64,000 nucleotides of DNA from Bryoerythrophyllum caledonicum (Eukaryota; Streptophyta; Bryopsida; Pottiales; Pottiaceae). The DNA is taken from positions 9,341,989-9,405,988 of the forward strand of contig OZ020518.1 in NCBI GenBank assembly GCA_963971425.1, written 5' to 3'. Made by a program: the position numbers and the translations under genes. Positions 1 through 64,000 of the stretch are shown piece by piece; the first letter of the stretch is position 1; every line of letters starts with the position of its first letter. Below the pieces are notes generated by a model that was not told where the DNA came from, made no database searches, and worked only from the letters and a program-made list of their open reading frames with translations.

Positions 1-1
1 C

Positions 2-160
2 ACAATATGTGTGGAATTCATTGCACCATTCATCTACCTGAACATTGTGTGGGACTTCGGGCTTCCACTTGTGAAGAGCATCCACATGAACAAAGACAAG
101 TACAAGCTAGTGTATGTGGGGATTGGGTGGGTGATTTATCACAACAAATACGATCTCTGA
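2..160 (+). CDS. possible 3' end of an unknown hydrophobic protein
   Basis: From the left edge one frame stays open for 52 codons and ends at TGA (158-160). It reads as a hydrophobic stretch ([19 protein letters not shown]), a basic patch (HMNKDKYK) and a second hydrophobic stretch ([12 protein letters not shown]), then NKYDL. This composition suits the tail of a membrane-associated protein, but I recognise no family. The start lies outside the window. Only length and composition support it, so it may be chance. Confidence 0.3.
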
Positions 161-192
161 GAGCTCATCTTAACCCTCTCTGAGAGCTCATC

Positions 193-335
193 TTAACCCT
201 GTAAGGACAATAAGGACAATGGTCGAATCTGGTCGTTACAAGAATCTACAATGGTCGTAGACAATGTTGACCAAATCTATGACAATTGTAGAATCTTGCA
301 GCGACCAGATTCAACCACTGTCCTTAGAGGGTTAA
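193..335. mobile_element. 135-bp TTAA-flanked MITE
   Basis: The 197-331 segment has inverted ends, CCCTGTAAGGACA on the left and TGTCCTTAGAGGG on the right (12 of 13 positions pair). TTAA lies directly outside both ends (193-196 and 332-335). The interior is also palindromic (ATGGTCGAATCTGGTCG against CGACCAGATTCAACCA). It has no coding capacity. TTAA duplications with CCC-type ends are typical of piggyBac-like elements. The left flank is a 23-bp direct duplication (about 154-200) ending in TTAACCCT. Confidence 0.7.
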
Positions 336-1572
336 ATAAAAAAAACTTGTCGGACAACTTCTTTGTGACATATTCCTGATTGAAATGTCAAAATGCATGT
401 TATGAGAAATGTAAGCTGCCATCAGCAGCACTGATTGTATTGTTGTTGCCTGCTGCCTGGTATTTGAAAGGTAAAAGAGGTGAATATCATGTGCATACAA
501 ATGCTGCCACATCAGGTATTGTGTGACTCTGTCAAATGCAGTGGAGTCACTGTCCTTGGGCGTCCTTGGTGGTGCACACTTCATAGGTGTTTTGCTCTCC
601 TCCATACACACCCACATCCCATCAAACCACCTTTAACCCTTGAAGGTGGATTTGGGTTGCAACATGATGATGTCAGTGTATTTGACATACAAGGTGTAAG
701 AGTTGATGTAAACAATAGTTATAAAAGTTTGTATTTGTGTTGAGCCTAATCCAATGACACATGATAATTTTTATTTAGATCAGTATGATACCTGCTACAT
801 GCTTTAGAAGTTCCGAAATGGTCATGTATTCTACATGTATGGTGTTGTATTTGAGCATGATAAGGTTAAATTTGAAATGACCTCCAAATGAAAGATGTTA
901 GTTGAAAAATCTTCAATTCAATGGTGTATGTCTTGCTAAGTTTTAGTACATTTTCTGTAGGTTAAGAGTAAATTACGTGACCACATATATGGTCCCCACC
1001 TTACCTTTAAAGATTTAATCAAATTTGATTCCATACCAGTGTTTAAAAGAAGAAAACATTTCAACAATAAATCAAGGAAAAGATACACAAGTTTTCAACT
1101 AATTTTAATTTTTTACTATTGACCTTTAAGGATGGAGACCATGTTGCACAAAAACCATCCCTAAATTGCCTCTTAAGACAAGATATTGCAAGACTGGTTG
1201 AAACAATCTATTACTATTTTAAACCATAGGATATACAAGTTTACTACTAGAAAAAGACACTTAATATATTTTGTAAACTTTGATCGCAAGGATAGTAATA
1301 TATATGCACTTGAAGTGTGCACTATGGTTTTTTGTTCTTTTCGCAGACATGGTTGGCGTACTTTGACTCAAGATAATGGCACATTTTTCCTCTGAACATT
1401 GCATAAATTTTATGGATCTATGTCTTACATTGTGTTAGGTCATTGCACCCCAAAAATCAAAAGTAATGGAGGTGATCTAGACAAGAGAAATGGACTAGGG
1501 GTAGAGAAAGTAGCCATTTTCTTGGGATTTTTTTTTTAAATTAAAAAATAATTGTTGGATCTAAATCCAAAA
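336..1572. other. AT-rich intergenic stretch, nothing recognised
   Basis: Only short random open frames are present. I see no conserved motif, RNA gene or repeat. Confidence 0.4.
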
Positions 1573-1780
1573 TGTCACGGAACGTGGCGTCGAAGGCCTT
1601 TCTATATCGCAGTGTTCTAGCGTAGGTTAGTTTTTGCTGATCTACGAGTTTAGGGAGGTATCACGGCGCATCACATTCATCCATGGATGTTTTCCATCCA
1701 CTTAGAGTTGTATATGTGCGTATAGTGCCGCACATGTCCTTGACTTGAAGTTTTTATCAAGTCAAATTTTGTGTGAGCGC
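1573..1780 (+). repeat. LTR-like dispersed repeat, copy 1
   Basis: This stretch starts TGTCACGG and matches 4966-5165 in the same orientation. Shared blocks include 'agcgtag(g/a)ttagttt', 'tccatccacttag(a/g)gttg', 'gtgcgtata' and 'ccttgacttga(a/g)g'. The two copies are roughly 80% alike by eye with small indels. The TG start and direct orientation 3.4 kb apart suggest old LTRs or solo LTRs of one family, but I see no retroelement proteins between them. Confidence 0.4.
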
Positions 1781-2105
1781 CTAAAAGCGCTACAACGTTA
1801 GTTAGTGATTAGCTAATGAAGAATTGCCTTGCTTATTACAAATAGTAGTTAAATTAATAATTAGTAGCACCTTCTAGTGTTAATTAGTAAATGTTAGTTA
1901 ACTAGACTCCACGTGACCATAAAGTAGCATGGTGAGTAAAATTAGAGTTACTGATAGGAAATTAGACTTGCGAGAAGCAAAAGAGACCATTTAGATTATT
2001 AGTTAGTTTAGTCGAAGACAATTAGTGAATTAGAGTTTAGTTAGTAGAAGAATTGTAATCACTTATTTATAAGCGTAAGATAAAGATAAAATAAAAATCA
2101 AATAT

Positions 2106-2129
2106 AAGAAGAAGAAGAAGAAGAAGAAA
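2106..2129 (+). repeat. (GAA)n microsatellite
   Basis: Eight uninterrupted GAA triplets, a simple repeat with no sign of function. Confidence 0.8.
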
Positions 2130-2632
2130 ATAGTTAGAATTTAATTTATGGAGATTGATTTGTCAAATTGTTGGTTTCTAATGATCTAGAACTCCGATTA
2201 GGGTGTAATAATACTTGATTTTGATGTTTAAATGTGTTTTGAACACATTGGTGAAGTTATTTTTGCCAAAAAAAAGTCTATTATTGGTTTTTAGCTTGTC
2301 CAGCCCTAAAATCGGGTTTGGGGCATTGGTTGATCGTGGGCCCTTGATCTTCATTAGGGTTCTAGATTTGGATGGTGGAGATGTGGCTGCCACCCTAGGG
2401 CTGTCTCCCACTTGTATAAAAGAACTTGGGCGGCCACTCTTCCTCTCTCTTCTTCTCTTGGGCGAAGCCATGCCAAGTTGCCTCCAAAACTTTATTCTTG
2501 TTGATGAGTTGCGGTTGCAACGCTATTGCAATTCCATTATTTGGAGATAGAATATGAAACTTAAAAAATAGTTAGATCTTCTTTTTAGCTTTCTAGGGAT
2601 GCTAAACACGCTCAATCTGGAGCAAAAACGAG

Positions 2633-3031
2633 GGAGTTGTGGTGGTTTTAGTGACAAGGGGTCTGCTGCCGCCCAGATTCGGTGCATCGACTTTGACGGC
2701 CCACTGCGAGCAGGCAATAGCGAGTTTGGAGTTGAGATTTTCCAGGCGTCTGGGTCTTTACGTCGGCTTTCTAAGGACATCTTGGACGTACAAATTTGAG
2801 CAACAACCACGGAGTTACGGCAATTTTAGTAACAAGGGGTCTGCTACCGGCCAGAATCGAGGCATCGACTTTGACGGCCCACTGCAGGCAGGCAACAACG
2901 AGTTGGGAGCTGAGATTTTTTTAGACTCTTAGGTTTTCACGTTGGCTTTTCAAAGACACCTTGCACGTATATATCCGAGCAACGACCACGGAGTTACGAC
3001 AGTTTTAGTGTCAAGGGGTCTGTTGCCTTGA
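2633..3031 (+). repeat. 178-bp tandem repeat, 2.2 units
   Basis: Units begin at 2633, 2811 and 2990 with GGAGTT(G/A)(T/C)GG and contain 'acaaggggtctg', 'catcgactttgacggcccac' and 'gagttgagatttt'. The first two units are about 80% identical and the third is cut short. The region is richer in GC than its surroundings. One plus frame reads through most of it, but unit divergence does not favour codons, so I do not call a gene. Confidence 0.75.
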
Positions 3032-3224
3032 TTGGAGCACCTTTTTCCTTACATTTTTTCTTCTACTTCATTGTTCATCGTGTACTCTCAACCTTTGATA
3101 TTTTTACCCCTTGAATTTTATTTACCTTCCCTACTTCTTGCCTCACGTCTAATTTACTTTTTATCTTACCTTGTATGGTTAAAATCTTTGCACTCAACCT
3201 CATCCAATGAATTCCAATCTTAGG

Positions 3225-3430
3225 TTAGGGTTCATCTATTAGGCTAGGGTTTCACCTGTTATGTTTAGGGTTCATCTATTAGGCTAGGGTTTCACCTGTT
3301 ATGTTTAGGGTTCATCTATTAGGTTAGGGTTCATCCATTAGGTATAAGGGTTTCATCTATTAGGTTTAGGTTCATCTATTAGATTAGGGTTCATCCATTA
3401 GGTTTAGGGTTTCATCCATGAGATTTAGGT
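3225..3430 (+). repeat. minisatellite with TTTAGGG/TTAGGG-like words
   Basis: About ten degenerate units of 17-20 bp alternate as TTAGGGTTCATCTATTAGG and TAGGGTTTCACCTGTTATG. Several contain the plant telomere word TTTAGGG, but separated by 'TTCATCYA'. It is an internal minisatellite, not a telomere. Confidence 0.75.
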
Positions 3431-3469
3431 TGGATGAAAATAGTTAGGATGAATTTGGTTCACACTTTG

Positions 3470-3665
3470 TGAGTGAGAGTGGAGAGTAGTGATTGAGAGT
3501 TGCTTGTAAATGGCGGTTTGAGTCATTAGTAAACTCTCAATGCATTCCATTTTACTACACACTCATTGATTCACCCATTGTGATGTGCGTGACGCTTAAC
3601 TGCTCTTGTGATACACAAGACTTCCACTTGACAAAGACCCTCCATTCTTACTACTAGATCTCTTG
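3470..3665 (+). repeat. LTR-like dispersed repeat, third (partial) copy
   Basis: This segment ('tttgtgagtgagag', 'gacgctta', 'ttgacaaagaccct') matches 5155-5340, the continuation of the 4966 copy. It seems to be the distal half of the same LTR-like family. Confidence 0.35.
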
Positions 3666-3669
3666 TTAT

Positions 3670-4965
3670 TAAGCTAGATTAATGTTGTAGCATGCGTTTA
3701 GACAATTCCAACACCACTAACAGCGCTTGAATCCGACAAATTTTGAAGAAGTTGAAAGTGGCGGAAGAATTGGAGGAGGAAGATGAGCTACTGGACCTGC
3801 AACGATTTCATCCATTGAACAATTTCTCATCCGTGGCGAGTTTCTCATCCGCAATTGGTTTTCATCCACTACGCGACTGTACATCCATTGCAATTTTTGT
3901 TATTTTTTCACGGATTCATCCACCGTGGGCAGTTTTCATCCATTGCGCATGAAATTGTAATTTGGGCAGAATTCACTTAATTGTGAGTTAACATCTTCCA
4001 AAATATTTGTTTTTTTTAATTCTCACTTTGAGTTAGAGCTCTCCATGGGGGTTTCTATCTAGAATGAAGGAAAGATTTTAATGGATTTTTTTTTCAAAAT
4101 CACATTTTTGTAGGTTGTAAAAATCAGTTTAGAGTTTAAACTTTGGAGGTATGTAACTAGGGAAATTTTCCTTGATTTTGAGTGAAATTTGCGCCTATAT
4201 TTAGCGCATTAAACCATTAATCTAATTTTGATATTGGATTGGTATTGAGCTCGTTTGTCATCCAATGTGTAATTTCCATTAGAGGGACTTGTGTTTCTGA
4301 ACACGGCAACTATAGAGTCCTATTACCTCCCCAATTTAGATATTAGAGGGACACTTTTGAGTGTTTTTCTTTACATTAAAGGTGTTGCAACTTGGGGCCA
4401 TCCACTGCAGACGTGTGTTGGTGGCTCTAACTCTTTTGTGCATTTCTGCTTACATATTGTTAAAGGAAGAGGATCTGGTTTTGATGTATGGATTCTTGTG
4501 GCGTACCTCCCTTGTGTCATGGGCTTATTGTTGGTGTTTTCCGGTGGCCCCATTTCTTGTTGTCCCTAGACTGAAATAGGGTACCGTAGGCATGAAGTCA
4601 GATTTATGGCTATCAAGATCTATTTATGTTGGAGGTTGTGATTGGACTTGTGGTAGCCGGAGGTGATGACCAGTGCACTACATAGTTTGGTGACTTTGTA
4701 GGTGTACGTTGCCAGTTTGTACCCTTGTCCTTTAGATAGTACTCGTAGGTAGTTCCCGAGGTGATTTTTTGCTTAAAGTCAGTATCCGAAGTCGGTATTA
4801 CCACTCCCCCTTACCAGAGCACCCGAAGTGGACTTCCACTGTAGACTTTGGGTCATGATTGGCTACGGACAAGGCTTTTGAGCCTGTTTTGGTACTAGGT
4901 ACCGATGTGATGCTCCAGGTCTAGGGCGTATGGAAGTTTGACGTGATGGAGAGTGATGTTACATG
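3670..4965. other. intergenic, nothing recognised
   Basis: Contains a cluster of 'TTCATCC' words at 3805-3940, an echo of the minisatellite to the left. The open frames near 4291-4579 overlap each other and lack family features, so no gene is called. Confidence 0.35.
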
Positions 4966-5345
4966 TCGTGGCATCAAGGGCCTCTCCGCATTGTAGTGTT
5001 TTAGCGTAGATTAGTTTGTTACTAATCTACGGGGTTTAGGAACGTACGGCGGCCCACTGCATTAATCCACGGATGATTTCCATCCACTTAGGGTTGTGTG
5101 TGTGTGCGTATAGCGCCGCACACATCCTTGACTTGAGGTTTTTGTCAAGTCAAGCTTTGTGAGTGAGTTTGAGAGTGTTTAGTAATTACCTTTGCTTGTA
5201 AGTGATTGTTTATCATTAATAAAGGCTTCGCATTTTCTTATGTTACTGGCACTCAACAATTCTTCCTTTGTAAAGTGCAAGACGCTTGACTATTCTTATG
5301 ATTTACTAGTTATTTACTTAACAAAGACCCTTCCAGGCTTCCACG
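4966..5345 (+). repeat. LTR-like dispersed repeat, copy 2 (longest)
   Basis: Starts TGTCGTGGCATC and aligns first with 1573-1780 and then with 3470-3665, so it is the fullest copy of this repeat in the window. The internal stretch 'ctaatctacggggtttagg' is conserved with copy 1. Confidence 0.4.
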
Positions 5346-7056
5346 TTCCTCTGTTTAATTCTAAAATTTCAGCTTGGGTGAGTTAAATTTTTTTTGGAGT
5401 GCTAATATTGATGATTGTAGCCCAAAAAATCTACTCTCCAAAACATCCAAGAATCACTTCTTATTCCAAGTTCCTTGTCCCGAGATGGTCTAGCGTCTTA
5501 TGTTAAGTAGTTTATTTCTAATTGTAGGTCAAAAGTTATCTTCTATTGAATTATTTAAGTTTATGCACTCATTTTTAGCGAATTAATCCTTAGAATGCAT
5601 CACTCTTTGCATTCCACTCTTAAGGTATTAATCCCAAGGATTTATATGTTTAGATAAAGCCTTTTTTTTACTAAAGAGCCTTGCTCTTTAATTAACTATG
5701 AATGTGCAAATTAGTTAGTTTCCTATGCTTTTGCCATCTTCGGCTCATGGATACTATCCATTGCACTCATTGTTTGATCCTTTTTTAATTCTATTTGAAT
5801 TCACGGATTTACCTCATACAATTTGCTTCACTTTTCACGTGCGTCCAATCCGCTCACATATTCATCACAAGTGTTAGACTCAAACAACATGCATGTTAGA
5901 TTAAGCCTCTAAATTCTACTCTTAGACCTAACTTAAATCTAAACTATCTAAATTTAGTCCTTAATACTCAAATGCAAAAAAAATATCTTCACTCTTACAC
6001 TTGCATGATTTAAGTTCTGTAACTTAGACTTAAGTTCAATCATTTATACTAAAGTTCTCATTCACTGTAGGCTTAAGTTTTCTTATTTACACATGCATAA
6101 AACTCCCGTCTTATGTCTTAATATTTAAGTTTCCACACTTAAACTTAAGTCTTACATCAACTATTTATGCATTCAGCACATTAATGCATTAAGTTACTTA
6201 CTCGGAATTAATTCCTAGATGCCTTACACACACTTAGAATTATTACTTTAACATCCACAATGTCACTTTGACATAGTTAGGATCTTTCTCTAACTTAATC
6301 TCTTGAAGATTTAATATTAAGTATGCACATACCACTCATATGCAATACATTAAATTTAATTCATTAACGCACACAATTTCATGTCACATGAACAATTAGG
6401 ATGATATCCTAATTTCTACAATGAAGATCTAAATAAATAATGCATTTATGCATAGGAATTTATCCACAATTAATACCTCATGCATACAATTGCATTTACA
6501 AAACACAATGTCAAATTTATTCTATGAAGATCTAATATTATTGCAATTATACATATTATTCACGTCACACACAAGACTTTACATATGCAAATTCAATAAT
6601 AATTATATGTATAAAATTAAATACTCTTACAACATTAAGAGATATCAACTAGCTTTTTCACCTAAAGCTAGGACTCACTCCAATCTTCCTCCAAGGAATT
6701 GCTATGGTAATGGCAAAGAATGCTAAAAAATCAAGCTATTAATTCTAGTCTAAATCCAAGAGGCACACCTCTTGGAAAAACGGTTTTCCCTAGAGCTAAC
6801 CATTAAAAATAATTCCACTAAATCCTCACATCTATTCATATCTATTCATAAAAAGGCACACCCTTCCCAAAGGGTGCGAGTTCAACCCTTTTCCCATTAT
6901 TTCCTAATTCTTGGATATGAATAGGCATTTTTTAATTAATTAAGTACTTAGTGTAAACTTAATCATTAATTATTTAATTCTCAATATATCTACAACCTTT
7001 TTTACATTTAATTTTTTTAAAAAACTATTTTAAGGATTTAGGCTCTACACCCCGTC
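5346..7056. other. AT-rich gene-free stretch
   Basis: About 70% A+T, with many scattered 'CTTAAGT' and 'CACTTA' words but no regular period. No credible coding region or RNA is seen. The right edge at about 7057 is where element A begins (GAGCCCCATTG). Confidence 0.4.
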
Positions 7057-9488
7057 TACATGAGCCCCATTGTTAATCGCTACTGAACCCAGCTGACTAA
7101 AATTCTTAACCATGGAATGATTTGACTTTTCTTCCTAAGACTCCTACGCCTAAGGGTTACTTCTTCTGCTGCCCTATGAGTCTTGGGCTGCTCCGGAGTT
7201 GACTTCGGCTCCTTGACCTTCTGACCGGAAGAGGGATCAGGGTCTTCTGTTGTTGGTGCTCTTGCCTGTGGTGGGGGTGACCGGACTCTAGTGTCTAGAA
7301 GGTCTCGGAACCTTCTACTGGGACTGATTTCCATATTGATCACCATTTAGCCATGAGGTGAAGGGGTCTTCCGTTGTGGACCTGGGGAGGGAGACTCCGA
7401 CGGAATCCGAAAAGGGGGAGAGATTTCTTGAGAGAGACCTTCCGGCATAATACTCTGCCACTTCTGGAGTGTCTCTATGTTGGGGAGTGGTATCCCGCTC
7501 CAATTCATAGGAGAAGCTAAATCCGGAGTCCCAACGAGATCAATGAAATCTCCGGGAGGTGTTTGTGGAGGTCCGGGTGGAGTCCTGGATTGCTCGGCCG
7601 TCATTGACGTTGCAAGTGCTTCCTCCGAAACTTGGGTCTCAAGTGCCTTTGGAGCTTCCAAGGTCAGGTTCATTACCAACTCTTGCATCTTGTCCCAAAT
7701 CTTCTCCATGTTCTGGCTGTAATCTAAGAGGAACCAGATGATCTGTCCTCGGTTGATCTTCTCGTCCTTCTCTAGACTCTCGGTGTAGAGGAGAGCCCTG
7801 TTGACGGTGTCCATCGAAAAGTCAAGGGCGGTACGAACCTCCATCAAGGCGTAGGCGAAGGCATAAGCCTTTACTTTCGCCTCGTCTTTTGCCTTGTAGG
7901 CCTCCTCCTGAGCCGCTTCCGCCTTCTGTAGCCGTTGCCAGAGCCGTACATTGGTTTGGGTGAGGATGACATGTTGCTCTTTCTACTGCCAAAACAGGCC
8001 TTCTTTGGTCTTCAAGTCTTTAAGCCGTAGGAAGAGATTCACAAAGTCGTTAGCTTCCACCTCTTCCATGATGGCTATAATCATAGCCGTTCGATCCTTG
8101 ATTTTCCCATCATCAATCATCGCCCGCCAAACCACATGGTGGCAGAGCTCCGTAATATCTTCAGAGATGCGGCCAGTCATTACAGGGGAGAAGGTCGGTC
8201 CACATTCTACTCCGGTTTGTTTAGGTCCGGCCAGTTGGGATGTGGCTAGTTGCGCTCCGAAAGGTCGTCATTTGGCCAATGTCTGTGTTGCCCTTTCTTC
8301 CAGAGGTTGGCTCATACTTACTGGTTCTAGATCCTTCTGTATTGACCTGCTCTGCTTCCGGGTTCTCTTGTTGATGAGCGGAGACGATAGTGGTGACTCC
8401 GTCTCGTCAGATTTTTCTTTCTCGTCCTCCGTCTCCCACCCACCGTATGGTTGGATGTTGGAGAGTTTGTGGAACTCATCCGTTTCCTCTGGACTCAACA
8501 GCTTCTTCTTGGCGTACACGTGCGCAACGTATATTAATAGCGGCGTTGCCGTCTTCCTCATCTTTGGAAGGATTTTGACCATTTGATTGACCTGGTCTTC
8601 CATCAGGGCCGCCCAGTCTACCGTATGTTTTCCTCGCATTGCCCCAAAGAACAGGCAAGCTAACTTTGCTACTATCCTCTTCGGATTTTCCGGATAAAAA
8701 ATAAGATTCAGAAAGGCAATCACTAACCTGGCCTCCGGATCGTTGAAACCTCCAAAGATGTATCCGTCTTCTGGGTTGGCGATCCGGAGAAACTCTCCTT
8801 TCAAGAAGTCGTCGTTGCGCTCAGCCACCTTCACCTTCCCTTGACGGAAGCTGTAGGTTTTCCTCCATCCTACAGTGGTCCGCTCTTCCAGATGAGCCCT
8901 GATGTGGCCGTGGTACTGGTTCGGCGGCTTTTCCACAAGCTTCGTCACCATGGCTTCACTCTGGAAAGCCCACGGCGTCTCCAACAGACCATAGCAACCC
9001 ATCACCTCCAAGTAGTTCTCCAGAACCCTCAGCTCCTACTAAGAAGTAGGTAATTCTGGAGCCACCTTCATAAGCATTAGGGTTTCGCCACCCGAAGTCT
9101 TGCCCTTCTCCCCTACCATCCTGCCTCACCTCTCGGTCTGCTTGCGCCTCGCAATCTTTCTAGAAGCACCAACACGCACTGACCTCACAAAAATCCTCGT
9201 TTCTAAAAACTTCTTCTGAACCATACAACCGGAAAACGGAAAGTAGAGAAGAGCAGAGAGGAAAAAGCGCAGAAACGACAAATGAAAATGGTGGCGCCCT
9301 CCTCTGCCAGACGCGTTTAATATTCGGCATGATGTACGGACGCTCGTTGTGGTCATGATGTTGATTCCGGATCCGGATGTCATCCGGACTGTTTTGACCG
9401 GTTCTGGATTCGACCAAATTCCGGTGTCGTAGTCTAATGGTTTGTAATTCTTATAGTTAACCGAAATTAACCTCAAGCGAGCCCGCCA
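7057..9488 (-). mobile_element. gag-like CCGG-rich element, copy A
   Basis: A minus-strand fossil of a family seen three times here. Its parts, in reading order, are a leader (about 9488-9012, starting TGGCGGGCTCGC); an N-terminal domain (about 9011-8268) with MGCYGLLETPWAF, FYPENPKRIVAKLACLFFGA and GKHTVDWAALM; a coiled-coil segment (about 7990-7600) with VDTVNR; a Pro/Thr-rich tail; and a basic end (RRRSLRKKSQ) near 7080. The PENPKR...VDWA block recalls the 'putative plant transposon protein' domain; that is a resemblance, not a search result. No reverse transcriptase or integrase is visible. It ends near the purine-rich AATGGGGCTC and lacks the 1.2-kb 3' region of copies B and C. It is old, with several breaks. 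Confidence 0.6.
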
Positions 9489-9804
9489 AACCAGATCGTT
9501 TCCAGGGATTTTTATTGTGCATCAAACTCTTTAAATCTTAACAACACTTCACACTTAACACCTCAGCACATCCCGGAGGATGGCTTCCCCGGTACCTTTG
9601 TAACCGGTAATAAGTAACCACAAGTATTTTAGTTAAACTCTGTTGAGCGTCAGAGTAGTTTTCTGGTAAGTTTTTACAGTGCCCGGAAAGTCATTACCCT
9701 CCGTTCTCGAAGTCCAGAGGCCAAAATATCCACAAACTAATCCTACACCTTGGAAGAGTTAAAAGGTTGCAGCCGATTTACTGGTCTTCACAATCTACCG
9801 GAAA
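9489..9804. other. CCGG-rich remnant flanking element C/D (left part)
   Basis: Non-coding sequence with scattered CCGG words. Together with 25216 onward it seems to be the older sequence into which C/D inserted: both sides are CCGG-rich and join at the CTTGT duplication. Confidence 0.4.
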
Positions 9805-9809
9805 CTTGT

Positions 9810-11050
9810 TGCAAGTCGTAGGATTAGTATTCCTCCGGAATGCATTTAATCGTCACTAAATGCTTCCAAAGTAAACCGCTCTGGTTTTGTTCCCATAGAG
9901 ACCTATTGTCCTTCTCAGAATATCTAAAAAAAACTAAACTATCAATCAATCGGTCATAGGCTAGCTATTCTATTTACACGCTTACTACAGATCCGGATCC
10001 TCCTGGATTCCAGAATTCATTCAATGGCTTCCAGAACTAATTTCCGGACAACTAGAGGGTAGTTTCATTTATCTATGTTCCTCCTCAGAGAGTCTTCTGG
10101 ACGGTTTAAACGAGTGACCGGAAGGCCATTGATCATGTTTTGTGTAAGTGGCCGGATTCCCCACTGCCTTGTGACTTTAAGTGGCTAGACACCCACTGCC
10201 CCAGAACTTTAAGTGGCGGGACACCCACTTCCCCCTACTCCGCTAACCGGTGATTGATTGTTGCTACTAGACTTATACTCTCATAGCGTGTGGATGGCCT
10301 TCCGGACGCGGTCACGTAGAGACAAGTCTGGGCTACAACGACATTCTGGTAAGTATTGTTGTGCTTCTTCGGAGCAAATGCTATCATTTACCAAAGAGGA
10401 ATCCTTTTAGACCTACGTATCACGCTTTTTCCTATCGTGGGGGTTAACTCCGGCCTCGACCGGAATCCGAGTTCACACAGGTTTTTCCGTGCCCAAGAGA
10501 TTACCACGAACACCTCTGCAGTTCATCTCTTCTCCTCCTGGCTTCTTCTAGACCCTAGAGACTACCAGGAATCCCTCTGCAATACACCTTTAGCTCTTCC
10601 GGGCGATCTCCTAATGCAGGTCCCAACCGGTTTCTTTCTAGAAAATAGGATATCACTTCGCTCCGGAAGAATTCTTCCTCAACAACACATACCAGAATGG
10701 ATCCGTTACTCACAAAGGCAACACTCTGTACCACCAAAAATAGGAAGCAAATCTAGAAAATGGTTTGAAGTATATTCAACGTAAGAAAACAAGATGATGA
10801 GTTTTGCTAAAACTCCTCTACTAAGTACTAACTAAGTTTCCTAATCTTAGTCTTTATTATATTTGCAAGAAATCCGGAGAATCTTATCCTAAAGGTCCGA
10901 GAAATCCGGAAAAGGTACAGATATGATTTCAGATCCTATAATCACGGAAAAAGTTCCGGACTCCGGATTTCCTCCTTTAAGCTACAAAAACCGGCGGTTG
11001 ATTCTGTCCGCAGCCGGGTGCAACGGTGAGCCCTATTGTTAGTCGCTGTC
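9810..11050 (-). other. 3' region of element C/D
   Basis: On the minus strand this follows the purine tract AATAGGGCTC and aligns with 23180-24417 of element B. Shared landmarks are the block around 10100-10230 (GTGACCGGAAGGCC, 'cccactgccttgtgac') and the end near 9815-9840. No LTR partner of it exists at the 5' end of either element. The 142-codon plus frame at 10356-10784 runs antisense through it and is not taken as a gene. Confidence 0.55.
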
Positions 11051-12576
11051 GGACTATAATTACAGCCAAAACTCTAAATCTAAACATTATCATAAGGCGG
11101 AGTACCCAGTGCCCTATTTCTCTCGCTTCTACGTGTGGGAGATATCTCTACTGGTACCCACTGCTTACCCTTACCTCTCTTCGATGTTGAGGAAGAAGGG
11201 TCGACCTTCCGGGTTGCCTGTTAGGCAGCTTCAAAAATCCTTGCCACCGGAGTTCTGGAGTCCAGAGGCGGAGGTTGCCGTTCCGTCGTAGCTTCGGGAG
11301 TGGCGGGGACTGAAGTTCCGGCTCGGCAGTCGGTTTGACTTCTCTGATCAGATCCCTGTAGCTGCAGGAAGGACTCCCTGGTCTGTGTGCTAGCCGCCGG
11401 GATACGGACTTGGGTGGTGCCCGGAGATCGGTTTCCTCCAGAGACTTCGGTAGTCGCATTGTTGGAGGCGTCAGTAGATCCGGAAGATGTTGCAATAACT
11501 CACCCGTGCTGAGGTTGGGAGACACTATACCTTCCGCCGGTGCATGTGGTGATGGCGTATCGAGGTCCTCCGGATTCAATGAGGTCCTACTGGCTGGAGC
11601 CGGTGTCGTGGTAGAGAGTTTATGTTCCAAGAAAATACTGGATTTCTGGCTGCCACTTTTACTCAATCAAGTTCTTGATAAGAGAAACTCCAAATATATA
11701 TGAAGATTGTCCCTTTCAAGAGACAATCACTTCATTACAGAAGTCCTTATAGGACAAAGGAACCCAACTATCTAAGAAAACTATATAACTTTACAAGCCT
11801 TAGAAAAGGAAACTAACCCGAATCCTAAGAGCTTGTATCTCTTAATCTAACCGTCTAAATAGATCCAAACTTCAGTAGTAGACCTAACATACTATTAAAA
11901 ACAGTTACACAAAGTTTCAACCGTAGATACTCAACGGATCTTGAGATATCACCGAAATACCTACAGCCTCTCTAAAACCTTGTTTACAAACACCCGCGTA
12001 CCATAATCTTCATAACTTCCAAGAAAATGCTCCAAACGCTATGAAACTTAAGATGTAGCTTGACAGCATAATCAACCACCTTCTTGAAAAATCTTAGCCA
12101 AAAACTCGTCCAGAAGCCAAAGATATGGCCAAAACCACCACCAACATCAAAGTGATATACTTACAGCCGTGGAAAATATTTGTGCGCTGTTCAGCTCCAA
12201 ATATCTCCTGCATAAAAGCTTCAAATCCTTTGATTCTTCCGCGCAAAAGGTAGAGCTTGAAAACACCTTTGCAGCCGCTCCTCCCGATCTCCAAAAGCTT
12301 TCTTGAAACTCCCGGGATTCTCAAAAGAGTGGCAGTAGGTTCCCAAATCGCCCCCTAACTTCTAACGCTCATAACTTCCTAACCCCAACTCTAAATCCTA
12401 TGTTTTTTGTACCCAAAGTATAGCCTGAAATCCAATCTACTCGAATATGGCCTCCCTCAATCAAATGCCCCCTTCAAAGTTGCTGAAACGCTTGATAAGG
12501 CCGCGGACAGCCCCCTTGATTCCCATTGGACACGAGAATCGGCGAATAGGAGGAGGACTTTTCATCCAAAACCCAT

Positions 12577-12690
12577 CCCCCTCCATCCCTTGCCACCTCC
12601 TTCAATCCTTTGCCACCTCCTTCTTATCCTTTGCCACCTCTTTCTTATCCTTTGCCACCTCTTTCTTATCCTTCTATCCCTTGCCATATC
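12577..12690 (+). repeat. 21-bp minisatellite
   Basis: Five tandem units of about 21 bp (ATCCTTTGCCACCTCTTTCTT and near variants). Overlapping plus frames translate it as low-complexity LCHLF or ATSFLSF repeats, which is not evidence of a gene. Confidence 0.8.
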
Positions 12691-13017
12691 ATTCTATGTT
12701 TTTTACACTATCTTTTGCATATTCAATTCTATCTTTTCAATTTAAACATTTAGAACTAAACTCTAAACTTTGAGGCCAAACGTTATCTAAAAGCTTAACA
12801 TCAAACATTTAAGTCCTAAATAATCCAAAGACTTCAACTAATTTAACAAAAACGTACGAAATAACCCTTTCATATCAACTTTCAAACTAATTTACCACCT
12901 ATTATAACAAACCCCAAACTTATAAACATATTATCAATCGTGATTGATTTTTTACATATTTTGGGTAATCCCAATGCTATAAACGCTTATATACTACTAT
13001 ATGACATCTTCGCACAT

Positions 13018-13315
13018 CGATCACGGCTCAGCGGGCTGGCTGAGCGTTCCGCCACACTAAACTAGTTCAGAGTTCAATTCCCGTAGACTCCCTGAACGGT
13101 TAATGTGACGCGTGGTCCTAGGGGATGCTAAAACTTTAGCAGTGAGACAGCCGGTTGACGCTCCTAAAGCCTGAGCTAGTGACAAGATGCAGGAATATCA
13201 TTCCCAAGATAAGGCTCGCCCTGGTAAAGTATGACCGTGTGGTTGAGGATGAACTTACTAGTCATATCTTCACTGTTGGCCTAGACCATTCAATACCCTC
13301 TATTTTTCTATACTA
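13018..13315 (+). mobile_element. tRNA-related SINE candidate
   Basis: At 13030-13060 the sequence forms a D-arm-like hairpin, GCTC...GAGC around AGCGGGCTGGCT, at the place of an A box. GAGTTCAATTCCCG about 30 nt further fits a B box (GTTCAATTCC). A roughly 220-bp unrelated body follows and ends near 'ccattcaatacc'. This layout matches plant tRNA-derived SINEs. No poly(A)/poly(T) tail or target duplication is clear. Confidence 0.35.
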
Positions 13316-14613
13316 ATATATGTTTTCACACCATGTACGTAATCACTTCACGACACCGGCTCGGACTGTGGCTGTTCCGGAGGGGTTGTGGTCCGGTCTG
13401 GGTTATCGAAGTCCTCCGTTACTTGGGCCGCCCTATCTTCCGGACTCACCTAGGTTATGTTCTCAACCAGCAGCTTCATCTAACCCCAGGTGTGGCCCAT
13501 ATTCTCTACTTAATTGAAGAGGAACTGGAAGATGTTGGCTCGAGTCACCTTCTTCTGCTTCTCTATCATCTCGGTGAAGAGTTGAGTCCGGTTAACCGTA
13601 TCTACCGGAAAGTCCAGAGCTGCCCGGACATCCGTCAAGGCCGCTGCAGATTCATTGGCCCTTGCCTCTACCTGCTTCCGGGCAACCACTATGAGTGTTG
13701 CCTCTTGTCGTAAGTGCGCCACTTGTTTCTCCAACGCATTGTTAGCTTGATACAGGTTGAAGGTCTGTTGATGCACCGCCTTAAGCGAAATCTCCTTGTT
13801 CCGGAGATCATCTATCCAGATATGGCTTCTTCCATCCGGCTGATGCCTAGGCTCCGGAACACGTGCTCCACTCCTTTTTTCATGGTGTAGTTGAGATCCC
13901 GAAGGGCTTTTACTCTCCAGGTTAGTCCGTTCAGAATCTCATCGATCTCCACCATCTGGCCTTCGGAATCCTCTGGGTCGAGCTTCCGCTTCTTCGGCCG
14001 GGAGCCACTGATGGCCCGTCTTTGTCTGAGCTGGACAATCTGGTTGATAGACTGGTATTTGGACTCTCTGGCTCTGGGACCTTGTCTCGTGCTCTCTTTA
14101 ACGCCCTCCGGTCTTCTTCCGGAGTGTCTGGTGTTGTTGTGTCCGATACTTGTTTAGCTTCCTCTCTGGACCCTTTTTCCGTTTCTTCACCTCCGTACTT
14201 CTGGAAGCTTAGGACTTCGTCATACACCCTTTGCTCCGTCTGGGTGAGTTGCTGATGGTGGCAGTAGAAATGTGCCACATAGGAGGCTAGAAGGGTTGCG
14301 GATTTCCTTACCTTCTGGTGATTTGCCTCCAATCGGTTGATCATCTCGCTCATGAGCGTACCCCAGTCCACCGTTATGTTTCCCCGGAGTGCTTCAAGGA
14401 ATGTACAAGCCCACTTGGACACTAGCCGCTTTGGCTTTTCCGGATGGAAAATAGGGTTCAAAAATCCTAGCTCGAGCTTGGCGTCAAAGTGCTTTAGATC
14501 TTGGATATTGAACCCTTCCTTTGGGTCAGTCTTCCCTTCAAACTCCTCTGCTAGGAAATCGTTCCTCCATTCCACCACCTTGATACGCCCTGCCCAGAAG
14601 TCGTGTGCTTGCT

Positions 14614-15151
14614 GTGGGAAGTCGTTCCCACAGGTTTCTGGAAGTTAACCTTAAAATCCGGCATAAATAAAAAATTTAGTAGTAAAAGATAAGTAAAATA
14701 GATTAATGTAGTACGGAATTAGAAACTAGAAGCTTAGATATGTGACAAGCCGGTTCAGTGCTTAATAACCCTAACGAATTGCGTATTCCGAAAGGCTCGG
14801 CCCGATGGAATCCGGCTATACCCTGAACATTCCGGAGGGACGTAGAACCGGGAGAAGAATTTAGATGATAACCACTTCGAAAACCGTCATGATGATGCCT
14901 TCGATAGTGACGTCAAAGCCGTTAGGAAATCCCGTACTTCAAGGCCGTTATAAAAAGAGGCAACCGACGGGACTTCCCAAAACAGTTATCTTCTCTTCTT
15001 CTTCTCTTTCTCCGCTCTTTTTTGGATTCCTTTTCCTTCCTTCTTCTGCTGGTATCTAAGCCGGTTGCTCTTCAAGCATCCGGTAGTAGTGGGAGAGTTC
15101 TTGTGAGGTCAGTGCGTGCAGGTATGACCGGAGGACTGTTGGGAGAGCACC
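14614..15151 (+). promoter_or_regulatory. 5' leader and promoter-like region of element B
   Basis: Opens with an 8-bp inverted repeat (TGTGGGAA/TTCCCACA) that is repeated at the start of C/D. It then carries TTAACCT-AAAATCCGGCA, conserved with C/D, and a TATA-like box (ttataaaaagagg) followed by a CT-rich tract about 50 bp downstream, the usual plant promoter arrangement. ATG 15152 begins the gag-like frame. Confidence 0.4.
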
Positions 15152-16147
15152 ATGGCCGGCGAGCGAACCGGAAAACAGGAGATAGTGAAGAGCACTGCCA
15201 CCGGGGGACCACCCATCGTGAGAGTGATACCGGAGTACCCGACGGCGGACCGAGACCTTCACACCTTGTTCCACTTTCTGGACAAGATGGGGTGCTCCGG
15301 TCAGATGGCGGCAGCATGGGGAACTAAAGACGAGAAGATCGTGACGGAGTTGATCGGCACTCCCGACAACCAGTATGACGGAAGTCTTCGAGCTCATCCG
15401 GAGAAGTAGAACTGGGCAGAGTGGAAGCGGACCTACGGTTTCGATGATGGGGACATTAAGGTGGCAGAGCAAAAGGATGACCTCACGGACGGTGAGTTCC
15501 TGGGACCGGCTGACCCGAAGGAAGGATACTCCATCGGTGACCTAACTGACCCGCAGGCCCGGATCGTAATAGGGATTCTGAACTCTATCTTCCACCCGGA
15601 GAAACCCAAACGCTTGGTGTTGAAGTGGGCATCGACATTCTTGGAAGCCATGCGTGAGAAGATTATCGTCGACTGGGCATGCCGCATCCTCATGCAAGAC
15701 TTGGTGGAGCGGCTGATCAAGAACCTTCACCGAAACCGGAAAGCGGGGTCGCCTTTGCCGGTTTACTTGACGCACCTCTACCACCGGCATGAGCTTCTCA
15801 AGCCGGAGGAGCCCAACGAATATGAAGAGCTTCTGAATATGTAGAAGTATGGCGGGGTCGAGACCGGTTCAGAAGATGAAGAAGATATGGAGCCGCCTCC
15901 GGCGGAAATGCCCCAGACACAGAAGAGGAGTTGCTCGGTGCAACCGGAACAACCTCCGGTGAGCTCTCCACCCACCTGTCTGAACCCAGCTCTGAAAGGC
16001 GAAGACGGGGCGGGACCTTCGAAGCGCGCAGAGCGATGCCCGACTCCGGATCTTCCGACACTCACCGGGAGACACAAAGAGGACATCATGGAGTTGCTTC
16101 AGCATGTGGCATGGAGGGCCACCTGGATCAACCAACACCTCAATGAC

Positions 16148-16152
16148 AGCAC
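16148..16152 (+). repeat. target site duplication of the copia element (left)
   Basis: AGCAC occurs here and again at 22135-22139, immediately outside the two LTRs. A 5-bp duplication is the size made by copia integrases. Confidence 0.85.
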
Positions 16153-16629
16153 TGTTGGAGTTTAGCGTTGCTCGTAGTTATTACAGTATTGTAATTAGGC
16201 TTGTATTAAGGTAGAGTTGAGGGGAAAGTAAATGGGGAGAAAATAAAGAGTGGTAACTTGACATGTGGCATGGCCAAAGAAATAGGACAAGCCCATGTGT
16301 CTTGCATGGGATATGCAAAGACACGTGGGCGGTTGCATGAAGTTAGTGCGCCATGTGTCCCATGCATTAGTTGGCAAGGGACATATGGATGGACGCATGA
16401 AGTTGGACCGCCATGTGTCCCATGCATTAGTTGGCAAGGGACACATGGATGGGCACATGAAGTTAGACCGCCATGTGTCCGATGTGTTGGCAACAAGTTA
16501 TGCAACCACCTATAGTATAAGTAAAGGTCTTCGAGAGAAGGCAATATCTCACTCCAAGCATTGTTAATACTACCTTGTGTGTGTATTCTTGTTTGTGCAA
16601 CCATTTCTCTACTTCTTCTAACTTCAATA
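16153..16629 (+). repeat. copia 5' LTR
   Basis: 477 bp. It contains three units of a 60-bp tandem block (GCCATGTGTCCCATGCATTAG..., about 16345-16480), while the 3' LTR has two, explaining the whole length difference. It is followed by GGTTATGGGCCC at the primer-binding-site position. Confidence 0.9.
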
Positions 16630-17270
16630 GGTTATGGGCCCACTCATGTGAGTTGCGAGGGGAGAGTTTGTGTTGTAAGGTTGTTTGGAGGAGATCTTGA
16701 GAGTCTTTGAGCATTGGAGGTACAAAGGGGCTGATTTGGAGCTTGGAGGTGCACAAGTGGCTTGTTTGGAGCTTGGAGGTGCACAAGTTGCTTGATATGG
16801 TGCATTGAAGGAGATTTGCATGGCACAAGGAATGTATGAGGGCTACGATGGTGCACATTGAAGAGTTTGGACCTTGTAAGTGTTCAATCTCATTGGATGT
16901 GTGAGTTTGCTCTTAGAAGGTGCTGATTTAAGAGATTGAGGTGCCTACGTGCACATTGGAGTCTAGATGTAGCTTGTTGAAGTGCTTGATGTCCATTTCT
17001 TACATGTATGAGCATAGAAGGGACAAATGTCGTTGAGTGAGGTGCAAAGGTTTCTATTTGGGTCTAGAGGAATAGACTTGAGTGTATGAGTTATACCTTT
17101 GCACATTTGAGCTTCAAAAGGACTCCTTTGATTGGTTAGAGTGTGTACATGCACAAGGGAGCCTTGTAGGGGCTGATTTGAGTGTGATAAGTTGAGTATT
17201 TGAGCCTTAAAGTGGCAAGTGTCAGTGTTTAAGGTGCATACATGCACCTTGAAGCCTAGAAAGGACCAAA

Positions 17271-17623
17271 CACTTGTACAAAACAAGGAAAAAAAAACCG
17301 CACTCGATTTGGAGTTGCGGTTCGTTTGACCACGATGTCGGAACAGGCAGCACTGTTCCTATATCGGGCTGTCCTGGGTTTTTTGGCCATAACTCCCTCA
17401 GTTTTGGGAGTTTTTGGACGTTCAATATACCGTTGGAAGCGCTTTAAAAACACGCTTCCAACGGTATATTACACGTTTAATAACTCCCAAAAATGAGGGA
17501 GTTATGGCCAAAAAACCCGGGACAGCCCGATATAGGAACAGTGCTGCCTGTTCCGACAGCGTGGTCAAACGAACCGCAACTCCATATCGAGTGTGGTTTT
17601 TTTTCCCCTGTTTTGTACTAGTG
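17271..17623. repeat. 353-bp foldback palindrome in the copia leader
   Basis: Arms 17271-17441 and 17453-17623 are near-perfect inverted copies around an 11-nt loop (CTTTAAAAACA). Outer ends are CACTTGTACAAAAC and GTTTTGTACTAGTG; the innermost stem is CCGTTGGAAGCG/CGCTTCCAACGG. It lies between the primer-binding region and gag and has no coding role. It could be a foldback MITE that entered the element, or a structured leader of its own. Confidence 0.9.
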
Positions 17624-17697
17624 AAAGTGAGTGATTGAGGTGCATTAGTGCACATTAGAAGTGAAGAGGGGCTGATCTAAGCCATTTGAGTGTAAAC

Positions 17698-20600
17698 ATG
17701 GCTACCTTTGAGAATGAGAGTGCTCGGGTAGTTGACAAGTTCAACGGAACCAACTTCAACCTTTGGAAGTTCAAAATGGAGATGGTGTTAGAGTCCATGG
17801 ACCTTTGGGAGATTGTGGAAGGCTCCGAAGAAGCGCCACCAAAAGTCGATGATCCAAAGGTGTTGAAGGACTACAATCGACGTGAGAAGAAGGCCATCTC
17901 CATCATTGGTCTCAATTTGGTGGACAACCAACTTGCCCACATCAAGAGTTGCAAAAGACGAGCGGAAGCATGGAAGACATTGTGCAACATCCACGAAACG
18001 AAGAGTTTGTCCAACATACTCTTCATTCGCCACAAGTTCTTCACCATCAAGATGCAAGAAGGTGACCCACTTGTTGACCCACATTAACCAAGTGAAGGCA
18101 CTTGCGGATCAACTCACTTGCTTGGAAGTCCCCGTGAGAGATGATGATGTGGTCATGACGTTGCTCGAGAGCTTGCCACCTTCGTTTGAGAACTTGATCA
18201 CCGCGTTGGAGACCTTGCGCATGAAGGACCTCACCATGGAGTTTGTGGTTGCGCGGATGATGCACGAAGTGTCCAACCGTAAGGAGAAGGAAGCGCATGG
18301 CGATGATGCGGCCTTGGTATCAAGGCAAAACAAGGGGGGCAACTCATATTTGCGTGGTGAGCCCAAGATGTGTTACAATTGTGGTAAACCGGGCCATTTT
18401 GCAAGAAATTGTTTCAAGCCGAAGAAAGGGGAGAGGGACAATGCAAATCAAGCAAAGGAGAAGGAGAATGCCAACCATGTGAAGGAGGACAATGACTATG
18501 CATTCACAAGTCAGGATGGACCACATTCAAAGTCCATGTACAAGTGGATCTTGGATTCGGGTGCGACAAAATACATGACTCCTCATAGGGGGGCATTTGA
18601 GACGTATGAGGTAATACCATCACGCAACGTTCATTTGGGTGATGATAGTGTTGTGGACGCCATTGGATTAGGTGCCATTGTTGTGGAAGTGCTTGTGAGG
18701 GGCCAATCGAAGAGGTTGACTATCAAGGACGTCCTCCACGTGCCCAAGTTGCAAGCAAACTTGCTCTCGGTGAGCAAGCTCGTATCAAATGGTATGAAGG
18801 TTCAATTCAATGTCAACGGGTGTACTATGAGAGCTCCAAACGGAGATGTACTTGCGGTTGCACCTCGAGAAGACAACTTGTACCAAGTAGCGTTCATGAA
18901 GATGTATGCGGCGGACGCGGTGAATATTGCACAATCATCAACAAAGAATGGTGGAATGGAGCTTTGGCATCGCCGACTTGGCCATTTGAATGTGAGAAGT
19001 GTCAAATTGCTTGAAAGCATGGTAAGTGGCATGAACCTTGGTAAAGATGAATCATCTATGCCATTTTGTGAAGGGTGTGTGCATGGCAAGCATCATAAGA
19101 CTCCATTTCCAAAGGATGGTGGCACACGTACATCAAAGCCTTTGGAGATCGTCCATTCGGATGTGTGCGGCCCCATGAGGACGACGTCTATTGGTGGTGC
19201 AAGGTACTTTGTAACCTTCATTGATGACTTTTCAAGAAAGGTGTGGCTGTATATGTTGAAGACAAAGGAGGAGTGGCTTCAGAAGTTCAAGGAGTTCAAG
19301 GCGCTTGTAGAGAACCAATCCGGGCACAAGATCAAGGTTTTTCGATCGGACAATGGTGGAGAGTTCATCTCCAAGGCATTTCAAGGCTACTTGAAGCATC
19401 ACGGCATCAAGAGGCATCTTTCAACACCATATACACCGGAGCAAAACGGAGTGGCGGAGCGTGCCAACCGCACCATAGTGGAGATGGCAAGGAGCATGAT
19501 CCACGCTCAAGGCCTCAAGCTTGAGTTTTGGGCGGAAGCGGTGACCAATGCGGTGTACATCCGCAATCGGTGCCCCACAAGGGCTCTTGTCACCATCACA
19601 CCGCAAGAGGCTTGGAACGGCCGCAAGCCATGTCTTGCACACATACGTGTGTTTGGATGCATTGCTTATGCGATGGTGCCAGATGCGAAGAGGGGTAAGC
19701 TCGATGCAAAAGGTACAAAGTGTTTGTTTCTTGGATATTGCGAGGGCACCAAGGCATATCGCCTCATGTGTGTTGAGACGAAGAAGATCATTCGAAGTCG
19801 TGATGTGGTGTTTATTGAAGATAGCACAAGTGTTAATCATGGTTTGGAAATGAGTCCAAGTGGGAGTTGTGAGTCGCCTCCGTTGGTTGTGGTGGACAAA
19901 TCTTCCAAACCAAGTTCCTCGAATGATAGTGAGGATGGTGATTCCAAGGAAGAGGAGGAGGTGGATGACGATGCAAGCGTGGCGCCATCATGCTTACCAT
20001 CTTCAAGCGGTGAAGAGGCAAGTGGAAGCACTCATGGGCCTCGATATCCACAAAGGGAACGGCGACCACCTGGAGAGTGGTGGATGAGCCACATCTTGCC
20101 GAAACAAAAAGTGAAACATGCAAATGTGGCGACTCTCGAAGATCCTTTGAACTTGTGTGAAGCCATGCGATCGGAGGATGCAAGCAAGTGGGAGAAAGCC
20201 ATGCAAGAAGAGTATGACTCACTAATGGCCAATGGAACATGGGAATTAGCTCCCCTTCCAAAGGATCGCAAGAGCGTTGGATGCAAATGGGTGTTTCACA
20301 CAAAGAAGGATGCTTCGGGTCAAGTCATACGCCACAAAGCAAGGTTAGTGGCCAAGGGATATTCTCAAGTTGAAGGAGTGGATTTCCTTGAGACATTTGC
20401 TCCCGTTGCAAAGTTCAACACCATTCGATGCATCCTTGCGCTCGGAGCGGCGTTGGACCTAGAGATTTATCAAATGGATGTGAAGACCGCATTTTTGAAT
20501 GGCGAGTTGGAGGAAGACATCTATATGAGCCAACCTCAAGGATTTGAAGAGAAGGACTTTGAGCATCTTGTGTGCAAACTCAAGAAGTCGTTGTATGGAC

Positions 20601-21730
20601 TCAAACAATCACCAAGAGCATGGTACCAACGCATCGACTCATTTTTCACCAAGGAGGGCTTTACAAGGAGTGAAGCGGATCACTCATTGTATATCAAGCA
20701 AACGGGTAAGTACTTATTGATAGTTCTCATCTATGTAGATGACTTGATCATCTTGGCTAGCCTTCCAGAGAAGTTGACATGGCTTAAGGGCAAGCTCGAC
20801 ACGGAGTTTGACATGACCGATCTTGGTGAGTTGAAGTATTGTCTCGGTGTGGAATTTGTGAGGGACCGCAAGGCACGCACCATCACCATGAGTCAAAGGA
20901 AGTACATTGAGGAGGTGCTCAGGCGTTTCAACATGGAGGAGAGCAAACCCATTGGTACTCCACTCGATGTGAATGTCAAGTTAATGAAGCTCTCGGAGGA
21001 AGAGTTTGAGGCCATTCAAGGTGAGATGGATGGCGTGCCATACAAGAGTGGAGTTGGATCATTGATGTATGCCATGGTGGCCACACGGGCCGACCTTGCT
21101 TTTGCGGTGAGCATGGTGAGCCAATTCATGTCAAGGGCCGGTCCTTCTCATTGGAGTGCAGTGAAGCGCATCATGCGGTACTTGCAAGGTACCATGGACC
21201 ACAAGCTATGTCTTGGTGGTAAGGACATTGCTTTGAGGGGATACTGCAATGCGGATTGGGCAGGAGATACCAACGAGCGTCGTTCGACAACGGGATATGT
21301 GTTCTTTGTTGGCGTTGGTGCCATCTCGTGGAATTGCAAGAGGCAACCAACCATTGCGTTGTCTACGACAGAGGCGGAGTACATGGCAACTAGCCAAAGT
21401 ACAAAGGAGGCCATTTGGCTTCGTAAACTTTTGGCGGATGTTGGCTTTGTTCAACAAGGAGCAACAACCATTATGTGTGACAATCAAGGGTGCATTGCTC
21501 TTGAAAAGAACCCTACACACCACTCACGCTCGAAGCACATCGATGTGCAATACCACTTCATTTGCGAGAAGTTGGAGAGTGGTGAAATAAGCTTGAAGTA
21601 TTGTCCAACGGAGGACATAGTAGCGGATGTGTTGACAAAGGCACTTGCAAAGGAGCGGCATCAACGATTGACGAAAGCGATGGGATTGCGAGAAGGTAAC
21701 TACTCGCAAAGTGGGAGTGTTGGAGTTTAG
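17698..21730 (+). CDS. copia gag-pol coding region
   Basis: Element-encoded polyprotein region starting at ATG 17698. Visible landmarks in order: gag N-terminus FNGTNFNLWKFKMEMVLES; zinc knuckle CYNCGKPGHFARNC (about 18370); protease WILDSGATKYM (about 18545); GAG-pre-integrase LWHRRLGHLN (about 18965); integrase core with HSDVCGPM, DDFSRKVW, RSDNGGEF and PEQNGVAERANR; reverse transcriptase with KARLVAKGYSQ and the catalytic YVDDLII (about 20730); RNase H with STTEAEYMA, DNQGCIAL and SKHIDVQYHF. The reading ends in the first bases of the 3' LTR, as is usual for copia. Codon use is GC-balanced and consistent, unlike the decayed elements around it. Confidence 0.9.
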
Positions 21731-22134
21731 CATTGCTCGTAGTTATTACAGTATTGTAATTAGGCTTGGATTAAGGTTGAGTTGAGGGGAAAGTAAATGG
21801 GGAGAAAATAAAGAGTGGTAACTTGACATGTGGCATGGCCAAAGAAATAGGACAAGCCCATGTGTCTTGCATGGGATATGCAAAGACACGTGGGCGGTTG
21901 CATGAAGTTAGTGCGCCATGTGTCCCATGCATTAGTTGGCAATGGACACATGGATGGACACATGAAGTTAGACCGCCATGTGTCCGATGTGTTGGCAACA
22001 AGTTATGCAACCACCTATAGTATAAGTAAAGGTCTTCGAGAGAAGGCAATATCTCACTCCAAGCATTGTTAATACTACCTTGTGTGTGTATTCTTGTTTG
22101 TGCAATCATTTCTCTACTTCTTCTAACTTCAATA
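21718..22134 (+). repeat. copia 3' LTR
   Basis: 417 bp, same termini as the 5' LTR, two 60-bp units in the middle. Preceded by the polypurine tract at about 21707-21717. Confidence 0.9.
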
Positions 22135-23179
22135 AGCACCTCCCTGATATACGCCATCATGGGGGAGCTCCGGATCAAGAATTTCGAGGAGATCATGCCA
22201 CGGCTGAAGAGCCTCGGGGAGAGCGACTTCCGGATGGAGCTGAAGGAAGCGCAGCACCGAATCCTTCTCCAAGCCCGGACGAAAATGCAGCAGGATCTGT
22301 CGAAGGCGGATGCAGCGCTGAAAGAAGCCTAAGAAGTCCGGAAGGCAATAGAAGACAGAGCTGTCGCCTCAATTCAAGCCTTGGGCGAGGTCCGGGAAGC
22401 GCTGAGTTTCCCGGTTGACACTGTCAATCGGAGTATCCTCTTCAACGAACGCCTAGAGAAAGAAGGTAAGGTGAATCGGGGGCAGATCATTCGGTTCCTT
22501 CTGGACCATGCCCGGAAGATGGAGAAGACGTGGGGATAGATGCAATTGCTGGCCAGCAACGCAGTTTGCACCGTCGTTCTAGAGAAGCCGGAGACGCCAA
22601 ACCCCACCATCGACCTTACCTCGTCCCCGGATGCAATTGGACCGTCATAACAGGCACCTGAACCCTCCGGAAAAGGTAAGCAGCCTATAGACGAGGCGAT
22701 GGATACACCGGCCACAGCTTCTCCTGGATCGTGTAGCAAGGCGCCTCCCAACAGTCCAGAGACGGTTAAGAAGACCCCTCTTCCGTCAGCGTTGTTCTAA
22801 GAGACTCCTCCCACCTTCCGGATATCGCTTTCCCCGCTTACCTCTAGTCGCCGGAAGACGACTTCTTCCCTATCCAAGGGCCATCCAGACACCACCACCA
22901 GCCCCAAGACAACACAAGGAACCCCCACCAACAGAGCAGAGAAGGCCACGCAGGCGGCACCTTCAACCGACCAACCGAAACCGGAAGCTCCAACTTCTGG
23001 AAGTGGACCAGTACCGAATCCAACTCCGGATAGGGCCGGTGGCCGGAACCAGACCGTGGGAGCCTCTCCGATACGCCGGAGTGGACGGTACAAGAGAACC
23101 CGTTAGTTAGATTTAGTAAAGGACAATTAGTTAGTTTTAGGTTGTCAGGTTTGTTGTAGCGATTAACGATGGGGCTCGA

Positions 23180-24417
23180 GATTGCACGTGGCTACCAGCC
23201 TATCTGTAACCGGAAACTCGAATTGTTGACCGGCGGAAATTCCGGATCTGAGATCCATAATTTTCGGATCTCAGGTTTGAAATCCCGGACCTTTAGGGAT
23301 AAGATTTCTTCAGGATAGGATCTTCTCGATTTCTTGCAGATTAGGTAATACTATGATTAGGTAGATTAGCTAGTACTTAGTAAAATGAGTCCTTTCGACT
23401 CATGGCCTTGTTTTTTTTCCTTTACGTTGAATAAATTTCGGAGCTATTACTAGATTTGCTACCTAGTGATTGTAACGAGAGTTGTTCTCTGTGTAAGGTA
23501 CAAGGTCCGTTGTTATAGTACATGTTGTGCAAGTTTCTTTGAAGAGAGGGATATTTGCTATACTTAGGAGTGAACCGGCTTGGATCTCTAGGAGAAGAGC
23601 ACCCGGAATAGCTGGAGGAGATTGCAGAGGTATTCCTCGTCACCTACAAAATCCGGAAGAATCCAGGAGGGGAAAAGATATATTGCAGAGGTATTCCTCG
23701 TAGTCTCCAGGGCACGGAATAATCCGTGTGAATCCAAGTTCCGGTCAAAAGCCGGAGTTTACCCCCACGATAGAAAAAGCTTTCTATGTGAATCTAGAAG
23801 GAGTCCTCCCAAGTAAACTATATCACTTTCTCCGAAGGGCTACAAAAGTGCTACTGGAACGTCATTGTAGTCCAGACTTACCTCTGTGTGACCGCACCCG
23901 GAAGGCCTTCCGAATGTCGTGAGAGTTTAAGTCCAGTAGCAACACCATATCACCGGTTAGTAGAGTAGAGAGAGTGATTGTCCGGTCACTACAAACTCCG
24001 GGGCAGTGGGTGTCTAGCCACTTAAAGTCACAAGGCAGTGGGGAATCCGGCCACTTACACAAAATAGGACCAGTGGCCTTCCGGTCACTCGTTTAATCCT
24101 TCCGGAAGCCGCTCTGAGGAGGAACAGAGGTAAATCAAACTACCCTTCTGATTTCCGGAAATAATTTCTGGAAACAATTGTATATACCTTCCGGAAACTA
24201 GTTCCGGCAAGCTCTGTTTGAGTTCCGGAATCCGGAAGGGTTCGGAGTCATTACGAAATAGAATAATTAACCTAGGTGATTAATTGCTTAGTTGTTTTGG
24301 ATAATCTGAAAGGATAAAAAGATCTCTGTGGGAACGAAACCGGAGTGGTTCACTTTGGAAGTACTTAGTGACGATTGAGTGCATTCCAGAGGAATACTGA
24401 CTCTACAAACTACGACA
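23180..24417 (+). other. 3' region of element B
   Basis: CCGG-rich, apparently non-coding, and collinear with 11050-9810 of C/D. Many TTCCGGAA words. It ends in CTACGACA at the CTTGC duplication. A 5' counterpart is missing, so it is not an LTR in the usual sense. Confidence 0.5.
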
Positions 24418-25215
24418 CTTGCATCCATTCCAAACTCCCCACAGCTCCGAATGTCCCAACAGCATCCCATCATACTTGGAGTCTAGAGTTCCTATCAACG
24501 CTGGACGAACACCCCGTTGCCGCTTGCGGATGCCCCATTCGACGTCCAAGAATCCGTCGTAGCCCATTTCTTGTAGGCGGTTCTTCAGTAGGCTGACTTC
24601 GTCCGGGTCTTTAGGGATGTCCAGCGTAACCCTCATTAAGAGCGGAAGCACAACGGCCAGCGCTTTGTCTCATTTTCTTCTTCCGTCCCTGTTTGTCTTC
24701 TTTTTCAAGGCCATGGCGCGCCTCTTCATCTGCTCTTCCTAACTTCTCACTTCCACTCAACGTAACCCCTACACGCACTGTCCTCACCAAAGCTCTCCTT
24801 AACGGAAACACGTCGGTTCTAACTATCTACACTAACAAACTTCAATGGTCAGCAGTTAGGAGAAGGAGAGAGAGAGAGCGAAACGCGTGAAGAAGAAAAG
24901 AAAAAAAGAGGTTTTCCTTGCGTTGCGGCCTTTTGTAGTTGGCCGATAGACCGACCTTCCAGAAGCAGTACGGTTGATGGTGACAGCTCCATATGACAAA
25001 CTTCCCCGGAGTTCCGACAACTACTCCGGCCATATGTTTCGTAGTTTTAGGATTGATTAAGGATTTTGACTGGGTTCACCCATCTTTATTCCTACAAACC
25101 GAGTATAGGTTCTATTCAAGTTTGGACTATCGTACTAACTTAACTAATTTTTTTGTTTTTGCCGGATTTTTAGGTTAACTTCCGGAACCTTGTGGGAACG
25201 GATTCCCACACTTGT

Positions 25216-26520
25216 CCCGGTAAACCGATCACGCAAGCCCGGGTTCCTACTACAACCACACCCAATAAATCAAACCAAGAAGATACAAGACTCACATCAA
25301 GTTAGTACTAAGCAAATCATATGAGCAAGACAACCTTCCACGGGGATCGTCGGAACTCATCCACTACAAGGGTAGAAACCGCGGAATACTCCGGACTCAA
25401 GCTTAGCCCGGATCTCTCCCGGTGTACGAAGAGGGGTGGTATCACCCCTCCTCCCTACCAATCCAAACACTTCTCATTTAGGGAAGGCTATCATGAATAG
25501 CCGTGGGCTTCCCGGATCTCACTCCACCTATCTAACCTAGATATCCTACACCCTTGGGAAGTCTCTACTCACACTCAATCACATAACTGAAAACAAGTCA
25601 CAACCTTGTACACCTAGAAAAGACACACTAGGAAGGCTCAACTCTCTCCCGATCTATTCATACAAGCTCAACAAAGACTCTAGACACAAGCCATGAAGAC
25701 AAGACACGAGCCAATCAACAAAAAGAAGATATTTAACAGAAGGCTCTTTAAGTACACAAAGGCTACTAACTACCCTCCAAAACTTAATCCCCAAAAGGTA
25801 GAAATGGCATCTAGAGCGTGCACTAAAGTCAATAGCTACCCTCCAAACTAGATCCCCAAAAGGTGGAAATGGCATTTAGATAGTGCACTAAAATCAATAG
25901 CTATCTTCCAAAAGTAGATCCAGAAAAGGACAAAACGGCATCTAGATCTCAAAATCAAGGATAGCCTAGTCAATAGCAGATTACCGGTAGAGCGGTAAAT
26001 CGAAAGACTCCCGGTTTGGGACCGGTGAACCTTTTGCTAACAAAAGTAAGTAGCCGGAGAAACCACTCAAGTGGTAGTGACCGGGTGCGCAATGGGGCTC
26101 CATCAACATCACTACTCTTATTCTAGTATTTAAATCTAGCAAACTTAAACAACATCCCACCAACCGGTGGGATAAATCAACAATAACACATAATATATAA
26201 CAAAGGCTCAACCGGAAGACTCTTCCGGATGATCCATAGAGGGATTGTCACTACGGTTGGAAGTACCCACATGGTCAAGAAAATCCACCGGGAGGTCGGA
26301 TGTCTCAACCGGGAGGTCTACCGGTGGATTGGTAATATCTATCGGGAGGTCTACCGCTGGAGTAGGAATATCGACCGGAAGGTTGAATGTATTTATAGAT
26401 ACACGAGGAGTCTCCTTGATATCAATTAGTATAGCCACAGAGGACTCCACCAAGGACCAGGGTTGTCATACTGGACGGACGTCCGGTTCGCCCATCCGGT
26501 AGAGGTCTCGCTAGTCCTAT
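25216..26520. other. CCGG-rich remnant right of element C/D
   Basis: The continuation, across the C/D insertion, of the sequence at 9489-9804. It includes a perfect 8-bp-stem hairpin at 25431-25450 (GAGGGGTG/CACCCCTC) and a tandem repeat. At 26453-26208 (minus) an 81-codon frame is rich in PVDLP/PVDIP repeats (NLPVDIPTPAVDLPIDITNP), like the proline-rich tails of the gag-like elements. I take this as the worn remains of another family member. Confidence 0.4.
25769..25965 (+). repeat. 65-bp tandem repeat, three units
   Basis: Units begin near 25769, 25836 and 25901 with 'CTA(C/T)C(C/T)TCCAAA', each followed by 'ccaaaaggt(a/g)gaaatggcat' and 'gtgcactaaa'. Identity falls from the first to the third unit. 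Confidence 0.75.
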
Positions 26521-27098
26521 ACAGTCAACTTAGAGTTGACTTACCATCAAGGTAAAAAACACGCAACGTGGCGGCCACGTTGGCACCACAGCGCTGCCAC
26601 GCAAGATAGGGACGTGTTTAAGTAGGGGCGAGGACTAAAGGGAAGAGGGAGGCAGTACGGCGACGTCCCCGCTCCTACCAACGCATGGGTGGAGATGTCC
26701 CAGCCCTACCCATGAAGGGGCGGGGATGTTCAACCGTTGATGGAACAGATTATAGTGTTTAAAGTTACCGTATATTGGTAGTGGAATTTGGAGGGTGTAC
26801 TACTTTAACTATCAATAAAGTCTTGCAAGAATTTTTTCACTTTGAATTAGAGCGGTTCACATGTGCACTAGGTTGATAGCTTTGCATTGACACATTAAAT
26901 GTGAAGAAAATATTTATACCCAATTATTGGTGATTGAAAAAATGCAAATCTCAGACTGAAAATTTAAAAATTGGATGTATACAAAATTGATTAAATGAGG
27001 TGTATGGCAATTGCCAAGTACACATACTCTTCTACAAAAATGTTGTACTGTCTACTTAACCACCACATGCAAAACTAATGCAATTAATTAACAAAAAA
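26521..27098. other. intergenic, nothing recognised
   Basis: A GC-rich first part (to about 26750, with GGCGGCCACGTTGG and two inverted 'ccctaccc' words) passes into AT-rich sequence downstream of the kinase-like gene. No gene or RNA is seen. Confidence 0.35.
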
Positions 27099-28075
27099 CT
27101 ATTGTCGGTAACAACATAGAGGCATAGTCCAGCCGCGGGAGGGTTTCATTAATGTGTCTATAACATCTGGCATAGAAGACCGTTCACTCACATCTTTCTG
27201 TAGGCCTTCCAATTGTAGCTTCAGGTGTATATATTGCTTCGTATTTTTGGTGGTGAAATACTGTGTGTCCCATTTTTCTTGCTAAATACGAGAAAAAATC
27301 CAACCCACCGCAAATGCATCTGCTGCCTTGGAGTAGAGGTGTAACCGTTGCATGACTTCTAGCGAGTTGATGGAGCCCTGCTCCTCAAAAACATAGAACA
27401 GTTCTGGTGCTACAAACCGTCGCCGCTCTCTTTCCTCTCGAAACTACTCCATGAATCGATAACCATACCTTGATGGCTCATTCTCCACAACCCAACTAGA
27501 AAGTCCCCAATCGCAAATTCCTATCTACACTGCATCGGGTTTCCACTCATTAAGTGGAGCAAAACATTTGATGGAGAGATGTCATTGTGTATATAATTCG
27601 CGTCGTGGCATTTCTCCACAATAAGAAGCAACGATAGCGTGACGTTCAGTCGATTTTTGCGGTAAGTTTTTACCCACCAAAGCTCTTCGATCGACAACCC
27701 GGTATTTGGATGCATCTGAATCTGTTCAAACGGCAATGATTTGTCCACTTTCGAATCATATTTGGACCAAAAAGAAGCCAGAGATCCCCCATTCCACGAG
27801 AGCGTATACCCTTCCATAGTTTTCGGGTAGATGTACGTAAGTCTAATGATCCCTGGATGCACCACCGGACACCCTCCAGCCTCGTTGATAATATCTTGGC
27901 GCTTCTCCCTCTCGTTGGTGTTGGTCAGAGTCTTTCCGGCGAAGTAAATCCAACTTGGAATGTTTTCCAATTTTGTTATCATCACCTTCCGTACAGCCCC
28001 ATAGCCACCCACCGCTTTCTGTCCTGGCATTGGAATCACTTTAGCGCAATTTTCAAGCCACTTGAAAATGATAAT
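27099..28075 (-). CDS. protein kinase-like gene, damaged or recoded
   Basis: On the minus strand the sequence shows, in order, a glycine-rich loop (GGYGAVRKV), an AGKTL lysine motif, a long lobe with an HPGIIRL block, a catalytic loop HNDISPSNVLL (27600-27560; HND in place of HRD), a CDWGLSS activation motif in the DFG position (about 27510), VAPELFYV in the APE position (about 27405), and AADAFAVGW. It ends near 27099 with SRGWTM. An intron acceptor-like TTTTCAAG lies near 28070, so this is probably the last exon. Between the catalytic loop and CDWG the frame changes once (about 27550), and UAG codons stand in frame at 27525, 27444 and 27282. It is either a recent pseudogene or a gene read with a different code. 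The substrate is unknown; DWG for DFG and HND for HRD leave activity open. Confidence 0.6.
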
Positions 28076-28199
28076 ATGACAGTGTGCATGAGTAACAAGG
28101 TCATGTATAAGAATATGCGTTGATGTGTGTATGTGATTGTATGGTTCATGATTTATGTGGGTGGATGTGTTGAGTAATTGTATTGCTGGTCGCATGCTT

Positions 28200-28724
28200 G
28201 TGAGGTCGGGTTTAAGTCGGTTGGTTGAATAGGTGATTCTATTGTGTTAAGCACAAAAAATTGGTAAGGACAGAAGGAAAAAACGTTAAAATTGGAGTTA
28301 TGAACAAGAAGATAAGTGGAACAAAGTTCTGGAGTCTTAAAAGGTGTTATGTCTGCTGTCGACTGCTGTGGAGGTCGTATCTTGGTCTAAATCTGGTCAT
28401 GAATGGTCTAGTCAAGTTAACAAGGATGTGTTGAACCCTTTTAAGCCAAAAACATTGAAAACAAAGCCATAAGGCAAAAATTATGTATGTTCAAAGTCTG
28501 GGCATGGAGCAAGGCAGAGTTCATTCATAAAAACACTTGTGATAACCAAATTTCACTTAGCCACATCATAAACCACTATACCCTAGCATGTGATGTGTAT
28601 GAATGGTCTGGATTGTGAGTTGTACAAGGGGCTGAAACCCTGGAGTAGGGTCTTGTGTTCAAGATAAGCTTCCGACTAGGGAGGGGTTTATTTGGCTCAC
28701 ATGTGGCCTGGAGGTCATTTAGCG
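28200..28724. other. intergenic between kinase-like gene and tandem repeat
   Basis: Upstream of the kinase-like gene as read on the minus strand. No feature recognised. Confidence 0.3.
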
Positions 28725-29930
28725 TTAGCGTCCATGCCATCAAGATGTCAGTTTGGGTAAGGTTTCCACTTTATGCGTTGAGTCGTGATGCGCGTATGAG
28801 ACATAATTGGCAGGTTTAGATTCTGCTTGGTTCTTGTACAACGCGGAAGCGCTGCCGACTTTGCTCCAGCTATGGTGTTTATGAACAAGGGGCACTAGTC
28901 TTGGATAAATCAGGGACTTCATTTACATGTATTTGTTAACCTTGGGCCATGGCTATTGCTACTTGAAATTACAGCGGTGGAAACATGTACTGTTTTGGTT
29001 TTTTGTGATGATTTTGTCTCGCATTTTTTCAAACTAGTAGAATTCATATGCGACTTCACTACCTATTGCACTACTTGTTTCATAGCAGGTTCTACATGCG
29101 CTGAGGAGAGAGGGAAAGGATGAGGGTTAGCGTCCATGCGATCAAGCAGCTAGTTTGGGTACAAACTCCACTTTATGAGTTGGTTGTGATGCGCATATGA
29201 TGTAGGATTTAGAGGTTTAGATTCTGCATCGTTCTGGTACAGTGCAAAAGTGCTCCCCAATTTAAACCACCTATGGTGTTCATGAACACCGTGAACTAGT
29301 CTAGAATAAATATGGGACTTAATGCACATGTACTCGTTAACCTAGGGCCATGGCTATTGCTACTCGTAATTACAGGACCTGGAAACACCTATAGTATTTT
29401 TTTTTAATGATTTTGTCTTGCATTTGTTACAAACTAGTGGGATTCATATGCGGCTACACTAACTACTGCACTCCTTGTTTCATACCAGGTTCTACACAAA
29501 CTGAGGAGAGAGGGAAACGATCAGCATTAGCGTCCATGCGATCAAGCAACCAGTTTGGGTACAAACTCCACCTTACGCATTGGTTGTGATGCGTGTATAA
29601 TGTATGATGTAGGATTTAGAGGTTTAGGTTCTATGTGGTTCTGGTACAACGCGGAAGCGCTGCCCAATTTAAACCACCTATGGTTTTCATGAACACCGGG
29701 CACTAGTCTTGAATAAATAAGGGACTTAATGCACATGTATTCGTTAACCGAAGGCCATGGCTACTGCTACTTGAAATTACAGAACCTGGAAACACCTACA
29801 GTGTTTTTTTTAACGATTTTGTCTTGCATTTGTTACAAACTAGTGAGATTCATATGCGGCTTTACTAACTACTGCACTCCTTGTTTCATACTAAGTTCTT
29901 CTCAAACGGAGGAGAGAAGGAAACAATTAT
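28725..29930 (+). repeat. 400-bp tandem repeat, three units
   Basis: Units start at 28725, 29127 and 29527 with TTAGCGTCCATGC and share 'agtttgggta', 'atgaacac', 'cactagtct', 'ccatggctattgctac' and 'attttgtctt(g/c)cat'. Units 2 and 3 are more alike than unit 1. The sub-frame ILSCICYKLVGFICGYTNYCTPC recurs in each, so the unit may once have held an exon, but I recognise no family. Confidence 0.8.
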
Positions 29931-30225
29931 GCCTTCCAGGAATTGTTCTTGAAGCTGCTAAGCATGGCCCGGTCACCTAATTACACTCGACCCTGAAGAA
30001 GTTGAGGGTGTGGTCTTGATACTACATAATACTATACCCTAAACCATTACAGCAATATGTTACTATACTATTAGACACTCTAGAATGGTGCAATGTAATA
30101 TATTGGAGTGTATTTAACTATCTATTAGTTCAAATGATTTGTAAGGCTGCATTTTTTATTACATAGATTGCTATGTTGCACATTCTAAGCTAAGCTTGAA
30201 GGTGTGTTCAAGAGCCCTAGTAATT

Positions 30226-31782
30226 ATGGGGAAGCAAGAAAGGAAGGCCCCGAAGGGGTCCAACAAGAGTGATGTATCACAAAGGAGATATGAAGTGGTC
30301 GCGGCAAGGGAAGAAAGCAAAACCGACGAGGAGGCACCAGAAAAGGAGGCTACACTGGAAGACATAGATTTGAAGATGGGAGTAGCGCTAAGAGGACTGC
30401 CGCCCAATGCCTATACATATGAGGCGTTCAGGGACATATTTGTGTTGAACGCGAATGGCCTAAATCCCCATAGACATGGAGAAAAGCACGACGTTACTGA
30501 GGCAAACCTTGTGGAGATGTTTGGTCAAAAGCGCCAAGGGAAGTCCGGGTATTCCTTCAAGTATGTAAAGGACCCTAGGATTAGGGCGGCCATTGAGAAG
30601 TACTACTGTGTATGTTATTAGAAGCCATGTAGTCCTACCGCTAAACTCATAGGTAGGGATTTTGCTATCGCCATCGTAGCGGACGTGGTAAAAAGCATTC
30701 AAGTTGACTAGGTCGGGTGCTACCACCAACTACAACCAGCGCAGTGCTTGGCAGAAGAAAATGGTCAAGTTGGTAAATGCAAAGGTAAGGGCTTCTACAT
30801 AGTGTTCCAATTTTGTGCCATGCCGTAGTGTTGGACTTCACGTTGATTTAGCATAAGTTGTTAACAATGTGTTCTTGCCAGCAGGCTCGCATTACTGGCA
30901 AGTCATTTGCTGAGGTGATGTGCGAAGAGGAGATTGGGAGATATCTTAAAGGACCATTTCCAGGAAAATTGGAGCAAGGTGAGTCGACACGCAAGATCTT
31001 TGATGTGAAGTCGTCCTAGAGTTCTTCTTGAATAACGCAGAAGAGGGGCGAGGTACAACACGTTAGCGAACTAGTAATGTTGGAGATCAAGGCTACCAAA
31101 AGGGAGCTCGAAAGCGTCAAGGAAGAACAGGCCGACAACATGCAGCACATGTTTACCGAGGGTCAACTTGTGGACACCATGGAGGTGACATGGGACAACT
31201 TGAAGAAGCGGCTCAAGGTATGCAATGACGAAGTTGAGGTTTGACCTACGTATGAAGAGTGTGTTTTACGGTGATATGCTTAAGGAGGCATCTTTGAAGC
31301 ACGGTTCTTTGAAGGTTGATTACGAGATGAAGAGAGACTTGCTTGCGAGGTTGGTACTGAGGAGCGATAACTTGGAAAGACAAGCAGCAGATCTTGTCAT
31401 ACAAATTCAAATGCTCAATTACGGATCGGCCAGCTTTGCTGTGTTTCCTCATCCCATGGTGTATGGAGAGGATACTGAGGGAAAGGGATATAGGACGGTT
31501 TCGTACAGGACTTGTGCTGTATGTGAACTCCCGTTTCCGCACTATGATGTGTTGCTCTGTAGTTTCCACCACGTGTATTATCCGTAGTGTGCGAGAATGT
31601 GGTTTAAGGATAATTTCAAGTGTGCTACCAATGACTGCGGAGTGGTCCATCCTTCCTGGTATACAAGTCACGGGTTCGGGGAGTTGCTGGTTGAGCTCCA
31701 AGAGCGGGCTCAATATCTAGACCTTGACGCCAGTAGAGCGTTGGCAATATCCGCGAGGACAATGGCTACAAAGACAACATAA
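30226..31782 (+). CDS. coiled-coil protein with C-terminal zinc-binding domain
   Basis: A four-exon plus-strand model: 30226-30784, about 30892-30978, 31041-31217 and about 31258-31782, with GT-AG borders (GTAAGG, GTGAGT and GTATGC donors). The N-terminus is charged (MGKQERKAPKGSNKSDVSQ). Exon 3 is a coiled coil (KATKRELESVKEEQADNMQ). Exon 4 has CAVCELPFPHYDVLLC followed by FHHVYYP, CARMWFK, FKCATNDCG and VHPSWYTSHGFGELL, a Cys/His cluster of RING or treble-clef type. The reading frame shifts once near 30600. UAG or UAA codons stand in frame at 30650, 30677, 30689 and 31585. I recognise no named family. It lies upstream of the SUVR-type gene in the same orientation. Confidence 0.55.
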
Positions 31783-33238
31783 CCTGAAATTGATTAGTGC
31801 CTAATCCACGTGTGTGTGCTCTCTATGATCTACTAGGAGAGTTGTATTTAATAGTGCACCTCATTGTTTATAATATATTAGAATGTCTATATTTGTAAAC
31901 TTTAGCCATTGTCAAAATGTCAAAATGGATAGGATAGTTTGTGGTTTTATCACGTTTGTAGTGCAGTGGGGAGTAAATTAGTTGTTCATGCTACGTAGTA
32001 CATGTATCTCTGAGTTCGAGTACAATATTGTGTTTAGGTATAGTACAATATAGTTTGTGATACATGTATTATTTATAGTATGTTATGGTATACATAAAAC
32101 ATAGTGTAAGTCATATGTGCTCGTATATTTGGTTGAGGGATACTGTGAAGTATTAGAGAAGATGCCCTAGGAGTCCTAAATACTGTGTGACAATATAGTG
32201 TGGCATGTATGACAGTATAGTGAATACTGTGTGACAGTATAGTGCCTATTGTCTGAGATGTCGTGCATTGTGTCCAAGTAGTAGTGCATAGTATCTTGGT
32301 ACAAGTTGCATATTCTGAGATGTTGAGGCTTAATATGTAAGTAGTAGTAAATACTACTAAGATGTTGTACACTGTGTTTGAGTAGCACTGCGTACTATCT
32401 GAGTAGTACTACATAGTGTCTGAGTAGTACTGCACAATGTGTGAGTAGTACTGCACAATATCCGAGTAGTAGTGCATAGTATCTAAGTAGTACTATATAC
32501 TATTTGAGTATGACTCTAGAGTCTCCGATGTTGTGCATTGTGTCTCAGTAGTAGTTCTTGTACATACTCTGACTTGTTGTGTTTAATGTGTAAGTAGTAG
32601 TAATTACTTCTGAGATGTTGTGCACAGTGTTTGAGTAGTAGTGCATAGTGTCTGAGTAGTAGTGCACAATGTCCGAGTAGTAGTGCATAGTGTCCGAGCA
32701 GTAGTACTATGTACTGTTTGAGTAGGACTTCATAGTCTCGGACGAGTTGTTTATAGCGTCTTAGTAGTAGTTTGTAGTGCTTGAGATGTCTGTCTTTTTT
32801 ATGTGCAGTGTATAGTCAATGTGTATTGTGGTATGATGTGTTACATTAATGGTACATTGTAATACTTTGTAGTGACTCTAGTGTTTGAGTAGGACTGTAG
32901 AGTCTTAGATGTTGTGCATAGTGTCTCTGACTCTCAGTAGCAGTGCGTAGTGCTTGAGATGTCTGCCATTTTTATGTGTACTTTACAGTCAACTTTGATT
33001 TTGGTATGATGTGTTATATTAAATGCAACTTTGTAGTATTGTCTATGTTATCTGATTTACCTTGTGTAGGCTGCTATTTTGCGTCTTCAAGTGTCACAAT
33101 ATGATATGGAAACGACATATATTATTATACTATGTAGCACTACGCAGAATAGTAGAATGAACACAATTAATCTTAGTTGATTTTGATCTTCCAGGTCCTT
33201 CGTAGCGATTCTTGAGCCCAAAGTCTACTACTACGGAC
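31783..33238. other. AT-rich spacer between the zinc-binding and SUVR-type genes
   Basis: Probable 3' and 5' flanks of the two genes, with strings of GTATA/AGTACTA words and a minisatellite at 32380-32960. Intron 2 of the SUVR-type gene (34940-35240) has the same character, so these are local low-complexity expansions. No further gene is seen. Confidence 0.4.
32380..32960 (+). repeat. 21-22-bp degenerate minisatellite
   Basis: Many copies of GAGTAGTAGTGCATAGTGTCT and variants (GAGTAGTACTGCACAATGTGT and others), in two blocks separated by unrelated sequence. Confidence 0.7.
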
Positions 33239-36200
33239 ATGTCTAGCATGGGGCAGACTAGCGCGGCAAAGGTCTCTTCTACCCCCATTGTTTTGTCGCC
33301 TTCCCTCAGTGGTAAAGGTAGGGTGGATGGTGGGCCATACGATTTCCATAAATTGAGGAGGTATGTTGAATAGTGTAAGGGGAAGGGTAAAAATGATCGT
33401 GTAGTCATAAGTCCCAGAAAGCAGTCCATAGAGGCAGGCATGGTCACTTCGTATGGACCAAATGCGGAAGAGTTGGCAACTCCTGCTGTTTTAAGCACAC
33501 CAACTCGAACGGTGCTTGGATCAAGAAAGGGGGATGGTACAGGAACTCCAAGGAGAGCGTCGCTTGCAAGCACATCACCAAGTGCATAACCAAAAGTGCT
33601 AAAGAGACTATCACCGGAGGATCAAGTTCAGATTACAAAGAAGGTGAGCATATTACAAGGCTAGAATGAGCCCTTTGCAGGGAAGGATAAGGCGACCCGT
33701 TTAGCCGATTCACTAGCGCTGGATAAGATGCAGCTATCTTTGGAGAATCCAAATCCCAGCTTTGTGGATCATGCTTCACCGTCGAAGAACAGGGTGGATT
33801 CTTTGCCGAAGTCCAACAACGCCGAAGATTCTTCGCCAAAGTCCATCGAGGTTGTGAGACCTACGCCAAAGTCCACCACTAGCGTCAAACCCTCAGAGAA
33901 GTGTAGCAAGGGTGAGCGACATGTGCCAAACTCAGTAAACGTGGGTCATTGCCTCTTGATAAGACATTGCCAGATAAGACAAGTGCACTTAATGTTGATG
34001 TCTTCCATGATTAGAATTAAACATTCTAAGTTTCGGGTCTACATAAATACATAAGAATATTATCCTGTATTATTGTTTGTGACAAGTTAGGAGTCATGCT
34101 TATGGATTTTCCATAAGTACATGGTATTCGGAGGAGCCGATATTTAATAATTGTCTATCTTGGAGCAGTTAATGAAACTGAAGGTGAATCCGATGAGCGA
34201 GATGGGGAGGACTTTGTGATGACGGAGGCGGCATTACGGGCGGAGTGTAATCAAGGGATCGCTGAGCTAAGGACAAAAAAAGTTCATAAAGCCATTAGAG
34301 GCAAGGAAATATGTTTTAATGTGGCGGAGGCTAATATTGTTGCGCCGGATGCTAGCGTTGTTGCCAAGGCTAACGTTGTTGCTGATGCTACAGTTGTTGG
34401 TGACAAAGACTGTAGAGCCCTGACAAGGGCTAAAGGAAAGGAGAAGGTGAAGACTTGCCATGATGGACATACCGAGGACATCGTTTTGGCTAGTTCTGTA
34501 AAAAAAGAGCTCGGTTAAGAGGAGGAAAGTTGACCCTCCAGATACTGCGGATGCCGGAGCCTGTGAAGGTGGTGAGCCAAGGGCTGCAAAGGTAAAGAGA
34601 ACCTGTAGAAAGTAGCTTTATTCTTCGCGTTTTGAATCTGAGATTGGTACTTACTCCGGCTCGTGGGCATTTTCCCTAGCGTAGCTTGCTTGTTGAGGTT
34701 CTACCGTCGATGATAGTAGTGTATATACATGAGGGAAAGAAGGGTGTGTGTCAATTATCTGTTCTGGAAAGATAACTAATGAAGACCGATTCACTGGAAA
34801 AGATGTTTGTATATTTTTCTCAGGTATTACTAATATTGGCCTTTTTATTCTCCTCGCATTTCAAGTCCTTCTAAGTATTGCTTCCAACCATTGTGAGATT
34901 AATCAAGACTCATTTGTACTACCCTATTTTCATTACAGCGTCAAAATATATTGGAGGTTAGTACATCATACTATTGTTACGCAAACAATAGTATACCGCG
35001 GCGACCTCGGGTATACTGCAGTACATGCAATATACTACAATACATATCTTTGTATAGGAATATAGAGAAGTACACATCGGTATATGGAAGTATATTTTGT
35101 AGACCGAAGTATATTCAGTCTTGGAAAGTATATTGCATAGTCAATTGTAGTATATAACAGTGTAATGTATCGTAAATGTGTATACCGTAGTATACTATGA
35201 GCTATTGTAGTAGATTGTTTCCTGTATAAAATGTTACTCTAGAACTGACATGGGAATCGGATTACCGTAGAATATTTTGGTCTAGAGTACTACGGGGCAC
35301 ATGGGTATTTTTCGCCTTGTTTCCTAGGAACCTACATATGTGTCTCGTATCATTGTTGTTGATAACCAACACTTCCGGTACAAGGGATATTATATATAAG
35401 TGGTTGTATAATACCCGACATTTTCTTTCTCATGCAGGGCGTTGAACTCTTACGAAAGTCTTCGGACTTATCGAATGGTGTTGAACAGATCCCCATAGAC
35501 GTGGTTGTCAAAGAAGACCCATATCAGGGACCGGATGAGTTTCAGTACATCGTAGAGAACTCACTTGATGGACTTGTTTGTGTAGGGATGGCCTACTTCA
35601 TGAACATTACATTGAAATGGTAAGATGGTAAAGGGATTTAATATTTGCCTCCTCTTCCATCAATTCCTTATTCATGATGCATCCCGATGTTATATTTTGA
35701 TTAATAAATTAGTGATAATTTATTGCAGGCCTTGATGGAGACTTTCCCACTTGATGAGGATATGTATGAATTCCGTGATAGTGACAATTGTTCTAATCGT
35801 ATGCGAGGCCGATGTATTGGCCACGTATCGCAAACCTTCATAAAAGAATGTGGGCCTTCATGTTATTGCGATTCCAATTATTCTAATCGTGTGGTGGAGA
35901 AGGGAATGACGCGGAAACTCCAGGTGCGTTAAAAGTTACTTGGTTCATCTATGGACATCCTTCTTCCCTTTGCTCTCCTTTGCCCAATACACATACTATT
36001 TAAGGGAGGGCTAAATACAAGCTCGGGCATGTGGTGACAACCTGGTTGCAGGTATTCTGGGTCGGCACTAATAAAGAGTGGGGCATTAGAACCTTGGAAG
36101 ATTTACCAATAGGTGTCTTATCTTTGAATTTGTGGGAGAGGTGTTATTTAGCCACGAGTTGGATAACCGTAGAGGCGTGGATGGCAAGTATGAATTGAAC

Positions 36201-36732
36201 TTGGATGTAGATTGGAAGTTGGAAGATGGATAACGCAATGAGGAGTGTCTGTCAATTGATGCCACCAATCAAGGAAATGTCTCCATGTTTCTTAATCACA
36301 GGTTAGGTAAACATGAAATTAACATTGCGCATAATGTTTGTCCAAAGTTTATTTCTATACAAGCAAATGTAATGTTCATTTATTTGCATTCGGTTGTTTT
36401 TGTGCCCAGGTGTTACAATGCAAACCAGTTGCAGATTCCAGTAATAATTGAAACGCATTTCAGAGGCTATTATCACGTACTACTCTATATTTACTCATTG
36501 AGATGTTTATTTTTTTGAAACAACAAAATTTGTTATGGAAATTAAATACAACCACTGATCCAGGCGTTCTTTGAAGCAGGTGGCATTCTTTAGTAACCAG
36601 TACATAGCAGCGGGTGACGAACTCACATGGGACTATGGGATTGATTTTGAAGACACAACAAACCAAGTTTCCAGTTTTTTGTGCAAGTGTGGAAGCAGGC
36701 TATGCCGTGATCCTAGGAGTCGTCAACATTAG
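33239..36732 (+). CDS. SUVR-type SET-domain histone lysine methyltransferase gene
   Basis: Seven exons fit GT-AG borders: 33239-33911, 34169-34591, 35438-35619, 35729-35923, 36052-36301, 36410-36476 and 36580-36732. The N-terminal half is low complexity (repeated SPKS and ANVVA motifs). Exon 4 carries a pre-SET/AWS Cys cluster (GRCIGHVSQTFIKEC, then CYCD and NRVVEKG). Exons 5-7 form the SET domain: EWGIRTLEDLPIG, FEFVGEV, LSIDATNQGNVSMFLNHR, CYNANQLQIPVIIE, VAFFSNQYIAAGDELTWDY, and post-SET CKCGSRLCRD. The order and wording follow plant SUVR1/2/4 proteins, nuclear enzymes of the H3K9 family. Odd points: frame slips in an A7 run (34500-34506) and near 36113, in-frame UAG/UAA at 33371, 33587, 33662 and 36231, and an imperfect phase between exons 3 and 4. 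Coding-like sequence continues past the 36730 UAG. Confidence 0.75.
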
Positions 36733-36984
36733 AGAAATGTTTACGGAAAGCGCTATAGGCCATTCTAAAAGGAAGAAATTGACCATGACTTAGAGGTGGA
36801 GGAAGATGGGCATCTTTTGAGACCATTGCCACCGCAATCGCTGCAAGCATCAACGAGCTGCAGTGATTTCCGTGAAACAAGTTCGTAGATTTTTGTTCTG
36901 AAATGTAACCATTGCGTAGATGCCATTTTTCATGATTTAGAATACTCGACGATCCTTACAGGCCAAAAAAGCTCATTGGCCTTA

Positions 36985-37110
36985 AGGAGTTAAGAATTGG
37001 TTGGTAGTGCCTCCATACCTTTTCCAAGCCAAGTCATCATGTCCGTGTGGTCTTGATTATTGACATGTATGACCAAAAGGTACGGGGTGACATGCATGGT
37101 GACCGAGTTT
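36985..37110 (+). repeat. dispersed repeat, inverted copy at 48130-48245
   Basis: 'ccttttccaagccaag' and 'ggggtgacatg' recur in the reverse complement of 48130-48245 in the same order. The two copies therefore flank the gypsy element as an inverted pair about 11 kb apart. They could be two copies of one dispersed repeat. Confidence 0.5.
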
Positions 37111-37484
37111 CACTTTCAAGAAAACTCCAATATCTTCAAAAGTCCGCCTAAAAACTTTATCGTTTGAACCTCTAAAATTCCTTGACTATTTTTATGCCAT
37201 AAAATACTTCAAAAGTGAACCATTTGGTGCAAAGAGTGAACATTTTGGTGCAAGAAGTGAACAAATTTTTGGTGCAAAGAGTATAAAAGGACAACAAAGT
37301 CAAATATTTGTGTTAGAATTCCCTAGAGGTTGAATTTCTTGTTTAAGGCTTTGAGGTTTCTCGGGAAACTCAAAAATCACCACTTCAATGCTTTTGAAAA
37401 AACACTTCATGTTAGACATTAGAACTCTCCGATTTTGAAATCAATAATTGGAAACTTTAGGTTAATACTAGAATGAACAAAGTA

Positions 37485-37540
37485 CATCCTTGGCAGGATT
37501 TGAACCTGGCTTAGCCCTTCACCACTAGAAGACCAAGGAT
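37485..37540 (-). ncRNA. tRNA-like sequence lacking an anticodon arm
   Basis: On the minus strand an 8-bp outer stem (ATCCTTGG/CCAAGGAT) encloses a D-arm/A-box-like TCTAGTGGTGAAGG and a T-arm/B-box AGGTTCAAATCCT. Only about eight bases separate the two boxes, so no anticodon arm fits. This may be a deleted tRNA gene or a tRNA-derived SINE head. I would not expect it to act in translation. Confidence 0.4.
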
Positions 37541-40485
37541 TCCTAACTCATCAGTGTATGATGAGTTAAGATTTGAAGAAGATTTGCAAAAATTGAAATA
37601 ATTGAAGAAGGAAACAATGCAAAACATACATGCAATATTCATTATTCTCCACAAGGTAAATTTTTTAGTAATTATAGCCAGAAAGTTATTTTCTTAAGTG
37701 AGAGTGTAAGTACCTCCATTTTGTAGCATTTCTTTAGTAGTAGTAATAACTCCAGTCTCCAACTAGTGATTGTTTGTTCCCGATACTATGTCTTTGCCTT
37801 CATGACAAAAATAATATATTCTCTCTACTTTTCAATGGCCTTGAGTAAAATGTAATCAAATTATGTAGTGGACCTCATTTTGAAAAAAAACTCAAACCTT
37901 GCTATAATGTTTTAATAGGATACTCGTTAATTGAAAATTGAGGTTTGTTTACTTTAGTAAGAAGTCGTCAATTAATTATAAGGCCTTGCATGATCAAATT
38001 TAGGAATAACATGAGTTAGAATATTGAATAATCTCTTTTTAGGTCAAATAAACAATTTTGTCGATTTAATCACCGGTATTGATCATTTGGTTTAGATAAA
38101 GATTTTAGTTTGTTAAATCATGGATTTTGATCATTAGGTATAAAAAATTTGGTTGATTAATTGGTGAAAATTTGTTTCCAATGAGCACCTTAAATAATTT
38201 TACTATTGACTTGAAATTTTAAAATTAAGATTTATTAGGTTAAGAGGACAATCAATTAGGAATGAACGCTTATATTTTTTAAATAAAGAATCTATTCAAC
38301 TGCAAATAGGGTTTGTACAGTAAAAAAAGAGGATAAGTTAATTAGGACTCAATTCTTTGTATTCTTCAATTTTGGAATTATACAATCTAACTAAATACTT
38401 TGTTGAATGGGATTAGAAATTAATCTAAGAATATTTAGAATCTTGATTTATAAAAATCATGACTTTGGCCAATAAAATTTTGAAATTAAAGTAGAAGTTA
38501 CTTAATAATGATCACAATTTATAATCAAGATTGAGATGGAAATTAAGATTTTGATTACCTAGATATTAGATTTTGGTTGGTTAGTTTTAATTAGAGATTG
38601 AATAATTGAGACTAGAGGTTTGATTACTTGGAACCTAGATTTTAGTTAATTAAGACCATGGATTTTATGATTACAAATAGGGGCTTCATTAATAAAAGTT
38701 AGTGATTGTGTTGATTATGGTTTGGATACAAATTAAGTAGGATTAAGATTTTATTTAATACGTAGCTTTGTGAGGGTTTTTGGTACCAACTAATTGTGTA
38801 GACATACATGTCTAATGCGATTTTTTTCACATTTTTATAAGATAAACTGTTGTTATATTGAACCTATAGATTTTATGAAAGTTTTTAGACATTTATTATT
38901 AAATTGATGAAGAATTTTATGAATGAATTTCAGAAGAAAAAATTGAATACTTTATATCATGCATATCGTTTAATATTTTTAAGTACAATTAAAGTATTGG
39001 AAAAAACTTTTTTTTAGAAATGTGTTGAAATTGCCAAGAAAATAAAGTTTTAATTATGAAGGGTTGTAAGGTCCATAAGGATATGTTACTCTTATCATCC
39101 TTATTGTTTTAGCTAATTATTATACATGAATTCATAAATAGTTGATTGGTTTTTGTTTGTTTTTTTAAGTTTCGGAACTGTAATGTTTCTTTTTTGTTTG
39201 TATAAATAAAGTTGTAAGTGATGGTTTATAACTTTTAACCTTATCATTTCAGTAGATTATTAAGATTACTCATCATTATAACATACTCTGATATATAAAA
39301 AATATTATCTACTTAGTTTTTATTAATTTCACATAATATAAATATACACTCTAATTGACATTTATTATGATATAGAATATATATATAGAATTGAATTGCA
39401 TATTATGACCCAAAACCTATCCTTATTTGACCAAATCAAATCTATGCTTTATTGCAAACTATTTCATAAATTTACCCATATGATATTGTTAGTTAAGTAA
39501 CTATTCCAACTTTCTTGACCTTCTATTTTTTCCCTTGAAATTTCATATTGATTTAGACTAGGATTTTAAGAATAAACTTTGGTTGATTGATATTTAGTTC
39601 AATAAATTAGAGCATATATGTTAGTTATAATCAACCTAAACTAGTAATTTTTGTGAGTAAGATATGTCGTTTAGTCACTCATAACAAAGATAACTTAATA
39701 GTCCCTAGAGATCTATCTCCAAAACTTTTCTGAAAATATGAGCAAATCTATAAGAAAATCATAAGCAAAAAAATATATAAGAAAAATATATTCAAGCAAT
39801 AGTTTAAGCAAAATATATTTAAATTATCAAGCACTCTATGTATTTATATACAAATATTACAAGGTACCAAAAGTAAAAGTGAAAGTAAAAATTAATAAAT
39901 AAATAAAATTGTAACTTAAATCAACTTTTGCTGTAACTTAAGTTAACTTCATCAACTTAATTAGCTTGGGAACTCGGTGTTTTTGATTTTCGGAAATCAA
40001 ACAGGTTGGAAATCAAAGAGTAGTTGATTAGTATTTGGGTTGAGGTTGTGTGAAGAGCAGAGAAGATGTTGGTCTAATATGTTGATATAATTCAATCAAA
40101 ATACTATCAAATCTAAAATGCAAGTCATAGTCTAAACTAGGTCACTCTTGCAACAATAGCTTTACTTTAGCCATTGAAGTGAAAATAATGAAGAATCATT
40201 ACAAGATAACCGTACTCTACTGAGGTCAAAATTTGTTGATTTAGCAAAGATAAAGTACAGATGGTCAAGGGAATAGAGCATTCTCAAACGATTCCGCGTC
40301 AAAAGGTTGCAAGTCGTTCTGTCGTATCTCTTCATGTCATCAATAGTATGTGTCGTATAGCCACTTCACTACTACATATACTCATGATCTATGCAAATCT
40401 CATAAGAGCTACCCTATCATAAGCATACATAACATGTAACTATCAGCAAATCCACACAATACAAGGCAACCATGTAGAATTCCAC

Positions 40486-40530
40486 ACTTCCCCCCCTAGC
40501 TGAGTATAGCGCCCTCGCAACTCAGCTAGC
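40486..40530 (-). other. gypsy polypurine tract, 3' LTR start and adjacent hairpin
   Basis: Read on minus, AGGGGGGAAG is followed at once by TGTGGAATTC, the expected tract and LTR start. Just inside it, 40496-40530 holds a 10-bp inverted repeat (CTAGCTGAGT/ACTCAGCTAG) around a GC-rich loop. This could be part of the tract's structural context or chance. Confidence 0.5.
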
Positions 40531-40767
40531 AAAAGAAAACATAGCTACTGAAGTAAATAACTATCTACAAAATATATTATAACAAACATAAAGTTGATAA
40601 TAGTCCATTTGAGTCTTCAAACCAAGTTATAAAGAGAGGGGTAAGTTGGGTACAATTGAGCCCCATCCTCATTGGCTTCCAACGCTATTTTTGTGGTTGG
40701 ACTCTACTTTCAACTTAGCAGTACTCTTGATGATGGTACATTCTTACTTCATCCACACAACATAGGA

Positions 40768-41073
40768 TTACCTTGATTTCTTACACCGTAGGCAACTCCA
40801 ATCTCCTTCAGGAAGTGTTGCCAGAGCAAGACGAAGACATGCCATATGCCACCCTCTCTGACATTGATCACATAACAACATAGTTGCTGCGTCCTTGGTT
40901 TCTCCACAAACAAAACATCTATATCCAGCTGGAACCACCGCCATCTCTGGATATATTGATCCTTCAATAGGCAAATGACAAGGTGCACAATTCTTGGTAT
41001 TGTCCCTGCACTCTTGTCCATCTTTTCCTTCTAAAAGAAGGACCCCACTTGGCAAGATCTCTTTGACCTGCAA
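40768..41073 (-). other. PHD finger domain of the gypsy element
   Basis: Follows the integrase C-terminal region. The Cys4-His-Cys3 pattern is clear: CFVCGETKDAATMLLCDQC, then WHMAC, then DWSCLRCKK, with the PHD-typical Trp two residues before the final Cys pair. An NCAPCHLPIEG motif precedes it. PHD fingers read histone H3 tails. In gypsy elements a chromodomain often sits in this C-terminal place and guides integration, so this finger may have played that part. Confidence 0.8.
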
Positions 41074-41089
41074 GATGGTTCTACCTACT

Positions 41090-42440
41090 CAAACATCCAA
41101 GGTCGTAGGTGCCTCGCGTTGTAAATATACGTAATCACCCACTTGAAAACGTCGAAGCTGAGGTTTGTAAGCCCCGCTTCTAATACGTGTATAACGCAAC
41201 CTATCTCTATGTTGCGCTATTGCCAAGTTCTCCATAGCCATAGGCATGGCCCTTTGAAAATACTTAGCACGATCTTGTAGCACTTGTGCCAAAATCTTCG
41301 GATCATCTAAGTCCACAACAGGGTTTAGTTTCTCTCTTACTACCGAAGGCAATACAAGCTCTCTGCCATAGAGTAGATGATAAGGACTATAACATGCCAG
41401 ATAAGCTTGTCGACTGAAGCGATAATCCATCGCTATCCACGGTAGCTTGAGGTCTCAATCTCCATGATTGCCTGCTAGCAATCCATATTTGCGCAATCCA
41501 CGTTTGACTGTCTGAACCACTCTCTTTGCCAATCCATCTGCCTCTGGGTGGTCTCTAGAAGTTGTTCGATGATCAATTAAAGCTTTAGTGCAAAGCTCTT
41601 CAAAAGACCCAAGGAACTCCCTTCTTTGATCTGTCAACACCTCTGCAGGGACTTCAAACCTAGCTAGAACTCGATCTAGGAATGCTGCCGCTGCTAGCTC
41701 AGAGGAATTTTGTGGTAAAGCCACCAGCTCAATCCACTTGTTGAAATGCTCAACCATAACAAGTACATTCTTAGCACCTCGTTTTGTGGTCAGCAATGGT
41801 CTTGCAAAATCAAGACTCCACCTATAGCCCAATTCCATAATTGGTAATGGTTGTAGTTGGGGAGACAAGGTATTGAAGCTTGATCTAACCCGATCGCAAA
41901 CTTCACACCTCCCCACATAGGTTGCCACCTCTTGTTGCATGCCCATCCACCAATATTGACCACGCAACATTGAGTGTGTGCTTCGTACTCCAAAATGTCC
42001 CAAATCTTCATACATTTGCTGTATCAACTGAAGACATTGTTCCGGCCTAGGAACTATCCTCCGTGTTCCATCTTGCCATCTCCGAAATATAAGTCCACCC
42101 TCCCAATGAAATCTAGCCACACTTTGAGCTATCCGGTCCCCCTCTTGAGGTGTGGTATTAGGAAGAAACCCCCCATGTTGTAGAAGATATAAAATCCCTT
42201 CATCTCGCCATACATCAGTGGTGATTCTGGATCTTTTTTCATCTGACTGTACATCCACAACATTTTCCAAAGCTTCTTCAACAGTTTGGCCAGATTTCCC
42301 TTCCATCCATGCCAAATAAGCTGAAGCATGCCAACCTGGCACTGCCTCTTGGTCATAAGTACCGTGCCACCTCGCACCGGTCAAGTCCTCTTGCAATGGG
42401 CTTGGATTACGGCTTAAGCCATCTGCATCCAAATTTTGCA
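41090..42440 (-). other. integrase region of the gypsy element
   Basis: Shows the HHCC zinc-binding motif (HFGVRSTHSMLRG...CEVCDRV) and the catalytic core with SLDFARPLL, VLTDQRREF and the D-D-E glutamate in HPEADG. Downstream lie the conserved YSPYHLLYGRELVLP and a GDYVYLQRE C-terminal barrel-like strand. An RNase H end motif (LNLDADGLSR-like) precedes it. Confidence 0.85.
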
Positions 42441-42449
42441 ACTTTGCCT

Positions 42450-43890
42450 TTTAGACTACTTCAAAATCATATTCTTGTAATAATAATGCCCACCTCGCTA
42501 ACTTCCCTGTAAGCTTGTCTGATTCCATCAACCACTTAAGAGGTTGATGGTCAGTCACAAGTGTAAAGCTTTGCCTGTAAAGGTATGGACGGAAATGCGC
42601 CACAACCCATTCTACTACAAGACATTTTCCTTTGTAGGATGAATACTTGGCCTCTGCATCATTGTTACTTCGAGAAGCATATGCAATGACATACTCCTTT
42701 CCATCATCATCCTTTTGAGGTTAAACAACACCAATTCCCAATATACTCCAATTTGTATGGAATTGGAATAGTTGTCTTGCATCTGGCCTCCTCAACACTG
42801 GTGCTGAACCTAGTGCTCCTTTCAAGGCCTCAAATTCTTCTTGACTAGGGCCCCACATCCATTCTTGATCAGAGCGTGTCAATAGAGTCAAAGGTTTAGC
42901 CAAAAGACTAAAACCACGAACAAATTGACGGTAATAGTTTGCTAAACCCATGAAAGCTCTCAACCTTGACACATCTCTAGGAATTGGAATTCTATTTAAA
43001 GCTTCCACCTTCGCTTGTTGTACACTTAATCCTCCTCGCGTGATCATATGGCCCAAATAAGATAATTGATCATAAAAGAACTTGCACTTTCCATGATGCA
43101 AGCCAAGACCCCATTGTTGTAGCCTTTCAAATACTTGCTGCAAATGTTTTACATGCTCTTGTGGTGTATCAATAAAGATGATGACATCATCTATGTAACA
43201 TCGAGCAAATGGCAATCCCTTTAAGACTTGATCCATCACACGTTGAAATTCCGCTGGAGCATTCTTCAATCCAAAAGGTAAAAACTTCCAATGAAAGAGC
43301 ATATATCTTCCATCATCATCTACTCCCCAAAATGTTGTCTTTACCCAATCTTCTTTTCTCAATGGCAATTGGTGGTACTATGACCTCAAGTCCAAAGTAC
43401 TAAAGACTCTTGCTTTTCCAACTGCATCAAATAACTCCTCAGGTGTAGGCATAGGGTAGCGATCCGATTTGGTCTTCTTGTTAACTAGCCGGTAGTCTCC
43501 ACACGTACGCTTCTCCGTCCAATTTCCAAGAATGTCCTTCTTTGTTGGCATGACCGTTGCACATGCATATCACCATTTGAAAGCTCCACCAAACCTGCAT
43601 CAAACAACTCCTTGCATCGCAGTTTGACCCCATCTCTCTCAGAAATACTCAACTTGTATGGACGTCTAAATATTGGATAATCGTCTTCCAATTGTATTCT
43701 TACTGGCTTGCACTTATAGCCCTCTAAATCAGTGAGCTTGAAAGCAAAGCAGGCCTTGTACGAGCAAATGAAAGCTCGCACCTTCCGTGCCTCTACACCT
43801 GTGAGTCCCATCCCTATGTCCATCTCCCAATCCTTCTGAATTGGCAAGATTATATTCTTTCCTAAGGACTCCAATATAGGTGCTAGCACT
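42450..43890 (-). other. reverse transcriptase and RNase H region of the gypsy element
   Basis: The finger region has YPIFRRPYKLS. The palm has FHWKFLPFGLKNAPAEFQRV, and the catalytic YIDD box lies at about 43190 (CYIDDVIIF). LSYLGHMIT and FMGLANYYRQFV are standard Ty3/gypsy connectors, followed by an RNase H with AYASRS and TDHQPLKWL. Confidence 0.85.
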
Positions 43891-44252
43891 CCTTCTAGTT
43901 GCTAGTTGGATGAAGATGCATCATTGCCTTTTTCCAAGGCAATAGATGCTATCTTTTTATCATGAACATGAGCCAAAGGAGGTGTTTTCTTTACAAAAAA
44001 TATCTTGTTAAAAACTTCCTTGGCATTCTCCTTACCCAATTCTTGGGCCAATGCTGCCAAGACCCTTTGACCTCGTAATTCATCTTCTACAACCCATTCA
44101 AAGGCACCTCCATCCCGTGTCTTCATTCCTCTAAGGATTGTATCCCAGGCTTGCTTACTCTCCAGCCACACCTCTACATCTGGATGAACCTCTTTTGAAA
44201 TATCATAAGGTGTCATTCTACCATGTGTCCCATGGCTTGAAGACTCTACCCC

Positions 44253-45290
44253 CTAGCTTGAAGACTCTGCCCCTCGATGTCCATCCAAGCCACCATTTTG
44301 AAGCACTTGAGCTGCTAGACAAACCCCCAGAAACCAAGTCATGGAGTTTAAATCCATGGCTTGTCCAAGGATGTGGCGGCGTTGAGACTCTGTAATTCCA
44401 GAGCCAGCTGTTGTACCTATAAGAAATCCCATGGCTCTCTCACGTTCATCAGCACAAGGCTCACAAAGACTTTGTGTGCTAGTATCAAATACTAAGTCTG
44501 GTCCTCCAACACGAAATGCGAAAGATCGAGGATAACTCATGAATGTAGGCAAAGCCAAACGAGGCTCCCCTATATTATTTATCAAGGCAAATGGGGCTGA
44601 ATCTGTCTGCACCACTTGTTGAGAAAAGCGAATAACATCTAAAATGTGGTCAACATGCCTCCCTTGTGGACGTGTAAGTTGCCCCAATGTTGCGGAAATA
44701 CCAGGTGCGGAAGCCAAGTTTGTCCATTTCCACCGCAACCGATGTGCATAAGAACCAAAAGCTGTTGCATCCACTAGTACGGATTTTCTAAGATGTAAGG
44801 ACACCTCTGCTACAGCATTTTGCAATTGTGCATTGACCACGTCCAATGGTAGGACATTCTCAAAGATATAGGCCACATGAGTGGCTTGAAGGCGTTGCCA
44901 CCACTTCAACAACCATAATAGCTTCCAAAATAGAGCAGATCGAGGGTCTTGGAGGCCTAGACCTGGCCTAGCTCGGGAATGCCCTTGGCAAGGCCATCCA
45001 GCCATCACAAGGTCCACTCTTCCTAACCTTTGAAGATCCTTTTGGCCAATCAAAGCAATGTCCGATGGTAAACGTGACATACAACCTTGTATAGCACTTG
45101 CGGGTAATTGCGTTGGGTATCTCATCTGCAAGTGTTGAAGATGATATTTTGTTGTTGTACTGACAATGGCATTATTATCCACTTATGTATAACTTTGTAT
45201 AGATAATTCAGCTTCTAAAGCAGCAGCCAATCGTGTACCAAGTCCAGCAATAATTGTCAGCACAACAGCAAAACAAGAACTATGCCCCCA
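44253..45290 (-). other. cytosine-5 DNA methyltransferase domain of the gypsy element
   Basis: Methyltransferase motifs stand in the canonical order. A motif I-like AGLGTRLAAALE lies near 45225. Motif IV is DLVMAGWPCQGHSRARPGLG with the catalytic PCQ. Motif VI has FENVLPLD, motif VIII the YAHRLRW arginines, and the C-terminal motifs appear as ERERAMGF and GQAMDLNSMTWF. It fills the space between protease and reverse transcriptase in the same orientation. The canonical order is unlike the rearranged plant DRM enzymes and closer to DNMT3- or DNMT1-type domains. Charophyte and dinoflagellate retrotransposons with such domains are on record. Confidence 0.85.
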
Positions 45291-45839
45291 GCCTCTTTGT
45301 GAAGCTTCACAAACTTCTATAGAGAAGGCCTTGTATATTTTGGCTCCCAAAGGTGTTGATCAACATTTTTCATCAATTCTTGGCATTGATCCATCAAGCC
45401 TTTTGTTGAAGTCCAAGGTGGCGTTGGATCCTTTGGATGCCTAACAAACTTTCCCAATTGAGTTGGTACTTGCATGTCTGATTGTGGAGGTGAATCCAAT
45501 GAAGACATATTTTCCTCAAGTAGCAAATCACCAGATGCAAACCACTCGGCAACGCATCCATACATCGCTACTTGTCCATGTATTAGTTTTGCACTGGCAC
45601 CAAAGGTAACATGGAGTATTTCCTTTCTTCCATCTCCTTGAGACCAACCCGGTTTAAATCATGTCTCCTTAGTCCAGCAATCGTGACCAATACCAATGGG
45701 GTACAATGCTTGTTGCCCTAAAAGTATATCATAAGTGGTGGCACCCGTGATCACACATCTTACAGATATGTGAGTATATGCATCGTTGCCCACCTTGAAT
45801 TATAGCCTTAAAGGTTCTTTTGTAAGCCCTGTTGGATGT

Positions 45840-46060
45840 TATGTGCCTCCAAGAGATGTTGCAATTGTAAAAGGGCATGGATCAAGGTCTTCTGCTTTAA
45901 TACCTAGGCTCTCTGTTAGGTTCTTTTCCAACATAATTGGTTGAGCCCCTGTATCAAGCAAAACCTTTTGTGGGTACACCTTAGAACCATTACCTTTAGC
46001 CACAGAAAATACATGGCCTGAATTGGCCAATTTAACTACCCTTCGAATAAACAATTTCTT
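45840..46060 (-). other. aspartic protease region of the gypsy element
   Basis: VLLDTGAQPIMLEKNLTESLGI carries the DTGA catalytic motif in a retroviral-type protease setting. It marks the most 5' part of the element that remains. Confidence 0.6.
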
Positions 46061-46204
46061 TTCAATGTGAATAATAGTACAATGATAATAGTTCCTTGTA
46101 TACCAATTTTTAGAAGTAGAGAAGGAGTGTAGCATGTTCAAAACAAGTGTGCAAAGAGTGGAGCTTCAAAAATTGCCAATTCACGTTTTCATTTCTTTTT
46201 GAAC

Positions 46205-47134
46205 TTAACCCCTAAAGGACCAAACGTCCCCCCGGGGTCATTTTGGATTTTGGGCATGTACCTACAATTCGAAGAAAAATCCTTTTTAATTGAATTTTTT
46301 TTCAAGATAGGATTTGATAAGAGCTTCGTGGAGATATTTTTTATTGTTTTTTGGATTTGTGGTTTGAAAGTTAGTACCAATTAAAGCCAAAGTGGGGACT
46401 CCGGGCACCTCCAAAATTTTTGGCAAAAGTTTCTATTGACATTGAGATTTTTTGCATGTATATAGAATATTTCCTTCTTTAGAAATTTTCAAAAAAAATC
46501 TTGTCTTTAGTGTAAAAAGGCATTTTATTCCAAATCAAACATTTTCACACATTGTCGGGCAACGGAGGAAAAAAATTTCATCTTTTCTACATAAAACCTA
46601 GAGATCTTCCTATTTTTCACTTTTTATTTTTTCAACAACAATATGTGGTGAAAACCTTCTTATTGACTATTTGGATTATCATTTCAATACATGTGTAGTT
46701 CACAAAAAAATAAAACGTGAAATGGCATTTTTTGAACCTCCACTCCTTGCACACTTGTTTTGAATATGCTACACCCCTTTTTTACCTCTAAAAATTGGTG
46801 TGTTGGGAAATAACATCATGCTTAAGACTATGGTAAAAGATTTGGACCTTGTACAATGCAAAAATTTGATACAAAATGAAGTCAAAGTCAGCTGAGATAC
46901 TCAACGCAGGGATGAAAATGAACCATTGTTTTGACTTTAAACACTAAAATCTATCAATCCGTGCGGTGGATTGCAACAAAAATTTGATGGCATGTTTATA
47001 TGGAAGTCTGTTTTAAGATCTTACGGTTGAAAATCCAAAATTCACTTTAAAATGTGATTTTCATGTCTCTTTTTGACAGTGGCAGTTTTGGACTGGTTTT
47101 AGAGCGAAATAGGTCGTTGTACTTTAGGGGTTAA
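46205..47134 (+). mobile_element. TTAA-family TIR element nested in another copy
   Basis: Element 46209-47130 (922 bp) begins CCCCTAAAGGACC and ends ACTTTAGGGG, with TTAA at 46205-46208 and 47131-47134. Uninterrupted copies elsewhere read GAACTTAATATG at this spot, so the empty site is visible and the insertion duplicated exactly TTAA. No transposase frame is present; it is non-autonomous. Ends and target fit piggyBac-like elements (Kolobok also uses TTAA). Confidence 0.8.
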
Positions 47135-47236
47135 TATGCTTACAAATGATATTCCAAATGGTCAATAAGAAGGTTTACATCACATCTTACAGTAGGAAAA
47201 ACAAAAAGTAAAAAGAATTAAGATCTCTAGTTTTTA

Positions 47237-47770
47237 TGTAGAAAAAAAAGGGTTTCAAATACCTTGCCCAACAATGTGTGACAAAGTCAAAAAAATTCAC
47301 ACTTTGTCACACATTGTTGGGCAAGGTATTTGAAACCCTTTTTTTTCTACATTAAAGACACAAAAAAAAACATTATGAAAGGAAATGATATTAGTTGCTA
47401 GTGTTGAAAATCTCACATTCAATAAAGTGTCCTAACAAAAGTTTTTGACTTTGTCACACATTGTTGGGCAAGGTATTGTGCCTTTTTTGTGTCTTTAATG
47501 ACATGCTATTTTTTTGACTTTGTCACACATTTTTTTGACTTTGTCACACATTTTTTTGTCTCACATTCAATAATGTGTCCTAACAAATTTTTTTGACTTT
47601 GTCACACATTGTTGGGCAAGGTATTGTGCCTTTTTTGTGTCTTTAATGACATGCTATTTTTCATTAAAGACACAAAAAAAAACATTATGAAAGGAAATGA
47701 TATTAGTTGCTAGTGTTGAAAATCTCACATTCAATAAAGTGTCCTAACAAAAGTTTTTGAAGTTGCCCAA
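47237..47770. repeat. palindrome and local duplications inside the outer TTAA copy
   Basis: 47237-47350 is a perfect or near-perfect palindrome of about 114 bp centred on 'aaaaaaattcac', with 'accttgcccaacaatgtgtg' in each arm. 'attgttgggcaaggtattgtgcc' and a block from 'cattaaagacac' to 'agtgtcctaac' are then repeated up to 47770. The pattern suggests template switching. Confidence 0.8.
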
Positions 47771-47960
47771 AGTACCCACTCTCAAAAAAAATTCCTTTAA
47801 GATGGCATAAATTTTGCATTGAATGTCTGATTTAGGGGAAAAAAATTGTATTGACAAAAAGCTTTTGGTAATGTCCATCTACATCAAAAAAAATTCAAAG
47901 AATAATGTTCTAAAATGACACTGTAGTAACCTACCCAAACCTTCAAGAGTCCTCTAAGGG

Positions 47961-48608
47961 GACTCTTGGAAGTTTAGGGGTCTTATGCTCAAATACGACA
48001 TCATACATGTAGGATACATGACCATTTTGCAACTTCTCAAATATGTAGGAGGTCTAATAATGATCTAAATGGCATGTACCATTGGATTGGGCTCATCACA
48101 AACACAAACTTTTGTAACTAATGGGGTTTTCCTAAAAGTAAAGGGAAGCCTACATGTCACCCCGAACTAGGACCACATGCTCATAGTGGCTTGGCTTGGA
48201 AAAGATGTTGGGGAACCATCAATCAAGTTTTTGAGAACTTAAGAGTATTACGGGGGAGCTTTAGTTTGCATAGGGTAGGGCTCAAGAGCATTGATTGCCA
48301 TTACTACTCATGCATTTCATTGGTGCAAAAAAACAAAGTATGAGACTTTTGACAATATATTTTGGTGCATAAGAAAATCTCACCTTGTCTAGCACATCTC
48401 ACATCCTCTCTTTCCTCTTTGGGAAGCACTTTCAAAAAACTCTTTTGTATGCATCAATTCTTACACTTTTATTATTAAAAATACACATAAAATATCATGT
48501 TGCAACGGAAATGTGGCTTCTCATACCCTTAAGGGTTGATTTCACATGGCCTGATCAACTTCATGATAGGATGTCAACGATGATGATTCATGAAACGAAG
48601 GCAAAACA
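47961..48608. other. intergenic, with inverted partner of the 36985 repeat
   Basis: 48130-48245 is the reverse-complement partner of 36985-37110. Otherwise no gene is seen. Confidence 0.35.
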
Positions 48609-49064
48609 ATGAAGGTCTCGATACTAGTGATCACATCCATTTTTTTCACAGAACTGGGTAGTACATGGGCAACTGGGAGGGTCTACGAGAGGGGGAAGGA
48701 CGGGGCATGGAAGTGGCGTCCTGCAGAGCGGACAAGAAGGCGGTGGCGTGCGAGGCCTTATGGTGACGGTCATGCAACTGCATCCATGCGTCACGGCGGC
48801 GTGCACCTGCACCTTGCGGTGATACAATTGCGGGCAGGTGCAAGTGGCGCAAGTTGCGGCCTCCGCCGTTCCCGGGCCCCCCGCCGGGACAAAGCGCCGA
48901 CAACCGTCGTAGAAGTCCAAGGGAGCAGCCCGGTGAAGGGGGTGTTGCACGCGCATGCACTCATGGTGTTGCGTGATGGTAACTTGCGCATCCATGGTGC
49001 TCATCCTCAAAGAAGTGCTGATGGTAATGGTGATGATGATGGTGTTGAAAAAACCTTGACTTGA
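48609..49064 (+). other. GC-rich island with an uncertain 151-codon frame
   Basis: 48650-49000 is about 60% G+C within AT-rich surroundings. The plus frame starts with a hydrophobic, signal-like segment (MKVSILVITSIFFTELGSTWA) and goes on Arg/Ala-rich. Two minus frames are equally open, so openness reflects composition. It may be a foreign fragment or a low-grade gene; I cannot tell. Confidence 0.25.
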
Positions 49065-49202
49065 ATTTAGATGTGGCGGAGGGGGAAGTAGTGGTAGTGA
49101 TGCTGGAAAATACCAATGAAAGAAATTAACCTGAATGTAGACAAGGCGATGGAGGATATTAGTGGTGATGATGAAAGAAATACATATAATGGATTTGAAT
49201 CT

Positions 49203-49990
49203 ATGCTCATACTAGTATACTCACTTGTTGTCTCCGATGAGTAATGTAAGTCTAGATAAGGTAATTAAAATTGTAAAAATAAAAGTAAAAGTAAATTCCA
49301 TGTCCCAAGTTAAGTCCCCATCCTCCTCTTTGGAAATATATCCCAATTACCTTGCACTTCAGTGGCGAGTATCACATGGGTATCAATGGTATGCATTAGC
49401 ACTTTTATATATTATATATAGATATATATAGACTAGTATACCAACTTGTTGTCTCCAACATGTAATGTAAGTTTAGATAGGTCAACTAAAATTGTAGAAG
49501 TAAAAGAAAAAGAAAAAGAATAAAGTAAATGCCAAGTGTTGCCACTGCCTACGGTGGGTATCACCTAGGTATCTCCAAGTTCCATCACCAGGTATCCTCT
49601 TTCATCATCTTTTATGAAGTAGAAGAATAGAAGAAGATGAATTTACGACTTTTACTTTGATACTTTTATTTGATACATTTACTTTAAAACTCTTATTTGT
49701 AGAATGAAATTATGTTTTAATGTAGAGAACAATTTTATCTTATTTCAAAATATCTTCTTTATGGCTTTTGTAGAGGATTATAGAAGAAAGAAAAAAATAT
49801 TTCTATTTAAAGACTTAGCTTTAACTTTGACAGTTGATATATTGAACTGGTACATTGACATGTTGTCTCCAACGGATAATTTCAGTTTTAGTTAGTTAAC
49901 CAAAATTATAAAAGTATAAGTAAAAGTTAAGTCTCCATCCCAAGCTAAGTCATTGTCCTCCTCTTCAGAAATATCACCCACTTATCTCCC
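49203..49990 (+). repeat. three diverged direct repeats of about 150-190 bp
   Basis: Copies begin near 49203, 49432 and 49844 with 'acta/ggta...cTTGTTGTCTCC' and run through 'ttaaccaaaattgta.aagta' to 'aagtccccatcctcctctt'. Spacing is unequal, so these are spread repeats rather than a tight tandem array. Confidence 0.55.
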
Positions 49991-51221
49991 ACTTAAGTCC
50001 GCACTCAAGTCCATGTCCAGTATCTCACACATGTCATTACGAGGCGTATCCCTCCTCCTTTTAGAGAAGAGAGAGACTAGTGGAGTCTAGACCCCACGTC
50101 TCGTACGGGCCAAAGGCAATACCCTCAAGTAAACATGTGCCTTTGATTTACTATAAGTTGATGTCCGGGTTGTCTGGGTATATAAAGTCAAAGTATAAGC
50201 TATATATCCAAGGGGTATCCAAGTAGACCCCTTCTCCTTTTGTGATAAGAAGATGATAGAATTGATTTCCGTTCATACGTGTGGTCAAGGTTTTTGAAAC
50301 ACGTATTGAATGGGTATCTAAAGTAAAAAGCGGATACACAAAGTAAATAATGGGTGTATAAAATTAAATAACATATTTTTAAACATATATTTTACATAAC
50401 TTTACGAGCAACATCAATCGTTGAACAGAAGCACAAAAAAAACAACAGTTGGGGCTCGAAAGAAGAAAAACACAGAACCGGAGCCCAAGACCAGCAACAA
50501 AAGTAGTGGAACACAGAAGAGCATCAACAGTAGAAAAGTGTTGTTCTTTTGGTGCACAAAAGAACAACAGCTGGGGTCAAGAGAGAGAGTCTCTTTGGGA
50601 GAACTTGAAGGTCCATGGCTACTAAGTTATTGGGTCATAATAAAAAGAGATAGAAAAACGATTCTTTACAAATAATATCAAAATATATAAAAAGTGCCAT
50701 GAGACTGAGTACAATGTCAACATCTATTCTTAGTGCCTAAATGTACCTAATCCTCTATCCTAACCTCAAACCCTATCCAAACTCAAAGGCCCAAAATCCC
50801 TTTAAATTCAAGTGTTTATATCACTTGACAAATGAAGAAATTTGTCCCATTAGACAATTGGAAACTTAAGCTACAAACACTAATATTTTTAAATCCACTA
50901 GACAAAAATCAAAAGGACAACAACTCAAAATAACAACAAAAAAGAGTTGAAAGTTGCTCCTATCACAGCCCTTGAAACCCCTAATTGCTTAAATGGTCAT
51001 TTTTGCCACGTTCAAGCCTCACCAATAGTATGTAATGACTAATTTGTAAGCTAACACCAAGATCTAATTTAGCTCAATTTTTTAAAAAAATAAAAGTGAA
51101 AAACAAGCATTTGGTAGCAAGGGAATCAATCTTTAGTTGAAAGTCAAAGCGGCCGCATCCTCTACAACTCTCAATTGCCAAAATGTTGATTTCTCCGACA
51201 ACCACACTTGAACTCATTGCC
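49991..51221. other. AT-rich gene-free stretch
   Basis: Contains a 23-bp near-palindrome at 50542-50564 (GTTCTTTTGGTGCACAAAAGAAC) and two similar 'aacaacag(t/c)tgggg' words around it. No gene recognised. Confidence 0.35.
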
Positions 51222-51365
51222 TGAGGGGCGGTTTACACTACGGACCAAGAACTCACCCCATGCACCTCTAAAACCTCTGATTGGCCAATCGAGTTGATGG
51301 AGCCAATCACAGATTTTAGAGGTGCATGGGACGAGTTCTTGGTCCGTAGTGTAAACCGCCCCTGA
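51222..51365. mobile_element. 138-bp foldback MITE
   Basis: 51225-51362 is an almost complete palindrome: GGGGCGGTTTACACTACGG at the left, the same in reverse at the right, meeting at GATTGGC...GCCAATC. TGA lies outside both ends. The 3-bp duplication and G-rich end suggest a PIF/Harbinger-like MITE, though TGA is not the usual TWA target. Confidence 0.75.
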
Positions 51366-51488
51366 AATTTGTATCTTGGCCATCCTTCACTTTAGCACGG
51401 TGCCGTTGCTACACTGAGCTTATTTTTCTTCCGAAATTTCTTTGTGGTAACAACAAACACATCAAGAACTTTTCTTGAAAGTTTGTGT

Positions 51489-52304
51489 TTAACCCCTAAA
51501 GGACCAATGTCCCCTCGGAGGACATTTTGAGTTTAGGTAAGGTACCACGTTCTCAATTCTAGGCATTATTTTCAGAGATTTTTTATTGAATGGACAACTT
51601 TTGATTAGCTTTGTGTAGACACAAATTTCATAGAATTCCGACTTACGGTTCAAAAGTTACAATTTATTTTTACTTACATATACAAATAATGCAGCAGTTT
51701 AGTGTGACATATCACAAATACTGTCACTAAACTTTAATAACTTCTACACTCAATAGAAATTCGAGTTTTTGTCCATTTAAAAGAAAGAAAATGTCCTCTT
51801 GGAAAGGAAATTGAGATCTTTGCATCTACCGTACGGATTTGTGAATTTCAAAAATTTGAGAAGGATATGATATATGCAAAATATAAAGTGTATTGTTGAT
51901 TCTTAGCACATTGTTGCATTGCAAGATTTTTTAGGACATCTTCTACACCTCTTCTACTTCTAAAATTTGGTGCACATGTGCTTAACATGATCCTTTTCAA
52001 GTTAACATAATAAATTCACGGCCCATAGTGCAAAAAGTTGCCATAGAAAGTGGTCAAAGTTTGTTGAAGGTGTTTAGTATGACCTCAAAAAGAGATTATG
52101 TCTCACTTCAAAGGCTGATATCTTTCAATCCGTGCGGTAAAACTTACCAAAATTTTCACCTCACACTCTCATACAAGTCTAGTACAAGATCCTACGGTTC
52201 AATTTTCAAAAAAATGATTTTGTATCATTTTGTGTTGAATGTGCTGAAAATGGCAGTTTTGGAGTGTTTTTGAGGAAAAATTGCCTTGGTCCTTTAGGGG
52301 TTAA
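51489..52304 (+). mobile_element. TTAA-family TIR element
   Basis: Element 51493-52300 (808 bp) starts CCCCTAAAGGACCAA and ends TTGGTCCTTTAGGGG: perfect 15-bp inverted ends with TTAA on both sides. The interior is related to the inner copy at 46209. No transposase. Confidence 0.85.
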
Positions 52305-52396
52305 GGGTCGGACTAGCATGTGTCAATTAAAAAACCAAGTACACCACCCTTTTCTGGACCCTTTGTCCTTTTTCAAACAAAAAGTGGTGTCAATTT

Positions 52397-53606
52397 GAAC
52401 CTCTAAAGTTCCTTGACAATCTCACACCAAAAAGACTTCAAAATTGTTGATTCTAGTGTAAATAATGGAGAAGGAAACCTTGAAAACATGAATACCTAAT
52501 TTTAACCGTACAATCTCAATGAAGAATTAATTAAGTAACATACTTTCATAAACTTCAACTGCATAGATTGAAATATTATAGTCATTCAAGTAGAGAAAAT
52601 TATTCATTTTCTTCTTTTTGTTGAGTGGGTAAGTAGATTTTGACTTCAGTTGGTGTCAACTTTTGTGCTACACAAGGTCTAAATGCATTACCATCATGTT
52701 AAGCTTGATATGAGTTCCTTGTAAACCAACTTTTTGAGGTAGTAGAGGGGTCTAGCATTTTCAAAACAATTGTGCAAGGAGTGGAGGTTCAAAGATTGCC
52801 AATTCACATTATAATTTTTTAGTGAACTTAATATGTTTTAGAATTTAAATCCAAACGGTAGTAGCTTAGACCACATCTTGTTGTAGGAAAATATAAAGTA
52901 AAAAACATTAAGATCTCTAGTTTTTATGTGGAGAAGAAGAAGTTTTTTTGGTACCTTGGCCAACAATGTGTGGAAATGTTTGACTTGGGATAAAAATGTT
53001 TTTTTGCACTAATGACCAAATTTGTTGCTTTTGAAAAGACCTAAGAAAATGGTGTCATTTATCTGTATAGAAAATCTTGATGCCAATAGAAACTTACTGC
53101 AAAGGTTTGGAGCTGCTAGGAATCCCCAAGTTTGCATTAGAGTAGCAAAACTTTTTCTTCTCAAGGGTAAGTGTACAAAAATCTATACTTTCCCACAAAG
53201 CTACTACTATGCGGCATCTTCATAAAAAGTTTTAAAATGTGAAATTAGAATTGAGACCATAGGAACCGCCCAAGGTGAATTGACCCCCTCATTGGGACTT
53301 ACCCGAGGGGGCCACAAGGTGGTGGAGCCAAACCTGGCCCCTATTTTGATTTTGTATGGGGCCCTATTTATAATAAGGGAGGGTCCTCCAGGGTAAACAA
53401 TGACCGTAGGCCCCAAATTTGTCAAAAAAATTCCAAAAAAAGCCTACAAACCCCCCAAAATAAGAAGGCCAGAAAAATGACCCCATGCAATTATGATGGG
53501 GCCCACCTCAGGTAAGTCCCAATGAGGGGGTCAATTTGCCCTGGGCATAGGAACCTGCTTGACATGAAAAACATTCCCTACTGGGAAATAGTCCTTTAGA
53601 TGTTAA
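52397..53606 (+). mobile_element. worn TTAA-family copy carrying a Mutator-like MITE
   Basis: Left end AACCTCTAAAGTTCCTTGAC and right end GTCCTTTAGATG-TTAA are eroded forms of the TIR. The interior matches the 948-bp unit ('gtgcaaggagtggaggttc', 'gaacttaatatgtttta', 'aagatctctag'). Removing the MITE leaves about 0.93 kb, near the standard length. Confidence 0.65.
53259..53555. mobile_element. 279-bp Mutator-like MITE with 9-bp duplication
   Basis: Element 53268-53546 has 36-bp inverted ends with about four mismatches (GCCCAAGGTGAATTGACCCC against GCCCAGGGCAAATTGACCCC). ATAGGAACC is duplicated at 53259-53267 and 53547-53555, and occurs once in uninterrupted copies of the host repeat. Nine bases is the Mutator duplication length. 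No coding region. Confidence 0.85.
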
Positions 53607-54250
53607 AAAAAAAAATTCTTGCTTAGTGAAACATTTGACCCTAATTATTTCCTATGCCAAGAGATCCAAGAGGTTCAGTGCCGTTGCAAGGAATGTGCTT
53701 GGCAAGAAAAAATCTATTTATAATTTGTATCACCAATATTTCTTCACTACTTATAGTTCATCAAAATGGAGAGTATCCAAAAATTTTGGAAAGTTCAAGA
53801 GATTTGTCTAGGTGATACCCATGTAATGTCAAGGTAAGACCCACTATTTCTGAACCATTGTGTCCAAGAAAATAATTCGTTTGGCTAGAAGGTGCCAAAA
53901 GTGACCACTAGGTGCAGTATCTTGTGTGTACTCAAGAAAATTCTAATGTAGCTTGCCTACGAGCTAAACTTGGATTTCTATATTTTGGTGGCAAGAAATA
54001 TTTATAGTTTGTATCCCCATGGGACTTTTGGAACAAGGAAAAAATTACTACAAATAGAGTAACATTGGGAAATACCTTAAGGAAAAATGTGTTTATATAT
54101 TCCATGAATTTTATATTTATATTTTGTGATGATCTCGCATTGGATTAATAAGTACTCTAAAGACCATGTGTCTTGACTTCAAAAATATATGATATATGAA
54201 AATAGTGGAAATGATGGAATTTGTGGATTTAAATTTTTAAGAAATTTTTA
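53607..54250. other. intergenic, nothing recognised
   Basis: AT-rich; the 61-codon frame at 53626 has no family features. Confidence 0.35.
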
Positions 54251-54259
54251 GTTGCCATG

Positions 54260-54870
54260 GGTTGAAGGTTGGCGTAGAAAAGGTGGTGATGCTCTTTGTG
54301 GTGTGAACTTTGGGTCCACAAATAACCAAATTTCCAATGCTAATCCATGTGCTCGACCCTCTCTATGCCCGCACAACCTGCCAGCGTGCGCGCCTGATTC
54401 CCTCTGCGCGCGCGCCCGAGCCATATAGTTATGCGCCCAACCCATTTGGAGGTGTTAGTGGGGTGAACTTTGAGTCCACAAAGAATCAAACTTCCAATAC
54501 CGACCCACGCGCCCGAACTATGCGCGCGCGCCTAGCCACATGTGCTCGCGCCCTGCCCATTTAGGTATACGCCCAACCCTCTCTGCTTGCGCGCGACCGG
54601 CTTGCGCGCGCCTCTAAACCAAATATGTATTGGCCCGATTCAGGAGTGTACGTGCGCGGCCTCAATGATACGCGCTTGACCCACAACAGTATGCGCGAGG
54701 TCGCAAATGCTTCGTGCCCAACCCTCAATGATACGCGCCCAGCCTTCAATGACACGCGCCCGACCTTCAATGGTATGCACCCGACACTCAATGGTACGCG
54801 CTCGACCCTGGATGATACGCGTCTGGCCCTGAATGGTATTGCCTAACCCCAAATGCTATGCGCCCGACCC
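54260..54870 (+). repeat. duplicated 161-bp block followed by a 21-bp GC-rich minisatellite
   Basis: 'gtgaactttg(g/a)gtccacaaa' at 54303 and again at 54464 marks a 161-bp duplication rich in CGCGCG. From 54655 to 54870 about ten 21-bp units (CAATGATACGCGCCCGACCTT and variants) follow. One plus frame reads them as seven-residue NDTRPTF-like repeats. CpG-rich sequence like this is rare in the window. Confidence 0.75.
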
Positions 54871-55347
54871 GCTTGCACAAGCGCGCGGTCCTATGACGTA
54901 AGGTGGAAAGTTGTATGACGTGTCCGCCAAATGTTTTACCATGGAATAAGTTGTAAACTCGATATAGGATTTTTAAACTCAGTTGTCTGCTAAATAGTGT
55001 TGTTCGTCATGTCTGTCCGTCCGTTTGTTCAATGTCTTTGGGCCCCTGTCCGTCTATAGACAACCTTGCTTAACGAGGGGATCATTGTAAACATAGTTGG
55101 TAACATTATTCATAAGGAGTAAAAACTTACAGCAATAATAAATAAATTAGTGTGGTTAATACTGATGACCATCTTTAGTGCAGTGGACTTTCACTTTCTC
55201 ATAAATGTTCCTTTTGCTTTTGATGAACCCACATGACCAGTATTTGAAAACTCAATCTTTAGACACAATAGTTTTTTCTTTACACCATAATCTTGAGGAT
55301 GGAATGTATGGAAAAAAATTTATTTTTTCTTTTTTCCTATTTCCTTT
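54871..55347. other. intergenic, nothing recognised
   Basis: No gene, RNA or repeat recognised. Confidence 0.3.
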
Positions 55348-55570
55348 TTATCCCCTAAAGGACCAGAGTCCCCTTCGGAGGGATTTTTTTATTTTTGGGC
55401 AGGTTCCTAAAATTCGAAAAAAAAACAATTTTCTTTGAAATATTTATTCTAGATTGCCTTTGATAAGAGCTTCGTGGGAATATTTTTATTTTATTTTTTG
55501 GATTTGTGGTTTGAAAGTTAGTACCACTTATAGTTTTTGAGGGAAATTGTCAAGGAACTTTAGGGGTTAA
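55348..55570 (+). mobile_element. 215-bp internally deleted TTAA-family element
   Basis: 55352-55566 keeps both ends (CCCCTAAAGGACCAGAG and ACTTTAGGGG) but little between them. TTAT stands on the left and TTAA on the right of the element. Confidence 0.65.
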
Positions 55571-56811
55571 AACAAAGTGTCTTTGGGACAGAATGCATAA
55601 AGTATTTTTAGAGCAGACTTGAGTCTATGAAGGCTACATTTGTATGCAAAAAGCTAAATTCAACATCATCAATATACTCTTAAATTCTCACCATATATGG
55701 TTCTTGATCATGTGATAGAACCTTAGCTATTCTCAACCTCTAAGGCTGGGCTAGCTATGGGTGATTGTTGAATCTTTAAACATGATAGATCTTATAGAAT
55801 ATCATTTACTAGGCTTGTAGATTTTCCATCAGCAGCCCGGCCTTAAAGGGTTCATTTGTTTTCCCTAAAATATGTTTTAAGCCAAGAAGCCCTAAATTTG
55901 TGAGGTGGATCGAGGGCAACCTCCCATTTTTACAATTTATGTTTTTCAATTTTGTGAAAATATTTGAAACCCCTAAAGGCCCGTGACAATTTCACACCAA
56001 AAACACTTCAAAATTGTTGATTCTAGTGCAATGAGTAAGGAAGGAAATAAAACACTATATTTATCCTTTTGACCGTAGGATCTCCATTAAGACTTACTAT
56101 GTAACATATTCACAAAATTTTATACACTTTGACCACACGCATAGAAAGATTATAGTGTTTGAAGTCAAGAAAATGGTTCATTTTTTTCCCTACGTCGAGT
56201 GTAACAGAAGACTTTGACTTCGCTTGGTATGAAATATTTGCACTACACAAGGTCTAAGTTAATTTTCATCATGTTAAGGATGATACTAGTTCCTTGTACA
56301 CCAATTTATAAAGGTAGAGAAGGGGTGTAGCATACTTAAAACAAGTGTGTAAGGAGTGGAGGTTCAAAAATGGTCAATTCACAAAAACAAAAAAGAATTT
56401 AATATGTTTTAGATTCTAGAATGATAATCTAAATGGTCAATAAGAATGTTTACACCACATTTTGTTGTAGGGAAAATAAAAAGTGAAAAATATTGTGATC
56501 TCTAGGTTTTATGTAGAAAAGATGACTTTTATCCCCCACTTGCCCAAAATGTGTAAAAATGTTTGACTTGAGTTAAAAGAAAAATTTGCACTAAAGACAA
56601 GATATTTCTAACATCTTCAAAGAAAGTAATATTCTCTACACGCATGGAAAATCTCAATATCAATAGAGACATCTAGCAAAATTTTGGAACTGCCAGGAGT
56701 CCCCAAATACAACTTTGAGTGGTACTAACTTTCAAACCATGAATCCAAAAGAAATAATAAAAATATCTTCATGAAGCTCATACCGTAGATGAACCTCTAG
56801 TTTGGCGCTTA
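55571..56811 (+). repeat. partly preserved TTAA-family copy and flank
   Basis: From 55968 (AAACCCCTAAAGGCCCGTGAC) the sequence follows the 948-bp unit collinearly to about 56740, with the right end lost or replaced. 55571-55967 shows nothing recognisable. Confidence 0.5.
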
Positions 56812-57925
56812 TTAACCCCTAAAAGCCCAAGTGTACTTGAGGCGTACGTTTTGGATTTTGGGCATGTATCTTTGAGTAGAAAAAATACTCTGATTCTTAT
56901 GAAAATTTTACATTGCATTGTCCTTGATGAAATATATATGGGGAATTTTTCAAATATGATTTTGGACTTTTGGTTAAAAAGTTATTAGCCTTCAAAGGTC
57001 AAAATGGGGAGTCTGGACTATAGGGGCAGCCATGTCAACCAATGCAATTTGAGGAGGAAAATGGGGCAAAATTTTGGGACTAAAAGGGCGAGGAAAGGAA
57101 TCCAGACTTCCATGCACAAAATCCAAGTAGAAAAAGCTTTGAAAATTGTTAAACGAGTTATTATTTTTTTTTTAAAAATAGCAAACAACCAGCCGTCAGA
57201 CGTGCCTAAAGTGGGCCCACCAATTTTTTTAATTTTTTTTTAATTTTTTGATTAAAAATTTTATTTTTTAAATTTATTTTTTCAGTCCAACTACAAGGGC
57301 TCTCAACTGCAGGACTAATTGGCCACCCAATTTCAAGCACTGCCATTTCCCATAATGTTTTATTTATTCCATATATTCATGAAAATTATGGATTTTACTA
57401 ATTTTAGTTTTTTTTTTAATTAGTGAAAAAATAAATTGAAAGTTTCCACCATTGGGATTATCAAATGCAACAATTTGTGTGAAACAAACAATTTCATATC
57501 ACTTATGCAATAATTGTCATCATTTTGTACCCCCTTTCACTAAAGTATATATTTCTACATCTATTATCCCTCGAATTGACCTCAAATTTTGCACACAAAT
57601 AGCTAACAACATATAAGTCATATTGGTAAAAGATTTTATCACATTTCAATGTAAAAACTAGAAGATACGCCTAGTCAAAGTAGGCCTACCATGTAGGGCA
57701 AGGGGGGAAAAATACTTTTCTTTGCACTTCAAATGCTATAATCTTCACATCCATGCGGTGGATTGCAACCAAATTTGTATTGTAAGTTCATATACATGTC
57801 TTTTTTATACTACATGGTTAAAAGTCTAAAATCAGACTTTATTGTTAGATTTTTTTGCCACTTGTTGATGATGGCAGTTCTGGAGTGTTTCATGAGGGAA
57901 AATGCCTTGGGCTTCTAGGGGTTAA
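56812..57925 (+). mobile_element. TTAA-family TIR element, 1.1 kb
   Basis: Element 56816-57921 begins CCCCTAAAAGCCCAAG and ends CTTGGGCTTCTAGGGG, with TTAA at both sides. It is the longest TIR-complete copy in the window, but no transposase frame is visible (longest frame 79 codons). Confidence 0.8.
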
Positions 57926-58369
57926 TTAGAAAAATGCTTGCCAAATTAAGTGGGAAAATATTTAATGAAATTGCCAAAACTAGAGAAACTCTATATTTAC
58001 AGATTTTGTCACAGTGGAAGACATCAAAGGGGAGTGGGGCCTGGAAAAGCCTCCCTTCAAGGTTGTGCATGCATGGAGGCTTTGATTTAGAACCCCAAGG
58101 TCTTGGATTCAAGCCCCACGGTCATCAAATGTGCTAAATACAGTAATATGTGATTTCTTGCCAAAAATTAATTTATTTTTATTTTGGATGTGGAATGGCC
58201 TTTTCTCACTTTACTTAATTATTCGACATGGAAGTGCCAAACTAGAGGTTCACCTACGGTATCAGGACTATCTAGTACAAGAGTTTTAAATTTTAAAAAA
58301 ATACAATCGTAGGAACCTGCCCAAAATCCAAAACATACGCCCCACATACACTTGGGCCTTTAGTGGTTA
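57926..58369. mobile_element. right end of an inverted TTAA-family element
   Basis: 58290-58366 is the reverse complement of the left end at 56816 (ends CACTTGGGCCTTTAGTGG, then TTA). 58232-58262 also matches the reverse complement of the flank 56770-56806. A duplicated and inverted piece is the simplest reading. 57940-58230 is unassigned. Confidence 0.45.
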
Positions 58370-59284
58370 GAGCCTGGTTCCATGCAATGCCCGACCCATC
58401 ATCTCTGACAGGGTCGAGTCACTTCCATGTAGCCAGCTTCTCACCCTACCCAAAAAAGCAAGGTCGGGTGTAGCTGATTATCTCAGGGATGGTGAAGCCG
58501 CTTTTCAAGCCCGTCAACCTCCCCTTCTTCCCAACATACTACTCATAGCGTCATGGATTGTGTCAAAGTCACTTTACACATAGAGGTCGCTCCAAGTTTA
58601 TCCCCCTCTACTTCATTTTCGGGCCGCTTCACACATGGTGGCCAAGTCGAGAGGCCGTCGATTTCCACCAATGAGATTGCTAGAATGGCCAAAGTCCGGA
58701 CTTTGGGCCTTCACACTTGTGGCCAAACTCCAAAGGCCGTCGTCCTACATGGCAACACTTTTGGGTTGTTTTGGCGCCAAAGCGACGGCCTCTCGAGCAA
58801 AACTTGGGTTGCCCATTTTGCTCGACCCAAACTACAATCGAGAGTCAGTCGAATTTATTTATTAAAATAATCAAAAAGTGACAGACCGAATTTTTTGGCT
58901 GATTTTTTTGGCTGATTTTTTTTTGCTGATTTTTTTGGCTGATTTTTATTGGCTGAATTTTTTGGGCTGATTTTTTTTGGCGTAATGATATGGGGTTTGG
59001 ACTTTGGACTTGGCCTTTGGGGCTTCACACCACAACCGGCCAAACCTTCAATCTATATTATTTAATGTATTTTTTTGGCAAAAAAGTTTGGCCTCTCGCC
59101 ATAGTTTGGCCACTCATTTTGACGGTCGGCCTCTCGACTTGGGCATAGTGTGAAGCGGCCCTTAGGTTGAAGTGTCGGATCGGGTGTGACACATGGAAGT
59201 GGCCCTACATTTCTTCCCAACATTCTACAAGTAGGGAAGCTACAGTGATAATTAGGGTCGGGCATTACATGGGGTTCGCCCTTA
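58367..59284. mobile_element. PIF/Harbinger-like element inserted at a TTA, with a second one inside
   Basis: Element 58370-59281 has inverted ends sharing CCATG(C/T)AATGCCCGACCC, and TTA at 58367-58369 and 59282-59284. A 3-bp TTA duplication is typical of PIF/Harbinger. The target appears to be the GGGG-TTAA-CCCC junction between two TTAA-family units. No transposase is seen. Confidence 0.6.
58621..59161. mobile_element. 541-bp TIR element nested in the Harbinger-like element
   Basis: Ends GGGCCGCTTCACAC and GTGTGAAGCGGCCC, then CAAGTCGAGAGGCCG on both arms. Flanks are TTC and TTA. The interior has inverted 'ggccttcacac' blocks and, at 58890-58980, a GGCTGATTTTTTT simple repeat (about seven units). 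The ends resemble those of the 51225 MITE. Confidence 0.65.
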
Positions 59285-62200
59285 ACCCCTAAGGTACCGT
59301 GACAATTTTACACCAAAAACACTTCAAAATTGTTGAATTTTAGTGCAATGAACAGAGAAGGAAACCAAAACCTTGATTTCTAGTTTTGACCGTAGGATCT
59401 CAATTAAGACTTATTAAGTAATATATTTCCAAAATTTCATAAACTTTGATCGCACGGATTGAAAGATTATAGTGTTTGAAGTCAAGCAAATGGTTCATTT
59501 TCTTCCCTGCGTTTAGTGGATCAACAGACTTTGACTTCAGTTGGTATTAAAATTTTGCACTACACAAGGTCTGAATCTATTACCATCTTGTTAAGCATGA
59601 TGTTAGTTCCTTATACACCAATTTTTAGAGGTAGAGGACAGGTGTAGCATATTCAATACAACTATGCCACGAGTGGAGGTTCGAAATTTGCCCATTCACA
59701 CTTTAATTTTTTGTGAACTTAATATGTTTTAGACTGATAATCCAAACGGTCCATAAGAAGAATTTCACCACATATTGTTGTGGAAAAATAGAAAATAGAA
59801 AATAGAAAATATAAAGATATCTAGGTTTTATTTGGAAAAGAAGAAGTTTTTTTGTTACCTTGCCCGACAATGAGTGACAATGTGTGAAAATGTTTGACTT
59901 GGGTTGGTATGCTATTTTTCACTAAAGACAAGAATTTTTTCTTGACAATATGAAGGAAAAAATATTACTTGCGAGTATTGAAAATCTCACATTGAATAGA
60001 GTGTCCTAGCAAAAGTTTTTGGATGTGCCCGAGGTGCCCGCTCTCCCCATTTGAAATTCAAAACCCTATAACTTTTTCATCAAATGTCCAATTTAGGAAA
60101 CATTTATTTTCCCACTAACGTCTTGGTAATGCCTTTCTATGGTAATAATTTCAAAGAAGAATGTTGGAAATTGACACCATAGGAACGTGACTGAACTTTC
60201 AAAAAGCCCATTTTTTACACTTGGTCCTTTACGGGTTAACCCCTAAGGTACCGTGACAGTTTTACACCAAAAACACTTCAAAATTAATGGATTCTACTGC
60301 AATGAATAAAGAAGGTAACAAAAACTTTGATTTTTAGTTTTGACCGTAGGATCTCAATAAAAGCTTATTAAGTAATACATGTACCAAATTTCATAAACTT
60401 TGACCGCATGGATTAAAAGATTATAGTATTTGAAGTCAAGAAAATGGTTCATTTTCTTCCCTGCGTTTAGTGGATCAGCAGACTTTGACTTCAGTTGGTG
60501 TCAAAAAATTTCACTATACAAGGTCTAAATCTATTACCATCTTGTTAAGCATGATGTTAGCTCCTTACACACCATTTTTTAGAGGTAGAGACCGGGTGTA
60601 GCATATTCAAAACAAGTGTGCAAGGAGTGGAGGCTCGAAATTTGTTATTTCACACTTTATTTTTTTTTGAACTTAATGTGTTTTGATTGATAATCCAAAT
60701 GGTTAATATGAAGGTTTACATTACATATTGATGTGGAAAAAACAAAAAGTGAAAAATATGAAGATCTCTAGGTTTTATGTGGAAAAGAAGAAGTTTTTTT
60801 GGTACCTTGCCCGACAATGAGTGACAATGTGTGAAAATGTTTGACTTGGGTTGGTATGCTATTTTTCATTAAAGACAAGAACTTTTCTTTGACAATCTGA
60901 AGGGAAATAATATTACTTGCAAGTACTGAAAATCTCACTTTCAATAGAGTGTCCTAGCAAAAGTTTTTGGAGGTGCCCGATGTGCCCGCCCTCCCCATTT
61001 GAAATTAAAAACCCTATAACTTTTTCATCAAATGTCCAATTTAGGAAAAAGTTGTTTTCCCACTAAGGTCTTGGTAATGTCTTCCTATAGTAAAAATTTC
61101 AAAGAAGAATGTTGGAAATTGACACCATAGGAACCTGACCGAACTTTCAAAAAGCCCTTTTTGGACATTTGGTACCTTAGGGGTTAACCCCTAAGGTACC
61201 AAGGTAGTTTTACACCAAAAACACTTCAAAATTAATGGATTCTAGTGCAATGAACAAAGAAGGTAACAAAAACTTTTATTTTTAGTTTTGACCGTAGGAT
61301 CTCAATAAAAGCTTATTAAGTAATACATGTACCAAATTTCATAAACTTTGACCGCATGGATTAAAAGATTATAGTATTTGAAGTCAAGAAAATGGTTCAT
61401 TTTCTTCCCTGCGTTTAGTGGATCAGCAGACTTTGACTTCAGTTGGTGTCAAAAAATTTCACTATACAAGGTCTAAATCTATTACCATCTTGTTAAGCAT
61501 GATGTTAGCTCCTTACACACCATTTTTTAGAGGTAGAGACCGGGTGTAGCATATTCAAAACAAGTGTGCAAGGAGTGGAGGCTCGAAATTTGTTATTTCA
61601 CACTTTATTTTTTTTTGAACTTAATGTGTTTTGATTGATAATCCAAATGGTTAATATGAAGGTTTACATTACATATTGATGTGGAAAAAACAAAAAGTGA
61701 AAAATATGAAGATCTCTAGGTTTTATGTGGAAAAGAAGAAGTTTTTTTGGTACCTTGCCCGACAATGAGTGACAATGTGTGAAAATGTTTGACTTGGGTT
61801 GGTATGCTATTTTTCATTAAAGACAAGAACTTTTCTTTGACAATCTGAAGGGAAATAATATTACTTGCAAGTACTGAAAATCTCACTTTCAATAGAGTGT
61901 CCTAGCAAAAGTTTTTGGAGGTGCCCGATGTGCCCGCCCTCCCCATTTGAAATTAAAAACCCTATAACTTTTTCATCAAATGTCCAATTTAGGAAAAAGT
62001 TGTTTTCCCACTAAGGTCTTGGTAATGTCTTCCTATAGTAAAAATTTCAAAGAAGAATGTTGGAAATTGACACCATAGGAACCTGACCGAACTTTCAAAA
62101 AGCCCTTTTTGGACATTTGGTACCTTAGGGGTTAACCCCTAAGGTACCAAGGTAGTTTTACACCAAAAACACTTCAAAATTAATGGATTCTAGTGCAATG

Positions 62201-64000
62201 AACAAAGAAGGTAACAAAAACTTTTATTTTTAGTTTTGACCGTAGGATCTCAATAAAAGCTTATTAAGTAATACATGTACCAAATTTCATAAACTTTGAC
62301 CGCATGGATTAAAAGATTATAGTATTTGAAGTCAAGAAAATGGTTCATTTTCTTCCCTGCGTTTAGTGGATCAGCAGACTTTGACTTCAGTTGGTGTCAA
62401 AAAATTTCACTATACAAGGTCTAAATCTATTACCATCTTGTTAAGCATGATGTTAGCTCCTTACACACCATTTTTTAGAGGTAGAGACCGGGTGTAGCAT
62501 ATTCAAAACAAGTGTGCAAGGAGTGGAGGCTCGAAATTTGTTATTTCACACTTTATTTTTTTTTGAACTTAATGTGTTTTGATTGATAATCCAAATGGTT
62601 AATATGAAGGTTTACATTACATATTGATGTGGAAAAAACAAAAAGTGAAAAATATGAAGATCTCTAGGTTTTATGTGGAAAAGAAGAAGTTTTTTTGGTA
62701 CCTTGCCCGACAATGAGTGACAATGTGTGAAAATGTTTGACTTGGGTTGGTATGCTATTTTTCATTAAAGACAAGAACTTTTCTTTGACAATCTGAAGGG
62801 AAATAATATTACTTGCAAGTACTGAAAATCTCACTTTCAATAGAGTGTCCTAGCAAAAGTTTTTGGAGGTGCCCGATGTGCCCGCCCTCCCCATTTGAAA
62901 TTAAAAACCCTATAACTTTTTCATCAAATGTCCAATTTAGGAAAAAGTTGTTTTCCCACTAAGGTCTTGGTAATGTCTTCCTATAGTAAAAATTTCAAAG
63001 AAGAATGTTGGAAATTGACACCATAGGAACCTGACCGAACTTTCAAAAAGCCCTTTTTGGACATTTGGTACCTTAGGGGTTAACCCCTAAGGTACCAAGG
63101 TAGTTTTACACCAAAAACACTTCAAAATTAATGGATTCTAGTGCAATGAACAAAGAAGGTAACAAAAACTTTTATTTTTAGTTTTGACCGTAGGATCTCA
63201 ATAAAAGCTTATTAAGTAATACATGTACCAAATTTCATAAACTTTGACCGCATGGATTAAAAGATTATAGTATTTGAAGTCAAGAAAATGGTTCATTTTC
63301 TTCCCTGCGTTTAGTGGATCAGCAGACTTTGACTTCAGTTGGTGTCAAAAAATTTCACTATACAAGGTCTAAATCTATTACCATCTTGTTAAGCATGATG
63401 TTAGCTCCTTACACACCATTTTTTAGAGGTAGAGACCGGGTGTAGCATATTCAAAACAAGTGTGCAAGGAGTGGAGGCTCGAAATTTGTTATTTCACACT
63501 TTATTTTTTTTTGAACTTAATGTGTTTTGATTGATAATCCAAATGGTTAATATGAAGGTTTACATTACATATTGATGTGGAAAAAACAAAAAGTGAAAAA
63601 TATGAAGATCTCTAGGTTTTATGTGGAAAAGAAGAAGTTTTTTTGGTACCTTGCCCGACAATGAGTGACAATGTGTGAAAATGTTTGACTTGGGTTGGTA
63701 TGCTATTTTTCATTAAAGACAAGAACTTTTCTTTGACAATCTGAAGGGAAATAATATTACTTGCAAGTACTGAAAATCTCACTTTCAATAGAGTGTCCTA
63801 GCAAAAGTTTTTGGAGGTGCCCGATGTGCCCGCCCTCCCCATTTGAAATTAAAAACCCTATAACTTTTTCATCAAATGTCCAATTTAGGAAAAAGTTGTT
63901 TTCCCACTAAGGTCTTGGTAATGTCTTCCTATAGTAAAAATTTCAAAGAAGAATGTTGGAAATTGACACCATAGGAACCTGACCGAACTTTCAAAAAGCC
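59282..64000 (+). repeat. 948-bp tandem array of a TTAA-family TIR element
   Basis: TTAA-CCCC junctions lie at 59282, 60236, 61184, 62132 and 63080 (spacings 954, 948, 948, 948). Each unit is a complete TIR element (CCCCTAAGGTACC...GGTACCTTAGGGG) and neighbours share one TTAA, giving the palindrome GGTACCTTAGGGGTTAACCC at every join. Units from 61184 on appear identical by eye; the 60236 unit differs mainly in its first 120 bp and the 59282 unit more widely. The last unit is cut by the window end. No transposase frame. Confidence 0.9.

Follow-up and report, generated by a model that had tools for sequence, protein, structure and literature searches.

Why should a retrotransposon carry a gene for a cytosine methyltransferase (MTase)? 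Cytosine methylation is one of the main marks that plants use to silence such elements, and it is therefore puzzling that a family of them should encode its own MTase under selection. The question is raised by a 64,000-nt stretch of Bryoerythrophyllum caledonicum DNA on a 32-Mb contig (hereafter the window), in which a sequence-only reading had noticed the PCQ and FENV motifs of an MTase between protease and reverse transcriptase (RT), in the orientation of pol, and had proposed capture by a Ty3/gypsy element. Retrotransposon-borne MTases are already known, and what is new here is a richer variant that has a leaky-stop context and a PHD finger. DNMT3 members have been recorded in retrotransposons of streptophytes and dinoflagellates (PMC12344493, citing de Mendoza). 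The dinoflagellate elements SymbioDIRS-Dnmt3 and SymbioLINE-Dnmt carry cytosine MTases, and KnitGypsy-Dnmt3 of Klebsormidium nitens joins gypsy domains to an intron-less DNMT3-type MTase that is under purifying selection and was published as lying within the Pol ORF; a figure legend describes its repeats as DIRS-structured, with gypsy domains (PMC5890265). The passages of the same article on expression in yeast report CG methylation for the Symbiodinium DIRS enzymes only, and no methylation by the Klebsormidium enzyme, in a test that the authors call inconclusive (PMC5890265).

The window element is a decayed copy of a Ty3/gypsy-type retrotransposon that bears a cytosine MTase. It runs on the minus strand from position 46041 down to about 40320, and protease, MTase, RT, RNase H, integrase and PHD finger follow one another on that strand, placing the MTase between protease and RT in pol orientation as had been proposed. 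Pfam matches above cut-off cover the MTase, RVT_1, RT_RNaseH, Integrase_H2C2, rve and PHD, while Asp_protease_2 reaches 21.6 bits, under its cut-off of 24.3. The MTase frame matches PF00145 (DNA_methylase) with 26.8 bits (cut-off 22, E 4.3e-6) and contains WPCQGHS, FENV and a C-terminal GQAMDLN. Motif I is cut off from this frame by a stop and is read in a different one, upstream of 45182, in a region (45183..45658) where stops and a frame change interrupt the spacer and the MTase N-terminus; the boundary of 45290 given earlier is thus about right. The integrase H2C2 and rve matches fall within 41455-42450, and the C-terminal part of the integrase is 79% identical to that of L040, a full-length relative.

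Table 1. Features of the window element (positions in the 64,000-nt window).
Feature	Position	Strand	Evidence
Protease remnant	45839..46041	-	tblastn 97% over 66 aa to copy L039; truncation just upstream, Gag missing
Post-protease spacer and MTase N-terminus with motif I	45183..45658	-	82% to L039 over 113 aa
Cytosine-5 DNA methyltransferase, DNMT3-like	44253..45182	-	Open frame of 309 aa; PF00145
MTase-RT linker, last codon the conserved TAG	43902..44252	-	88% to L039
TAG CAA CTA, conserved in-frame stop in type I readthrough context	43896..43904	-	Motif as defined in PMC3542737
Reverse transcriptase	42721..43901	-	RVT_1 83.5 bits; frame change in window copy
RNase H	42451..42720	-	RT_RNaseH 95.9 bits
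Integrase (H2C2 zinc domain, rve core, C-terminal part)	41089..42450	-	Integrase_H2C2 54.6 bits, rve 46.5 bits
PHD finger, end of integrase frame	40768..41088	-	PF00628 41.6 bits, cut-off 24; 73% to L040
Polypurine tract CTAGGGGGGG	40490..40499	-	Read from sequence; same motif in L040 and L107
3' terminal repeat region, start	40320..40489	-	79% over 300 bp to kin copy L107

Along 3.9 kb (46041-42117) the window copy is 93% identical in nucleotides to L039 on another contig, and the blastn alignment begins at 46041. The window copy is dead and 5'-truncated: Gag is missing, and premature stops and frame changes interrupt what is left. This broken state, the minus-strand placement and the PHD finger after the integrase are additions to the earlier description. 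No second copy of the terminal repeat was found within the window. Dense nested direct and inverted repeats (46083-47765) adjoin the truncated element on its upstream side and may be part of insertions that took away its 5' part. Elsewhere in the window, stretches at 3515-5329 match L040 (subfamily B) in its terminal repeat and 5' region at 73-83% identity, and by this similarity appear to be a fragment of a second superfamily member. The plus strand has an uninterrupted 1287-aa frame at 17867-21730 that resembles a Ty1/copia polyprotein by eye. Positions 26455-28067 are 76-92% identical to L039 8080-9577, the flank of the L039 copy, where they overlap a kinase-like frame, and on this evidence would be a repeated gene fragment.

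Full-length relatives show the architecture of an undamaged element. In L040, ORF1 (1353 aa) comprises a Gag part, protease and MTase, and ORF2 (1047 aa) comprises RT, RNase H, integrase and PHD finger; L104, of subfamily C, has frames of 1371 and 1041 aa. In both, a single TAG separates ORF1 from ORF2, with no change of frame. MTase, RT, RNase H, integrase and PHD give Pfam matches above cut-off in each, L104 has a CCHC zinc knuckle in addition, and the protease matches of both are under cut-off.

We compared a profile of 15 relatives of the MTase with the PDB and found 56 sequences at E <= 0.01, led by DNMT3A (1e-23) and DNMT3B (5.7e-21) and followed by 4onj, named 'DNA methyltransferase' (6e-13), DRM2 (3e-10), HhaI (3e-9) and DNMT2 (1e-5); none of the 56 is DNMT1 or CMT by name. 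NCBIfam gave only the general dcm superfamily, below cut-off, plus weak chance matches. Thus, the element MTase is DNMT3-like as judged by the PDB profile comparison, which here stands in for a tree with host DNMT1, CMT and DNMT3. The enzyme is under purifying selection in two subfamilies: for MTase plus linker, the median dN/dS is 0.25 in subfamily B (11 copies, 55 pairs, with L077 and L078 dropped for frame changes) and 0.19 in subfamily C (11 copies, 51 of 55 pairs having dS > 0.01, with L087 and L089 dropped). Keeping L078 in subfamily B gives 11 pairs with a median of 0.84. Among 23 copies of subfamily A, to which the window copy belongs, and kin, close pairs (dS < 0.05) stand near or above 1, with a median of 1.24, and deep pairs (dS 0.5-2) have a median of 0.17, indicating selection on active lineages and decay of dead copies. 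Of 24 copies in subfamilies B and C, 22 keep WPCQG, and in subfamily A 22 of 25 keep PCQG.

Taken as a whole, we think it fairly probable that the window holds a dead copy of an MTase-bearing Ty3/gypsy-type family in which a leaky UAG places the MTase at Gag level, the MTase methylates cDNA and the PHD finger serves in targeting. Intact relatives would make Gag, protease and MTase from ORF1, and at the UAG-CAA-YYA signal, which is observed, some ribosomes would read through into RT, RNase H, integrase and PHD finger. Made at the level of Gag, the MTase would enter the particle with it, where it would most likely methylate newly made double-stranded cDNA, either ahead of integration or in the course of it. 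The benefit to the element, as we infer it, would be that new copies arrive bearing a host-like mark and could escape sensing, or deamination and cleavage. The PHD finger may direct the integrase to chromatin in a particular state; among solved structures it comes closest to the fingers of the chromatin proteins PHF12, CHD4, Cph2, KDM5 and PHF21A, several of which read the histone H3 tail unmodified at K4.

The enzyme could instead act on RNA or RNA-DNA hybrids, or dampen the element so that the host tolerates it. Both roles are discussed by de Mendoza et al. (PMC5890265), and a DNMT3-like fold leaves the substrate undefined. We nevertheless consider a role other than cDNA methylation rather unlikely, given that the closest solved structures of the element MTase are DNA methyltransferases and that the Symbiodinium DIRS enzymes act on DNA in yeast (PMC5890265).

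To place the family, we collected relatives of the window MTase from a protein database and found 50 at E <= 1e-3. Across all protein searches, the relatives that carry a species name come from Marchantia polymorpha and Calypogeia fissa, from Sphagnum compactum and S. fallax, from several strains of Closterium and from Klebsormidium nitens; many others carry no such name. Entries from Closterium, Klebsormidium and Marchantia are single long proteins with MTase and RT; one search was limited to the best 120 of 912 matches, many of them Closterium proteins matching a non-MTase part of the query. No relatives were found in the public genome_contigs and viral_contigs collections. P0004, 51% identical to the window MTase, is named a DNA cytosine methyltransferase of a Candidatus Obscuribacterales bacterium and probably entered a metagenome bin as contamination from a plant retroelement. 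A second domain order, (RT-)RNaseH-MTase-integrase-PHD, occurs in the public proteins P0081, P0083-P0085, P0092, P0099, P0101, P0103, P0106 and P0108, mostly from metagenomes.

In an RT tree compared with gypsy elements of the same genome only (rows under 300 aa unused; P0096 and 11 near-duplicates left out), the 21 MTase-bearing rows fall on one side of a 100/99 branch and the 12 other gypsy rows on the other. The MTase-bearing side includes both domain orders and Klebsormidium, whose place inside the group is unsure at 89/93. No MTase was seen in the comparison elements L041-L060 (best E 1.8), in a search that recovered two cut-down MTase-bearing controls at 1e-22 and 4e-5; for L061-L066 the pieces are too short for one to show, and among the MTase matches listed, compared by eye, none falls within 10 kb of them. 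The MTase tree (57 of 97 rows) has a Closterium clade (100/100) and a clade uniting the subfamilies of this genome with liverworts (98/96), within which subfamily C groups with the liverworts (98/94). A further clade (95/93) comprises all nine rows of the order RT-RNaseH-MTase-integrase-PHD plus three partial proteins, indicating that the MTase moved within the element or that the order arose separately. The two trees disagree mildly on the placement of Klebsormidium.

According to de Mendoza et al. 2018, the Klebsormidium element acquired its MTase independently, within that lineage (PMC5890265). Since the RTs lie in one branch, it seems, on the trees, to be part of an older and wider lineage. 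Several separate captures of a host DNMT3 by related gypsy elements would agree with the published account, with the existence of the second order and with the position of P0096, which an earlier RT tree placed outside the MTase-bearing branch. In addition, the MTase trees include no host DNMT3, because the best PF00145 match in the genome proved bacterial-looking; the trees favour the older lineage and leave a single capture unproven. We regard repeated capture as doubtful all the same, as all 21 MTase-bearing RTs, of both orders and with Klebsormidium, share one side of the 100/99 branch and the second-order rows make up one MTase clade. The PF00145 match in question, L001 (G000:C14:16014858-16018817), is a bacterial-looking MTase adjoining a transposase-like frame inside a 22-Mb contig. 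It was rejected as a host DNMT control on these grounds and is probably contamination or a chimeric join.

We examined the stop that follows the MTase in 62 loci: 30 of subfamily A and kin (L009-L038), 7 + 12 of subfamily C (L002-L008, L079-L090) and 13 of subfamily B (L040, L067-L078), of which 24 B and C loci had been picked with a bias to long frames. TAG-CAA-YYA is present in 49 of the 62 (20 + 6 + 12 + 11), TAG-CAA-CGA in four and TAA-CAA-YYA in two, and in seven the site is unreadable, shifted or lost. A stop dividing MTase from RT is thus read in 55 loci, and likewise in L040 and L104; L008 has an additional stop between the TAG and the RT. The codons after the stop are CAA-CTA in A, CAA-TCA in B, and CAA-CCA in C, L036 and L038, such that the amino acid at the last codon varies while the YYA pattern is kept, the four CGA loci excepted. 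These four (L025, L028, L029 and L032) belong to a kin subfamily outside the YYA rule, though their first frames reach as much as 1400 aa.

Tobamoviruses have UAG-CAR-YYA as their consensus for type I readthrough (PMC3542737), and as in tobamoviruses and benyviruses it stands here at an in-frame stop between coding regions. The difference is that the stop divides Gag-protease-MTase from the RT of a retroelement, where readthrough is predicted. The conserved UAG is probably a leaky stop, and because it follows the MTase, the MTase would sit upstream, on the Gag side. ORF2 might be made by other means, with ribosomes reinitiating or entering internally, or with a spliced or subgenomic RNA as template, which would keep the MTase at Gag level and change only the coupling. 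The four loci with CGA in place of YYA and the two with TAA speak for such a route. We nevertheless find it improbable: ORF2 is in frame with ORF1 and its first Met is residue 117 in L040 and residue 82 in L104, so that separate initiation at Met would lose the preceding region, and the hexamer fits the plant-virus signal across subfamilies that have different amino acids there. Among public proteins, near relatives and several Marchantia entries have a first frame that stops short of the RT, and P0072, P0076, P0113, P0117 and Klebsormidium P0120 run through the MTase into the RT. Leaky stops may therefore belong to a bryophyte-side clade, as far as gene models do not hide stops, and with MTase and RT in one frame in charophyte-type relatives, Gag-level placement would not be general.

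The family is present in many copies and is partly young. Across the genome (437 Mb in 894 contigs), the window MTase matched at least 128 places, from 1909 first-look candidates, and a third-subfamily query at least 93, from 2217 candidates; compared by eye among the matches listed, the two lists have nothing in common on contigs C1 and C2. RNase H gave at least 150 matches; those covering positions 1-100 of the profile, 32 in number, were set against 98 of the 128 MTase places. For 27 of the 32, an MTase lies no more than 6 kb upstream on the same strand, and in 25 of these the distance is 2154-2307 bp. This recurrence of one gene order at near-fixed spacing, for which a search of the genome had been suggested, upholds the proposal of an MTase captured in a Ty3/gypsy element. 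The MTase does not group with a host gene beside unrelated sequence; it groups with MTases that are parts of retroelement polyproteins from Marchantia, Calypogeia, Closterium and Klebsormidium. A chance juxtaposition of a host or bacterial MTase gene with unrelated retroelement debris, for which the bacterial-looking L001 could be cited, is ruled out for practical purposes by the number of places, by the order and spacing held across so many copies, and by the single long MTase and RT proteins of Closterium, Klebsormidium and Marchantia.

The element ends are unusual. L040 begins with a 365-bp repeat A, and its 3' end consists of the polypurine tract, B1 (108 bp), A2 and B2; A1 matches A2 at all but 3 of the 365 places. 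Six of six further B copies have B1-A2-B2, with B2 partly matched in one, and five of the six have A1 at the 5' end. One subfamily C copy shows B1-A2-B2 as well (B1 and B2 98.7% identical over 239 bp), with 210 bp of A1 identical to A2. Split direct repeats of the form A1-genes-B1-A2-B2 are thus found in all seven B copies read and one C copy, in place of ordinary long terminal repeats. In the window's own subfamily, no split repeats were found in the stretches read. Subfamily B elements end in TGTC...GACA and are flanked by a 4-bp target duplication, perfect in five of the six copies with both ends readable and with one mismatch in the sixth, L040; the ends of the seventh are unreadable. The B1|A2 junction reads ACACGACA-GC-TGTCACGGGA in seven of seven copies and looks like the end-to-end junction of a circle, suggesting an LTR-style cDNA circularised through a CACTTGA overlap of its ends. 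Reading for a primer binding site by eye gave no tRNA match.

PAT/DIRS-type elements also have split direct repeats arranged A1-genes-B1-A2-B2, as do subfamilies B and C, but they insert by tyrosine recombinase and are not known to duplicate the target. Subfamily B differs in its 4-bp duplications (5/6 copies) and its rve (DDE-type) integrase; no tyrosine recombinase is among the Pfam matches listed, in which Integrase_H2C2 and rve stand above cut-off instead. Split repeats together with target duplications hint at an unusual integration route. A broader reading, which we hold to be possible yet unlikely, sees one ancient streptophyte lineage that unites a Gag-level DNMT3, a PHD-integrase and split repeats inserted by rve, its cDNA being circularised via the CACTTGA overlap, methylated, then cut and inserted at the junction; circularisation would here precede integration.

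Measured against known systems, the family shares with Ty3/gypsy elements the order protease, RT, RNase H and integrase, with the MTase inserted between protease and RT, and in subfamily B the short (4-bp) target duplication of an rve integrase, and departs from them in the split repeats of B and C. Like chromoviruses, it has a chromatin-reader domain after the integrase, a PHD finger here as against a chromodomain there; no chromodomain is among the Pfam matches up to E 0.1 (window) or 0.01 (L040, L104). SymbioDIRS-Dnmt3 likewise carries a DNMT3-like cytosine MTase, but SymbioDIRS and SymbioLINE are other classes of retroelement, and DIRS elements use a tyrosine recombinase in contrast to the rve-type integrase seen here. 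The nearest likeness is to KnitGypsy-Dnmt3, with a DNMT3-type MTase in a gypsy polyprotein, an RT on the same side of the 100/99 branch, and DIRS-like repeats there set beside split repeats in B and C here. K. nitens P0120, presumably that published element, has protease-MTase-RT-RNaseH-integrase in the order of the window family. However, P0120 (marked partial) has no stop between MTase and RT and no PHD match, whereas the window family has the leaky-stop context after the MTase and the PHD finger. No MTase-bearing gypsy element in bryophytes, or with a leaky stop, was found in the literature at the level of titles and abstract openings, a scope that leaves out most subscription papers and all bioRxiv preprints; the main text of one survey of plant LTR retrotransposons uses neither the word methyltransferase nor the word PHD (PMC6317226). 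The combination of Gag-level DNMT3, PHD-integrase and split repeats with an rve integrase was not found together in the literature searched.

These elements bear on how a retrotransposon family may live with the mark that silences it. Given the stop after the MTase, the enzyme is predicted to be plentiful in the particle and not a minor Pol product, and relatives in Marchantia polymorpha make the question testable in a genetic model. The acquisition published for the lineage of Klebsormidium seems to be a single tip of a broader lineage among streptophytes. If the broader reading were true, hosts would be confronted with element DNA that is circular and already methylated, and the strategy would have been retained all the way from Klebsormidium to bryophytes.
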